64,000 bases of DNA. Origin: Sulfurisphaera javensis. GTDB lineage: Archaea; Thermoproteota; Thermoprotei_A; Sulfolobales; Sulfolobaceae. The position numbers and the translations under genes were made by a program. The notes below the pieces were generated by a model. The model made no database searches and was not told the DNA's origin. It saw nothing but the letters and a program-made list of their open reading frames with translations. The DNA lies in contig NZ_AP031322.1 of assembly GCF_041154675.1 (NCBI RefSeq), forward strand, positions 2,231,812-2,295,811, written 5' to 3'. This document shows, in pieces, positions 1 to 64,000 of the stretch; the first letter of the stretch is position 1; each line of letters opens with the position of its first letter.

Positions 1-2
1 GT

Positions 3-503
3 ATAAATGATACAGAAAAAGGTAAGGCAAAATACACGTACTTTCAATTGTATGATTATTTTGCTGAGTTGTATTCAAGATTTATTTTGTCTACAATGGC
101 TAATTATTCAACGAGAACACAAGAATCAGAAATAGAATATATTAATATTTTATTAGAAGACGGTTCCTTTATTATCTTAGAGGGAGAAGAAGATAGAGTA
201 GTCATCCCTCATCCGAAAGCTTTAGCATCAACTCACACTCATCCTAACATTTGCTTGTTTTCTCATAAAGATTTAGAGACAGCTGATCAACTATTTATAA
301 AAGACTACATAGCTGTAGGCGTTTTAACTACTAAATGTTTACTTTTATTATATAGGAGAGGTGTCTATACTTTGGAAGATAGAGAAATCTTACTGAAGCT
401 TGTTAAAAATATCAAAAAGAGTAAGACTGCAGAAGAAGTTATAAAATCTTATAACGAGACTAAATTTGCTCAGTTGAGTTTTCGTCTTGTTCAGTTTGCT
501 TAG
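3..503 (+). CDS. JAMM/MPN-like protein, 5' end cut by window edge
   Basis: The frame is open from the left edge, so the protein starts outside the window; a TTG at 48 is in frame but need not be the start. The visible part holds a T-H-T-H-P...S-H-K-D pattern (around 243-285) resembling the zinc-binding HxH...SxxD signature of JAMM/MPN metalloproteases, followed by an alternating strand/helix C-terminal part. The gap between the second His and the Ser is one residue shorter than usual, so activity is uncertain. The 3' end overlaps the convergent PhoU-family gene by 44 bases. I do not recognise a specific function; the family call is inference from one motif. Confidence 0.55.
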   Translation: MNDTEKGKAKYTYFQLYDYFAELYSRFILSTMANYSTRTQESEIEYINILLEDGSFIILEGEEDRVVIPHPKALASTHTHPNICLFSHKDLETADQLFIKDYIAVGVLTTKCLLLLYRRGVYTLEDREILLKLVKNIKKSKTAEEVIKSYNETKFAQLSFRLVQFA

Positions 504-1497
504 CTAAAAGATCTATTGTTGCTTCGGCTATATCAATTGAGTATCTTATCACTCTCCTTACCGAGTCTAAAACTATTAACATTGAACTAATTTTCTTGGA
601 ATCGTAATTAAAATTAATAACTTTTTCAGCTAAAGATCTATTTTTATATAATAACTCAAACTCTTTGTTAATAATCTGATGAGAGATATCCTTATCTTTT
701 GCATTAAAAGCATTCATCGAACTTTTATAGAACTCAGCCACTTCGTATCCATGATCATGTAACTCTTTTTCATTAAGTTTTTCTATTATGGGTAATTGAT
801 CCACTATTCTTATACTATGGTCAGATACTCTCTCAATAGATTTTGCAACTGAATAAAGATTTACTAATTGTGTTAAATTGTATTTTTCATCTTCTATGAT
901 TTCAGGATATTCTACTGATAAGGATAATTGCCTAACTATATAGAAATAGAATCTATCTACATCATCATCTCTGCTCATTATTTCTTTTGATAAATCTAAG
1001 TTTCCATCATAAAGAGCCTTAAATGAATCTTTTAGCATATTATAAGAAATATTTGCCGCTCTCATTATCGATTTAGTGAGAGAAAGTTCTTTTTCACTTA
1101 CAAGAAATTGAATAGTCAATGAGTTTGAATCTTCATCTATTATTTCTGCACCCAAAAGTCTATTTCTTATTGTCTCCTTTATCCTTTCTCTATCATCTGA
1201 TGAAAATTTACTACATGATACTGTTAGAAGAGTGTAGCCAGCCATATAATATGCAATTATTTCTCTAATTACGAAGCTGATATCCGGTTTATCACAGTTT
1301 AATGCTATTCTTTTCTCTTTTCTTTCACTATCTTCACTTTTCTTAGGAACTAGTATTAGTCTAGCTTGTTTATCTTGGATTATTTCTACTTCGTCGCCAG
1401 GCCTAAGAAAATGTTCTTTTACCCATGTCTTTGGCAAAGATATAATGTATGTTGACCCTCCCGTAAGTTGTATTTTTCTCACTATAGGTTTTGACAT
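460..1497 (-). CDS. phoU: PhoU-family regulator with N-terminal AbrB-like domain
   Basis: 345 residues. The first ~50 residues form a SpoVT/AbrB-type swapped-hairpin DNA-binding domain (VRKIQLTGGSTYIISLPKTW then a PGD-EVEI strand). The rest is helical and looks like two PhoU repeats (roughly 110-210 and 220-330). This architecture is the archaeal 'phosphate uptake regulator' type, in which a DNA-binding domain is joined to PhoU helices; a role in phosphate-responsive regulation is known for the family but only inferred here. It follows the CdvB-like gene by 21 bases on the same strand and may be co-transcribed with it. No pst transporter genes are nearby. Confidence 0.85.
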   Translation of the reverse strand: MSKPIVRKIQLTGGSTYIISLPKTWVKEHFLRPGDEVEIIQDKQARLILVPKKSEDSERKEKRIALNCDKPDISFVIREIIAYYMAGYTLLTVSCSKFSSDDRERIKETIRNRLLGAEIIDEDSNSLTIQFLVSEKELSLTKSIMRAANISYNMLKDSFKALYDGNLDLSKEIMSRDDDVDRFYFYIVRQLSLSVEYPEIIEDEKYNLTQLVNLYSVAKSIERVSDHSIRIVDQLPIIEKLNEKELHDHGYEVAEFYKSSMNAFNAKDKDISHQIINKEFELLYKNRSLAEKVINFNYDSKKISSMLIVLDSVRRVIRYSIDIAEATIDLLAKQTEQDENSTEQI

Positions 1498-1518
1498 AAC
1501 TATATTCGCTATATATTT

Positions 1519-2016
1519 CTAAGTGGGAACTTTATATTTTTCTCTTAACTCCTCAGTGGCTACCTTTTCAGCTTCTTCAATTATTTTTCTTACTTCTTCA
1601 CTCTCGTTTAATATAGGCTTTGCATCGGAAGTTACTATGGGTTTTAAATTAAGTAGAATGTCATCAATAAGTGGTCCAAACTCTATAGAGTTACCTAAAT
1701 TCCCCTTTATACTCTCTAAAGCTTTAACAACTGGGTAAATATATTCTCTCAACGAATTTAACATCATAAGAGTTTCAAGTCTAATTTCTAAGATCTCTAG
1801 AATAATTTTGACCCTAAGTAGATTAATCATTAAATTTTTATTAATTTCTATTTCTTTGTAATATGCTTTTGATAAATAATTGAATCTACCAATATTATAA
1901 AGAGATAAATCTTCAAGGGTTTTAATTCTATTATCAATTCTAGCTAAGAACATATCTATACGATAAATAGTAAGCTTGATATCAGCAATAATCTCTGGTA
2001 ATCCTTTCTTTTTCAC
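1519..2016 (-). CDS. ESCRT-III family protein (CdvB paralogue, probably CdvB3-like)
   Basis: 165 residues, starting with GTG at 2016. It is nearly all helical. Residues ~10-115 match the archaeal Snf7/ESCRT-III core: an amphipathic helix with R-I-D-N-R-I-K-T-L-E, then an I-R-L-E-T-L helix followed by a proline-containing segment, as in CdvB. The length equals the short CdvB paralogues rather than CdvB itself, and there is no C-terminal winged-helix/MIM2 extension. CdvB proteins form membrane-remodelling filaments in Sulfolobales cell division and vesicle budding. It lies between an ArsR-type regulator and the PhoU gene. Paralogue number (B3) is a guess from size and divergence. Confidence 0.72.
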   Translation of the reverse strand: MKKKGLPEIIADIKLTIYRIDMFLARIDNRIKTLEDLSLYNIGRFNYLSKAYYKEIEINKNLMINLLRVKIILEILEIRLETLMMLNSLREYIYPVVKALESIKGNLGNSIEFGPLIDDILLNLKPIVTSDAKPILNESEEVRKIIEEAEKVATEELREKYKVPT

Positions 2017-2040
2017 ATAAAAGCTCTTATTTTATAACAT

Positions 2041-2349
2041 TTAAGAGTTTTTAGACTCTTCTAACATTAAACTATCTAACGCACTTTTATACATTTTAAA
2101 AAAGGTTGTTAATTTATAAGGCGCGCCATATCCTTCTCCATCCCTATATACAATTTGATTTTCCATTAAAACTTCTAAGTGATGTGTCACAGTTTTATAA
2201 TCTAATCCTAATAAATTAGCTATTTGGTTTGCATTAAGTGGTTTCTCCTCTAAAAGTCTAATTATCTTAAGCCTCGTGGCTCCACCTCTAGAAGTTAAAA
2301 AGAGAAATTTGAAAAGTTTCTTAATTTGTCGTAATTCTTTGTCATTCAC
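2041..2349 (-). CDS. ArsR-family winged-helix transcription regulator
   Basis: 102 residues. A single winged-helix domain: helix '[20 protein letters not shown]', recognition helix '[16 protein letters not shown]' and a wing '[16 protein letters not shown]'. No cysteine pairs of the metal-sensing ArsR type are present, so it is a general ArsR-like repressor or activator whose effector cannot be read. It is the first gene of a possible three-gene minus-strand unit with the CdvB-like and PhoU-family genes (gaps 24 and 21 bases). Its 5' end is 26 bases downstream of the lpd gene on the same strand. Confidence 0.8.
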
Positions 2350-2375
2350 TATGTGTTTAAATTAAAGCCACACTT

Positions 2376-3734
2376 TTAATAAATTTCTCCAACTATAGCT
2401 CTTTGTACTGCTTCTATTATTATTTCAGATATTGTTGGATGCGAGAATTGGACCTTGTAAAGATCTTGGACTTTTAGTGATAACTCCATTGCTAAAGCAA
2501 TAGTGTTTATCACTTCCGTAGCTCCTTCACCAACCATATTAGCTCCTAAGATTTTTCCATCTTCTCCTATTATAACTTTTAAGAATCCTTCAATTTCATT
2601 AACAGTCCATGCTCTAGGTATATCTTTCATATTTACTTTAATTTCTCTAGCATTTATATTAGCTTTCTTTAGTTCTTCTAAAGTACTTCCTACAACTCCA
2701 ATTTCTAGATCAGCAAATATAGAGGATGGTATATATTTAGGCATCTCTGAGGTTTTTCCACCTATGTTGTCTCCAGCTACAATACCTTGTCTCCATGCCT
2801 TTGTTGCAGAAAGAGGGACTCCAGCTACATCTCCTACAGCATAAATTTTTGGATTACTTGTCCTAGCTCTATTATCTACTTTAATATAACCTCTTTGATC
2901 TGTTTCAACTTTAATGTTTTTTAAATCAATTCCATCTGTAACTGGCTTTCTTCCTATAGTTATTACCGCTAGATCACCAGAAATTTCTTCCGTTGAAGAA
3001 GGTGTTTGAGCCGTAAAAACTACTTTATCATCTGTCTTCACAATTTTAGACTTTGTATTTACATAAATTTTTACTCCTTTTTCTTCTAGTCTTTTCTTTA
3101 CTTCATTAGCAATTTCTATATCTATACCTGGAACTGGAAGTAATCTAGGCATAAGTTCGATTATAGTAATATTCTTGTTTAATGCTCGAAATAAAGTAGC
3201 TAATTCTACTCCAGCTACTCCTCCACCAACTATTATTATGTTATCTGGTAAATTTGGCATATTCATTGCAGTCCATGGATCTACTACGTTTTTCCCATTT
3301 AATGGGAAATCGGGTAAAGATAAAGGTTCAGAACCAGTAGCAATGACTATGTTATCAGTAGTATAAGTCTTTCCACTAACTATTACTTCTCCTTCATTCT
3401 TTATTTCACCTTTACCTCTAATAATATCAACGTTATATTTCTTTAGAACTTGCAATAAATTATCTTTAATTCCATTAATTATTTGGTTCTTGAATTTATT
3501 CATCTCAGCATAATCAATTTTTGCTGTACTTGCTATCCATGATGATTTCATAATCTTATTTACTATTTTTGCCGAATCAATTAGTGTCTTTGAGGGGATA
3601 CAAGCTCTATTTATACATTCTCCTCCTATCTCACTTTTTTCTATTATTGCTACTTTTTTTCCTAGTTCTGCACTTCTTATGGCTGTTGCTAAACCTCCTA
3701 CTCCTCCACCTACAACAATCACATTATAATCCAT
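2376..3734 (-). CDS. lpdA: dihydrolipoyl dehydrogenase-type flavin disulfide reductase
   Basis: 452 residues, the usual size. N-terminal FAD fold GGGVGGLATA (9-18); redox-active disulfide C40-x4-C45 in GGECINRACIPSK; second dinucleotide fold GGGVAGVELA (~167); FAD-site AVGDVAG; C-terminal dimer-interface catalytic pair H432/E437 in SHPTISE. All elements of a class I pyridine nucleotide-disulfide oxidoreductase are present. Dihydrolipoamide dehydrogenase is the likely activity, but Cys1-containing archaeal homologues can act on other disulfides, and no 2-oxoacid dehydrogenase E1/E2 genes lie in the window. The upstream hypothetical gene ends 2 bases before it, suggesting co-transcription. Confidence 0.85.
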   Translation of the reverse strand: MDYNVIVVGGGVGGLATAIRSAELGKKVAIIEKSEIGGECINRACIPSKTLIDSAKIVNKIMKSSWIASTAKIDYAEMNKFKNQIINGIKDNLLQVLKKYNVDIIRGKGEIKNEGEVIVSGKTYTTDNIVIATGSEPLSLPDFPLNGKNVVDPWTAMNMPNLPDNIIIVGGGVAGVELATLFRALNKNITIIELMPRLLPVPGIDIEIANEVKKRLEEKGVKIYVNTKSKIVKTDDKVVFTAQTPSSTEEISGDLAVITIGRKPVTDGIDLKNIKVETDQRGYIKVDNRARTSNPKIYAVGDVAGVPLSATKAWRQGIVAGDNIGGKTSEMPKYIPSSIFADLEIGVVGSTLEELKKANINAREIKVNMKDIPRAWTVNEIEGFLKVIIGEDGKILGANMVGEGATEVINTIALAMELSLKVQDLYKVQFSHPTISEIIIEAVQRAIVGEIY

Positions 3735-3736
3735 TA

Positions 3737-4117
3737 TTATCTCTTGTTTTTACTTATTAGATAAGATTTAAGCTTATTTAAAGTGTAAAGTAAATCCTTA
3801 TGCAGATTATTCTTTTCTTTACTTTCACATAAGGACAAAAATTCTAATTCAGTGTACACTCTATACTTAAAATAAATATCCTCTAATGATATAGAAAGAT
3901 TAATATAATCTTTAGCAAATTCTTTTCCTTTTTCACAATACTTATATATAAAGCTTAAAATTCCTAGATCAATTAATCTTTTTCTATCTTTTCCTACTAG
4001 TATAATTCTAACCCCTATAGGTATATTATTATCTAAATATTCTATGTTTATCTCATTTTCATTAATTTTTATTACAGCTTCCTCTTCTTTTAAGAACCTT
4101 TGTACAATATCATCCAC
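3737..4117 (-). CDS. hypothetical protein upstream of lpd
   Basis: 126 residues, charged and mostly strand then helix: 'EAVIKINENEINIEYLDNNIP' and 'GVRIILVGKDRKRLIDLGILSF' look like beta strands, and the C-terminal half is helical and lysine-rich. No catalytic motif, signal peptide or membrane segment. It is divergent from taw3 with 35 bases between them, and its stop is 2 bases from the lpd start, so the two are probably one transcript. I do not recognise the family. Confidence 0.65.
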   Translation of the reverse strand: MDDIVQRFLKEEEAVIKINENEINIEYLDNNIPIGVRIILVGKDRKRLIDLGILSFIYKYCEKGKEFAKDYINLSISLEDIYFKYRVYTELEFLSLCESKEKNNLHKDLLYTLNKLKSYLISKNKR

Positions 4118-4152
4118 AATATTTTAAAGTTTTGATGAACTAAAAAAGTAAG

Positions 4153-4788
4153 ATGAATGAGTGGTACACTTATAAGCAAAAAGCTTGGGAAAGGATATTG
4201 AGAGACAAAGAGATTGGTTATCTTGATCCAGATATCTTTGATACTCTAGAAGTATTCTTTAAGAGAAAAGACACATTTACTCAGAGCAGTTGTAGTGGAA
4301 GAATAACTATTGTAGATGCAGAGATGCCATGGGAAAGGAAAAATTCTACTATAGTTTTCAAAAATCATTTAGGCATAAATGTAAACGATCTTCTAGAGAC
4401 TATAATTAAGGGTAAAGTTCACAACTTATGGTTAATTGTTCAAGGACCTATATTTCATGTTTATACAAGAACAAATGAGGAGGCATGGGAAATATTAAAA
4501 ATAGCGAGGCAAGTAGGATATAAACACAGTGGAATTTTAACTACTAACGAAAAGGGAATTTTAGTAGAACTCAGAACCGGAGTGAAAATGGTTCATTTGC
4601 TTAAAGAAAAATATGATGATAATGAGGCATACGAATTAGTCAATATTGCAAATAAGGTTTTACAAAAAGGTAAAGAGAAGCTTAGAAAGCTAAAAGAAAG
4701 CTTAGAAGATTCATTGAACCCCAATAATTCTATGCAATTGAGGCAAGACTCTGAAAGGAAGTCCGAGTTGCAATACAATATCAGTTAA
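4153..4788 (+). CDS. taw3: Taw3/TYW3, wybutosine-pathway tRNA methyltransferase
   Basis: 211 residues. TYW3-type SAM-dependent methyltransferase acting on the wyosine base at G37 of tRNA-Phe. The family signature S-S-C-S-G-R is at about residues 44-49, after an acidic 'GYLDPDIFDTL' segment, and the core continues through 'NLWLIVQGPIFHV' and the 'AGYKHSGI'-like turn (VGYKHSGILTT). A TATA-like ATTTTAAAG at 4120-4128 sits about 28 bases before the ATG. The last 78 bases overlap the convergent queE gene, so the C-terminal tail from about residue 187 is encoded on DNA read in both directions. Confidence 0.88.
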   Translation: MNEWYTYKQKAWERILRDKEIGYLDPDIFDTLEVFFKRKDTFTQSSCSGRITIVDAEMPWERKNSTIVFKNHLGINVNDLLETIIKGKVHNLWLIVQGPIFHVYTRTNEEAWEILKIARQVGYKHSGILTTNEKGILVELRTGVKMVHLLKEKYDDNEAYELVNIANKVLQKGKEKLRKLKESLEDSLNPNNSMQLRQDSERKSELQYNIS

Positions 4789-5349
4789 GTCTCTTAAAGA
4801 TTTAATATATTCTCTATTTCTACCGTCAGGTTGTAAAATCACCTTTCTAGGATTTATGTTATTCTCTTCAACAAATTTAACAACCTCCCCTAGATCTTTT
4901 ATAGGATTGACAATAACAAACTTATAATATGTAGCCCAATCATCGTCCTTGAAGTTATACTTAAATTTATATCCAGAATTTGATAATTTTGGTGAAACTG
5001 AGAAAATGTCTACTAATTCTCTTAATTTTGCTGGTGGTTTTATCGTTCCACTAGTTTCAATTAATACCGTGTGGTTATAAGACTTTAAAGTCTCAACTAG
5101 AGGTAAAATATCTTGAAGTAAAGGTTCTCCTCCAGTAATTGTTGTGAAATGGATGTTTACGTTTATTTTACTTAAGATTTCCTCGATAGTTAATAATTTT
5201 CCCTCGTATTTATGCCAAGAGTATTTAGTATCACACCAAATGCATCTTAAATGGCATCCAGCAAGCCTAATGAAATTAGAAGGAGTACCTATTACCTCTC
5301 CTTCACCTTGTATTGATGTAAAAATTTCACTTATCCAATATTTGTTCAT
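4711..5349 (-). CDS. queE: 7-carboxy-7-deazaguanine synthase (radical SAM)
   Basis: 212 residues. Radical SAM enzyme that converts 6-carboxytetrahydropterin to 7-carboxy-7-deazaguanine, the precursor of archaeosine in tRNA. Seen: 'SIQGEGEVIGTPSNFIRLAG' followed by the cluster motif C32-x3-C36-x2-C39-D-T, then 'TITGGEPLLQ' and 'LIETSGT', all typical of QueE. Start overlaps the NOG1 gene by 23 bases on the same strand, so it is the last gene of the metG-nog1-queE unit. Its 3' end runs 78 bases into taw3 on the other strand. Confidence 0.9.
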   Translation of the reverse strand: MNKYWISEIFTSIQGEGEVIGTPSNFIRLAGCHLRCIWCDTKYSWHKYEGKLLTIEEILSKINVNIHFTTITGGEPLLQDILPLVETLKSYNHTVLIETSGTIKPPAKLRELVDIFSVSPKLSNSGYKFKYNFKDDDWATYYKFVIVNPIKDLGEVVKFVEENNINPRKVILQPDGRNREYIKSLRDLTDIVLQLGLPFRVLPQLHRIIGVQ

Positions 5350-6307
5350 TTTGTATTAGGGTAATAACATAATTTAAAAGTGTATCTAAACCAATACCTT
5401 TCTCAGCACTTATTTCAAAGGCTTTTTCCTTTATTTGCCCTTTGATTTCTTCATATAATTTTTCATTTTTGTCATCTATTTTATTAAGTACAGGAATTAC
5501 TTCTTTATTCAGTTGCTTTATTTCATTATATAAATCTAGTTGTTCTTTTGACGAATACAAAGAAGAATTAGAAACATCGAAAAGGAAAATGATTATTCCA
5601 TTTAAGTTCTTTATAGCATTAATAGCCTTAAGTTCAATCTTATTTCTCTCACTCATTGGTCTGTCAAGTATACCGGGGGTATCAATAACTTGAATTTTTA
5701 GTAATCCAGTATCTATATGTCCGACGTGAATTTCTTTAGTAGTAAATGGGTATGAAGCCACTTCTGGCTTTGCTGATGATATCTTACTAACTATCGTGCT
5801 TTTCCCAACGTTAGGTGGTCCAGCAACTATAATAGTTGGAAGCGTAGGGTCTATAGATTTTAATTTCTTTAATTGTGTCGCTAAATCTATTACCCAATCA
5901 ATGCATTGTTTTCTAGCCCTTAGAATTGAACTAACCCTTCCAATGCATTGTCTCATTAATCTGTTTGCTTCCTTTTCATCTGACGTTTTAATTAACTTCT
6001 TATATCTTTCAATTACTCTTAATGATAACATAACTCCCCTATTCATTGCCCCTAAGCATATTTTTACCTTATTAATATCTGCTAAAATTTCAATACTCTC
6101 TCTATAAAAAGGATGTAAATTTTCTATTCTAGGAAATTGTGAAATAAACTCTTGATATTTCTTGAGTTGTTCAGCATAAAATGAGATTCTTTTTATTTCC
6201 CTTTCTTTTACAGTACTCTCACCTATTTTAGGTATTCTATCTATAACTATCTTTATTAAGTTCTCTGTTTTCGGTGGTATTTTTATGTTTTCAAATGGAT
6301 TTAACAT
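5327..6307 (-). CDS. NOG1-family GTPase (ribosome biogenesis)
   Basis: 326 residues. An N-terminal helical NOG1 domain (1-155) precedes a GTPase domain: G1 GPPNVGKST (163-171), switch/G2 region 'SYPFTTKEIHVG', G3 DTPG (209-212) and G4 NKID near residue 277. It matches the shorter archaeal NOG1/Obg-HflX superfamily members; eukaryotic Nog1 acts in 60S subunit maturation, and a ribosome-assembly role here is inferred. Overlaps metG by 7 bases upstream and queE by 23 bases downstream. Confidence 0.88.
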   Translation of the reverse strand: MLNPFENIKIPPKTENLIKIVIDRIPKIGESTVKEREIKRISFYAEQLKKYQEFISQFPRIENLHPFYRESIEILADINKVKICLGAMNRGVMLSLRVIERYKKLIKTSDEKEANRLMRQCIGRVSSILRARKQCIDWVIDLATQLKKLKSIDPTLPTIIVAGPPNVGKSTIVSKISSAKPEVASYPFTTKEIHVGHIDTGLLKIQVIDTPGILDRPMSERNKIELKAINAIKNLNGIIIFLFDVSNSSLYSSKEQLDLYNEIKQLNKEVIPVLNKIDDKNEKLYEEIKGQIKEKAFEISAEKGIGLDTLLNYVITLIQNEQILDK

Positions 6308-6642
6308 ACCTTAGTTCCTGCGGGTACTTCCCCATCTACTGTTAGAATTCTGGGCTTTATTCCTTTCTCTTCATCTTCTTTACATCCAGCAGCTAAAATC
6401 ATTCCTTGGCTATCAAAGCCTCTTATTTTTCTAGGTTTTAGATTAGCTATAACTATTACTCTTTTTCCTATTAATTCCTCTGGTGTGTAATATTCTGCTA
6501 TTCCAGAAATAATTTGTTTAGTCTCACTCCCAAGATCTATCATTAATTTTAGTAGCCTAGTTCCTTCAATTCTTTCAGCTGATTTTACAATTCCTACTCT
6601 TAAATCAAGTTTTGCGAAATCATCTATTGTAATTTCACTCAT
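6301..6642 (-). CDS. metG: stand-alone tRNA-binding OB-fold protein (MetRS beta-like)
   Basis: 113 residues, entirely one tRNA-binding OB domain: 'LDLRVGIVKSAERIEG' start, 'KQIISGIAEYYTPEELIGK' middle and 'LKPRKIRGFDSQGMILAA' ending, as in the C-terminal domain of methionyl-tRNA synthetase, CsaA and Arc1p. Sulfolobales MetRS lacks this domain and it is encoded separately; binding to MetRS is known for related proteins but inferred here. First gene of the metG-nog1-queE unit, divergent from the purine operon. Confidence 0.85.
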   Translation of the reverse strand: MSEITIDDFAKLDLRVGIVKSAERIEGTRLLKLMIDLGSETKQIISGIAEYYTPEELIGKRVIVIANLKPRKIRGFDSQGMILAAGCKEDEEKGIKPRILTVDGEVPAGTKVC

Positions 6643-6678
6643 AGGGGTAAAGTTAAACAGCTAAATAATGAGTGTTCG

Positions 6679-6696
6679 TTTACTTAGTTAAGTAAA
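6679..6696. promoter_or_regulatory. 18-bp perfect palindrome upstream of purC
   Basis: TTTACTTAGTTAAGTAAA: 8-bp arms around a GT centre. It lies in the divergent metG/purC gap about 24 bases upstream of the purC TATA box, where an archaeal regulator could activate or repress. Its sequence is seen; an operator role is inference. Confidence 0.45.
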
Positions 6697-6719
6697 AATA
6701 CTATGAAATAATGCACAAG

Positions 6720-6728
6720 TTTTTTATA
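6720..6728 (+). promoter_or_regulatory. purC TATA box
   Basis: TTTTTTATA centred about 26 bases before the purC ATG, the usual archaeal TATA distance, so transcription probably begins at or next to the start codon (leaderless message) and drives the whole purine operon. Confidence 0.7.
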
Positions 6729-6749
6729 CCGCCTATGTAAAGTTGACAT

Positions 6750-7454
6750 ATGGAATTTTCAAAGCTTTCTGAAGGAAAGACAAAAGAGGTTTATGATTAC
6801 GATAGTTCTCACGTCCTTCTAAGGTTTAAGGATTCTATTACGGCTGGCGATGGTGCAAAGAAAGATGAGCTTCCAACGAAAGGTATTCTTAATGCCCAGA
6901 CATCTGCGCTTTTATTCAGACTTTTAGAGTCAAAAGGAATAGAAACTCATTACGTAGGAATGTTTGATGAAAGAACAATGATTGCTAAAAAACTAAAAAT
7001 GATACCAGTTGAAGTGGTACTAAGAAACATAGCTACTGGAAGCATAGTGAAAAGATTACCTATCAAAGAAGGGGAAGTATTTGAACCACCGATAATTGAG
7101 TTCTTTCTAAAGGATGATGAGAGACATGATCCCATGTTAAATTATTACCACATGGAGCACTTGAAATTAATGAATAGAAAAGAGGCGCAACAAATAGAAG
7201 AAATTATGATGAAAGTAAATGACATACTTTATCCCTTCTTTAAGAGTAAGAGACTTATCCTTTATGACTTTAAATTAGAGTTTGGTAGGCTAAGTGATAA
7301 GCTAATAGTTGGAGATGAGATAACCTTAGATTCTATGAGAATTAGAGAAGAAGGAACAGGAAGAATTCTAGATAAAGACCTATATAGAAAAGGAGCTGAC
7401 TTAGAAACAGTTAGGAAAGCTTACGAAGAATTCTTTAAAAGGATAAGTGAGTAA
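6750..7454 (+). CDS. purC: SAICAR synthetase
   Basis: 234 residues. Joins aspartate to CAIR to give SAICAR in purine synthesis. Seen: N-terminal '[11 protein letters not shown]', '[11 protein letters not shown]' and '[17 protein letters not shown]', then '[17 protein letters not shown]' and the metal/nucleotide-site 'LYDFKLEFG' with 'DEITLDSMR'. First gene of the purine operon; no purE, purK, purB or AICAR-processing gene follows, so those steps are encoded elsewhere. Confidence 0.96.
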
Positions 7455-7455
7455 C

Positions 7456-7725
7456 ATGATATATTACGTTGAGCTTATAATAACTAATAAAGAAGGAGTA
7501 AGAGATCCAGAAGGAGAGACAATTCAGCGTTATGTAGTAAGTAGATTTAGTGACAAGATTACAGAGACAAGATCCGGAAAATATCTTCTCTTCAAAGTAG
7601 TTTCAAACAACAAAGATGAGGCCATAGAATTAGTAAAAAAATTGGCCGACGAATTGAGATTATATAATCCAATAGTACATAAAATAGAAGTAAAGGTGAA
7701 TAGAATTGAAGACGGCAGTAATTAA
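7456..7725 (+). CDS. purS: FGAM synthase subunit PurS
   Basis: 89 residues from the ATG at 7456. A GTG at 7447 would add three residues but overlaps purC; an AAGTGAG ribosome site just before the ATG favours 7456. Small alpha/beta protein with 'EGVRDPEGETIQRYV' and 'LADELRLYNPIVHKIEV', typical of PurS, which bridges PurL and PurQ in the multisubunit FGAM synthase. Its 3' end overlaps purQ by 20 bases. Confidence 0.93.
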   Translation: MIYYVELIITNKEGVRDPEGETIQRYVVSRFSDKITETRSGKYLLFKVVSNNKDEAIELVKKLADELRLYNPIVHKIEVKVNRIEDGSN

Positions 7726-8374
7726 ATACCCTGGTACTACTTGTGAGATTGATGTGTATAAAGCGTTATTAGAAGCTGGAGTTAATGCTGAAATAGTTAG
7801 ATATAAAGATTTTGATCCAGATAAATTTGACGCTGTAATCTTGCCAGGAGGTTTTAGTTTTGGGGATTATTTGAGGGCTGGAAGTATAGCTGCTAGTACT
7901 GAAACTATGAAAAAGGTTAAAGAAATGGCATTGGAAGGAAAAACTGTTATTGGAATATGTAATGGTTTCCAAATATTAGTAGAAAGCGGACTGTTAAAAG
8001 GGGCATTATTACCTAACTTAAGCTTACGTTTTATTAGTAAGTGGGTTTACTTAAAAGTTGTAAGGTTTGATACTCCATTAACTCGTGGTTTGAATAAAAA
8101 TGTTATTAGAATGCCAATTGCTCATGCCGAAGGTAGGTTCTATATGGATGACATTGAAGAAGCAAAAAGACTAGCAGTATTATTATATTCAGATGAAAAT
8201 GGAAATGTTGATGAGAAAGTTAATCCTAATGGTTCTATCCTTAACGTTGCATCAATTGCAAATGAGGAAGGAAATGTAATAGGCATGATGCCTCATCCAG
8301 AAAGAGCCTCATTTAAGTTAACTTCACCTTTTGGAGATACTGATGGACTTCTTCTTTTCAGGGGGTTAAAATGA
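7706..8374 (+). CDS. purQ: FGAM synthase glutaminase subunit PurQ
   Basis: 222 residues. Starts with TTG at 7706, supported by AGGTGA at 7694-7699. Class I glutamine amidotransferase that feeds ammonia to PurL. Catalytic triad visible: C85 in GICNGFQIL, H197 and E199 in MMPHPERAS; oxyanion 'LPGGFSFGDYLRAG' is present. Overlaps purS upstream and purL by 4 bases (ATGA) downstream. Confidence 0.96.
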   Translation: MKTAVIKYPGTTCEIDVYKALLEAGVNAEIVRYKDFDPDKFDAVILPGGFSFGDYLRAGSIAASTETMKKVKEMALEGKTVIGICNGFQILVESGLLKGALLPNLSLRFISKWVYLKVVRFDTPLTRGLNKNVIRMPIAHAEGRFYMDDIEEAKRLAVLLYSDENGNVDEKVNPNGSILNVASIANEEGNVIGMMPHPERASFKLTSPFGDTDGLLLFRGLK

Positions 8375-10485
8375 AAATAACTCTTTCACCTTATGAGATG
8401 GAGCTTGTTAGAAAACAATTAGGTAGAGAACCAAATGAAGCTGAATGGCTTACCATAGATGCCTTATGGAGTGAACATTGCTCATATAAATCATCAAAAG
8501 TGTTTCTAAAGAGTTTTCCAAGTGAGGGAGAAAGGGTAGTAATGGGGATTGAAGATTGGCAAGATGCTGGAGCACTAGATATAGGTGATGGATGGGCAAT
8601 AGTTCTAAAACTTGAAAGTCATAATCATCCTTCAGCTATTGATCCTTTTAATGGAGCAGCTACGGGTGTAGGAGGAATTATAAGGGATATTATAAGTAAA
8701 GGAGCTAGGCCTATTGCTTTACTTGACATGATAAGAGTAGGCCCTCTTAACAATTCAAGAAATAGGTGGCTCTTAAAGAACATAATAGCCGGAATAGGGT
8801 TTTACGGCAATAGTATTGGAGTACCAGTCGTTGGTGGCGAATTAGATTTTGATGAGTCCTATACAGATAATCCTTTAGTAGATGTTGCCGGTGTCGGAGT
8901 GGTTAGAAAAGATAAAATAATTCCTAGCGTCATTAAGGAACCTGGATTAAAGATTATAATAGTGGGTTTAACTGGTTTAGATGGACTTGGGGGAGCTTCT
9001 TTTGCCTCCAGAAAGCTTAGTGGGGAAGATGAAATAGGTGCTGTTCAAATAGCTGATCCATTTGCTGGTAAAATTGTGCTTGATGTTACTCTCGAGGTTG
9101 CTGATAAAGTTGAGGCAATTAAGGATTTAGGTGGTGGGGGATTAGTTGTTGGAATAACTGAGATGGCGAACGGTTTTGGCGCAATAGTAAATCTAGATAA
9201 GGTTCCATTAAGAGTTAAGGATTTAAGACCAGAGGAAATATTAGTATCTGAAACACAAGAAAGAATGCTCTTTGCGGTAAAAGATGAAAATGTTGAAAAG
9301 GTATGTAAAGCATTTGAGTATTATGAATATCCTTGTGCTGTAATAGGAGAGTTTACTAAAGAACCTTATATTAAGTTCCTCTATAACGGGAGAGAAGTAG
9401 TTTCACTACCCTCTGATTTACTATTGTCACCCCCAAGGTTTGTATGGGGGGCAAAGAAGGTCAGGGAAAAGAGATTGAATGAGACTAAACCAGAAGTTGG
9501 TTTAGAGGAAAGTGTTAAAGCTGTTGTGTCAAGAATTCTAAGTAAGGAGTGGGCGTATTCTCAGTTTGATTATGAAGTTGGAACTTCAACAGTTTTAAAG
9601 CCCGGAGAAGCTGATTCAGCATTAATTTCTCTTCCAAATGGTAAACTTCTTGCTATAAAAGGAGATGCTAACCCAGATTTATGTGCTGAAGATCCTTATG
9701 AGTGTGGAAAATCTATCGTTGCAGAAGCTTATCGTAATTTAGCATCAGTAGGGGCTATAGGAATAGGAGTTGTTGATCACTTACAATTTGGTGACCCGAG
9801 AAAACCTGATGTGTATTATTCATTTGTCGAAGCAATAAGGGGTATTGCTGAAGCTTCAAAGTTTTTCCAAACACCAATCGTAGGAGGAAAAGTTTCATTT
9901 TATAATGAAAATAAAGAGGGAAAACCAATAAAGCCAACCCCTCTTATAGTAATGGCTGGTTTAGTTAAAGATAAGTTTCTAAGAAATAGTGTGGTTGAGG
10001 ATAGTTACATAGTTCAAGTAGGCTTTACTAGAGATGAAATGAGAGGTTCTCTCTTTACAAAGTTATTTGGAGTTTATGGTGATGTTCCAAAGACCAGGCT
10101 AAATGAAGATTATTTAGCCAGTCAATTGATTGTGGATGCTATTAATGATGAAAAAGTAATTTTTGCTAAGGATATTAATAAAGGTGGATTAATAGGGGCT
10201 ATATTTTCCATCCTAGTTAAAGGAAAGGGAGTAGAGTTAACACTATCTTCTATTCCGTCTGACACGGATGATTGGGTTCCTAAGCTTTTCTCAGAAAATA
10301 GTGGAAGGTTTATTGTTTTAACAAATGACCCGGATTACTTAATGAGAAAAGCTAAGGGAATATACATTTCTGTAGTGGGAAAAGTTACAAAGAATTATGG
10401 AATTCTAGAGATCGATGATAAGAAGATAAATCTAGATAAAGAGATTGAGAATTACTATAATTACCTTAATGAGGTGATGTCATGA
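8371..10485 (+). CDS. purL: FGAM synthase large subunit PurL
   Basis: 704 residues, the size of the small PurL that works with separate PurS and PurQ. Uses ATP and ammonia to convert FGAR to FGAM. Seen: 'EHCSYKSSK' near residue 35, 'KLESHNHPSAIDPFNGAATGVGGIIRDI' region (ATP/Mg site), 'GDANPD' and 'GGKVSFYNE' in the second half, matching the duplicated PurM-like fold. ATGA overlaps with both purQ and purF indicate coupled translation. Confidence 0.97.
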   Translation: MKITLSPYEMELVRKQLGREPNEAEWLTIDALWSEHCSYKSSKVFLKSFPSEGERVVMGIEDWQDAGALDIGDGWAIVLKLESHNHPSAIDPFNGAATGVGGIIRDIISKGARPIALLDMIRVGPLNNSRNRWLLKNIIAGIGFYGNSIGVPVVGGELDFDESYTDNPLVDVAGVGVVRKDKIIPSVIKEPGLKIIIVGLTGLDGLGGASFASRKLSGEDEIGAVQIADPFAGKIVLDVTLEVADKVEAIKDLGGGGLVVGITEMANGFGAIVNLDKVPLRVKDLRPEEILVSETQERMLFAVKDENVEKVCKAFEYYEYPCAVIGEFTKEPYIKFLYNGREVVSLPSDLLLSPPRFVWGAKKVREKRLNETKPEVGLEESVKAVVSRILSKEWAYSQFDYEVGTSTVLKPGEADSALISLPNGKLLAIKGDANPDLCAEDPYECGKSIVAEAYRNLASVGAIGIGVVDHLQFGDPRKPDVYYSFVEAIRGIAEASKFFQTPIVGGKVSFYNENKEGKPIKPTPLIVMAGLVKDKFLRNSVVEDSYIVQVGFTRDEMRGSLFTKLFGVYGDVPKTRLNEDYLASQLIVDAINDEKVIFAKDINKGGLIGAIFSILVKGKGVELTLSSIPSDTDDWVPKLFSENSGRFIVLTNDPDYLMRKAKGIYISVVGKVTKNYGILEIDDKKINLDKEIENYYNYLNEVMS

Positions 10486-11813
10486 AAATAAAAGAACATT
10501 GCGGTATTGTAGGTGTTTATGCTGATAATTCAACTTTTATAACTTATGAGAGTTTAAAATTATTACAACATAGAGGGCAGGAATCAGCTGGTATTACTTA
10601 TTTAAAAGACAATAGACTTGTTACAGTTAAAGGTTTAGGATTAGTAGAAGAGGCACTAGATTCAAGGCTTTTAGTTAATGCTAAATTATCGATTGGTCAT
10701 GTAAGATACTCTACCACTGGTAAAGGTTCATTAGATGAGGCTCAGCCCTTAAGTAATGGTGATATAGCAATAGCGTTCAATGGTACAATAACAAACTATT
10801 ACAAATTTGGTACAAACACAGATACGGAGTTTATTATGAAAGTGATTTCAGAGGCAAGCAATATTAAGGAAGGAATAAGGAGACTAGTTGATTTAGCGGA
10901 CGGGGCTTATTCATTAGTTATAATGACTAAAAAAGGAGAGTTGGTCGGGTTTAGAGATCCTAAAGGTTTTAGACCTTTAGTTTTAGGCAAGATAAATGAT
11001 GGATATATAATTGCTTCTGAGGATTCTGCAATAAGACAATTAGGAGGTAAGCCTTTAAGAGACGTAAAGCCTGGAGAGATGATTTACATTAAGGATGGTG
11101 TAATAGAAAGTGAAATAATCTCCAGAGATAAAGTAAGCTTTTGCTCTTTTGAGTATATCTATTTTGCTAGATCAGATTCTATAATAGATAATGTTCCAGT
11201 CTACAATGCTAGAGTTAGATTGGGAGAAATATTAGCTGAGAATCATGGGGTAGATGCTGATGTAGTTATTCCAGTTCCAGAGTCCTCAATTCCCATAGCT
11301 ATAGGTTTTTCAAGGAAATCAAAGATTCCCCTAGAGTACGGTTTAGTAAGGACTTTAGTAGCTAAAAGATCATTTATAATGCCTACTCAAGATAAAAGGA
11401 ATGCAATAATAGAAGAGAAGTTTGGAGTTGTAAGAAGCGTGATTGAAGGGAAAAGGGTTGTTATAATTGATGATTCAATAGTAAGGGGAAACACCATGAA
11501 AAAGATTGTTAAAATGGTTAAAGATAATGGAGCTAAAGAGGTTCACGTAAGAGTTGGTTCACCAAAGGTAAAGTACCCTTGTTATATGGGTATTGATTTC
11601 CCACTAACGAAGGAGCTAATTGCAAATGACAAAGATGAAAAACAAATTGCTGAATATATTGGTGCAGATTCAGTAGAATACTTAACAGTAGAAGAAATGG
11701 TTAAAGCTATAGGAAGGGAGGATTTATGTCATGCCTGTTTTTCTGGTATATATCCTCTTAAATTTTCATATGATTTTCGTCACCTAGAATCTGTGTTTAA
11801 AAAGGTGAGTTAA
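10482..11813 (+). CDS. purF: amidophosphoribosyltransferase
   Basis: 443 residues. Commits PRPP to purine synthesis by making 5-phosphoribosylamine. The N-terminal nucleophile domain has C7 after a short propeptide (MKIKEH|CGIVGVY), with the glutamine-site motifs HVRYSTTGKG and AFNGTITNY intact. The phosphoribosyltransferase domain has VVIIDDSIVRGNT. Four cysteines in positions like the [4Fe-4S] ligands of Bacillus PurF are visible (SFCSFEY, YPCYMG, CHAC). Propeptide plus cluster ligands suggest the processed Fe-S type. Followed directly by a PurF paralogue. Confidence 0.96.
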   Translation: MKIKEHCGIVGVYADNSTFITYESLKLLQHRGQESAGITYLKDNRLVTVKGLGLVEEALDSRLLVNAKLSIGHVRYSTTGKGSLDEAQPLSNGDIAIAFNGTITNYYKFGTNTDTEFIMKVISEASNIKEGIRRLVDLADGAYSLVIMTKKGELVGFRDPKGFRPLVLGKINDGYIIASEDSAIRQLGGKPLRDVKPGEMIYIKDGVIESEIISRDKVSFCSFEYIYFARSDSIIDNVPVYNARVRLGEILAENHGVDADVVIPVPESSIPIAIGFSRKSKIPLEYGLVRTLVAKRSFIMPTQDKRNAIIEEKFGVVRSVIEGKRVVIIDDSIVRGNTMKKIVKMVKDNGAKEVHVRVGSPKVKYPCYMGIDFPLTKELIANDKDEKQIAEYIGADSVEYLTVEEMVKAIGREDLCHACFSGIYPLKFSYDFRHLESVFKKVS

Positions 11814-13025
11814 ATGGCGGGAATAATTGGTGTTTATGCATTCGATAAGATTTGGAATGTAAGTAAATTTTTATATTATGGTCTAATAGGTTTACAAAAT
11901 AGAGGCTATAGCTATTCTGGATTAGTTGTTTTGAAAGATAATTTTAAAGCTATTACGAATGAGGGGGCACCAGAAGATATCACTTTGCCTTCAGATATTG
12001 ATGGATGGGCTGGAGTTGGGTATACTGGTAGTAAGATTAGTTATCCGATTATTACTGATTATGGTACGTTAGTTGTTGACGGCATAATTAAGGGAGACAT
12101 ACAAGAGATAGCAAAAGGATTATATAAAGAACCAGAAAAAACCTTAAGAGATATACAAGGAGTTTTTTCTTTAATATTTTTAAGTAAAGATGGTAGACTG
12201 ATAGGTTACAGAGATTCATACGGGATTAAACCTCTAGAAATAGGAGGCTTTGGATTTGACTTAGCAATATTGTCCTCAGAAACTTCTGGGATAACAGTAA
12301 TAGGTGGAGAATTCAGAAGGGAGATAAAGCCTGGTGAGGCGGTATTTATTGATACTTATCAAATTTCTTATACTCAAGTTGAGGAAAGTAAGCATAATTA
12401 TTGTGCTATAGACTTAATATATCAATCGAGGATTGATGGGTTTGTATTCAACAGATACATATATGAAACTAGAGTTAAGATAGGAGAACAACTAGCTGAG
12501 GAGAAAAGAATTGATGCAGATGTCGTAATAGGAGTACCAGACACTGCCTTACCTTTTGCAATAGGCTATTCAAAAAGGACTGGAATTCCCTATGATTTAG
12601 GATTTACAAGAACAGGAAGTCCAATAAGAACTATGTTAGCCTCAGACGATTTCTTAAAAGTAATTGGAGTTCAGCTTAAGTTAAATCCAATTAAATCCGT
12701 GGTTAAAGGGAAAAGGGTAATATTAATTGATGACTCCATGGTTACCGGAAGAACATTAAAGAATACAGTATTTAGCCTTAGAAGCCTTGGGGCAAAAGAA
12801 GTTCATGTACTTATAGGAAGTCCAAAATTGATCTCAAGATGTCCTTATGGTATGGAAGTCCCAGAAGAAAAGGATTTAATAGCAGCTAACTTAACTGATG
12901 AAGAGATAGCAAAAGTAATTGGTGCTGATTCTATTTACTGGTTAAGTCTTGAAGGGTTGTATAAAGTTCTTGGTAAGAGTTTATGTGTAGGTTGTATGAC
13001 TAAAAAGTATCCTAGGGTGATTTAA
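11814..13025 (+). CDS. PurF paralogue lacking the glutaminase nucleophile
   Basis: 403 residues, aligned end to end with PurF but beginning MAGIIGVYAFD: the catalytic Cys of CGIVGVY is replaced by Ala. The glutamine-binding motifs are also gone (HVRYSTTG becomes GVGYTGS; FNGTITNY becomes VDGIIKG), so the amidotransferase half should be inactive. The phosphoribosyltransferase half is better kept: VILIDDSMVTGRT for the PRPP loop, and the Fe-S-type cysteines (NYCAID, SRCPYG, CVGC) remain. It starts immediately after the purF stop. It may be a regulatory or structural partner of PurF, or an ammonia-dependent enzyme; neither is proven. Confidence 0.88.
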   Translation: MAGIIGVYAFDKIWNVSKFLYYGLIGLQNRGYSYSGLVVLKDNFKAITNEGAPEDITLPSDIDGWAGVGYTGSKISYPIITDYGTLVVDGIIKGDIQEIAKGLYKEPEKTLRDIQGVFSLIFLSKDGRLIGYRDSYGIKPLEIGGFGFDLAILSSETSGITVIGGEFRREIKPGEAVFIDTYQISYTQVEESKHNYCAIDLIYQSRIDGFVFNRYIYETRVKIGEQLAEEKRIDADVVIGVPDTALPFAIGYSKRTGIPYDLGFTRTGSPIRTMLASDDFLKVIGVQLKLNPIKSVVKGKRVILIDDSMVTGRTLKNTVFSLRSLGAKEVHVLIGSPKLISRCPYGMEVPEEKDLIAANLTDEEIAKVIGADSIYWLSLEGLYKVLGKSLCVGCMTKKYPRVI

Positions 13026-13026
13026 A

Positions 13027-14460
13027 ATGAAAGTTCTATTAGTTGGGGATGGGGCAAGAGAAAACGCGTTAGCTGATGCGTTAGCTAGCTCTCCAAAAGG
13101 ATATAAGGTCTATGCGATCTCTTCTTACATAAATCCGGGTATAAAAGAGGCAGTAGATAAAACTGGTGGAAAATATTTCAAAGGAGATATAAATTCTCCA
13201 ATTTTTGTGAAAGAAATAATAAAGGAAGTTAATCCAGACTTTGGAGTAATTGGGCCAGAGGATCCTTTATTCCATGGAGTTGCTAATGCCTTTAGAGAAG
13301 AAGGTATTCCAGTTGTTGGACCAGATAAAGAGTGTGCAATGATAGAGAAATCGAAGGTTTGGATGAGGGAATTAATGTGGAAATATAATATCCCGGGTAG
13401 ATTAAGGTTTAAAGCATTTGAAGATATACGAGATGCAATAAATTTTATCCTAGAGTATGGTGGATCAATTGCTGTTAAACCTTCTGAACAAATAGGAGGA
13501 AAGGGAGTAAAAGTAGTTGCAGATCTACAAGCTTACTTATCAAACGAAAAAAGGAATGCTATTACAAAAGGAATTGATGGAATTGCGAGTTATGTTAATG
13601 ATAAAGTAAAGGTAATAATAGAGGAAAAGGTAGACGGTCCGGAATATACTCTTCATGTTCTAACTGACGGATATACTCAATTACCATTACCATTAGCTCA
13701 AGATTATAAGCACGCCTATGAGGATGGAATTGGTCCAGAGACCGGGGGTATGGGTTCTATATCTGGTCCAAATAATGGTCTTCCATTTATAAATGAGGAA
13801 GAGTATGAGAAATCCTTTGAAATTGTAAAGCTAACAGCTGAGGCAATAAAGAAAGAGGTGGAAAAGGATTATATAGGAATTTTATCTGGACAAATGATGC
13901 TTACCGGAGTGTGGGGTCCTACAATAATTGAGTATTATTCCAGATTAGGAGATCCAGAGGCTTCTGCTATAATTCCGAGGATACAAAGTGATTTCGGGGA
14001 AGTTTTAGAACTTTTAGCTACGAGAAGATTAAGTAAGGCTAAAATAGAAGTTAATCCAACGCCTTCAGTAGTAAGAGCCGTTGCACCATTAGGCTATCCA
14101 CTAAATAAAACGATGGCTTCGAATCATGTTATTAACGTTGACATGCAAAAACTTAAAGAATTAGGTTGTAAAGTTTATTTTGGTTCAGTTTCTTTAGAAG
14201 GTATGCAATTAATTACTAAAGGTTCAAGAGCTCTAGAATTAGTTGTAATTGATAATTTTGATAAGGCTTCTGAGATTCTCGATAAATGTTTTAATTATGT
14301 TAGCTCGAATACTAAATTAATATTTAGACATGATATAGGAAGAACTATTCAAGATCAAGTCGAGAAAGCAGAGATTGTAAGATATACTTACAAATCGAGA
14401 GAGAGAAAAGGCATTCTAGGAGCCTCCGCGGATTGGTCACCAAATGGTGGTCTATGGTGA
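13027..14460 (+). CDS. purD: glycinamide ribonucleotide synthetase
   Basis: 477 residues. ATP-grasp enzyme joining glycine to phosphoribosylamine, the product of PurF. Seen: N-terminal 'VLLVGDGARENALADALA', 'GPEDPLFHGVANAF', ATP-grasp 'AVKPSEQIGGKGVKV', 'IIEEKVDGPEYTLHV' and 'GPETGGMGSIS', with 'IIEYYSRLGDPEA' for metal binding. It is somewhat longer than bacterial PurD (~430). Starts 1 base after the paralogue and overlaps purM by 7 bases. Confidence 0.95.
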   Translation: MKVLLVGDGARENALADALASSPKGYKVYAISSYINPGIKEAVDKTGGKYFKGDINSPIFVKEIIKEVNPDFGVIGPEDPLFHGVANAFREEGIPVVGPDKECAMIEKSKVWMRELMWKYNIPGRLRFKAFEDIRDAINFILEYGGSIAVKPSEQIGGKGVKVVADLQAYLSNEKRNAITKGIDGIASYVNDKVKVIIEEKVDGPEYTLHVLTDGYTQLPLPLAQDYKHAYEDGIGPETGGMGSISGPNNGLPFINEEEYEKSFEIVKLTAEAIKKEVEKDYIGILSGQMMLTGVWGPTIIEYYSRLGDPEASAIIPRIQSDFGEVLELLATRRLSKAKIEVNPTPSVVRAVAPLGYPLNKTMASNHVINVDMQKLKELGCKVYFGSVSLEGMQLITKGSRALELVVIDNFDKASEILDKCFNYVSSNTKLIFRHDIGRTIQDQVEKAEIVRYTYKSRERKGILGASADWSPNGGLW

Positions 14461-15413
14461 GTGAGTATAAAAAGGCTGGAATTGATTTAAATAAACTAAA
14501 GGATTATCATAATCTTGCTTCAAACATTTTTTCTAACTCTGGTGTTTTAAAAATTGGACATTATGCTGGGGCAATAAAAATTGGCGACAAGTATTTAGCC
14601 ATACATGTTGATGGAGTAGGCACAAAGACTATTTTAGCGTTAAAAACGGGAATAATTGAACCTACTGGGATTGATTGTATTGCTATGAACGTTAATGATC
14701 TAGTTTGTGTTGGTGCAAAACCATTAGCTGGTGTTGATTATTTAGCATTAGAAAAGCCAATGGATGATGTAGTAGAAAAAGTGATGAAGGGTCTAAAGTT
14801 TGGAGCCGATGAAGCTCAAATAGAGATAGTTGGTGGTGAAACTGCCATAATGCCTGGAGTAATAACTGGATATGATCTTTCTTGCTCAGTTATAGGCATA
14901 GCTGAAAAATTGAAAACTGGTGAAGATGTGGAGCCTGGGGATGTTGTTTTAGGATTGAAAAGCAATGGCGTTCACTCTAACGGATATTCTCTAATACGGA
15001 AATTGATAGATGAAGGGAAGCTTTCGCTTAAAGATTGGGGAGAAGAACTAATGAAACCTACTAGAATATATTCGTCTTCTGTAATACCGATCTTAGATAA
15101 AATAAAAGCTTTAGCTCATATTACTGGTGGTTCATTTTCTAAGCTAAAAAGAATAACAAACTATAGGATTAATCTAAAAATGCCAGATCCACCCGAAATT
15201 TTTAAAGCAATTGAGAATTCTGGTGTACCTCATTTTGAAATGTATAAAGTTTTCAATATGGGTATAGGCATGATTATATTTGTTTCAAAGGATCTTAAAG
15301 ATGATATAATTGAATTTTTGAGTAAAAAAGAGACTGTGTATGAACTAGGTTATGTGGAAAAAGGCGAAGGGATTAAAATAACGACGTATAAGAACGAAAT
15401 TCTCTATATATAG
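14454..15413 (+). CDS. purM: phosphoribosylformylglycinamidine cyclo-ligase (AIR synthetase)
   Basis: About 319 residues from the ATG at 14454, preceded by GGTGG; an in-frame TTG at 14433 would add seven residues. Converts FGAM to AIR. Seen: 'YKKAGIDLNKLKDYHNL', 'AIHVDGVGTKTILALKTG' (ATP/Mg-binding Asp), 'AMNVNDLVCVGAKPLAGVDY', 'VGGETAIMPG' and 'GLKSNGVHSNGYSLIRK'. Last gene of the purine operon; a short gap with its own promoter for the next gene follows. Confidence 0.94.
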   Translation: MVSEYKKAGIDLNKLKDYHNLASNIFSNSGVLKIGHYAGAIKIGDKYLAIHVDGVGTKTILALKTGIIEPTGIDCIAMNVNDLVCVGAKPLAGVDYLALEKPMDDVVEKVMKGLKFGADEAQIEIVGGETAIMPGVITGYDLSCSVIGIAEKLKTGEDVEPGDVVLGLKSNGVHSNGYSLIRKLIDEGKLSLKDWGEELMKPTRIYSSSVIPILDKIKALAHITGGSFSKLKRITNYRINLKMPDPPEIFKAIENSGVPHFEMYKVFNMGIGMIIFVSKDLKDDIIEFLSKKETVYELGYVEKGEGIKITTYKNEILYI

Positions 15414-15469
15414 CATTTAATGAAGTCCTTTTAAACTCTGGCGATAATATAGCCTTCTAGTGATTAAAT

Positions 15470-15916
15470 ATGAAACAAATGGATACAAAATCTTTGGTAA
15501 ATTATATAGCATTAAAGATACTAGGTGGTAGCGACTATATATTAGATGCACTAGAAGAATATCTAGTCAAGGGAGAAGGGCCGGCCTCAGTTGCATATAA
15601 GTATCAGATATCAAAACATCAGCTTAGGGGTTATGCTCAAAGGATTATTGAGAAGAGTGGTAGCGAGGGCAGAGCAAGAAAAATTATTCCAATTATTAAA
15701 CAAATTGCTAGTGATATTAAACCAATAATTAAGAAAAACGAAAAAGATCTTTATGTTTGTGAAATATGTAAAGTTACAGTTCCGAAAGAAGATACAGAAG
15801 AACATGTGAGAAAATACCATAAAGACATACTTACAGCTACTATGAAGACAATGCTTGAAAGACTAGAACAGTATAAGAAGGATAAACAAACCGTAATACT
15901 TACTTCAGTAAGTTAA
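15470..15916 (+). CDS. predicted HTH plus C2H2-type zinc-finger DNA-binding protein
   Basis: 148 residues. The N-terminal half (about 8-65) has a helix-turn-helix look ('EGPASVAYKYQISKHQLRGYAQRII'). The middle carries a single finger C97-x2-C100-x11-H112-x4-H117 with a basic tail, then a helical lysine-rich end. This suggests a small DNA- or RNA-binding regulator; targets are unknown. TATA-like CTTTTAAAC about 35 bases upstream gives it its own promoter between the purine and arginine operons. It may regulate either, but that is speculation. Confidence 0.75.
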   Translation: MKQMDTKSLVNYIALKILGGSDYILDALEEYLVKGEGPASVAYKYQISKHQLRGYAQRIIEKSGSEGRARKIIPIIKQIASDIKPIIKKNEKDLYVCEICKVTVPKEDTEEHVRKYHKDILTATMKTMLERLEQYKKDKQTVILTSVS

Positions 15917-16014
15917 TGGATTTTTATTTTATCCTCGCATTTTTTAAAGTTGTTTAGTTTTCCTACATCAATTTTATACTTTTAAACAACATTTGGTATT
16001 ACTATATTGAGAAT

Positions 16015-16161
16015 ATGAAAAAGGTTGTTAGTGTTAGGCTTAGGGAAGAAATTGTTGCAACTATTGATGAATATAGTAAAAAAATGAGTTTTCAAAATAG
16101 AACTGATTTTCTTAAAAAAGCTCTAGAATTTTATATGAAGAAAAGAATGAGCGAGGGCTAA
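16015..16161 (+). CDS. 48-residue ribbon-helix-helix protein
   Basis: A short reading frame from ATG 16015 to TAA 16159-16161. It encodes a strand KKVVSVRLREE, a helix IVATIDEYSKKM, then NRTDFLKKALEFYMKKR: the canonical CopG/Arc ribbon-helix-helix pattern (beta strand with V-x-V-R-L, then two helices with a turn at S/N-R-T/S-D-F-L). A TTTTATACTTTTAAA element at about 15971-15985 is a plausible promoter. It lies 90 bases upstream of argG in the same direction and could regulate the arginine operon. Confidence 0.8.
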   Translation: MKKVVSVRLREEIVATIDEYSKKMSFQNRTDFLKKALEFYMKKRMSEG

Positions 16162-16217
16162 AGGACTCCTTTAACATTCTATTTTTAGAGAAGACGTTTT
16201 TTTCATTATCCTCATAG

Positions 16218-16225
16218 TTTTTAAG
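16218..16225 (+). promoter_or_regulatory. argG TATA box
   Basis: TTTTTAAG centred about 30 bases upstream of the argG ATG, which suggests a leaderless or near-leaderless arginine operon transcript. Confidence 0.55.
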
Positions 16226-16251
16226 TTATTCCATATATCAACAAAGCCGAT

Positions 16252-17424
16252 ATGAAAATAGTTCTTGCATACTCTGGTGGGTTAGACACAACGGTAGCAA
16301 TAAGATGGCTAAAGGAAACCTTTAACGCTAACGTTATCACAGTTACTGTAGATGTAGGGCAAAAAGATAATTTTGAAGATATAGAAAAAAGAGCATATAT
16401 TGCTGGTGCATTAAAACATTATACAATTGATGCAAAAAAGGAATTTGCTGAGAATTTCATTTCGTATGCAATTAAAATGAATGCATTATATGAAGATGTA
16501 TATCCGTTGTCAACAGCATTAGCAAGACCATTAATAGCCCAAAAAGTAGTAGAAATAGCAAAGAAGGAGAACGCTGAGTACATAGCTCATGGTTCAACAT
16601 CTAAGGGAAATGATCAAGTAAGATTTGACTTAGCTGTTAAAGCTCTATATCCAGAAGCAAAAATAATTGCGCCAGCAAGAATATGGAATATGACTAGAGA
16701 AAAAGAGATAGAATTTGCTAAAGAAAGAGGTATTCCGATAAAAACAGAAAGCAGTAAATATAGTATAGATGAAAACTTATGGGGAAGAAGCATTGAAGGA
16801 GACGATATATCAGATCCTTCAAAAGAAGTTCCTGAAGATGCTTTTGAGTGGACTAAAAAGAGAAATTCCGGTAAATTAACATTAAGCATAGAATTTAATC
16901 AAGGAATTCCTGTTTCAGTAAATAATGAAAAAGTAGACTTAGTTAAACTTATTCAATTATTGAATGATTTAGTTGGTTCGTATGGTTTTGGTAGGGTAGA
17001 ACATTTAGAAAATAGAGTTGTTGGATTTAAATCGAGAGAAGTATATGAAGTTCCTGCAGCTTTAGTCTTGATAAATTCACATAAAGACTTAGAGAAGACT
17101 GTGTATTCCCCGTTAGAATTAAGGTTTAAGAAAATGATTGATGCGCAATGGTCAGATTTGGTTTATCAAGGCTTATGGTTTGAGCCATTGAGAGAGACGT
17201 TGCAATTAGCTGGAGATAATTTAAACAAATGGGTAAGTGGCGAAGTTAAAGTTGAGATTGAAGGAAATGGAATGAGAATACTAGGAAGAAGTTCAAAGTA
17301 CTCTCCATTCTCAGAAAAAGTAGCAAGTTATAATAAGGGTTGGTATCCTACAGACGAAATGGCAAGAGGATTTATTGAAATTTATGGTATGCATTCATTG
17401 CTTACAAGACAGGTGAGAGAGTAG
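16252..17424 (+). CDS. argG: argininosuccinate synthase
   Basis: 390 residues. Condenses citrulline and aspartate using ATP. Seen: N-terminal PP-loop '[17 protein letters not shown]', '[20 protein letters not shown]', '[15 protein letters not shown]' and '[14 protein letters not shown]', all diagnostic. First gene of argG-argH-carA-carB-argX, linking arginine and carbamoyl phosphate synthesis. Confidence 0.97.
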
Positions 17425-18761
17425 TGGTTCTTTACAGAAAATGGGGTTCAGAAAAAGATTACGTTTCAACTTATACTTCTTCTATTGAAAGTGACAAGGA
17501 AATACTAGAGGAAGTAAAACTTGTCATGAAAGCTCATGTTATTGAATTGTATCTTTCTGGTTATTTAAATAAAGAAATAGCAGGAAAAATAATTAGTGCA
17601 ATTAATTCTTTTCATGAAATTAAAGAGGGATATGAGGATGTTCATGAAGCTTTAGAAGATTATATCATAAAAACTGTTGGAGAAGAAGGAGGGTGGGTAG
17701 GATTTGGAAGAAGTAGAAATGATCACGTTGCTACGGCATTAAGACTTAGAGTGAGAAAGTATTTGATTGATATTCTTTATAGTTTATTAGATTTAAGAAA
17801 AACTTGCATTGAAAAAAGCAAAGTAAGTAAGGAAATTCTTTTCCCAACTTATACTCATTTTCAGCCAGCACAACCTTCAACTTTAGCTCATTACTTACTT
17901 TATATAGAGGATGAATTGTATTCTATTTGGAATTATCTTTTCTCTTCTCTTTTAATGGTAAATAGATCTCCCTTAGGTAGTGGTGCTATTGTAGGTACAA
18001 ATGCAAAGTTAGATAGAAAAAGAGAAGCAGAATTGCTAGGTTTTGATGACATTATATATAATACTATTTCTGCGACTTCCTCTAGACTTGATTTAATTCA
18101 ATCGATTTCTAATTTATCCTTACTTATGCTGTTTTTAAGTAGAATTTCTGAAGATTTAATTTTACTCTCCTCCATGTTCATTAATTTAGTAAAAATTCCA
18201 GATTCACATGTTAGTACCAGTAGTTTAATGCCACAAAAGAGAAATGCCGTAACTTTAGAGGTTTTAAGAAGTAAGGCTGGGGAATGCTTTGGAGATCTAT
18301 CTTCCCTTTACGTTATTTACAAAGGTTTACCGTCTGGTTATAATTTAGATTTACAAGAAATGAATAAGCATTATTGGAATTGCATAAAAATGGTAATTCC
18401 TTCACTAGAAGTAATAAATTCAATAATAAATGGTATTGAAGTCCAAGAGTTTAAAGTTGATGAAAAAATAACTGCTACAGATGTTGCTGAAGACTTGGCT
18501 ATTACTGGAATACCGTACAGAAAAGCTTATATGGAAGTGGCTAACAAGATTAGAGCGGGCACTTTTATATCTGAAATTTCACCAAAAATTTCTATATATA
18601 AAAAAGCAGTTATAGGCTCACCTAATCCAGAATTATTAGCAGAAGAAATTAAAAATAAAGAAAACAGGCTAATAGAGGATGAGAATAAGCTTAAAAGTTA
18701 TGAAGAAAAAATCTTGGGAAAATTAAATGAACTTAAGGTGATAGAAGATGATATATTGTAA
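17424..18761 (+). CDS. argH: argininosuccinate lyase
   Basis: 445 residues. Splits argininosuccinate to arginine and fumarate. GTG start at 17424 overlaps the argG stop by 1 base; AGGTGAG at 17411-17417 is its ribosome site. Seen: '[10 protein letters not shown]', '[15 protein letters not shown]', '[18 protein letters not shown]' and the fumarase-superfamily signature '[20 protein letters not shown]' with its catalytic Ser loop. Confidence 0.96.
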
Positions 18762-19863
18762 GAGAGGTTACAAAGGTTACTTATACCTTGAGGACGGTAC
18801 ACTAATTGAAGGTTGTGGTTTTGGTGCTAGGACAATTAGGGCTGGAGAAGTGGTATTCACAACGTCAATGAATGGTTATCCAGAGAGCTTAACTGATCCT
18901 TCATATAGAGGGCAAATTTTAGTAATAACCCATCCATTAGTAGGAAACTATGGAGTACCAGAGAAACAAAGAGTAGAAGGAATATTAACTAACTTTGAAT
19001 CTGAAGAAATTCAAGTGGAGGGACTAGTTGTTGCTGAAGAAACTGATCCATTTAAATGGAACTCATCTAAGAGCCTGCATGAATGGTTAGCTAGTGAAGG
19101 AATTCCTGGAATTTCTGATGTAGATACAAGAAGTATTGTAAAAAAAGTAAGAAGCCATGGAGTTATGATGGGAGTTATTGCTTCCGGATATGAGTTAGAA
19201 GATCCTAGAAAATATCTAGAGAAGAAATATGACGAAATAGATTTTACACAATTTACCTCACCTAAAGCTCCGATTGTACATTTAGGAAATAGCGGAGAAA
19301 CGATAGTTTTAGTAGATTGTGGTATAAAGCATGGTATACTTTACCAGCTACACTTAAGAGGATTTACAATAGTTAGAGTACCTTGTAAGTTTACTGCTGA
19401 CAAGATTATGGATTATTATCCAAAGGGGATCGTATTTGGTAATGGTCCAGGCAATCCTAATTTATTACAAGATGTCATAAAGAATTTCAAGGACTTAACT
19501 GAATATAAAATCCCTATACTTGGTATTTGTTTAGGTCATCAAGTTGCAACGTTAGCTTTAGGAGGTAAAGTAAAGAAGATGAAATTCGGGCATAGAGCTA
19601 TAAACAAACCAGTGATAGATGTAACAACAAACAAGTGTTACATTACAACACATAATCACGGTTATGGAATACTTTCTAAGGAAGATTTACCTCAAAATAC
19701 AAAGCTTTGGTTTTATAATCCAGATGATAGCACAATAGAGGGCTGGATGCACGAGAAATTACCTATAATTACCACTCAATTCCATCCAGAAGCAAGACCT
19801 GGACCTTGGGATGTTACTTGGGTATTCGATAAATTTAAGAAAATGGTGAGTCGAAATGCGTGA
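18748..19863 (+). CDS. carA: carbamoyl phosphate synthase small subunit
   Basis: 371 residues. Hydrolyses glutamine and passes ammonia to CarB. N-terminal CPSase_sm domain '[18 protein letters not shown]' and '[19 protein letters not shown]'; C-terminal class I amidotransferase with nucleophile in [10 protein letters not shown] and the His/Glu pair in [12 protein letters not shown]. Overlaps argH by 14 bases and carB by 8 bases. The carbamoyl phosphate serves both arginine and pyrimidine synthesis. Confidence 0.97.
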
Positions 19864-22800
19864 ATCTGTAAAGAAAGTACTAGTTGTAGGTTCTGGTCCA
19901 ATAAAAATAGCTGAGGCAGCTGAGTTTGACTATTCTGGAAGTCAGGCATTAAAGGCATTAAAAGAGGAAGGAATAGAAACAGTATTAGTAAACTCTAATG
20001 TAGCTACTGTACAAACTAGTAAAAAATTTGCTGATAGGTTATATATGATCCCCGTAACGTGGTGGGCCGTTGAAAAGGTTATAGAAAAAGAAAGACCGGA
20101 TGGGATAATGGTAGGATTTGGAGGCCAGACAGCATTAAACGTTGGTGTAGACTTGTATAAGAGAGGTGTTCTTCAGAAGTATGGTGTAAAAGTCTTAGGA
20201 ACTCCTATTGAAGGTATTGAAAGAGCTTTAAGTAGAGAAAAATTCAGGGAGACAATGATTAAAGTTGGTTTACCAGTTCCACCAAGTCTTTCTGCCAGAA
20301 GTGAAGAGGAAGCATTACAAAAAGCCAGACAAATAGGATATCCAGTAATGGTAAGAGTCAGCTTTAATTTAGGTGGTAGAGGTTCTATAGTTGCGTGGAA
20401 TGAAGAAGAATTAAAAAGAGATATAGGTAGAGCTTTGAGCCAAAGTTATATTCATGAGGTTCTTATTGAAAAATATCTCCATCACTGGATCGAATTAGAA
20501 TATGAGGTAATGAGGGATAGATACGGGAATTCTGCTGTAATTGCATGTATTGAAAACTTAGATCCAATGGGTGTTCATACTGGCGAATCTACAGTTATTT
20601 CACCTTGTCAGACTTTAGACAATAAGGAATTTCAGGATATGAGATTTATGTCAATGGATGTAGCGAAGTCAATAGATTTAATCGGTGAATGTAATGTACA
20701 ATTTGCACTAGATCCTAAAGGTTACAATTACTACGTGATTGAAACAAATCCGAGAATGTCAAGATCTAGTGCCTTAGCAAGTAAGGCAACTGGTTATCCT
20801 TTAGCTTATGTCTCAGCAAAGTTGGCTTTAGGCTATAGTCTATATGAAGTATTAAATAAGGTGTCTGGATCAACTTGCGCTTGCTTTGAGCCTAGCTTAG
20901 ATTATGTAGTAATAAAAATACCAAGGTGGGATTTAGCAAAGTTCGAAAACGTCGAAATAAGTCTAGCTTCAGAAATGAAGAGTGTAGGAGAAGTTATGAG
21001 CATTGGAAGATCATTCGAAGAAGCTATACAAAAGGCTATAAGAATGCTTGATATTGGTGAGCCTGGAATAGTTGGAGGAAAAATATACTTCTCTAGGATG
21101 ACTAAAGAGGAAGCATTAAAACATCTTAAAGAGAGAAGACCATACTGGTTTCTCTATGCTGCTAAAGCGTTTAAAGAAGGTGCAAGTATAGATGAAGTTT
21201 ACAATGTTACTGGAGTAAATAAGTTCTTCCTTAACAAGATAAAGAATTTAGTTGAGTTCTATGAAGGTTTGATTAAACAAAAAGAGATAGATAAAGATAC
21301 ATTACTAAAGGCTAAAAGACTTGGGTTTAGTGATTTACAAATAGCTAAAGCAGTTGGTAAGAAAGAAAATGAAATTAGGGAAATGAGAGAACAATTTGGA
21401 ATAGAACCAAGAGTAAAACAAATAGACACTCTAGCTGGAGAATGGCCTGCAGTCACTAACTATCTTTATGTAACTTATAACGGGAGCGAAGATGATATAG
21501 AGTTTTCTAGTACTGGAAATAAATTACTTATAATAGGTGCTGGTGGATTTAGAATCGGAGTATCTGTTGAATTTGATTGGGGTGTCGTATCTTTACTTGA
21601 CAGTTCCTTAAAGTACTTTAATGACGTTGCTATTCTTAACTATAATCCAGAAACTGTATCTACAGATTGGGATGTTGCCAGAAAATTATATTTTGATGAA
21701 ATTTCTGTAGAGAGAGTATTAGATCTAATTAAAAAGGAAAAGTTTACTTATGTTGCGACATTTACTGGAGGTCAAATAGGTAACAATATATCTAAAAAAC
21801 TAGAGGAAGAAGGAGTAAGATTATTAGGTACTTCTGGAAAAAGTGTTGATACAGCAGAAGATAGAGAGAAATTCTCTAAGTTACTCGATAAATTAGGTAT
21901 AAAACAACCAGAGTGGATATCAGCTAGATCATTAGAGGAAGTAAAGGAGTTTGTTAATAGGGTCGGATATCCTGTTCTCATTAGACCAAGTTACGTATTG
22001 AGTGGAGCCGCAATGAAGATCGTGAATAATGACCTTGAGTTAATGGAATATCTAAAGAGAGCTACTGAGGTATCCCCAGAACATCCTGTAGTGATTTCAA
22101 AATATTTAAATGATGCAATAGAGGCTGAAATAGATGCGGCTGCGGATGGTAAAGGAGTTTATGGTGTAATATTAGAACATGTGGAAGAGGCTGGTGTACA
22201 TAGTGGAGACGCTACTATGTCTATACCTTATAGAAAAATGTCAGTAGCTACAGTGGAAAAAATGAAAGAAAATGTTCACTCAATAGTTAGAGAATTAGAA
22301 ATAAAAGGGCCATTTAACGTTCAATTCGTAGTTAAAAACAATGAGCCTTATATTATAGAACTAAATCTAAGAGCAAGCAGATCTATGCCATTTAGTAGCA
22401 AAGTAGTTGGTAAAAACATAATCTCGTTAGCCCTTGATGGAATATTAAACGGATTTAATACAGATGAATTTGTTGAGTTAAAATCTAAGGTATGGGGTGT
22501 AAAATCACCTCAATTCTCATGGGCACAATTAAAGGGGGCATACCCATTCCTAGGACCAGAGATGAGAAGTACTGGAGAAGCTGCATCATTAGGTATAGAT
22601 TTTTATGATGCTTTGTTAAAGAGTTGGTTATCATCTAGTCCAAATAGATTACCAAACAAAGGCGGAATTGCCTTAGTTTATGGGAAAACAAACATAGACT
22701 ATCTTAAAATAGCTGCAAAGAACTTAATGGAATATGGTTTAACAGTATATACTTTATCAGATGCAAGTATAGGAATTGAAGAGAAGAGTGTTAAAGAAAC

Positions 22801-23005
22801 AATAGATCTAATCAGAGACAGAAAAGTTGAAATTCTAGTAACCGATGGTTATCTTAAACATATAGATTATGAGGTGAGGCGTATTGCCGTGGATTATAAT
22901 ATACCAATCATCTTAAACGGTAGATTAGGAGCTGAAGTTACAAGAGCTTTTTCTTATCCAAACATTACGTACTATGAAATAAGTGAGTATGGTGCTGGAA
23001 TATGA
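19856..23005 (+). CDS. carB: carbamoyl phosphate synthase large subunit
   Basis: 1049 residues. Two homologous ATP-grasp halves: '[21 protein letters not shown]' opens the first and '[19 protein letters not shown]' the second. ATP-grasp motifs '[14 protein letters not shown]' and '[16 protein letters not shown]', with '[22 protein letters not shown]' and '[20 protein letters not shown]'. The C-terminal ~130 residues form the MGS-like allosteric domain. Slightly shorter than bacterial CarB (~1070). ATGA overlap with argX. Confidence 0.97.
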
Positions 23006-23850
23006 GAGTAGCATTAATTGTTGATATTGTAAGGCAAGAGGAGAAATTAATAGCAAAAGCATTAGAAGAGAGCAAAATACAATACGATATAATAAACGTA
23101 GCCCAAGAACCATTACCATTTAACAAGGCATTAGGAAGATACGATGTAGCTATAATAAGACCAGTAAGTATGTATAGGGCTTTATATGCCTCAGCAGTGT
23201 TAGAAGCTGCTGGCGTTCATACAATAAACTCAAGTGATGTTATCAATGTATGTGGGGATAAGATCCTTACGTATTCTAAATTATATAGAGAAGGAATACC
23301 AATCCCAGACTCAATAATAGCGCTTTCTGCTGAAGCTGCTTTAAAAGCTTATGAGCAGAAAGGATTCCCACTTATTGACAAACCACCAATAGGAAGTTGG
23401 GGAAGATTAGTTTCTTTAGTTAGAGACATTTTTGAAGGAAAGACTATAATTGAGCACAGAGAACTAATGGGCAATTCAGCGTTAAAGGCACATATAGTAC
23501 AAGAGTATATACAATATAAAGGGAGAGACATAAGATGTATAGCAATAGGTGAAGAATTAGTTGGATGCTACGCAAGGAATATACCACCAAATGAATGGAG
23601 AGCAAATGTGGCTTTAGGAGGAACTCCATCAAAAATAGAAATTGAAGATAAGTTAAGGGAGACTGTAGTAAAAGCTGTCAGTATCGTTCACGGAGAGTTC
23701 GTATCCATAGATATCCTAGAACACCCTACTAAAGGATATGTAGTAAATGAGCTGAATGATGTACCAGAATTTAAAGGATTTATGGTTGCTACTAATATAA
23801 ACGTTGCTCAGAGGTTAGTGGATTATATAAAGGAAACTTATTCTAAATGA
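23002..23850 (+). CDS. argX: LysW-glutamate ligase ArgX (LysX/RimK-type ATP-grasp)
   Basis: 282 residues. ATP-grasp ligase of the LysX family, which attaches an amino acid to the carrier protein LysW. Seen: '[20 protein letters not shown]', glycine-rich loop '[13 protein letters not shown]', '[20 protein letters not shown]' and '[13 protein letters not shown]'. In Sulfolobus LysX handles lysine precursors and ArgX glutamate for arginine; position in an arginine operon favours ArgX. The distinguishing substrate residues were not checked. The 3' end overlaps the convergent translin-family gene by 13 bases. Confidence 0.87.
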
Positions 23851-24425
23851 GCTAAGAATAGATCGTGATTTGTTTCCTCTAATAATCTTCTAAGATTGTC
23901 TATTTTTTGTCTCAAACCAGGTACCACGGCTTTTGGATATTCTAACGTCCATAGAAGTTCATATAGTTCCTCCATCATCTTATAAGTCTCTTCAGCTTCT
24001 CTTTTTTGGTCTTTTCTTAATAATTCTAACACTCTTCTTCTCATTTCACCTATTGCATCAGCTATGCCTAAAATGTAATAAATTTCTGGTATTCCTAAAT
24101 CTTCAGCCGTCTTAAGTTTCTCATTAAAATACATTGAAAGAACTATTGTAGCTTCAGAAATCTCTTGAAATGCTGTTCCAACGTCACCGTAAAGCAACTC
24201 TGGGTATTCATCAATTATTTTTCTCAACTCATCAAGCCTTTGTAAAGCTAAATTGTATTTCTTTAATGCCTCTTCCTTGTTTAATCTATGTGAAAGAGAT
24301 ATTGTTTCACCAGAGTATCTTATAACTTCTCTAGCTATAAGCAATACTTTTTCCCTTTTATCAAATCTTTCTTGTAGCTTGGGAGATATTTTATCGATAT
24401 AACTTTTTAATTCATCTGTGAGCAT
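23838..24425 (-). CDS. translin/TRAX-family protein
   Basis: 195 residues, all helical. Resembles archaeal translin: '[22 protein letters not shown]' helix, '[20 protein letters not shown]' and '[23 protein letters not shown]', the last being the most conserved translin segment. Translins form octameric single-stranded nucleic acid-binding barrels, and TRAX-type members have RNase activity; the acidic catalytic set is not clearly placed here. Single gene, convergent with argX. Confidence 0.82.
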
Positions 24426-24514
24426 AAGTTAGAATTCGGTTTAAGTAATTAAAATTATGAGCCATAATTAGTAGGAAAGAAAAATACTTATACTGCTTAT
24501 ACTTTTTAAAAACT

Positions 24515-25471
24515 ATGAGAGAGATAAAGACGGTTTCCGTAATAGGAGCTGGAGTTATAGGTGCTGGATGGAGTACACTATTAGCTTTAAAAGGGTACGA
24601 AAACTGGTTTTATACTGAAAAAAAAGAAACGTTAGATAAAGGATTAGCTAAAATTAAAGGCTATTTACAAGTTTTATATGATTATAAATTAGTAGATAAA
24701 GAGCCAGATTATTATTTACAAAAAGTTCATCCTACGACTAACCTCAATGAGGCTATAAACAATACGGACTTTGTACTTGAGGCCATAATTGAAGAATACG
24801 GCCCCAAAAAAGCATTATTTAGGCAGTTAGATGAAAAATTAGATAAAGACGTGGTACTAGCAAGTAGCACATCTGGATTATTAATGACTGAAATTCAAAA
24901 AGCTATGACTAGATATCCAGAAAGAGGTGTTATTGCTCACCCATGGAATCCTCCACATTTATTACCTTTAGTTGAGATAGTACCGGGAGAAAAAACTTCG
25001 CAAGAAACAATAAATGCTACAAAGGACTTTATGGAGAACAAACTTGAAAGAGTAGTTGTAGTACTAAAGAAAGAAATTCCAGGATTTATAGGAAATAGAT
25101 TAGCCTTTGCATTATTTAGAGAAGCTGTTTATCTAGTTGATGAAGGAGTTGCAACAGTAGAAGATATAGATAAAGTAATGACTGCTGCAATTGGATTAAG
25201 ATGGGCTTTCATGGGGCCATTCTTAACTTACCACTTAGGAGGAGGAGAAGGAGGACTTGAATATTTCTTTAGCAGAGGGTTTGGTTATGGTGCGAACGAA
25301 TGGATGTATACTTTAGCAAAATATGATAAATTCCCATATACTGGAGTAGTAAAATCTGTACAACAAATGAAAGAGTATGAATTCTTAAAGAACAAGAGCT
25401 TCCAAGAATTATCTAGATGGAGAGACGAAAAATTGATTTCACTTATTAAGCTATTAAGAGGAAAGATTTGA
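24515..25471 (+). CDS. 3-hydroxyacyl-CoA dehydrogenase family enzyme
   Basis: 318 residues. NAD-binding Rossmann '[21 protein letters not shown]' at residues 7-27; catalytic region '[21 protein letters not shown]' with the active His, and '[27 protein letters not shown]' starting the helical C-terminal domain. The short, single-domain form with H-P-W-N-P-P is like lambda-crystallin/L-gulonate dehydrogenase and archaeal hydroxyacyl-CoA dehydrogenases. Substrate cannot be read from sequence; beta-oxidation or the hydroxybutyrate branch are possible. Convergent with the cupin gene, 3 bases apart. Confidence 0.82.
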
Positions 25472-25474
25472 TTT

Positions 25475-26032
25475 TTATTCTTCTTCTTTAAATTCTAGTA
25501 TTCCTAAATTCTCTAATAAACCAGAGTCTGTAACGTCAAATAGTATTGCTTCTTCTGTTTCAGAAGTGTTTACATGATAGTGTACTATGTTAGCCGGTAC
25601 CACGAATACATCACCTTCTTCCCATTCTAGCTTTTTTCCCCCAACTACAGAGTAACCTTTTCCTTTTACTACTAAGTAAATAGATGCCATATTATGAGAA
25701 TGAGGTTTTGTTGTGGCTTTAGGTGATAAATATTGGAAGCCAGGCATCATGGTTGGTGTAAGACCTCTAGATCTACCAGTGCTTGGGGAGTAGAGCATTA
25801 CTTTAGCTACTCCCTTTTCTATTGGATTATCTTGAGCTAAAAGTTTGAGTAATTCCAAAATTTTATTAAACTTTATAACTTTAGGACTTATTTGAGGCGG
25901 TGGATTAGTATGTTCCATAAAGGCTACTATTTTAAGATCTTCAGTTTCATTTTCTATTTCAGAAATTATTTCTTTAGCTTTTTCCCTTATAATTTCAGAT
26001 TGTTTATCGATTCGTTGGAGAGTTTTAGACAT
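25475..26032 (-). CDS. cupin-domain protein
   Basis: 185 residues. The C-terminal ~95 residues form one cupin: metal-ligand motif '[18 protein letters not shown]' and the second motif '[17 protein letters not shown]'. The N-terminal ~70 residues are helical and resemble the lead-in of gentisate dioxygenase-like cupins. A single-domain dioxygenase or sensor is possible; no substrate can be named. The TTTAAA at 26053-26058 lies about 25 bases upstream of the start and overlaps the promoter zone of the divergent Cys-rich gene. Confidence 0.75.
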
Positions 26033-26071
26033 AAGTATAAATTGTATAAGTAGTTTAAAAAGATGATGGAT

Positions 26072-26260
26072 ATGATTAAATGTTACGTTATTATGGAAGG
26101 AAAGAAATGTGTTGAAATATGTGGAAGAGTCATTTGTGATGAAGAAACTGTAAAAAGTTATGGAGAAATGTGTGAAAAATGTGCAAGGGGAGATAAGAAA
26201 TCGTGTGTGGAGCTTTATGAAAGATATGGTTGTTGGAGTATTACAGGCTGGTGGTTATGA
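26072..26260 (+). CDS. small cysteine-rich protein
   Basis: 62 residues from ATG 26072; ATGs at 26063 and 26066 are also in reach (26063 is in frame and adds three residues). A TATAAG at 26045-26050 fits a leaderless start at 26072. Counting from the 26063 start, cysteines are at 7, 16, 20, 25, 37, 40, 48 and 57, eight in all, including C-x2-C, and the tail ends in Trp-Trp-Leu. Likely a metal-binding or disulfide-held miniprotein. No known family recognised. Its last 20 bases overlap the convergent VIT1-like gene. Confidence 0.6.
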
Positions 26261-26795
26261 GTATTGATAATAATGCGGACACGAGTCCAGCCATTACCAT
26301 AAGTACAATTGTGAATATTTTCTCTCTTAACTCTCCTTCATAAAATATTCCTAAAACTGAAAGTGAACCAGCAGATAGTAAAATAGTTAAAGTAATATTT
26401 CTAAATAGAATGTAAATTAGAAGTGGAACTAAACCTATAAATGGAGAAAGCGTATGTGCAATTGTAGATAATATTACTCCTATCTTCATACTATAGTCAT
26501 AAACTGTTCCTCTTAAAGATCTCATCATTTGTCTTTCTAGTTCCTTTAAATCTTCTTCTCTCTCTTTTAATTCTACGACTATTGTGTTCCACATCGACGA
26601 AAGAGAGACGCCAACTATTCCAGACAATGTTAGAGGAATTAGTTTAGGAATAGGAGTTTTTGCTATTGCAGATGAGACAATTATACTTAATGCTACTAAT
26701 AATCCGTCAAAAGCTCCTAGAACTATATACCTTCGGAAAGAGGACTTATCGTCTCGTAAAATCATCTTAAAAGCTGTTAAAAGTTTTTGCGACAC
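26241..26795 (-). CDS. VIT1/CCC1-family membrane protein
   Basis: 184 residues with about four to five membrane helices. The N-terminal '[23 protein letters not shown]' is the typical opening of VIT1/CCC1 iron/manganese transporters, followed by a charged cytoplasmic stretch '[20 protein letters not shown]' and two further hydrophobic pairs. Divergent or reduced relative to full VIT1. Transport of Fe2+/Mn2+ is inferred from family. Confidence 0.75.
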
Positions 26796-26845
26796 AGTAA
26801 TACTTTAGATTGAACTTATATATTAGGTTTATGTAAAAAAAGCCA

Positions 26846-27235
26846 ATGAATAAAACCATTTACTTGGGTTTGGCAATAATAGTCTTAATATTAACTGCAA
26901 TTGGAGTTTATTCATTTAATTCATATAAAACTACAATAACAGTTAGTAATCTAGGAGGTTCAAGCATTAATGGGAAATATGAACTTATTGTGAAAATCTA
27001 TGTAAATTATGGACCGTTTGGTGGTACTCATCCATTATCTTCTGCAGATGTTTGGCTCTACTTAAACGGTAAATATTATAATCAATCCTTGACTAATTCC
27101 CAAGGTGAAGTTATATTTTATGTTCCTCCAGGGAATTACACAGTATTTTTTACTGTGTTTCACATAACTAAAAATATAGTAGTGAACTCCAATACGGAGG
27201 TTGTCTTAAACTACGCATATCTAAAATCCTCGTGA
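26846..27235 (+). CDS. membrane-anchored secreted protein with Ig/CNA-B-like fold
   Basis: 129 residues. Residues 5-24 form a hydrophobic N-terminal segment (signal anchor). The outside part has 'SADVWLYLNGKYYNQSLTNSQGEVIFYVPPGNYTVFFTV', the pattern of a transthyretin-like/carboxypeptidase-regulatory beta-sandwich in which a variable strand pair is followed by G-E-x-x-F and PPGNYTV. Several N-x-S/T sites suggest glycosylation. Its stop codon TGA (27233-27235) lies inside the C box of the candidate guide RNA. Confidence 0.7.
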   Translation: MNKTIYLGLAIIVLILTAIGVYSFNSYKTTITVSNLGGSSINGKYELIVKIYVNYGPFGGTHPLSSADVWLYLNGKYYNQSLTNSQGEVIFYVPPGNYTVFFTVFHITKNIVVNSNTEVVLNYAYLKSS

Positions 27236-27282
27236 TGTAAACGGGAGTACAACTGATGAGTGATGAAGTGGTCCTCGACTGA
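27232..27282 (+). ncRNA. candidate C/D box guide sRNA
   Basis: Box C GTGATGT (27232-27238; last base off consensus), 14-base spacer, box D' CTGA (27253-27256), 3-base gap, box C' GTGATGA (27260-27266), 12-base guide, box D CTGA (27279-27282): 51 bases, the standard archaeal layout. By the N+5 rule the D guide would methylate the fifth base of target UCGAGGACCACU and the D' guide the A of UUGUACUCCCGU. The targets were not identified. Box C includes the stop codon of the upstream gene. Confidence 0.68.
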
Positions 27283-27314
27283 AAAGTTTTTACTTTGTTT
27301 TCTAAGTATATAGT

Positions 27315-27803
27315 ATGAGTGTAAAGATTGATGTAGTAAGGGTTGAGATACCAGAAGGTACTAATGTAATAATAGGTCAATCCCATTTCATAAAAACAGT
27401 TGAAGATTTATATGAAACTCTCGCTTCATCAAGCCCTCATTTAAAGTTTGGAATTGCTTTTTGTGAAGCTAGTGGAAAAAGGTTAATAAGATGGGACGGA
27501 AATGATGAGGAATTAATAAAAATAGCACAACAAACAGCCTTAAGAATAGGTGCTGGACATACTTTTGTAATTTATATAAAGAACGGATTTCCAATTAACG
27601 TTTTAAACAGAATAAAGAATGTGGAAGAAGTAGTAAGAATATTTGCAGCAACTGCAAATCCTCTTCAAGTTCTTGTAGCTGAGACTGATCAAGGTAGAGG
27701 AGTAATCGGAGTAGTTGATGGTTATACTCCTTTAGGGATTGAGACAGAAAGTGATATAAAAGAGAGGAAGGAGCTCCTCAGGAAGTTCGGATATAAAAGA
27801 TAA
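27315..27803 (+). CDS. adenosine-specific kinase family protein (DUF355)
   Basis: 162 residues, full length for the family. Seen: '[30 protein letters not shown]' start, '[20 protein letters not shown]', '[46 protein letters not shown]' and the glycine-rich '[11 protein letters not shown]'. These are the conserved blocks of the archaeal adenosine-specific kinase family, described from structures as adenosine/AMP binding. The 3' end overlaps the convergent DUF309 gene by 72 bases. Confidence 0.82.
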
Positions 27804-28172
27804 AGCTTTCTCAAGCAATAAATCTGAAACTTCTTTTTCTCCTTTACAGTACTTTACCATTGAAGCTGAAAGTAAAATGAGAGCTTGAAGGTATTTTCTC
27901 TTTTTCTCATCTTTTTCTATTTTCCATTTTTCCTCTAACGTTTCATGAGACTCCCAAAATCTTGCGTTAAAAAACAAATTCTCAAATGAATCTTTTCCTC
28001 CTATAAATAATGGGTTTCCTAAAATCTCTGTGATTCTATCATTTTCGTAAGCATCAATTTCAACATATTTACAGATTCTAACATCAATTACGTTTATTTC
28101 TTCCTTCCTAAGTTTTTCCTTAATAGACACATCACAACAACCTTTAGGGTAAAAATAAATTACTCGTTTCAC
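27732..28172 (-). CDS. DUF309-family protein
   Basis: 146 residues with a GTG start at 28172. The DUF309 signature is in the middle: '[18 protein letters not shown]' then '[21 protein letters not shown]', a helical bundle of unknown biochemical role. The N-terminal ~50 residues ('[20 protein letters not shown]') form a separate alpha/beta piece with a Cys-Cys pair, faintly thioredoxin/glutaredoxin-like, which is unusual for the family. Convergent 72-base overlap with the adenosine kinase-like gene. Confidence 0.75.
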
Positions 28173-28216
28173 CCGTTAATTTTTAAAGGAATAAATAAAA
28201 GTCTTATCGAACGAAG

Positions 28217-28567
28217 TTGGCGTTTAAGAAATTTTATGAAGAAGGAAAAGAGGTAGATTATGAAATTGACAATCCAGTAAGCCTTGATGAAATATGGGAA
28301 CCTCTGGATGAAATATTCAACTCATTAAAAGATGTTAATGTGGTAGATGTATATTATAAAGAGGTTGAAATTAATGAAAACACATCTTATCCTACCGTGA
28401 TTGTTGATATTTATAATAATGATGGTTCAAATCCAGTATACTTAATTTATGTTAAAGAACTAGATGAATTCTCTTGGAAAGAATTAAAAAGCAAAATTGT
28501 CCAGAAATATAAAGATAAATTAAATGTTTGTGATGAAGATGAGATGTATGTTTCATTTTGTTCATAG
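28217..28567 (+). CDS. hypothetical acidic protein (TTG start)
   Basis: 116 residues, very acidic, no Met near the N-terminus other than the TTG at 28217, which fits an AT-rich promoter stretch (TTTTTAAAGG at about 28180-28189). Strand-helix pattern ('VVDVYYKEVEI', 'SYPTVIVDIYNNDG', 'PVYLIYVKELDEF') suggests a small alpha/beta fold. No motif recognised. Located 30 bases before amrS in the same direction. Confidence 0.6.
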   Translation: MAFKKFYEEGKEVDYEIDNPVSLDEIWEPLDEIFNSLKDVNVVDVYYKEVEINENTSYPTVIVDIYNNDGSNPVYLIYVKELDEFSWKELKSKIVQKYKDKLNVCDEDEMYVSFCS

Positions 28568-28597
28568 TTTTTATTTTTGGAAAGTTAAAAGATACAT

Positions 28598-29653
<1,056 letters not shown>

Positions 29654-29656
29654 AAA

Positions 29657-30472
<816 letters not shown>

Positions 30473-30489
30473 CTAAAACTCTTTGAAAA

Positions 30490-31080
30490 ATGCTTTTAAG
30501 ATCTTACTCAATAAAAATAATTATGAAAAAAGACTTAAGACCATTGTTATTCTCTTCTATTGCGATTGTTCCAATTGGAGGAAGTACAATTTCTTCTTAT
30601 ATTTTATCTGATTATTTAAGGGATTTCTTCGAGACTTTAAGATATCTTCCACTAATATGGGGACTGTCAACCTTATCATCCTTCTTAGTCGCTTATTATT
30701 ATTTTAGACAATGGATGTTTGAAATTCTAGCCGTTGTAATAGTAGCCCCTATTTTAGTTTCTTTTATAAATAGTAAAAGATTTGAGAATATTAAAATAGA
30801 TGTAAATGAATATTACATTGAAATAAAATTTGAAGTTCCTATGAAAAGATTATCCTTTGATAATCCATCAACCTTATTTGAATACGTTTTTGACAAAGCT
30901 CTTAAGAAGATCAAACCCCCATATTTATTTAAATTAAGGAGCTTAGATAATTGTGGGAATTTGAAAGTAGTTCCAAGGGAGAATTCAATTATATTAAGAA
31001 AACGATGTGGTGATACTGTTGTTGAAATAATTATATCAAATAATGATAAGGCTGATCTAAAAGTAACAATGACTTATTAA
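30490..31080 (+). CDS. hypothetical membrane protein
   Basis: 196 residues. Two to three hydrophobic segments lie in the first ~95 residues (around 20-42, 52-68 and 75-92), followed by a soluble strand-rich domain (~95-196). No recognised family. An ATG at 30523 is an alternative start that would still keep the first membrane segment. Monocistronic; followed by 230 bases with no gene. Confidence 0.6.
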   Translation: MLLRSYSIKIIMKKDLRPLLFSSIAIVPIGGSTISSYILSDYLRDFFETLRYLPLIWGLSTLSSFLVAYYYFRQWMFEILAVVIVAPILVSFINSKRFENIKIDVNEYYIEIKFEVPMKRLSFDNPSTLFEYVFDKALKKIKPPYLFKLRSLDNCGNLKVVPRENSIILRKRCGDTVVEIIISNNDKADLKVTMTY

Positions 31081-31310
31081 ATTCATGTGTAACTGAAGAT
31101 CAAATCTGTAGACAAAGCGCTTGAAACTCTCTGAAACAAAGAAAGGAAGTCTGAACCATTAAAATTATTTGGGCAATTTGGGTTTTTATTACGAATTGTA
31201 TTTCATTAGCTTTATCAGTTTTATTTAAACATATGGTCAAATCTTATATGCTAAAAATTACTTATATGATAGAATTTTAAAAATTATTTAAACTTGAAGA
31301 AATATTTAAC

Positions 31311-32195
31311 TTAGATTAGTTTTATTACAATTAATGTAATTAATATTATAGCTAAATAAGGAGAAGATAACTTAAACGATTCCCAAGCTTCCTCTGCAGT
31401 TGGATTTCTATATAGTTTAAACGAGGTATATAATAGCATTACAGATGCTAATAGAGCAACAATAGTGTAGATTAAACCAACATATAATCCAATTAATAGT
31501 GCAAATGGTATCATTAAAGCATTAGATACTGCAATAGCTTTAGCTGAAGTTTTTTCATCTTTTAGAACTGGTAACATTGGTATTTCAGCGTTTTTATAAT
31601 CATCTCTAAATCTTAACGCTAAGGACCAGAAGTGACCCGGAGTCCACATGAATATTAAGAAACCTAATAGGAAAGATAAGAGTGTAAAAGTGTCACTACT
31701 TGCTGCAAAACCAGCCCACGCTGACGCGCTACCAGCAAAACCACCTATTACTATATTCCACCAAGTTCTAGGTTTTAGCCATATAGAATAGATGACCACA
31801 TAGATAAATGAACCTAATGCTATAAATAATGCAGTTAATGGATTAGCTAAAAATCCTAATAAGGTCCCAGCAACGATAAATATTGCACCCACCATATAAG
31901 CTTCTCTTTTTCCAACTTCACCCTTAACAGTAGGCCTCCATGAGGTTCTCTTCATTTTACTATCTCTTTCAATCTCCAGTCCTCCGTTAATTATCATTCC
32001 TCCTCCAGCAGCTAAACTCCCACCAATTAGTACAGCTAGAAAGCTAATTATAATGCTTGTAATATTAACTACCTTAGGTAATCCTAATACAAACCCAGCA
32101 ATAGCAGCTAAATCCAACAAACTAATAACTCTGGGTTTTGAAAGCTTAATGTAATCAACTAGTTTCCTTGAAATATTTATTGACATGAGTCTCAC
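31311..32195 (-). CDS. ctaB: protoheme IX farnesyltransferase (heme o synthase)
   Basis: 294 residues, about nine membrane helices (UbiA superfamily). Seen: '[20 protein letters not shown]', a first polar loop '[19 protein letters not shown]' (the N-D-x-x-x-D prenyl-binding region in modified form) and '[27 protein letters not shown]', diagnostic for CtaB/CyoE. Provides heme O/A-type cofactor for terminal oxidases. GTG at 32195 is used here; an ATG at 32186 is equally plausible. Confidence 0.92.
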
Positions 32196-32254
32196 GTATA
32201 TTTTTGTATTTTACGTACTTAAATATTTTCTTAAATAATTACTAGTAAAGAAAA

Positions 32255-33175
32255 TTACAAGCAATTTCTCTTTAAAAGAATCAGATCAGATAAAGCTGCA
32301 TATGCTGCATTTAAAGGTCCAGCTCCAGGTCCTCTAATCAGAATAGTCTGAATATCAGTAGTTATCTCTAAGGCATTTTCTACTCCGTCGACTGAGTACA
32401 AAGGATCCTCTGGATCAAGTATTTTAGGCTTAACCCAAACGTCGTTTTCGTCTCCATAAGCTATTAACTTTACTTTTCCTTGCTTAGGCAAATCCTTATT
32501 GATTCCCTCAAACTTTACATTATGAATGGTAACGTTCTTGTTTAACATGTAATTTGCTAAAATTGTAACTTTCGCTGCTGCATCAAAGCCATTAATATCT
32601 AAAGTTGGGTCTTCTTCTGCATAACCTCTTCTTTGAGCTTCTTTTAATGCTTCCTCAAAACTACTCCCTTTGCTCATAAGGGTTAATATAAAGTTCGTTG
32701 TCCCATTAAGTATTCCTCTAATTCTTTTAACCTCACTAGCTGGAAGTACTCTATAAAGATTTATTGATGGAGTACCACTCATTACTGTACCTTGAAAACC
32801 AATTTTTACACCTTTTGATTTAGCTAGGCTAAAGATTTCGTTATATGCCAAAGCTAATGGGGCTTTGTTAGTAGTTATTATGCTAACTCTGTCTTTGATT
32901 GCATCCTTATACAGAGAAAGAGAGGGTTCCCCATCTTTATAATTTGCTGAAGAAACATCTATTATAACGTCAGGCTTTACAATTTCATAAGCTTTAAACA
33001 CGTCTCCCTGCATGTCGGCTGTAAATTCCTCCTTATCTTTTAGCATTATTCCTTTCCTTGTTACTATCCCAGCAATTTCTACGTCGTTTAGCTCAGTGAC
33101 TTTGTTTTTCTTTTCGTGGAGTAATTTCCTAAATGATTTTCCCACATTTCCAAATCCAAAGAGTAATAGTTTCAT
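32255..33175 (-). CDS. hom: homoserine dehydrogenase
   Basis: About 306 residues from the ATG at 33175, which overlaps the upstream stop codon (ATGA). Reduces aspartate semialdehyde to homoserine for threonine and methionine. Seen: '[17 protein letters not shown]' (NAD(P) site), '[10 protein letters not shown]', '[16 protein letters not shown]', '[14 protein letters not shown]' and '[11 protein letters not shown]...[24 protein letters not shown]' blocks. The short form lacks a C-terminal ACT domain. Last gene of nikR-B3/4-hom. Confidence 0.92.
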
Positions 33176-33843
33176 GCTATATTCACCACACCATCCCATT
33201 TTCCATTTGCGTATTTTACGAGTAGCTCAGCAGTTAATTTAGCAGCTCTTATTACTAAATCTTTCTCTACTCCTGGAACACCAGCTGAAACTATGAGCAC
33301 ATTTTTCGTCTCTAACATAATGTTAGTTAATGTGGAGTCTCTATGTGGGTAAATGTGCATCACTTTTCCACTGTCATCAACCATAATAGGAATATTAGGA
33401 TTAATTTTCTCTGGTTCCTTTTTCCCTATACCATAAAAAAATTCATTTCCTTTACTTAGAATAATCTTAGGATTTCCTATTATTTTATCCATGTCATATA
33501 AGCCAATCGGGACTAAAGTTTCTGTACTAACAATATTTCCAGCATCAACCACGTTATTTATTCTAGGTAATTTTCCATTTCTTGCTACTCTTCTTCTCAA
33601 TGCCTCACCACTAGGTCTAGTTTTAGTTGGATCTATGCCAATTTTCCAATAAAAGTCTCTATATGCTCTTACTACTGGATTATCCTTAAGGGAGTCTGGA
33701 TTTTCACTTCTATATTTTTCTTCTATCTTTTGTAATTCTTTTTCTATTTCGTTATTTTCTTTTTCTACTTTAACATTATGAACTTCGGTAAAACCAACAA
33801 ATATTCCTAATTTCTTTGCATCTTCATATACTTTAACAATCAT
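33172..33843 (-). CDS. B3/B4 tRNA-binding-domain protein
   Basis: 223 residues. Contains the B3/B4 domain known from the PheRS beta subunit and stand-alone editing-like proteins: '[32 protein letters not shown]' and '[22 protein letters not shown]' are the characteristic blocks. Stand-alone members are suspected to edit mischarged tRNA or bind amino acids, but this is unproven. Lies 3 bases after the nikR-like stop and overlaps hom by 4 bases, so the three genes are one operon. Confidence 0.82.
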
Positions 33844-33846
33844 AGT

Positions 33847-34230
33847 TTATGTTTCTGGTGTGGAGACAATAAACCTTACTTTTTTAACCCCTTTGATTTG
33901 TGATAGCTTGCTAGTTAGTTCAACTAAATCCTTCTTTTTTCCTTTTACAGCGATAGCCTCAATGCATTGTTGACCAACATGAATATGTAAAACTGAAATT
34001 ATTTTATCCTCATGTTCATGCTGAAACTTAGTTACTTCAGTTGCATCTTCATCATAAACCAGGTTAATTATACCATAAACGAAGCTATCACTATCTTCAT
34101 TTTCATCGAGATAATTTCTTAGTGAAACTTGAAACACTTTACTTCTATCTACTACTTGTTTTTCTCTCAAATACCTCTCTAGTCTCTCATATAATTCTCT
34201 AGGTATAGAAATGCTAATCTTTTCGCTCAT
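33847..34230 (-). CDS. nikR: NikR-like ribbon-helix-helix metal-responsive regulator
   Basis: 127 residues. N-terminal RHH domain '[19 protein letters not shown]' plus helix with '[13 protein letters not shown]'; C-terminal ACT-like domain with candidate nickel ligands H71 or H73, H82, H84 and C89 (H-I-H-x4-C). In E. coli NikR the last spacing is H-x5-C, so one residue is missing here and metal preference may differ. It heads the B3/4-hom operon and is divergent from tldD. 30 bases separate the two starts. Confidence 0.8.
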
Positions 34231-34240
34231 TTATATAAAC

Positions 34241-34254
34241 TACTCATCAGAGTA
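34241..34254. promoter_or_regulatory. palindrome between nikR-like gene and tldD
   Basis: TACTCATCAGAGTA: 5-bp arms around ATCA in a 30-base divergent gap. It sits between the TATA boxes of the two genes (TTTATATAAA near 34229-34238 for tldD; TATTTTAC near 34260 for nikR), so a regulator bound here would block both. A NikR-like autoregulator is the natural candidate, by inference only. Confidence 0.35.
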
Positions 34255-34260
34255 AAATAT

Positions 34261-35599
34261 ATGGATTTATTAAAAAAGGCTGAAGAACTAGGAGCCACTT
34301 TTGCTGACCTTAGAGTAATGAAAATTAAAGAATTATCTCTAACCGTAACAGAAGATAGAGAAATTATTAACACTAATGGAGTTGATGAAGGTTTTTCTCT
34401 TAGAGTTCTTTATAGAAATAATTGGGGATATAAGTCTGGTACTAGAGAAATAAATGAAGAAGATTTACAGGATGCAATTAACGTAAGTTATGGAGATGAA
34501 AAGGTCAACATAGTTTATGTTCCTCCAAAAAAGGATAAAGTAGATATCAAGGTTAAATACGAATTTAATAAGTCTATCTCTGAAAAACTTAACGATTTAA
34601 AAAAACTCAGAGAAAGCGTTTTCTCGCTTTCAGATAGGATAAAAAGCGTTAATATTCGATATTATGAAACGCATTATGATAAAGAGTATTATAGCACGGA
34701 AGACAGAGACATTAAACAAAAATATGTTGTTAGTGGTTTTTCAATAGTTGTTGTTGCAAGAGAAAATGACATAACTGCATCCGCTTATGTATCTAAATCC
34801 ACATTTCAAGGTTATCCATTAGAAGTTTTTGATATAAATGAAGTTTTGGAAACTTTAAAAAGAAGAATTGAAGGACAACTTAAAGGTAAAACACCGAAAG
34901 CTGATAAGTATACCGTAATTTTAGCCCCAGAAGTTGTAGGAGTTTTTGCTCACGAGGCTGTAGGTCATTTAGCTGAGGCTGATTTGGCAGTTAACGGAAT
35001 ACTTTATGAGTTAAGGGGAAAGAAGATAGCAAATGATTACGTAAATATTGTTGATTCCCCTTACTTAGACTTTCCTATGGCAATTGGACTTACAGTTTAT
35101 GACGACGAGGGAATTGAAGGTAGGGAAGTTTACATTATTAAAGATGGAGTTGTAAATGAGTTTCTCACTGACAGGTTTTATTCGGCTTATTTAGGACAAA
35201 AGCCTACTGGTAATGCGAGAGCTGAAGACTTCAGAAACCCAGTAATAATAAGAATGAGAAACACTTACATAATGCCCGGTAACTTCTCTTATGAGGAAAT
35301 GATAAATGATATTAAGCAAGGCATATTACTTGTCTCTCCTAGAGGAGGTCAAACAAGTCCAGATGGTACTTTTCAATTTGGAATACAAGAGGCATATACA
35401 ATAGAAAACGGGGAAATAAAAGAGCCTCTGAGAAATGTAGGAATAGCTGGGTATACAATAGAAACATTAAGGGATATTTCAGCAGTATCAAAAGAGTTTA
35501 ATGTCTCACCGGGTTATTGTGGTAAGGATGGGCAAAGTGTGCCAGTAGGCGTTGGGGGACCTTATGTGAAAGTAAATAATATGAAGGTAGGTGGTGTAG

Positions 35600-35607
<8 letters not shown>
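34261..35607 (+). CDS. tldD: TldD-type metalloprotease subunit
   Basis: 448 residues. Has the zinc motif HEAVGH at 231-236 followed by '[10 protein letters not shown]', an extended HExxxH typical of TldD, and the family C-terminal '[15 protein letters not shown]'-like block ([20 protein letters not shown]) and '[17 protein letters not shown]'. TldD/TldE form a heterodimeric peptidase; Sulfolobus members have been studied biochemically. Overlaps tldE by 8 bases. Confidence 0.9.
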
Positions 35608-36844
<1,237 letters not shown>

Positions 36845-36885
36845 AAGATTTAAATTCTATCTATCAGTTAAGAAAAGTGATAAAT

Positions 36886-37314
36886 ATGTTTAAAAAAATC
36901 CTCGTAGCATATGATGGTTCTGATCACGCTGCAAGAGCGTTAGATATCGGAATAGACTTAGCAAAAAGATATGAGGCAAAGCTTGACATAGTAGAGGTTG
37001 TTGATACTGCAGCATTATTAGGTATGGGAGTTGCCCCTATACCCGGAGAAGTAATACAGCAAGTTTACAATAAGGCAAAGAGTGATATTGATAATGCAAA
37101 GTCAAAGGCTCAGACTCAGGGAGTGAAAGAAGTGGAAGGAGTTGTTCTTGAAGGAGATCCCGCTACAGCAATTCTTGAATATGCTGGTAAAAATGGTATA
37201 GATTTGATTGTCACTGGAAGCAGAGGTCTCTCAACATTTAAGAGATTAATCTTAGGAAGTGTATCAACTAAGTTAGTTCAAGAAGCAAAAGTCCCTGTTT
37301 TAGTAGTTAAGTAA
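36886..37314 (+). CDS. universal stress protein (UspA family)
   Basis: 142 residues from ATG 36886 (MFKKILVAYDGSDHAARALD); a GTG at 36877 would add three residues. Single Usp domain with the ATP-binding signature 'GSRGLSTFKRLILGSVSTKLV' near the C-terminus and 'AYDGSDHA' at the N-terminus. Probably nucleotide-binding. Monocistronic. Confidence 0.9.
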   Translation: MFKKILVAYDGSDHAARALDIGIDLAKRYEAKLDIVEVVDTAALLGMGVAPIPGEVIQQVYNKAKSDIDNAKSKAQTQGVKEVEGVVLEGDPATAILEYAGKNGIDLIVTGSRGLSTFKRLILGSVSTKLVQEAKVPVLVVK

Positions 37315-37322
37315 ATTTTTTC

Positions 37323-39213
<1,891 letters not shown>

Positions 39214-39331
39214 CTAAAATTTAAATCTCTATTGAAGTGTATTTACATTTTTTACCATCGTTACTCAATTTGTACAACTCTTATTAACAAAAGGATTTTA
39301 AGCAAGAGGAGAATTGTAATTAGGGATTGTA

Positions 39332-39856
39332 ATGGGTAATGAGCTACTCTTGACTGGAAACTTACAAGAGGTCTCTAAAAAAGCTATTGAATGGTTAATT
39401 AATAGAAGACCAATAAAGAACCTAATAGATTGGGGCATTTCGTTCTCTTTGTGGCCTCCTCATTTGACGACAAGTTGTTGTGGAACAGAGTTTGGAGCTT
39501 TTGCAGCAGCTAGATTCGATTCAGAGAGGTTTGGAGTTCTGCCTTTCTCTTCAGCTAGACAAACTAACTTATTAGTGATTGAAGGTACTCTGACAAGGAA
39601 AATGGCTAGAGCAGCAAAAATAGTTTATGACCAAATGCCAGAACCAAAGTGGGTTATAGCAATGGGTGCTTGTTCTTTAGAGGGAGGGATCTTCTGGAAT
39701 TCTTACAACACAGTGCTTCCTTCAGAAATAGGTATTCCAGTAGATATTTATGCACCTGGATGCCCAACAAGACCAGAAGCATTAGCTAGGGCAATAATAA
39801 CATTACAAAAAAGAATAAGAGGAAATGGTCAAATGGTAAAGGCTAAGTCTGCATAA
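39332..39856 (+). CDS. nuoB: NADH dehydrogenase-like subunit B (NuoB/PSST family)
   Basis: 174 residues. Carries the cluster N2 cysteines C49-C50 (TTSCCGTEFGA), C114 (GACSLEGGIFWNSYN) and C144 (PGCPTRPEALA). It is the [4Fe-4S] subunit that transfers electrons to quinone in complex I-type or hydrogenase-like complexes. No other nuo gene is nearby, so it is an isolated copy. Its 3' end overlaps the convergent hypothetical gene by 28 bases. Confidence 0.9.
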   Translation: MGNELLLTGNLQEVSKKAIEWLINRRPIKNLIDWGISFSLWPPHLTTSCCGTEFGAFAAARFDSERFGVLPFSSARQTNLLVIEGTLTRKMARAAKIVYDQMPEPKWVIAMGACSLEGGIFWNSYNTVLPSEIGIPVDIYAPGCPTRPEALARAIITLQKRIRGNGQMVKAKSA

Positions 39857-40356
39857 TCTATATCTATTACTTTTCCTTTTACAGCTTTCTTATATTCTGG
39901 TTCTATTTTTGCTGGTAAGTCCTCTACATCAATTCCGTTCCATAACCTTAGAAATTCTTTTATACCTTCAACCAATTCTTTTCTATTTGTTCCTATCACT
40001 GGCACATCATGTAAAATTAAAATTTTATCAGGTTTTCCTTTTTTGAAACCAAGAAAACGAAGCTCAGTAGTAAGAAACTTTTCTAGTTTTTTAGCTCGTA
40101 ATGATACTACTACTTCATCCTCATCAATAAGTGAAGTTAGTCCTCCATCGTCTTTAAACGAAACAGTGTACTTATATCCAGTGTAAATTTTTTTGCCATT
40201 TAATAGAAATAATTCTCTAAGTTTAATTCCATCTTCATTATAAGATATAAAAACTGGATAATCATCAGCTAGTGAAGATACAAATTTCTTAGTCAATATA
40301 ACATATTTTACTTCTGGTTTTAGTATTGAAGATATATCAATTCCCTGGAGTTTCAT
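39829..40356 (-). CDS. hypothetical protein convergent with nuoB
   Basis: 175 residues, mixed alpha/beta, no membrane segment or Cys motif. 'EDEVVVSLRAKKLEKFLTTELRFLGFKKGKPDKILILHDVP' in the middle suggests a compact domain. I do not recognise a family. The convergent overlap with nuoB (28 bases) is the only contextual link. Confidence 0.6.
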   Translation of the reverse strand: MKLQGIDISSILKPEVKYVILTKKFVSSLADDYPVFISYNEDGIKLRELFLLNGKKIYTGYKYTVSFKDDGGLTSLIDEDEVVVSLRAKKLEKFLTTELRFLGFKKGKPDKILILHDVPVIGTNRKELVEGIKEFLRLWNGIDVEDLPAKIEPEYKKAVKGKVIDIDYADLAFTI

Positions 40357-40647
40357 GATTAAAAATATGTAATCAAACCTTATCTTTTTTTCATTTAATC
40401 AAACTTTAATTTGCTTAAAAGTCATGTGAACAATTTTTAATATAGAAAAAATAGCTGAATTTAATCCTTATTTTATGATTGTACTCGTAATTAGTATTTC
40501 TTTCTAATGAACATTTATGTAAAATATAATTATAAATATCTACGACAAATTAAAAAGTTTTCAACATACTAATTTTTATATAATACTAGAACTATAACAC
40601 TTAAATTCTATTTCTAATATTTATAATCTAAATACGAAACATATATT
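40357..40647. other. AT-rich intergenic gap
   Basis: 290 bases, very AT-rich, between two divergent genes. TATA-like stretches occur, and the end probably holds the M20 peptidase promoter (TATTTATAATC near 40618-40628). I see no gene, RNA or clear repeat. Confidence 0.5.
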
Positions 40648-41781
<1,134 letters not shown>

Positions 41782-41796
<15 letters not shown>

Positions 41797-43032
41797 ATAT
41801 CTAAATATTAAAGAAGAAACATAAAGCAAAATCCCAGCTATAATAAAGTCTATACCATAACTTAAATAATGTGTAATATAGCCAGAAAGTAAGCTGCCTA
41901 TAAATAGAGAGATACCCACTACTGTACTATAAACTCCTAGGTTTTTGCCTTGAGATCTTTCTCCAACTATTTTAAATATCAAAGTATTAGAAGCTGAGTA
42001 AAATATTGCAAATGCAATTCCTGCAGCTAAAGGGTAAAATATAATTCCAAGTAATAGAATACCGAAACCGTTAAACAGTAATGCGCCTATCCCAAGAACA
42101 ATGTAGGATGTTCCTCTTAGTAATAGAGACTTATGAGCTAAATCAGTTTCATTCTTTTCACTTATTATCCTTTCAACAACTCTAAAACCAACTATTTGAA
42201 ACACCATACCAATAGTTATAACTAAAAGTGCTTCAGATTTGTCTAATCCTTTAACATAAAGGCTTGCTGGATAAACTGTATTGAATATACCACTACTTAT
42301 GTAAAAAATTATAATTGCTATGTAAAGTAAAGGAATATAATTTATAGGTTTTCTTAATAATCTACTTAATCTAAATAATTTGAAATTATGAGGATTTGGC
42401 AAATGTAAAAACATTAAAGGTAAATGTAATAGTCTTGTAAAGAATGACTCTCTATGATGAAGAATTGCTGTTCTTTCAAATGTTATTATCGGATTTGGTA
42501 ATATTTTTACTGAGATAGCTGTAGTTATTCCCATTATTAAAGCTAGTATGAAGATTATTTGAAAAATCCTTAAATATATTACTAGAAATGTAGATAGTAA
42601 TAATCCTATTAGAGTTCCTATTGAGGAAAATAAAGAAAACCTAGAAAATAAAGATCCCCATTCTTTCTTCTCAGCAGATTCCATCACTAAAAGGTTGAAT
42701 GGGGTTGTTGAAGCTGTGCTAGTGAATATTAACAATGAATAACCTAATGCTATTAAAGATAAATTCCTAGAATAAGATAAGAGTAATAAAGATACTGTAG
42801 TTCCAGAAAAGCTAATTAGAATTTGTTTTTTTCTGCTCATTTTATCAGCTCTAAATCCCCAAAAAATAGAAGATGGTATAAGAATTAAATTTCCTAAGGA
42901 AATTACATAGGCTACATCTATAGCATTACCTCCTAAAGAAATTATTTGTAATGTTATTAATGTGGAGATTGGTCCTATAGTAGCGTTATATGGTAATGTT
43001 AAGTAAAGCCATTTAGTGTCTCTCTTTATCAA
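41782..43032 (-). CDS. MFS transporter
   Basis: 416 residues, about 12 membrane helices. The loop between helices 2 and 3 has 'GFRADKMSRKKQI', the MFS motif A (GxxxDRxGRRR-like), and a long cytoplasmic middle loop rich in His (around 188-225: RTAILHHRESFFTRLLHLP) separates the two halves. Substrate unknown. Single gene, facing the M20 peptidase. Confidence 0.85.
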
Positions 43033-43150
43033 TCTGAGTTTAAACAGTACCAGTTGCTTTTAAAATTTCTCTTAGTATTTTAATTAAGCTTCTAATGTTT
43101 ATGTTTAACAATGTTAATTTGATTAAGGGCTATCTTTAGTAAGTTAAGGT

Positions 43151-43162
43151 TTTTTTATAAAA
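43151..43162 (+). promoter_or_regulatory. TATA box of the por operon
   Basis: TTTTTTATAAAA, centred about 29 bases upstream of the porC ATG at 43186, consistent with leaderless transcription of the four-gene operon. Confidence 0.6.
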
Positions 43163-43185
43163 CGAGAAAATACTTATGTGATAAG

Positions 43186-43731
43186 ATGCTTATAGAACTA
43201 GCATTAAGAGGTAGAGGAGGCCAAGGAGTAGTTACTGCTGGGGAGTTAATGGTAAAGGCCATGGTTATTGAAGATAAATATGCCCAATCAATTCCATTTT
43301 ATGGTGGTGAGAGAAGAGGAGCACCAGTTGTCTCCTTCTTAAGACTTTCAGATCAACCAATTCTCTTACATAGAGAAGTTTATAATTCAGATGGCGTAGC
43401 AGTATTTGACCCTTCTCTTATTCAAATTATGAATATAACTGAAGGAATAAAAGAGAATGGATTTCTTTTAATAAATACTCCAGAAGCTAAAAAATGGTGG
43501 AAAAACGAATATATTATTGATGCAACTTCAATTGCAAAAGAACTAGGTTTAGTAGTTGCTGGATGGGCTGTTGTTAACACTACAATGATAGGCGCATTAG
43601 CAAAAGTCTTAGGTCAACCCTCACTTTCATCTTTAGAGGAGGCAGTAAAGGAAGAGTTTCCAGGTAAATTAGGTGAATTGAATGCAGAAGCTGTTGAAAG
43701 GGGGTATAAGGAGGTGAAAAAGGTTGATTAA
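43186..43731 (+). CDS. porC: pyruvate:ferredoxin oxidoreductase gamma subunit
   Basis: 181 residues. Gamma-subunit fold: '[21 protein letters not shown]', '[23 protein letters not shown]' and '[10 protein letters not shown]' match 2-oxoacid:acceptor oxidoreductase gamma. First of gamma-delta-alpha-beta. PFOR makes acetyl-CoA and reduced ferredoxin from pyruvate, or runs in reverse during CO2 fixation. Confidence 0.93.
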
Positions 43732-43990
43732 AGTACCAGAAGGAATTCCAATAGCTAGACCAAAAATAGGCTCAGCTGGAAAAACTGGTTTATGGAGAGT
43801 AGAAAGACCAGAAATACATTATGACAAATGTACGAAATGTAGGCTTTGTGTGCTATATTGCCCAGAAAATACTATTGATTTGCTTGAGAACCTTTATCCT
43901 CAAATAGATTATGATTATTGCAAGGGTTGTGGTGTTTGTGCTCAAGTTTGTCCTACAAAAGCAATTGAAATGGTAAAGGAGGTGAAATAA
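43724..43990 (+). CDS. porD: pyruvate:ferredoxin oxidoreductase delta (ferredoxin) subunit
   Basis: 88 residues. TTG start at 43724, supported by a strong GGAGGTGA ribosome site at 43710-43717; overlaps porC by 8 bases. Two full [4Fe-4S] motifs: C-x2-C-x2-C-x3-CP in '[12 protein letters not shown]' and '[12 protein letters not shown]'. Confidence 0.94.
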
Positions 43991-43991
43991 A

Positions 43992-45152
43992 ATGGTTCAA
44001 GTTTTAAAAAGGAAATCATTAGCGTTAGTAGGAAATCATGCTGTAGCTTATGCAGTAAAGCAAGCTAAACCACAAGTTCTTGCAGTATTTCCAATAACTC
44101 CTCAAACTACTATGTTAGAGAAATTAGCAGAGTATATTCAAAAGGGTGAGTTGAAAGCTGAAATGATAAAAATAGAAAGTGAACATTCGGCAATGGCTTC
44201 TATTTATGGCGCTGCACTGGCTGGTGCAAGAGTATTTACAGCTACGGCATCTCAAGGGTTACTTTATATGGGCGAAATGATCTATTGGGCTGGAGGTCAA
44301 AGAGTACCAATAGTAGCAGCTGTAGCGACGAGAGCAATAGCAGAACCTTGGAGCATTTGGGATGATCACCAAGATTTTCTTAGCAAAAGAGATGCAATTT
44401 GGATACAAATGATGGCTGAAAATGTTCAAGAAGCATATGATCTTACTATTCAAGCCTTTAGAATTTCAGAAGATGAAAGAGTAATATTGCCAGTAATGAT
44501 GGGTTTCGATGGTTTTATTTTGACTCATACCATGGAAAGAGTGGAAGTACTAGAAGATTATGAGGTAGATTCTTTCTTACCGCCTAGGCAATTTAATTTA
44601 ATAGATTTCTCTGACCCAATAGGAATTGGCCCAATAGCTCAGCCAGATGAATACATGAGAATAAGATATGAAGCAATGAAATCCATGGAAAGAGCAAAAA
44701 GTGTAATTGAAGAAATAATGAGAGAATATGAGAGAATATCAGGTAAAAAGCAATATGGTCTAGTTGAATGTTATAGATGTGAAAATGCGAAATATGCTTT
44801 TGTAACAATGGGCGCATGGAGTGGAGACGCAAAAGTCGCTGTTGATAGGTTAAGAGATCAAGGAATTGAAGCTGGATTATTAAAGGTTAGAGTCTTTAGA
44901 CCATTCCCGAAGGAGAAAATAGCTGAATATTTGAATTCAATGAAAGGTGTAATAGTGTTTGATAGGGCTGCATCGTTTGGTTCTGGTGGAATATTAGCTA
45001 CTGAAGTAAAATCTGCACTTTATGGTTCTCAAACTCCAGTTTATAGTGTAATAGCCGGTTTAGGTGGAAAAGATGTTAGACCTTTACACTTCCAAAAGGT
45101 AATGGAAGATTTAGTTAATGGAAAATTGGAAGAAGAGAGGTGGATATTATGA
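43992..45152 (+). CDS. porA: pyruvate:ferredoxin oxidoreductase alpha subunit
   Basis: 386 residues. Opens with '[35 protein letters not shown]' and has '[29 protein letters not shown]', the alpha-subunit Pyr-binding signature, then '[10 protein letters not shown]' and a C-terminal domain with '[11 protein letters not shown]'-like '[15 protein letters not shown]'. A GGAGGTGAAATAAA ribosome site precedes ATG. Confidence 0.95.
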
Positions 45153-46042
45153 GTTTAATCACTCAACCTAAGAGGATTCCTAAATTCTTTAGAGGAAATG
45201 CAGCGTGTCCAGGATGTCCTATACCTAGAGAATTAGACATATTGCTTGAAGAATTAGGAGAGAAGACAGTCCTAGTGGTTCCAGCATCATGCTCTACTGT
45301 AATATTGGGAGATACTAGTGGGATGCCAGCCACTGTTCCAGTAGTTCATAGTGCTTTTGCTGCACCAGCAGCTATAGCTTCTGGAATTGTCAGAGCTTTA
45401 AGAATGAGAGGAGAGAAAGATGCTATAGTTACAGTATGGGCTGGAGACGGTTCTACTGGAGATATAGGTTTTGCTGCATTAAGTGGTGCAGCCGAGAGAA
45501 ATGAAGATATCTTTTACGTATGTTATGATAACGAAGCCTACATGAACACTGGAATTCAACGCTCAAGTCTAACTCCTAAGGGAGCTTGGACTACAACAAC
45601 ACCAGAAGGTAAGAGGGAATTTAAGAAACCATTACCATTCATTATGGCTGAACATAAAATACCTTATGTTGCAACAGCATCTATAGCTTATCCATTTGAT
45701 TATCAAGCTAAGGTTAAAAAAGCTAAACAAATTCATGGATTCAGATATATTCATTTGCTGTCACCATGTCCTCCTGGATGGCGCTTTGATTCAAGCTTAA
45801 CAGTAGAGATAGCTAAACTTGCTGTAGAGACTGGTGTTTGGCCATTATTTGAAATAGAAAACGGAGAGTTTAGACTAACTAGTGTAAGTAAAACACTAAT
45901 TGATAAGAATAATAGAAAACCAGTAATTGAGTACTTGAAACTTCAAGGAAGATTTAGTAAACTAACTGAGGAAGAGATAAAGGAAATACAAGAGTCTATT
46001 GATGAAATGTGGGAAGAAATAAAAGCTATGGTTAAAAAATGA
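45149..46042 (+). CDS. porB: pyruvate:ferredoxin oxidoreductase beta subunit
   Basis: 297 residues from the ATG at 45149, overlapping porA by 4 bases (ATGA) with GAGGTG at 45137-45142; a GTG at 45140 is in frame but would lie on the ribosome site. ThDP motif '[39 protein letters not shown]', plus Fe-S cysteines in '[11 protein letters not shown]' and 'LSPCPPGWR'. The complete four-subunit type differs from the two-subunit OFOR also found in Sulfolobales. Confidence 0.95.
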
Positions 46043-46051
46043 ATTTCTTTT

Positions 46052-47095
46052 TTATACGTGCAGATAATAAGATGCTAATAAACCTAGCAAATGAGTTCCT
46101 ATTGCAGCTGAAATTCCTAAAGTTAGCATTTCTAATCCTTTTTTAGTGGGATTAACTGAACTTAGTAATCCTATTAATGACCCTACGATAAATATTGCAA
46201 TTCCAGAGACTAAATAGGAGGAAATTACTCCAAGTAATCCTCCAATACCTATTAAGTAGGGAATAACTGGAACTATTGCTCCAGTAATATAAGATAATGC
46301 TGTTACTCCAGCACTCTTTTTGGGACTTTCCTCTACTTTAGGTGCAATAATGTCTTCAGCAACGTCAACTAATTGCGGAGAAATATCTAACGCAATATTT
46401 TCTTTTATTCCTAATTCAGTGAGGATTCCAGCTAATCTTTTAGACACTTCTTTTCTATCAACTAATTTTTGAATTTCTATCTTTCTCCTTTTGTTTTCAT
46501 TTATTTCTTTTTCAGACTTAGTAGACAAGTAAGCTCCAATAGCCATAGATAAAGTTCCAGAAGCTCCTATTATCAAACCGGAAATTGCAACTAAGAAAGG
46601 AACATTAAATGCACCAGAAAGTCCAGAAGTTGCAGCTAATACTTCAACTAAACCATCACTTATACCGTAAACGAAGTCACTTACGTCTTTAGATTTCACA
46701 CTAGATATAATTTCCTCATGAACAGCTTCATCAACACTTAGTTCCCTCATTTTCTCCCTTTCTTCTTCACTTAATTCTGGACTCTTCGATAACTCATAGT
46801 ATTTCTTTATATCACTTTCTTCTCCGCTCTCTAACAATTTTGTTGTTAATTCTAAACCAAAAAGTTTTCTAAAGAATACATAGAAGTTAATTTTAAGCTT
46901 ATGATACCACTTTAGTTTTTCTAATTTCAGTCCTCTTTTTTCAGCAATTTCTTTCCAAACCTCAGAATGTTTTTTCTCCATATCAGAAAGCTTATAAAGA
47001 TAAATTCTAGTTAATCTATCCTTTTCAGCATCAGCCAATTTCTTGTAAACTTCACTATCAAATAATTCTTCAAGATAGTTTTTGTTATAGTCCAT
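46052..47095 (-). CDS. VIT1-family transporter with N-terminal ferritin-like domain
   Basis: 347 residues from ATG 47095; an upstream in-frame ATG at 47197 would add 34 poorly structured residues, but TTTTTAAATAA at 47115-47125 sits at TATA distance from 47095. Residues ~1-135 are a rubrerythrin/ferritin-like helical bundle (E-x-x-H pattern in 'KLSDMEKKHSEVWKEIAEK' and 'DEAVHEEIISS'). The rest is a VIT1/CCC1 membrane domain with 'DFVYGISDGLVEVLAATSGLSGA' and 'GASGTLSMAIGAYLSTKSEKE'. Probably moves Fe/Mn across the membrane, with the ferritin-like part as sensor or carrier. Confidence 0.82.
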   Translation of the reverse strand: MDYNKNYLEELFDSEVYKKLADAEKDRLTRIYLYKLSDMEKKHSEVWKEIAEKRGLKLEKLKWYHKLKINFYVFFRKLFGLELTTKLLESGEESDIKKYYELSKSPELSEEEREKMRELSVDEAVHEEIISSVKSKDVSDFVYGISDGLVEVLAATSGLSGAFNVPFLVAISGLIIGASGTLSMAIGAYLSTKSEKEINENKRRKIEIQKLVDRKEVSKRLAGILTELGIKENIALDISPQLVDVAEDIIAPKVEESPKKSAGVTALSYITGAIVPVIPYLIGIGGLLGVISSYLVSGIAIFIVGSLIGLLSSVNPTKKGLEMLTLGISAAIGTHLLGLLASYYLHV

Positions 47096-47210
47096 ATGTA
47101 ATTTATATTCATTCTTATTTAAAAATCTTTCTAATATACCTTTCTTTAACCTATTTTTTGCAATCAATGGTAGAAAAATTTTTATTGTTTTAACCAAAAT
47201 CTTTTATAAA

Positions 47211-47591
47211 ATGGAATTTAATATCAGTGTTTTGGGGGACTTAGAGAATCCAATTGTTGAATTACCTGGAAGGAGAGCTAGAGCAGAAGAAATATATAAA
47301 GAAAGTCCATTATTTGCATTTTTAGTCTCAATACCCCACTGTGTTGCTGTTGCTTTCGAAAGTGTGGCAAAAAAGGAGGGAATAAAAGTAAAAAATTGTA
47401 AAGTAAGAGCTAGTTATGAATTGGATGAAAAACAGTTTATGTTAGGTTATCCAGTTATAAAAAAGATAAAAATTTACATTCATAATGAAGGTTGCACTGA
47501 AGAGGAATTAAATGAAATTATAACAAAAGTAAAGAGAGAATGTCCAATTTACTTGAGTTTTAGTGAAAAAATTGACATAATACCAAGCTAA
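47211..47591 (+). CDS. OsmC/Ohr-family protein
   Basis: 126 residues. OsmC-like fold: 'SPLFAFLVSIPHCVAVAFESVAKKEGIKVKNCKVRASYEL' has the first conserved Cys, and 'EELNEIITKVKRECPIYLSFS' the second, the two-Cys thiol peroxidase pattern. The N-terminal strand part is short. Likely reduces organic hydroperoxides or reactive sulfur species. 4-base convergent overlap with the acyl-CoA synthetase gene. Confidence 0.78.
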   Translation: MEFNISVLGDLENPIVELPGRRARAEEIYKESPLFAFLVSIPHCVAVAFESVAKKEGIKVKNCKVRASYELDEKQFMLGYPVIKKIKIYIHNEGCTEEELNEIITKVKRECPIYLSFSEKIDIIPS

Positions 47592-49567
47592 TCAAACACT
47601 ATTCTAACATCTACAGCAAAGGCTCCTTTTTCATTCACAAATAACGGATTTATATCCATTTCTTTCACATTTAAGTCCACAATCATTCTTGAAACACTTA
47701 TCAAAGTTCTTATTAATGAATTCTCATCATACCCTCTTTTTCTAGCAGTTAGCATATCATGTATCTTACTTTCTATTAGTAACTCTTGAGCTTCATCTTC
47801 ATAAATCGGTGATAAACCATATGCAACATTTTTCAATACTTCTACATAAATTCCTCCACTTCCTACTAATACTACATGACCAAACACTGGATCTCTTAAT
47901 CCACCAACATAAACTTCTAATCCATTAAGCTGTTCTTGTATCATCACTCTTTTAGTTATTTTTGATAGTTGATTGTATACGTCTTTTACTTGATCCTTCT
48001 CTACATTAACTATTACTCCTTTCATCTCTGTTTTGTGTACTGGTTCATCTGGTGAGATTTTCATTACAACTGGATAACCAATAGAGTCTGCCACTCTTTG
48101 AGCTTCTTCAACACTTTCAGCAATTCCCCATTTAGGAGTCCTTATGCCATAAATCTCCATTAGTTTCATTGCTTCATAGTCCTTAAGTGTTTTCTTTCCT
48201 TTAACTAATTCTACCGCACTTTCTATTGGTTGGATAGTTCTAATTTTCTTTCTCGGAATTGGTTTAGTAACTAAATAACGTATAGCTTTTACGGCATCTT
48301 CTGGGAAAGTATAAGCCGGTATTCCCGTTGTTTCAAGTATCTTTAATGCGTTGTCTTCATCAAGTCCCATTGTTACACCAATCATTCCTTTTCCCTTAAA
48401 GTTAGAAATAACTCTAGCAACATCAGTACAGCTTACCATGGGTAATGCTTGTACAATAACTAACTTAGTAGAATTTAATTCAGAAACGATTTTCAAAGCC
48501 GAGTAATATCTTTCCCTATTTGCGTCTCCAGTCAAGTCTAAGGGATTTCTAGGAACAGAAGTTGGAGGAAGAACTTTTCTTAATTCTTCTTTCATCCAGT
48601 CTGGTATTTCAACTAATTTAAGTTTATTCTTTTCTATTTCATCTGAGGTTAAAACGCCGTGTCCACCAGAATTAGTTACTACTAAAATTTCCTCAGTTAC
48701 GGGTTCAGAATACATTAAAAGTTTAGCCAAGTTTAACAAATCATGCAAATTCTCTACTAATATTCCACCTACAGTTTTTACAGCAGCTTTGAAGACTTCA
48801 AAAGAACCAGCTAAACTTCCAGTATGGGTCTTAGCAGCTGCTGCACCATTACTTGTAGTTCCTCCTTTAAGAAAGACTACTGGCTTTCTTTTAGTAGCTT
48901 CTGGTAAAGTTTCTAGGAAAGCACTACCATCAGCTACTCCTTCAAGATAAACAAATATTGCTCTAGTTTCTGGGTCTTTCGAAAGATAATCAATGACCTC
49001 GTATTCCTTTATATCAGCTTGATTACCTAGACTAACCATGTAACTAATTCCAACTCTGTATTTTTGAGCCCAATTCAACATGTAAACTCCTAAACCACCA
49101 CTTTGAACGACTAGTGCAATATTTCCTCTTTTAACATCAGTATAAGCGAAAGTTGCATTTAACTCTGGAGTAATTATTCCAAATGTGTTAGGTCCTAAAA
49201 CCCTTATTCCTCCTTTTCTAGCAATACTTATTACTTCATCCTCTAGCTTAGCCTCTCCTACTTCTCTGAATCCAGCCGTGATAACTATAGATGCCTTAAC
49301 TCCTTTTTCAACTGATTCTTCCATAACTTGAGGAACAGCTTCCCTTGGCACAGTAATTACTACTAAATCAACGGGATCTGGTATTTCTTTAACACTTTTA
49401 TATGCTTTTATTCCTTCAACATCTTCTGCTTTAGTATTTACTGGAAATAGTTTTCCATGATAGGTGTAAAGTAAATTACGAAATACAACATTACCTACTT
49501 TCTCTTTATATCGCGAAGCACCAATTACTGCTATGCTCTTTGGTTTAAATAACGCATCAAGTTCCAT
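47588..49567 (-). CDS. NDP-forming acyl-CoA synthetase, alpha-beta fusion
   Basis: 659 residues. N-terminal CoA-binding domain 'FKPKSIAVIGASRYKEKVGNVV', succinyl-CoA synthetase-like middle with the phosphohistidine loop 'AAAKTHTGSLAGS', then a C-terminal ATP-grasp domain ('GYPVVMKISPDEPVHKTEMKGV', 'GGIYVEVLKNVAYGLSP', 'ARKRGYDENSLIRTLISVSR'). This fused arrangement is that of ADP-forming acetyl-CoA synthetase and related archaeal enzymes; an alternative is a 4-hydroxybutyrate or other acyl-CoA synthetase. Substrate not readable. Confidence 0.87.
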   Translation of the reverse strand: MELDALFKPKSIAVIGASRYKEKVGNVVFRNLLYTYHGKLFPVNTKAEDVEGIKAYKSVKEIPDPVDLVVITVPREAVPQVMEESVEKGVKASIVITAGFREVGEAKLEDEVISIARKGGIRVLGPNTFGIITPELNATFAYTDVKRGNIALVVQSGGLGVYMLNWAQKYRVGISYMVSLGNQADIKEYEVIDYLSKDPETRAIFVYLEGVADGSAFLETLPEATKRKPVVFLKGGTTSNGAAAAKTHTGSLAGSFEVFKAAVKTVGGILVENLHDLLNLAKLLMYSEPVTEEILVVTNSGGHGVLTSDEIEKNKLKLVEIPDWMKEELRKVLPPTSVPRNPLDLTGDANRERYYSALKIVSELNSTKLVIVQALPMVSCTDVARVISNFKGKGMIGVTMGLDEDNALKILETTGIPAYTFPEDAVKAIRYLVTKPIPRKKIRTIQPIESAVELVKGKKTLKDYEAMKLMEIYGIRTPKWGIAESVEEAQRVADSIGYPVVMKISPDEPVHKTEMKGVIVNVEKDQVKDVYNQLSKITKRVMIQEQLNGLEVYVGGLRDPVFGHVVLVGSGGIYVEVLKNVAYGLSPIYEDEAQELLIESKIHDMLTARKRGYDENSLIRTLISVSRMIVDLNVKEMDINPLFVNEKGAFAVDVRIVFD

Positions 49568-49874
49568 AGTTTAAATTAGAGAAATTAAAATAAATTTTTT
49601 ATGACAAGTGTTAAGATCAGAAATTAACGTTAGAAAAAAGTGTAAAATTATTTAAATCTAGTCGTAAATTGTAATACTCTAGTATTTCAAGTATATTTTA
49701 GACTCTCTTAGGTTTTGAATACACAGAGAATAGGCTTAAAACTTATAGGATTTAGTATCGTTTAGTGATCTTTAATTTAACTCAAAACATAAATATTGTT
49801 TGTAGAATTTAAAAATATATTATTCAGTATGCATCACTAATTAAAAATAAATTCTGGTAGTCATAAAGTATTCC
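49568..49874. other. intergenic gap upstream of the sugar transporter
   Basis: 307 AT-rich bases between the acyl-CoA synthetase start and the solute-binding protein gene. Promoter-like ATTAAAAATAAATT near 49840-49853 precedes the binding protein. No gene, RNA or repeat was found. Confidence 0.5.
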
Positions 49875-51302
49875 ATGCATAGTAAAAAAGGGTTATCTAC
49901 AACTGTAATTGCAATAATTGTAGTTGTAATTATAATAATTGCGGCAGTAGCAGCATATTTAGTTACCTCTCATCACCCAACTCCAGTAACACCAAGTACG
50001 ACAACAGCTCCAGTTACATTAACAGTTGTAACGTTCTCTGGGGAATCAGCAGAATTTATACAATATGAAGGTAAACTTTTCTCAGAATCTCATCCAGGCG
50101 TTACAGTTCAAGTTATTCAATATCCTTTCAGTGAATATATTGATAAGGAACTTTCAGCATTAGAATCTCGTTCTACTCAATATGATATTATAGGATTTAC
50201 TTCTACCTCGGCACAAGAAGTTGCTCCCTATTTAGTTCCTCTTAATTTATCTGATTTTAATATTTCTGATTTAATAATGCCACAAGAAGATTTTGGCGGA
50301 ATAATATACAATACTACTACTCACCAGAATGAGACTATAGGTATTGCATATGAAACAGCAATTTACCTTATTGCATATAAGACTTCAATATTCGATAATA
50401 CGACATTGCAAGAGGAGTTTTACCAAGAATATCATATGAACTTTACTCCTACCACTTGGCAAAACTGGACTGTAGTGATTAATGTTGACCAATTTTTAAC
50501 TTCTCACAATATAACAAAATATGGATTCTTAATTGACGATCATGAAGAGCACGGAATTATTGATGCCTTTCCAGCAATATTTGGATATTATTACTCTAGA
50601 GACAGTAGCTTAAATTATGGGCTTATTGGAGGTATACCGGGCTTTAACATAATGTTTGAGGGTAAAGTGTTACCTGGTTATAATTTCCCACTACCTTCAT
50701 TCAATTCTACAGCTGGAGTAGAAGCTTTAGAAACATATAAAGAATTAGTTTCATATGAAATTCCTCCATCACAAGTTCAAGTATGCTATGGTAACATAGC
50801 AGATTATTACCCAGAGGCACCAGGTGCTTTCTTGTTTACCTCTCAATTATCTTCATTAAATTCAACTGAAGCACAAGATACAGCATTGGCTCCATTACCT
50901 TCTGGATATGCTGAAACTGGCACTGATTTCTTAGGGATAAGCAAGTATTCCTTACACAAACAATTAGCTTTAGAGTTTCTTGAATTCTTAGTTTCTCCAC
51001 AAGCACAAGTTAATGCTTTCATATTATTTAGCAAATTCCCTATATCAAAGATGGCATATCAAATGCTTTTATCTAATACATCGATACCCTCATATGAAAG
51101 GCAATGGCTAACAGAAGTGTATAAAGCTGCCTTAAATGCGTGGGCGAATCCACCAAATATTCCACCAACATATGAGGAGTTAATACCTTCATTTAATACT
51201 CAAGTGTTTAGCTATTTAGAAGGTTCTACAAATAATCCTCAACAAGTACTAAGTACTGCAGCATCAAAATGGATGCAATACTTAGAATCATATTATGGGT
51301 AG
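49875..51302 (+). CDS. ABC transporter substrate-binding protein (sugar type)
   Basis: 475 residues. N-terminus MHSKKG|LSTTVIAIIVVVIIIIAAV is a class III (prepilin-like) signal: short basic leader, likely PibD cleavage after G6, then a long hydrophobic helix, then a Ser/Thr/Pro-rich linker (~32-47). The mature part has family 1 solute-binding blocks ('FSESHPGVTVQVIQYPFSEYIDKELSA', 'GIAYETAIYLIAYKT', 'FLGISKYSLHKQLALEFLEFLVSP'). Many N-x-S/T sites suggest glycosylation. Sulfolobus sugar-binding proteins of this type assemble in the bindosome. Sugar unknown. Confidence 0.87.
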   Translation: MHSKKGLSTTVIAIIVVVIIIIAAVAAYLVTSHHPTPVTPSTTTAPVTLTVVTFSGESAEFIQYEGKLFSESHPGVTVQVIQYPFSEYIDKELSALESRSTQYDIIGFTSTSAQEVAPYLVPLNLSDFNISDLIMPQEDFGGIIYNTTTHQNETIGIAYETAIYLIAYKTSIFDNTTLQEEFYQEYHMNFTPTTWQNWTVVINVDQFLTSHNITKYGFLIDDHEEHGIIDAFPAIFGYYYSRDSSLNYGLIGGIPGFNIMFEGKVLPGYNFPLPSFNSTAGVEALETYKELVSYEIPPSQVQVCYGNIADYYPEAPGAFLFTSQLSSLNSTEAQDTALAPLPSGYAETGTDFLGISKYSLHKQLALEFLEFLVSPQAQVNAFILFSKFPISKMAYQMLLSNTSIPSYERQWLTEVYKAALNAWANPPNIPPTYEELIPSFNTQVFSYLEGSTNNPQQVLSTAASKWMQYLESYYG

Positions 51303-51307
51303 ATAAA

Positions 51308-52255
51308 ATGAGTGTCGAATTAAAAAATGTGACTAAGAAGTATGGGAAAATTTATGCAATAAGAAACGTAAATCTTAAAATAAATAAGGGAGAGTTTTTT
51401 GTTCTTTTAGGCCCTTCTGGTTCTGGGAAAACAACCATTTTACGATCAATTGCTGGATTGGAAAAAATTGATGAAGGGAGAATTTTCATTGATAATGAAG
51501 ATGTAACCCCTTTACCCCCTGGAAAAAGAAACGTAGCTATGGTTTTTCAAAATTTTGCTCTATATCCTAATAAGACAGTTTATGAAAACTTATCTCTTCC
51601 AATAGAGAACCTAAATAAAAGTGAAAGAGAGGAGAGAATAACTGAGGTTGCTAAAAGGTTAGGGATTAGTGATTTACTTAATAGATACCCTTCAGAGCTC
51701 TCTGGTGGACAACAGCAAAGAGTTGCGTTAGCTAGGGCTTTAGTTAAAAGGGCCAAAATATTCTTAATGGATGAACCTCTTTCAAATTTAGATGCTCCAC
51801 AAAGAATTTCAGCTAGGAAACTAATTAAAGATATTCAAATTGAAGAGAGAATTACAACTATTTATGTGACTCATGATCAAACCGAGGCTATGGCAATTGC
51901 TGATAGAATAGGAATTATATTTAACGGAAGTTTGATTCAAGTTGGTACTCCAGAAGAAATATATGAAAATCCTGCAAATATTGATGTTGCTATGTTCTTT
52001 GGCAACCCACCGATGAGCATTATAGATGGAAAAGTTGTTGATGAAAAAGGTAAGATAGGAGTAAGAGCTGAAGATGTTTCCATTGGTGAAGGGAAATTAA
52101 AAGGAGTAGTAAGGGAAGTTGAATTCTGGGGTGATAGGTACTTAGTTTATATTTCAATTAATGGTCAAGAAATAAGAGCATTTTCTAAAATAAAATACAA
52201 AATTGGAGAAGAAGTAAATTTCTCATTTTCGAAATATAAGTTATTAGGGGAATAA
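51308..52255 (+). CDS. ABC transporter ATP-binding protein (MalK/UgpC type)
   Basis: 315 residues from ATG 51308 (an upstream in-frame start at 51269 would lie inside the binding-protein gene). Walker A GPSGSGKTT, Q-loop 'VFQNFALYPNKTV', signature LSGGQQQRVALARAL, Walker B 'IFLMDEPLSNLDA', H-loop 'VTHDQTEAMA', and a C-terminal TOBE/OB part from ~235 on, as in carbohydrate transporters. Shorter than MalK (~370). Starts 5 bases after the binding-protein stop. Confidence 0.92.
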   Translation: MSVELKNVTKKYGKIYAIRNVNLKINKGEFFVLLGPSGSGKTTILRSIAGLEKIDEGRIFIDNEDVTPLPPGKRNVAMVFQNFALYPNKTVYENLSLPIENLNKSEREERITEVAKRLGISDLLNRYPSELSGGQQQRVALARALVKRAKIFLMDEPLSNLDAPQRISARKLIKDIQIEERITTIYVTHDQTEAMAIADRIGIIFNGSLIQVGTPEEIYENPANIDVAMFFGNPPMSIIDGKVVDEKGKIGVRAEDVSIGEGKLKGVVREVEFWGDRYLVYISINGQEIRAFSKIKYKIGEEVNFSFSKYKLLGE

Positions 52256-52256
52256 C

Positions 52257-53903
<1,647 letters not shown>

Positions 53904-54304
53904 TAATCACAATTAGCTAAAAAAGAACAAATATAAAAAAGATAAGTAAAAGAGAAGATATTGACGAAATACTTTATTAATGAAGTTTTTCCTAACTTAG
54001 GTATTATCCTTGTGTTACACCTTTCTGACGATATATGTTAGAATGTTTTTATATGCTAAATGAAGATGAATTTTTACCAAAACCGATTAAAACTATGTAT
54101 GACTTTTTATTTACTTTGTTTTATTATCAAAAGGATGATTTTTTGGAGTACCATTTAGGGTGAGGAGAAAGACAGATCACTTCCTAAGTTTATTATACTC
54201 TTTAAAATAATAGTATAGGACTATACTAGGATTATCTAATTTCTTTAGGTTAAATTCTGATTATAAATTGGTTTGTAATATGTGAAAAGGAAGATAAAGT
54301 AAAA
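53904..54304. other. gene-poor AT-rich region
   Basis: About 400 bases with no convincing gene. A 42-codon frame (ATG 54035 to TGA 54163, plus strand) and a ~25-codon frame before it look like decayed scraps or chance frames. A perfect 8-bp inverted repeat TAGTATAG-GA-CTATACTA lies at 54211-54228. Confidence 0.45.
54211..54228. repeat. perfect inverted repeat
   Basis: TAGTATAGGACTATACTA: 8-bp arms around GA in the gene-poor zone beside the PaREP1 remnant. Could be a hairpin, an operator or the trace of an element end. No second copy was noticed in the window. Confidence 0.45.
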
Positions 54305-54656
54305 CTACAAAAGATTAATTAAATTCCTAATTAACTCTTTATACTTTCTTATGATGGATTGATCTAAATTAGCTTCATGAAATCCTTCAACGTGTAGGAT
54401 CCATGCAATTTTCCACCAGTCTTTAATTTTAACGTAAAAGAAGACAACTCTTCCACAGCGATAAATAAATACTCTGATTTCCAGTGATTCATTTGCTTAA
54501 CTTTTCTGAGAATATTCAGATTATGTTTCATGGATAAAAGCTTTATTGCTTCTTCTGCTGCTTTGTAGTATTTTTGCTTGCTTGTATTAAGTCTCCTTTT
54601 TCAAGTAACTCATCAGCCTCTTTCAAGTATACGTCTGCAGAAGTTTCAATAAGCAC
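54305..54656 (-). pseudogene. PaREP1-family (HEPN-like) pseudogene
   Basis: Reading the minus strand gives 'ETSADVYLKEADELLEKGD' then 'LIQAS', and after a one-base loss in an A-run (54571-54575) 'KYYKAAEEAIKLLSMKHN'; a second shift near 54470 leads to 'WWKIAWILHVEGFHEANL', ending at TAG 54305-54307. The 'LLEKGDLIQAS.KYYKAAEEAIKLL' and 'LHVEGFHE' blocks are those of PaREP1 proteins, common multicopy helical proteins in thermophilic archaea. At least two frameshifts make it a remnant. Confidence 0.72.
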
Positions 54657-54772
54657 ATTTATTATTAAATTTTGTAGGTAAAAATATTTTCCTTAATGTT
54701 TAGGAAGGAATCAATCTCGTAATTAACTAGTTATTGTACTTATTAAATTAAGATTTTTATTTATTATAATAT

Positions 54773-55396
54773 CTACTCGAAAGTATAATAGTGAAACTCA
54801 TTTTGCGTCTTCAAAAACTTCATAATAATTGAGATAGCCTCTTCTTTGTATATTTCCAAATTAATACTTGGTGGTATCCAACCATTACATTCCATTTTAA
54901 GTATTTCATCTCTTATATCTCCCATCTTTTTTGCTAAATTCTTAATATCTTTATTTTCATATCCTAAAGATTCAATTAGATTTCTAGTAGTTCTTACCAT
55001 CTTTCTTAGTTCATGAAAGTCGTTTATTCCATCAATTTTAGAGTATATTCTAAGAATTCTGTTAAATATTAGAAGTCTACTTCCAAATATTTTCGGGGGT
55101 AAATAGCATAAAGAGATTCTCTGAATTTTTTTAATTGCTTTTTTTGCTAAAATGTCTCTGTTCTCTTTTCTATTACAAATATCCATATCCCTAACTTTTC
55201 CTAAAATTGAAATAACTTCTTTAGCTAGAAACAAACACTCACTATTTTCATAAACCGGATATAATGATGAAAGTACATCATAATATTTCCTTAAACTTAC
55301 TCTAGCATCATGTATACTATCTGGGTCAATATCTTTTATTTTTAGAGACTGTTTAAGTTGGGTATTTGCATATACTTCAGGGCGTAATAGCTTCAA
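54773..55396 (-). CDS. CHAD-domain protein (polyphosphate-binding type)
   Basis: 207 residues, all helical. CHAD blocks: 'DPDSIHDARVSLRKYYDVLSSL' (conserved His plus basic residues), 'LGKVRDMDI' and 'INDFHELRKMVRTTRNLIESLG', then 'MGDIRDEIL'. CHAD domains bind polyphosphate through a basic groove; the family is often near Ppx or CYTH enzymes. Last gene of the sixA-ppx-tmk-tmk' operon, overlapping the upstream gene by 20 bases. Confidence 0.82.
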   Translation of the reverse strand: MKLLRPEVYANTQLKQSLKIKDIDPDSIHDARVSLRKYYDVLSSLYPVYENSECLFLAKEVISILGKVRDMDICNRKENRDILAKKAIKKIQRISLCYLPPKIFGSRLLIFNRILRIYSKIDGINDFHELRKMVRTTRNLIESLGYENKDIKNLAKKMGDIRDEILKMECNGWIPPSINLEIYKEEAISIIMKFLKTQNEFHYYTFE

Positions 55397-55977
55397 TTCT
55401 GCTCACTATTTCTTTATGAACCTCATTAAATTCTCTATCTGTATAAATTATATTATTTTTCTCAGATAGAGAAACTAATGCGCTCTGAAACTTGTCTATG
55501 TAATCTGCGTATGCCATAAATACGTCATCTTTTATACAAATATCTATTCCAGCACTCAAAGGATCTAAATAACCTCTTTTCTTAATTATTCTCTTCATTA
55601 TCTCCTCTGGCCTTGATATTAGAGAGAAATACACAGTTGACTTAGGAAATATTGAAAGCACATCGTTCATCCATTCTCTTTCTAAACCTCTAGCCAAACC
55701 CCATGACATTAAAGTTAAAACATAACCATCAGCTAAGGCAATAAATCCGGCCTCCAATGATGGTTTAACATAATTTTCTATTTGGTCAGCTAAATCTGTA
55801 ACGTAAGCTAAGAATAATGTTCTTCTCTCAAACACAATGTTTCTCTTTACTTGTGCAATTCTTTCTCCAATTAATTTTGACATTTGTAATCCAAATACAA
55901 TTACACCATACCCTTCTTTTTCTAAGTACTTTTTGACAGCTTCTAAATGCATTGTCCTTCCAGATCCTTCTATTCCT

Positions 55978-55994
<17 letters not shown>
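55377..55994 (-). CDS. thymidylate kinase paralogue with altered P-loop
   Basis: 205 residues, aligned along its length with the adjacent TMK ([11 protein letters not shown]-terminal LID region). The Walker A lysine is Arg (R13 in GIEGSGRT), and the 'DRY' motif is D-G-Y ([15 protein letters not shown]). The K-to-R change normally abolishes nucleotide phosphorylation, so it is probably not a working kinase; a nucleotide-binding or heterodimer-partner role is possible. Overlaps tmk by 17 bases upstream and the CHAD gene by 20 downstream. Confidence 0.82.
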
Positions 55995-56615
<621 letters not shown>

Positions 56616-56619
<4 letters not shown>

Positions 56620-57872
56620 ATCTTTACACCATCAACATATTTGTCTACTAAATTTTTCACAATATTTCCTAAACTATTTATTTCCTTTTTATGAACATCT
56701 ATTTGTTTTAAAAACTTTAACTGTTTCTTTTTAACTTTTCTATGAGCAGATTTACAAATTAAACTAATGAGATAAGCCTCTTCTAGTGTGAATCCCGGTA
56801 AGACAGCATTCTTCATAAACCTATAACAAGCCTCAAAAGGATTAAGATAACCGGCCTGTTTGAAAACTAGAGAAAGATAAGAGGCTGAGGCAACAAAATA
56901 TGAAAGTTTTCCATCAAAGAAATTCATTGCATCTATCATTATTTCTTTTGGAGGTTCTAAAGCGTGATAATAAGCAATTGCATCTAACCAATCATCTCTG
57001 GTTAATGTAAAACCTTCAGTCGCCACTCCTTCTCTCATACCATAAGCTGAAACTATCAAAGTGTTAGCATTAAAGTATTTCATTAATTCGTTAACAATAA
57101 TACTAGCTGTATGAATTGTTAAAGCTCTATCCTTACTTATCCCGGGTATGGAGGCTCTAGCGTCTATATCTAATGAAGGAAGTAATGATGAGTACTTTTC
57201 AATGCTTGATAAAGAGATTGAATAACCATGAATAGACTTTAAGGGATAAGAAGAAAGTTTAGAATCCATTTTTGCTAAAGCCCTTATATTTCCACCAGAA
57301 CCAATGAGTGTTGAAAACTTCTTTACATTTACTGTGGATAAAGCATCATTAACAATTTTTCTAATCTCCTTAACGTCATTATGCAAAAGCTTTAAAGCCC
57401 CTATAGGTAATTGAAAGACTTTATTCACTTTCCTATTTTCAACTTCAATTAATTCTAAGGAACCACCACCTAATTCGAAAAGTATTGCGTCATTTATTGG
57501 TAAAGTATTTAACATACCAGTAGCTGAATATCTTCCTTCTTCTTCTCCAGAAATAATTTCAATCTTGTTATTTATAGCCTTTTCAAGCCTTTCAGCAACC
57601 TCTTTACCATTTGAAGCATAACGAAATGCACTAGTTGCAACTATTTTAACATCTTCAATTTTCTTATTCTCAAGAATCTTTCTATAAATCGAAAAGGCTC
57701 TTTCAGCCTCTTTAACCCTATCCTCCCTTATTTTTCCTCCTTCAGTTATTCCTTCGCCAATCCTTACAAAAAATTTTAAAGAAGAATGAATTCTAAAGGT
57801 GTGGTTAGGAAAAATTTGATAGATAACTAGTCTGAATGAATTATAACCAGCATCTATTACAGCCTTAAACAT
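56616..57872 (-). CDS. ppx: Ppx/GppA-family exopolyphosphatase
   Basis: 418 residues. Actin-like ATPase fold: '[18 protein letters not shown]', catalytic '[15 protein letters not shown]' (Glu), '[16 protein letters not shown]' and '[12 protein letters not shown]'. Removes terminal phosphates from polyphosphate or pppGpp; in archaea polyphosphate is the expected substrate. The C-terminal ~115 residues are helical and HD-like ('[23 protein letters not shown]'). Starts directly after sixA. Confidence 0.92.
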
Positions 57873-58352
57873 TTAAATCAACTTCAACACCTTTTGGGTT
57901 AAAAGCATTTTTAAAGTTCCTTTTCCTTCCTTCAAATCGTAATCTATAATAGCTAATCCTCCCTTTTTTAACTCTACACTTGCTCCAGTTAAGAGCTTAA
58001 TTAAATTTGATAAATAAGGCTCATGACCAACTAGAAGAATAATTGTATCATCTTGGAATTCTTTAATTTTTTCAGCAAAAGATGACGGATCTTTATCTGG
58101 GATTAGATCATCGTAAGTCTCTATTTTAATGTCATCAACTTTTAATTTGTCTAAAATTGCTTCAGCAGATTGATAAGCCCTTACATAAGGACTTGAGATT
58201 ACGTTATTTATTTTATAACCCATTTCGTCTAAAAAATTTGCAATTCTTTTCATTTGTTTGACTCCTTTCTTAACAAGTTTCCTATCTTTATCATCAATTC
58301 CTTCAATCTTAGGCTCAGCTTCCCCATGTCTAACTATTAAAAACGTTATCAT
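57873..58352 (-). CDS. sixA: SixA-type phosphohistidine phosphatase
   Basis: 159 residues. Histidine phosphatase: R-H-G-E at 8-11 with nucleophile H9, 'SSPYVRAYQSAEAIL' and the second catalytic His in 'LLVGHEPYLSNL'. The compact form and sequence fit SixA. Substrate could be a phospho-His protein or a small phosphate ester. First gene of the operon, with ppx adjacent. Confidence 0.88.
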   Translation of the reverse strand: MITFLIVRHGEAEPKIEGIDDKDRKLVKKGVKQMKRIANFLDEMGYKINNVISSPYVRAYQSAEAILDKLKVDDIKIETYDDLIPDKDPSSFAEKIKEFQDDTIILLVGHEPYLSNLIKLLTGASVELKKGGLAIIDYDLKEGKGTLKMLLTQKVLKLI

Positions 58353-58455
58353 AGGAGTAATTATATTTCTCTGGCTAAAAAGAATTTCTAAATAATCTAT
58401 ATAGAGATATATAGTATGTTTATTTAAAGGCTAATTATTAATCTAAAAAGAGTTG

Positions 58456-59502
58456 ATGAGGAATATAATTGGTAGTTTTTTATCAACTTTGGCTGAGTGG
58501 TATTCATTTTTCCTCTTTTCACAGCTATCATTTGTAATTTTTCCCTTCTACATTTTTATTTTAGGATTTATCTTTAGATTTCTGGGAGGAATTATATTTG
58601 GATATTTAGGTGATAGAATAAATAGAAAAATCGCTTTAATTATTATAAATCTACTGATAAGTATTTTCTCGCTTCTCTTATTTTTCTTCTTAAATACTTT
58701 TACTCTTATCTCGTACAGAGTAATTCAAGGATTAACATTAGGTGGAGAATGGGGAGGAGCTTCAACAATTTTGTTAGAGGCTTATGCAAAAAGTAAAATG
58801 AGAGGTTTTATCCTTAGCTTAATTCAGTTAACTGTTCCTTTGGCAATTATCCTATCTTCAATCTCTATTTTAGTAGATTGGAAAATCTCACTGCTCGTAA
58901 TTTCTGCAATTTCACTGATTTCAATACCGCTAATTAGTGAAAGTATGACAGTAAGTGAGAAAACTAACTTTCCCTTACTCGACGCAATAAAAGAGGATTG
59001 GGATGGGATACTGAAGGCTATAGGAATAAAGGTTAGTGAAAGTGCAATTTTTTATCTTTTTACATCTTATGTTTTTTACTTAGGCTATAAAGTAACTGGA
59101 ATTGTAATAATAGCTACATCACTTCAACTCTTTCTCATTCCATTCTTTGGCTATTTAAGTGACATAATAGGAAGAAAGAGAGTAGAGTATATTGGTCTTT
59201 CCTTCCTCATTTTCTCTCTACCATTTTTCCCTAATTTTTTAGGAGAAGTATTTATGAGTATTTCAGATTCAGCACTTTATGCTCCTCAATCGTCAATATT
59301 TACTGAAATATTTAAGAAGAAATATAGGTATACGGCCTCAAGCATTTCATATCAATTAGCAAGTTTAATTGGTGGAACTATTCCCTCGATCCTTCTTTAT
59401 TCTTTAAAAGCTAATCTCTTTCTTGTAATTTTACCTTTCCTTCTTGTAAGCTTTATTTCCCTTCTCATAATTTCAGAAACTAAAAGCATATATCCTCGTT
59501 AA
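58456..59502 (+). CDS. MFS transporter, metabolite:H+ symporter-like
   Basis: 348 residues from ATG 58456 (a TTG at 58453 precedes it); TTATTTAAAG near 58420-58429 fits a promoter. About 10-11 membrane helices. 'LAEWYSFFLFSQLSFVIFP' and 'RFLGGIIFGYLGDRINRKIAL' plus 'RVIQGLTLGGEWGGASTILLE' are the MHS-family signature, but the protein is ~80 residues shorter than usual (~430), with shortened loops. Substrate unknown, perhaps a carboxylate. Divergent from sixA. Confidence 0.87.
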   Translation: MRNIIGSFLSTLAEWYSFFLFSQLSFVIFPFYIFILGFIFRFLGGIIFGYLGDRINRKIALIIINLLISIFSLLLFFFLNTFTLISYRVIQGLTLGGEWGGASTILLEAYAKSKMRGFILSLIQLTVPLAIILSSISILVDWKISLLVISAISLISIPLISESMTVSEKTNFPLLDAIKEDWDGILKAIGIKVSESAIFYLFTSYVFYLGYKVTGIVIIATSLQLFLIPFFGYLSDIIGRKRVEYIGLSFLIFSLPFFPNFLGEVFMSISDSALYAPQSSIFTEIFKKKYRYTASSISYQLASLIGGTIPSILLYSLKANLFLVILPFLLVSFISLLIISETKSIYPR

Positions 59503-59983
59503 TACGCATACTAACCTAAACATTTAAGTTTTTTAGATATTAAATGAGCAAATACTGTTCTTCCACTAGTTGAAATTGGCTCTTTTATAGCGTTAAAAAT
59601 ACAATATTCTAGGAAAATTGGCCTTATAACTAAGGTATTCTATGGATATATTTCTTATCATCTATTATATTTGTGATATTATTTCAATCTTATATTATAA
59701 GGAAAAACTGCATAATGTCGTCAAATAGGTAAAAATTTAAGGTATCTATGATCTCTATCTAAAGATTGAAAGATAAAGATTTGTATACGAATAGTGTTAA
59801 AATGTCCAAAGAAGTTGTAGAAATAAGTTATATCTTAACTACGACTATATGCACGCTCTCAAGGTTTTAAACTGAAGTTTTTAGTTTTACTAAAAGTGAC
59901 GAGAAATTTAGGCTTTATATTGATTCTTTTTTATCTTCCATGACTAGAGCATTTTATAGATAAATAAATTAACTATCTTTTTG
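59503..59983. other. 481-base gap with a possible gene remnant
   Basis: No intact gene. An open plus-strand frame at 59551-59676 reads 'NTVLPLVEIGSFIALKIQYS' then 'RKIGLITKVFYGYISYHLLYL', protein-like and hydrophobic, ending in a stop but with no start: it looks like the relic of a membrane-protein gene. The rest is AT-rich, with nothing recognisable. Confidence 0.35.
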
Positions 59984-60709
59984 TTATATATGCAAATACA
60001 TTACTGAAATAGTGTAAGTTATTGTAAGAACTCCTAGAAATATTAGATCTTTTTTAGATCCATTCTTTCCTAAATCTTTAATTTCTTTCACTGATTTTAG
60101 CTTATCTCCAGGGTTAAAGAATCGGAAGCTTGGTTCTATTAATGATACTAAAGTTAAAGGGAATTTTATACTTAAAAAGAATAGAAGCAATAGTGAGATA
60201 AACCAACTTATCTGAGGCGCTTTTTTACTTAATTTTCTGAACGGTATTTTATATTCCACATAAAGTGCTCCGGTAAAGATATAAAGAAGCCAATATATTG
60301 ATGGTAGTAGAAATAACAAATTATTGACAAATGTTGCCCAAACGATTGACAACGAAGCCTCAAATGCTGTACCAACCACCGTTCCCCACATTGTTGCTTT
60401 TAAGTAATAAAGAAGGAAAGTAAGAATTAATAACGATATAGGTATTAGCAAATAAATATTTAAGTTCATAAAAAGATAAGGCACAACTGCTGGAATAATT
60501 AATAATATGTCCTTATCTCTTATCTTTAAACTCATTGCTCTTGGTTGTAAATACTCCATTATAGGAAGCGTATAAGCTATAATAGGAATTAATATTATTG
60601 CTCTTAGCCAATTTATTTCAAATGGTACTAAAGAAACTATATAGGATAATACTCCTAAAAAATAGAGGGCATGATTTCTTATTTTACCTTTTGTATCTGA
60701 CTTATTCAT
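59984..60709 (-). CDS. hypothetical polytopic membrane protein
   Basis: 241 residues with about seven hydrophobic segments and a short polar loop 'FFNPGDKLKSVKEIKDLGKNGSKKD' before the last helix. No motif recognised. Its start overlaps the upstream membrane-protein gene by 4 bases (ATGA-type), so the two probably form one complex or pathway. Confidence 0.65.
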   Translation of the reverse strand: MNKSDTKGKIRNHALYFLGVLSYIVSLVPFEINWLRAIILIPIIAYTLPIMEYLQPRAMSLKIRDKDILLIIPAVVPYLFMNLNIYLLIPISLLILTFLLYYLKATMWGTVVGTAFEASLSIVWATFVNNLLFLLPSIYWLLYIFTGALYVEYKIPFRKLSKKAPQISWFISLLLLFFLSIKFPLTLVSLIEPSFRFFNPGDKLKSVKEIKDLGKNGSKKDLIFLGVLTITYTISVMYLHI

Positions 60710-61752
60710 CTTACTCTCACCTTAATAATTTGCCTTAAAGTTAAGACAAAAAACGAAATTATACCAATCCCTTGAAGAGGGGCTGATAAAATAAAAAATG
60801 AAAGGGAAATTCCAAAATCATAAAGGATCCTCATAATTAAACCAAAGTTTAAGATGGCGAAAGGGATGTAGGAGGGTTTTGCTACAAGTCTTTTACCGAA
60901 AGCATTGATAAACATATCCATCAATACCACATCCACTCCAAATACTGTATTAAAGAGAAAACCAACTGCAATAGCATGAATACACACATCATAATTTCCT
61001 ACAAAAATTGAAGCTAATAGTAAGTAAAGCCAAGCTGTGAAGAGGTGAATAATAGGATATTTTCTTCCTTTAAATTTGTAAAGACCCGAAGCATGAAATG
61101 ATAAAATCCATGAAAGAATTAAGAATTCCCAGCCATGAGGGTAAAAGCTCATTCCCAAAATTAACAAGATAAAAGCTAGCACATTTTCCCAACTTCTTGA
61201 AACTCTCACTCCAGTTACTAAAGCAATATCTCTATTCATTACTGCAATAATCAAACTAGCTGGGTAAACTAAGTTTAAATAAGGTATTACATAACCTAAT
61301 CCAATTTGAATTGCCAAAATTGCAGTAGAAATCATTATAGAGAAGAATAGTAGATAATTGTAAGTCATTGGTTTAAGTCCTATCTTAGAATACCCTAGGT
61401 ATTCCTTTGAATACATAAGTAAAATAAACATAGAAATTAAGGCAAATAACAATCCTATACTTCTATTAAATATAAAGGATACTGAGCCAAGAATGGTAGT
61501 TACCAGAAATGCTAATATAATCCTATCGTCAGCTTGTTCACCTCTCCACTCAACGCTTAAAGCAACTAATATTTCATTTCCTATCAAAGCGCCAAAGAAA
61601 CCGTAAATCATTATAAACCAATGCGCTGGGAATAAATTATAAGTAGGATTTAATGGAAATCCTTGCATACTCATAAATTCAAGAACTCCCGGAATACCCC
61701 CAAGGAAAAGTAAAACTATGCCAGAAAGCATTAACACAAATGGCAATTTCAT
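60706..61752 (-). CDS. polytopic membrane protein, NnrS-like
   Basis: 348 residues, about ten membrane helices. 'FPAHWFIMIYGFFGALIGNEILVALSVEW' near the N-terminus and 'HAIAVGFLFNTVFGVDVVLMDMFINAFGKRLV' further on resemble the His-bearing helices of NnrS-type heme/copper membrane proteins. The match is by pattern only. Translationally coupled to the following membrane gene. Confidence 0.55.
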   Translation of the reverse strand: MKLPFVLMLSGIVLLFLGGIPGVLEFMSMQGFPLNPTYNLFPAHWFIMIYGFFGALIGNEILVALSVEWRGEQADDRIILAFLVTTILGSVSFIFNRSIGLLFALISMFILLMYSKEYLGYSKIGLKPMTYNYLLFFSIMISTAILAIQIGLGYVIPYLNLVYPASLIIAVMNRDIALVTGVRVSRSWENVLAFILLILGMSFYPHGWEFLILSWILSFHASGLYKFKGRKYPIIHLFTAWLYLLLASIFVGNYDVCIHAIAVGFLFNTVFGVDVVLMDMFINAFGKRLVAKPSYIPFAILNFGLIMRILYDFGISLSFFILSAPLQGIGIISFFVLTLRQIIKVRVR

Positions 61753-61910
61753 ATGCGATGTTTAGTTTGATAAAAATAAATTAGTAATACCTAAATTATT
61801 AGGGTTGGTTAAATTAAAGATATTCTTTGATATATGATTAGTCCCTTTAAAGTAAAATTTATTCAGTAGCATAAGAATAAATAATGAAGTAATTCTTAGC
61901 AAGTTTATAG

Positions 61911-62453
61911 TCATTTTTCATCGCCTCTTTTTCTCATAATAGATATAAAGATTCCCTGATCTTGATGGAAGTACTCTTCTTTAAAAGGAAAGTCCTTTCT
62001 CATATTCCTTACAATATCTAAATCAACTAGAATGAGATAGTGATCATCTTTTAGGACTCTGTTGATTTCTTCTATCTTCTCTTTTCTCTCCTTCTTAGGA
62101 ACGTTATAAAAATAAAGTACTGTGTATATTAAGTCGATAGAGGAAGAACGGAAAGGTAATGGAAACAAGTTTTGCACTATATCAACCTTACCTTTGACCG
62201 GTTTTGTCCACTTCTCAATTTCTCCTTCTTTCCAATCATCTATTCCAATAATATCACCTTTCTTTAAATTTTCTTTAATTATTTTCGTAATTAAACAATT
62301 TCCACATCCTAACTCAACAACCTTCTTAGGAGAAAGAGAAAGAACAAATTTACTTACAAATTTACCATAGTAAAGTTCCTCATCTACTGTAATTCCCATC
62401 CTCTTGAAAGGTCTTATATTATATGCATTTATACTATCAAAAAGTGAAGACAT
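61911..62453 (-). CDS. class I SAM-dependent methyltransferase
   Basis: 180 residues. Motif I 'KKVVELGCGNCLITKIIKENL' (~42-62), acidic motif II 'DIIGIDDW', motif III-like 'IVQNLFPLPFRSSSIDLIYTVLYFYNVPKKER', consistent with a type-11 methyltransferase. Substrate unknown. Single gene. Confidence 0.82.
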   Translation of the reverse strand: MSSLFDSINAYNIRPFKRMGITVDEELYYGKFVSKFVLSLSPKKVVELGCGNCLITKIIKENLKKGDIIGIDDWKEGEIEKWTKPVKGKVDIVQNLFPLPFRSSSIDLIYTVLYFYNVPKKERKEKIEEINRVLKDDHYLILVDLDIVRNMRKDFPFKEEYFHQDQGIFISIMRKRGDEK

Positions 62454-62651
62454 ACGTAAAAATAAATAAAATTAGATAATTTATTTTTATCACCTAAAAC
62501 ATTAGCAATGTCTTTTTAAATTAACTTATTATATTTCTTTCTCCTTTCATGATCCTTTAATAATTGTTCTAGAACAAAATATCTTTCTCTTTCACACCGT
62601 TTTTGGAAGGTCCCTTAGATTCGGATCAACTTTCTCTCCGCTTCTGAATAT
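62454..62651. other. intergenic gap before the molybdenum-enzyme gene
   Basis: 198 bases. The minus strand has a protein-like frame (about 62518-62590, 'ERYFVLEQLLKDHERRKKYN'), but without a start; nothing firm. Confidence 0.4.
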
Positions 62652-64000
62652 TTAATAATAATCTAATTCATCCAATCTTATAGGCACTTTGGTTATTTTT
62701 CTTTTTAGAACATCTTCTACTGCACTAGTTACTGCAGCCACAGCAACTCCAACTGGGATTTCTCCAATTCCCTTAACACCACCTGGAGTAATGGGGGAAG
62801 GAGTAGGTACTATATTAACTTCAATCTCTGGTAAATCAGCTGCTGTGGGTAAGCCGTAATCAGCTAAACTTGTAGTTAATAAGTTTGCATTATCGTCGTA
62901 TACGTACGCTTCATATAACGCAATCGAAATTCCTATGGCAGTCCCTCCAATTATTTGCTCTTTAACTAGATCTTCATCTATCGGATTTCCCGGATCAATA
63001 TAAACTACGTGCTTTATTGGTTTAATTCTTCCATCTTCAATTCTAACTACAGCTAAATCACATGCAAAAGGATAAGCATTATACCTATACTTCCCTTGTA
63101 ATGTAAAAGTATAATCTACTTCCTCGCCTTCGAATTGAGTTATACTAAGTTTGCCATGTTCTCCTTCAAAATAGCCATTCTTATACTCGACTTTTCCTAG
63201 CAAGTTTTCCGCTTTTCTCTTAAGCTTAGCTTTAAGCTCCTCTACTGCCCCTGAAATTGCGCCATATGTAAATGCAGCCATTCTACTCCCTCCAGGTCCA
63301 AAGGAAGATGGTAAAATTGTATTGTCAACTATTTCATAAGTAACGTTTTCAATAGGAACTTCAAGTAGTTTTGACACTAATAACATAGCAGTATGTTCAT
63401 TACCTTGTCCTTCAGGTCCAAAACCTAACGAAACGACAATTTTTCCATTCCTTATTGATAATTTAACCCTTTCACTACCTGAAGGCGTACTTGGGTCTGT
63501 CGATAACGCTAAACCTACACCAGTCCTTTCATCTCTCATAGAGAATATATCCTTTCTTGAGAGAGCAAGTTCTAGCAAACCTCTAGGGTTTCCGGAATCA
63601 TAATAGGCGAAACCGGAATCATAAGGAAAAGAGTCTATAGCATTAATTCTCCTTATCTCAGCTCTATCAATCCCTAATTCATCAGCTACAGCATCCATAA
63701 CTCTTTCTAATGCCCATGTATGAGGTGGTGTTCCTGCTCCTCTAAACGCTCCCGGCGGGTTCTTATTTGTTGCAACTAATGTAGCTGTATATCTTATTCC
63801 GGGTATTTTATATGGCCCAGTTAAATGCCCTAAAGGCTTAAAAGGTTGTCCATTTTCCTTTGAAGCACCAACGTCTTCCCAAATGTGGAAGTCAAGAAAG
63901 TTAACTTTTCCAGAAGTCTCATAATAAACATGAATCTTGAACTTCCTTTCTGGACCACTTGCATTAGATGCTTGTAAGTGTTCAGTCCTCGTCTCTATCC
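62652..64000 (-). CDS. xanthine/CO dehydrogenase-family large molybdenum subunit (partial, N-terminus outside window)
   Basis: The frame is open to the right edge and the true N-terminus lies beyond it; the ATG at 63698 is internal. About 449 residues are seen, the C-terminal part of the ~700-780-residue subunit. 'NKNPPGAFRGAGTPPHTWALERVMD' and 'LGFGPEGQGNEHTAMLL' are molybdopterin-contact blocks; the C-terminal 'TPGGVKGIGEIPVGVAVAAV' carries the active-site Glu (in GIGE). Candidate activities are CO/aldehyde/glyceraldehyde oxidation; medium and small subunits are not visible. Confidence 0.9.
   Translation of the reverse strand, partial: IETRTEHLQASNASGPERKFKIHVYYETSGKVNFLDFHIWEDVGASKENGQPFKPLGHLTGPYKIPGIRYTATLVATNKNPPGAFRGAGTPPHTWALERVMDAVADELGIDRAEIRRINAIDSFPYDSGFAYYDSGNPRGLLELALSRKDIFSMRDERTGVGLALSTDPSTPSGSERVKLSIRNGKIVVSLGFGPEGQGNEHTAMLLVSKLLEVPIENVTYEIVDNTILPSSFGPGGSRMAAFTYGAISGAVEELKAKLKRKAENLLGKVEYKNGYFEGEHGKLSITQFEGEEVDYTFTLQGKYRYNAYPFACDLAVVRIEDGRIKPIKHVVYIDPGNPIDEDLVKEQIIGGTAIGISIALYEAYVYDDNANLLTTSLADYGLPTAADLPEIEVNIVPTPSPITPGGVKGIGEIPVGVAVAAVTSAVEDVLKRKITKVPIRLDELDYY

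Follow-up and report, generated by a model that had tools for sequence, protein, structure and literature searches.

We analysed a window of 64,000 nucleotides from Sulfurisphaera javensis (RefSeq GCF_041154675.1, contig NZ_AP031322.1, positions 2,231,812 to 2,295,811), in which the purine genes lie on the forward strand in the order purC-S-Q-L-F-F'-D-M. The upstream genes purC, purS, purQ and purL (6750-10485) run into purF (10482-11813), whose product is the glutaminase-competent partner: it has the catalytic Cys and the HVRY, FNGT and TDTE motifs, and scores 420.6 bits against the NCBIfam purF model (TIGR01134). The next gene, hereafter purF' (11814-13025, 403 aa, ATG start), encodes a PurF paralogue without a glutaminase site, and is followed by purD (13027-14460) and, downstream, purM (14433-15413), all on the + strand. 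A GGTGAG ribosome-binding stretch precedes the ATG of purF', and the TAA of purF (11811-11813) stands in the same frame immediately before it; thus, no upstream extension can give PurF' a Cys. After the purine genes, argG, argH, carA and carB form a closely packed run (16252-23005), and argG and carA are found near purM in other Sulfolobaceae too.

The window PurF' and the adjoining PurF are 33% identical across an alignment of 425 columns (E 7e-71), which bears out the preliminary description of a second, full-length PurF directly after purF. Its account of the active site also held: Ala2 (codon 11817-11819) stands where PurF has its catalytic N-terminal Cys (E. coli Cys1), and both glutamine-binding motifs are replaced (HVRY by YTGS, FNGT by VDGI), while the TDTE segment is unrecognisable in the alignment with PurF. 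In E. coli numbering, the glutamine-binding and oxyanion positions have lost Arg73 and show Asp for Asn101; a lone Asp aligns at 127, with its position uncertain since the TDTE motif is gone. The Fe-S-type cysteines were correctly reported as kept, namely Cys197 (12402-12404; the first Fe-S ligand position, B. subtilis Cys236), Cys343 (12840-12842), and Cys391 and Cys394 (12984-12995). The transferase half comprises the PPi loop GVPDTAL (residues 240-246; 12531-12551), the flexible loop (residues 264-291; 12603-12686), which carries PurF'-specific TG and GVQLKLN motifs together with the invariant Arg272 and Lys289 (E. coli Arg332 and Lys349), and the PRPP loop VILIDDSMVTGRT (residues 302-314; 12717-12755). 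The PRPP loop is thus kept, as had been stated, but it differs from the PurF loop (VTGRT versus VRGNT), and the flexible loops of the two proteins are clearly distinct. The transferase catalytic residues P242, R272, K289, D306, D307, G312 and T314 are all present, and Y203, L275 (a conservative change) and L355 stand at the ammonia-channel positions Y258, I335 and L415.

Against TIGR01134, the window PurF' reaches 213.3 bits, below the cut-off of 350, and the match begins only at residue 100. Pfam detected phosphoribosyltransferase and glutamine amidotransferase models only, with no DNA- or RNA-binding domain, and there were weak matches to other phosphoribosyltransferase (PRTase) models, the PRPP loop VTGRT being of type I. 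An AlphaFold model built from the family alignment had a pLDDT of 92.6, with the flexible loop as its weak part, and its closest structures, matched along the full protein, were GPATases from plants, B. subtilis and E. coli (1ao0, TM 0.87).

Within the order, homologues at 62-87% identity were found in all other sampled Sulfolobaceae, and weaker ones in many other families. A PurF' profile matched 90 of the 299 genomes of the phylum at 1e-85; five of these (G113, G149, G227, G270 and G317) carry PurF only, leaving PurF' in at least 85. All 63 aligned Thermoproteota PurF' proteins come from genomes that also encode a Cys-bearing PurF, and none of the 63 has Cys1; all have open frames. The homologues are 393-448 aa long and retain the whole dead glutaminase domain. 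Genomes with PurF alone are common (e.g., L114-L120 and L129-L133), and PurF' is therefore an accessory rather than a replacement. A scan of named genomes extended the range to Theionarchaea (L144), Candidatus Jordarchaeum of the Asgard archaea (L145), Methanomethylicota (L147), Bathyarchaeota (L149, L150) and Nitrososphaerota MAGs (L146, L151, L209). The phylum of the Jordarchaeum genome has PurF' in 13 of 196 genomes (16 matches minus three that are PurF only: G358, G383 and G406), plus one probable PurF' fragment at a contig end (L286), and the phylum of the Theionarchaea genome in 6 of 110. The NCBIfam purF cut-off is reached in just 80 of the 299 Thermoproteota genomes, many others having full-length matches a little below it, and some Asgard PurF' copies exceed it; automatic naming of PurF versus PurF' in archaea is unreliable.

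The commonest gene order, from Sulfolobaceae through Asgard archaea, is purL-purF-purF'-purD, although the loci compared are not independent of each other. At eight loci where purF' lies away from purF (L061, L072-L074, L225-L227 and L230), it still adjoins purD, the neighbour that purF' usually keeps when the two are apart. Exceptions are the L128/L231-L234 group (purL-purF-purF'-purM), L228 and L229 (purQ-purF'-purM), and four loci of family f7 (L048, L050, L079 and L081) in which purF' has no recognised purine neighbour. Family f19 (L223-L230), in which purF' is often beside purD and apart from purF, has the most eroded N-terminal half, in open frames of 379-416 aa.

We then compared 50 PurF' sequences with PurF column by column, using E. 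coli numbering and a reference sequence checked against the PDB chain. Thirteen near-invariant PurF columns are lost in PurF', eight of which form the glutaminase site (C1, H71, R73, Y74, T76, N101, N106 and D127), the other five being 259, 334, 402, 408 and 436; Asn101 is Asp in 37 of the 50. The preliminary description had proposed checking the conservation of the PRPP loop, where D366, D367 and G372 proved to be present in 50/50 sequences and T374 in 49/50. Among the remaining PRPP-transferase residues, P302, R332 and K349 are likewise found in 50/50, versus only 41/54 for K349 in PurF itself. The channel residues are also retained (Y258 in 49/50, L415 in 48/50, and I or L at position 335 in 46/50). 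Cysteines 403, 457 and 460 occur in all sequences and 252 in 96%, the exception being a group of family f8 genomes (L064-L067), in which Ser replaces this first Fe-S cysteine and the cluster may be absent or altered. In the flexible loop, residues 326 to 329 are changed (K326, R328, Y329). F264, T267 and P344 are newly conserved, PurF'-specific positions. The roles of these residues in the PRPP site, the channel and the glutaminase are established for the E. coli and B. subtilis GPATases. As judged from the alignment, the PurF' family varies least at the residues predicted to handle PRPP and pyrophosphate, the mobile-loop pair among them. An unusual flexible loop is also seen in the Cys-bearing PurF of Sulfolobaceae (10482-11813 in the window; also L036-L047), where it is of the type RTLVAKRSFI versus KNRYVGRTFI; the change hits positions 326, 328 and 329, which in E. 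coli PurF have a part in nucleotide feedback and in signalling between the domains.

In the phylogenetic tree, a branch supported at 100/100 (ultrafast bootstrap/SH-aLRT) separates the 49 PurF' rows from the rest; this branch was present in 100% of 200 bootstrap trees, and a larger quick tree agreed. A single clade across phyla implies either an old duplication or gene transfer between phyla. Comparison with a congener (L036) gave dN/dS values of 0.033 for PurF', 0.043 for PurF, 0.041 for PurL and 0.040 for PurD; as dS is near saturation in this comparison, dN is the safer number, and in the transferase half it was 0.059 for PurF' and 0.089 for PurF. Within Sulfolobaceae, the mean identity of the transferase half was 76% for PurF' versus 69% for PurF, and that of PurF' was the more conserved in 96% of 120 genome pairs. 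Outside that family, it is more usually PurF that has the better conserved transferase half. A division of labour based on domain-wise rates was thus rejected, the pattern being confined to Sulfolobaceae and reversed elsewhere.

The Asgard members bear on how the glutaminase was lost. The PurF' of Jordarchaeales is an INTERMEDIATE, with Cys1, Asn101 and Gly102 kept and SP or CP in place of Arg73-Tyr74, and the eight genomes that represent the order of Jordarchaeum all encode such a Cys1-keeping PurF'. Arg73 is missing from every PurF' seen; together with the Cys1 kept in Jordarchaeales, this makes loss of the glutamine loop, rather than of the nucleophile, the clade-wide feature. Cys1 requires at least two changes on the tree, and repeated loss or one regain is possible on these sequences. 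Loss of Cys1 as the founding event is uncertain, since the Cys1-bearing Jordarchaeales nest inside the PurF' clade. The Cys-bearing PurF of all eight Jordarchaeales genomes has Ala or Ser at the PRPP-loop Gly372, a pattern that at first suggested complementary loss, with PurF giving up its transferase wherever PurF' is present. Across the loci compared, this Gly is missing in 12 of 186 PurF-type ORFs and constant in 174; the Gly-less Asgard PurF sequences (DDSIVR[AS]TT) are those at L145, L250-L253, L256, L258, L259, L270, L272, L284 and L294. Ala at this position was seen only in genomes also carrying PurF'. At four of these Asgard loci (L270, L272, L284 and L294), where PurF has Ser372, PurF was the only match of the PurF' profile in the genome; a PurF without a partner therefore tolerates Ser, and loss of the Gly does not require PurF'.

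The PurF' class and the ammonia hypothesis have been known since Brown et al. 2011 (Biol Direct 6:63, PMC3261824), who described PurF' in Crenarchaeota as a second PurF-like cluster, with a single member in each crenarchaeal genome, an N-terminal residue other than Cys (frequently Ala or Val) and a place beside purF in the purine cluster, and who proposed, as a hypothesis, ammonia-dependent activity. The window protein resembles that PurF' in lacking the N-terminal Cys, in belonging to a separate cluster and in its purF and purine neighbours, whereas the clade described here extends beyond Crenarchaeota and is defined by loss of Arg73-Tyr74, not of Cys1. The openly searchable literature yielded no experimental study of PurF' after 2011. 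Compared with PurF (EC 2.4.2.14; 1ao0, 1ecb), PurF' shares the two-domain fold, the PPi and PRPP loops, the flexible-loop Arg and Lys, the channel residues and the four Fe-S cysteines of the B. subtilis type, but lacks the nucleophile and the glutamine-binding and oxyanion residues. Regulators of the PRTase fold (PurR, PyrR and GfcR) are alike in their non-standard use of a PRPP-binding fold; unlike them, PurF' has no DNA- or RNA-binding domain by Pfam and keeps the full PurF two-domain architecture. What is new is the broader distribution, a redefinition of the clade by its missing Arg73, with an intermediate that still bears Cys, the assignment of lost and kept functions to individual residues, and the association with purD.

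The preliminary description argued that a stable operon member of this kind is under selection for a non-glutaminase role, which is well supported by the conserved clade, the low dN, the retention in the operon and the lack of decay. Among the three roles it offered, ammonia-dependent synthesis fits best because the PRPP-transferase catalytic residues and the ammonia-channel residues are kept; a regulatory subunit is possible, and a pure PRPP sensor is less likely. R332 and K349 lie on the mobile loop that closes over PRPP in catalysis, and a simple PRPP sensor would not need them. We tentatively favour, at close to even chances, the view that, of the functions of PurF, this paralogue lost glutamine hydrolysis specifically and may still act as a PRPP amino-transferase using ammonia. 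PurF' would make phosphoribosylamine from PRPP and ammonia, the latter supplied either by the glutaminase-active PurF, joined with it in a mixed assembly or lying next to it, or by cellular ammonium, and entering through the retained interdomain channel; the unstable phosphoribosylamine would then pass to PurD, whose gene is next door. The glutaminase-site loss, the retained PRPP-site, channel and Fe-S residues, the purifying selection and the co-occurrence with PurF are observed; from these we infer catalysis, the ammonia source, complex formation and the hand-off to PurD. In favour of this view, the lost positions fall mainly in the glutaminase site, the transferase half in Sulfolobaceae is better conserved and has a lower dN than that of PurF, the structural model matches whole GPATases, and the purF-purF'-purD order reaches from Sulfolobaceae to Asgard archaea. 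E. coli PurF without Cys1 loses glutamine use and retains ammonia use (PMC3261824), and transfer of phosphoribosylamine from E. coli PurF to PurD has kinetic evidence, with no stable complex found (review, PMC10912719). Adjacency of purF' and purD makes a role in such a hand-off plausible, yet is not evidence of contact. Against a catalytic role, many archaea make purines with PurF alone, so that PurF' is dispensable for the reaction, and the N-terminal domain is kept in all homologues despite its dead active site, which fits a structural or regulatory subunit too; residues 326 to 329 of the flexible loop are changed, and conserved residues do not prove turnover.

The main rival to the ammonia-dependent transferase, somewhat less probable but a serious contender, is that PurF' has no catalysis of its own and serves PurF, or a complex of PurF and PurD, as a regulatory or assembly subunit, binding PRPP or nucleotides and tuning the first step. 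The constant presence of PurF in the same genome (63/63), mostly adjoining, the retention of the entire inactive glutaminase domain at 393-448 aa and the kept PRPP and PPi loops would all suit such a subunit, and the inactive PRPP-synthetase-associated proteins are a precedent for a regulatory paralogue. The latter resemble PurF' in being paralogues beside an active nucleotide-pathway enzyme, and so offer a model for a regulatory subunit; they belong to another family, and PurF' keeps the transferase catalytic residues. The R332 and K349 equivalents, however, are invariant in PurF', K349 more so than in PurF, and the nucleotide-site residues K326 and R328 are not kept. A further, rather unlikely arrangement is that the two proteins are obligate partners in a two-subunit PRPP amidotransferase of these archaea, in which ammonia from PurF would be used by PurF' to make phosphoribosylamine for PurD within an assembly that shields this heat-labile intermediate. 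It is less probable again that PurF' is a phosphoribosyltransferase for an acceptor other than ammonia: the type-I PRPP loop VTGRT resembles that of other transferases, the weak PRTase-model matches and the new conserved positions F264, T267 and P344 are compatible with it, but the linkage to purL, purF and purD across phyla and the kept channel residues point to the first purine step. Finally, the idea of a duplicate that survives by chance while it decays, or of a sequence error, is hardly credible and already refuted by the breadth and conservation of PurF': the whole active site is lost and the f19 N-terminal halves are very divergent, but PurF' is one clade (100/100) with intact frames in all homologues examined, a dN/dS of ~0.03 between congeners and invariant PRPP-transferase catalytic residues, which also disposes of the free decay of homologues considered in the preliminary description, while its other proviso, an error at the start hiding a Cys, and likewise a missed upstream start, are ruled out by the stop before the ATG and by the 63 of 63 Thermoproteota homologues without Cys1.

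The first committed step of purine synthesis is usually treated as the work of one enzyme, yet this archaeal clade keeps a second, glutaminase-dead copy under strong selection. The Asgard PurF' proteins with Cys1 but no Arg73 are natural intermediates for studying how amidotransferases lose their glutaminase, and the nitrogen supply or control of the first purine step in archaea carrying PurF' becomes a directly testable question.
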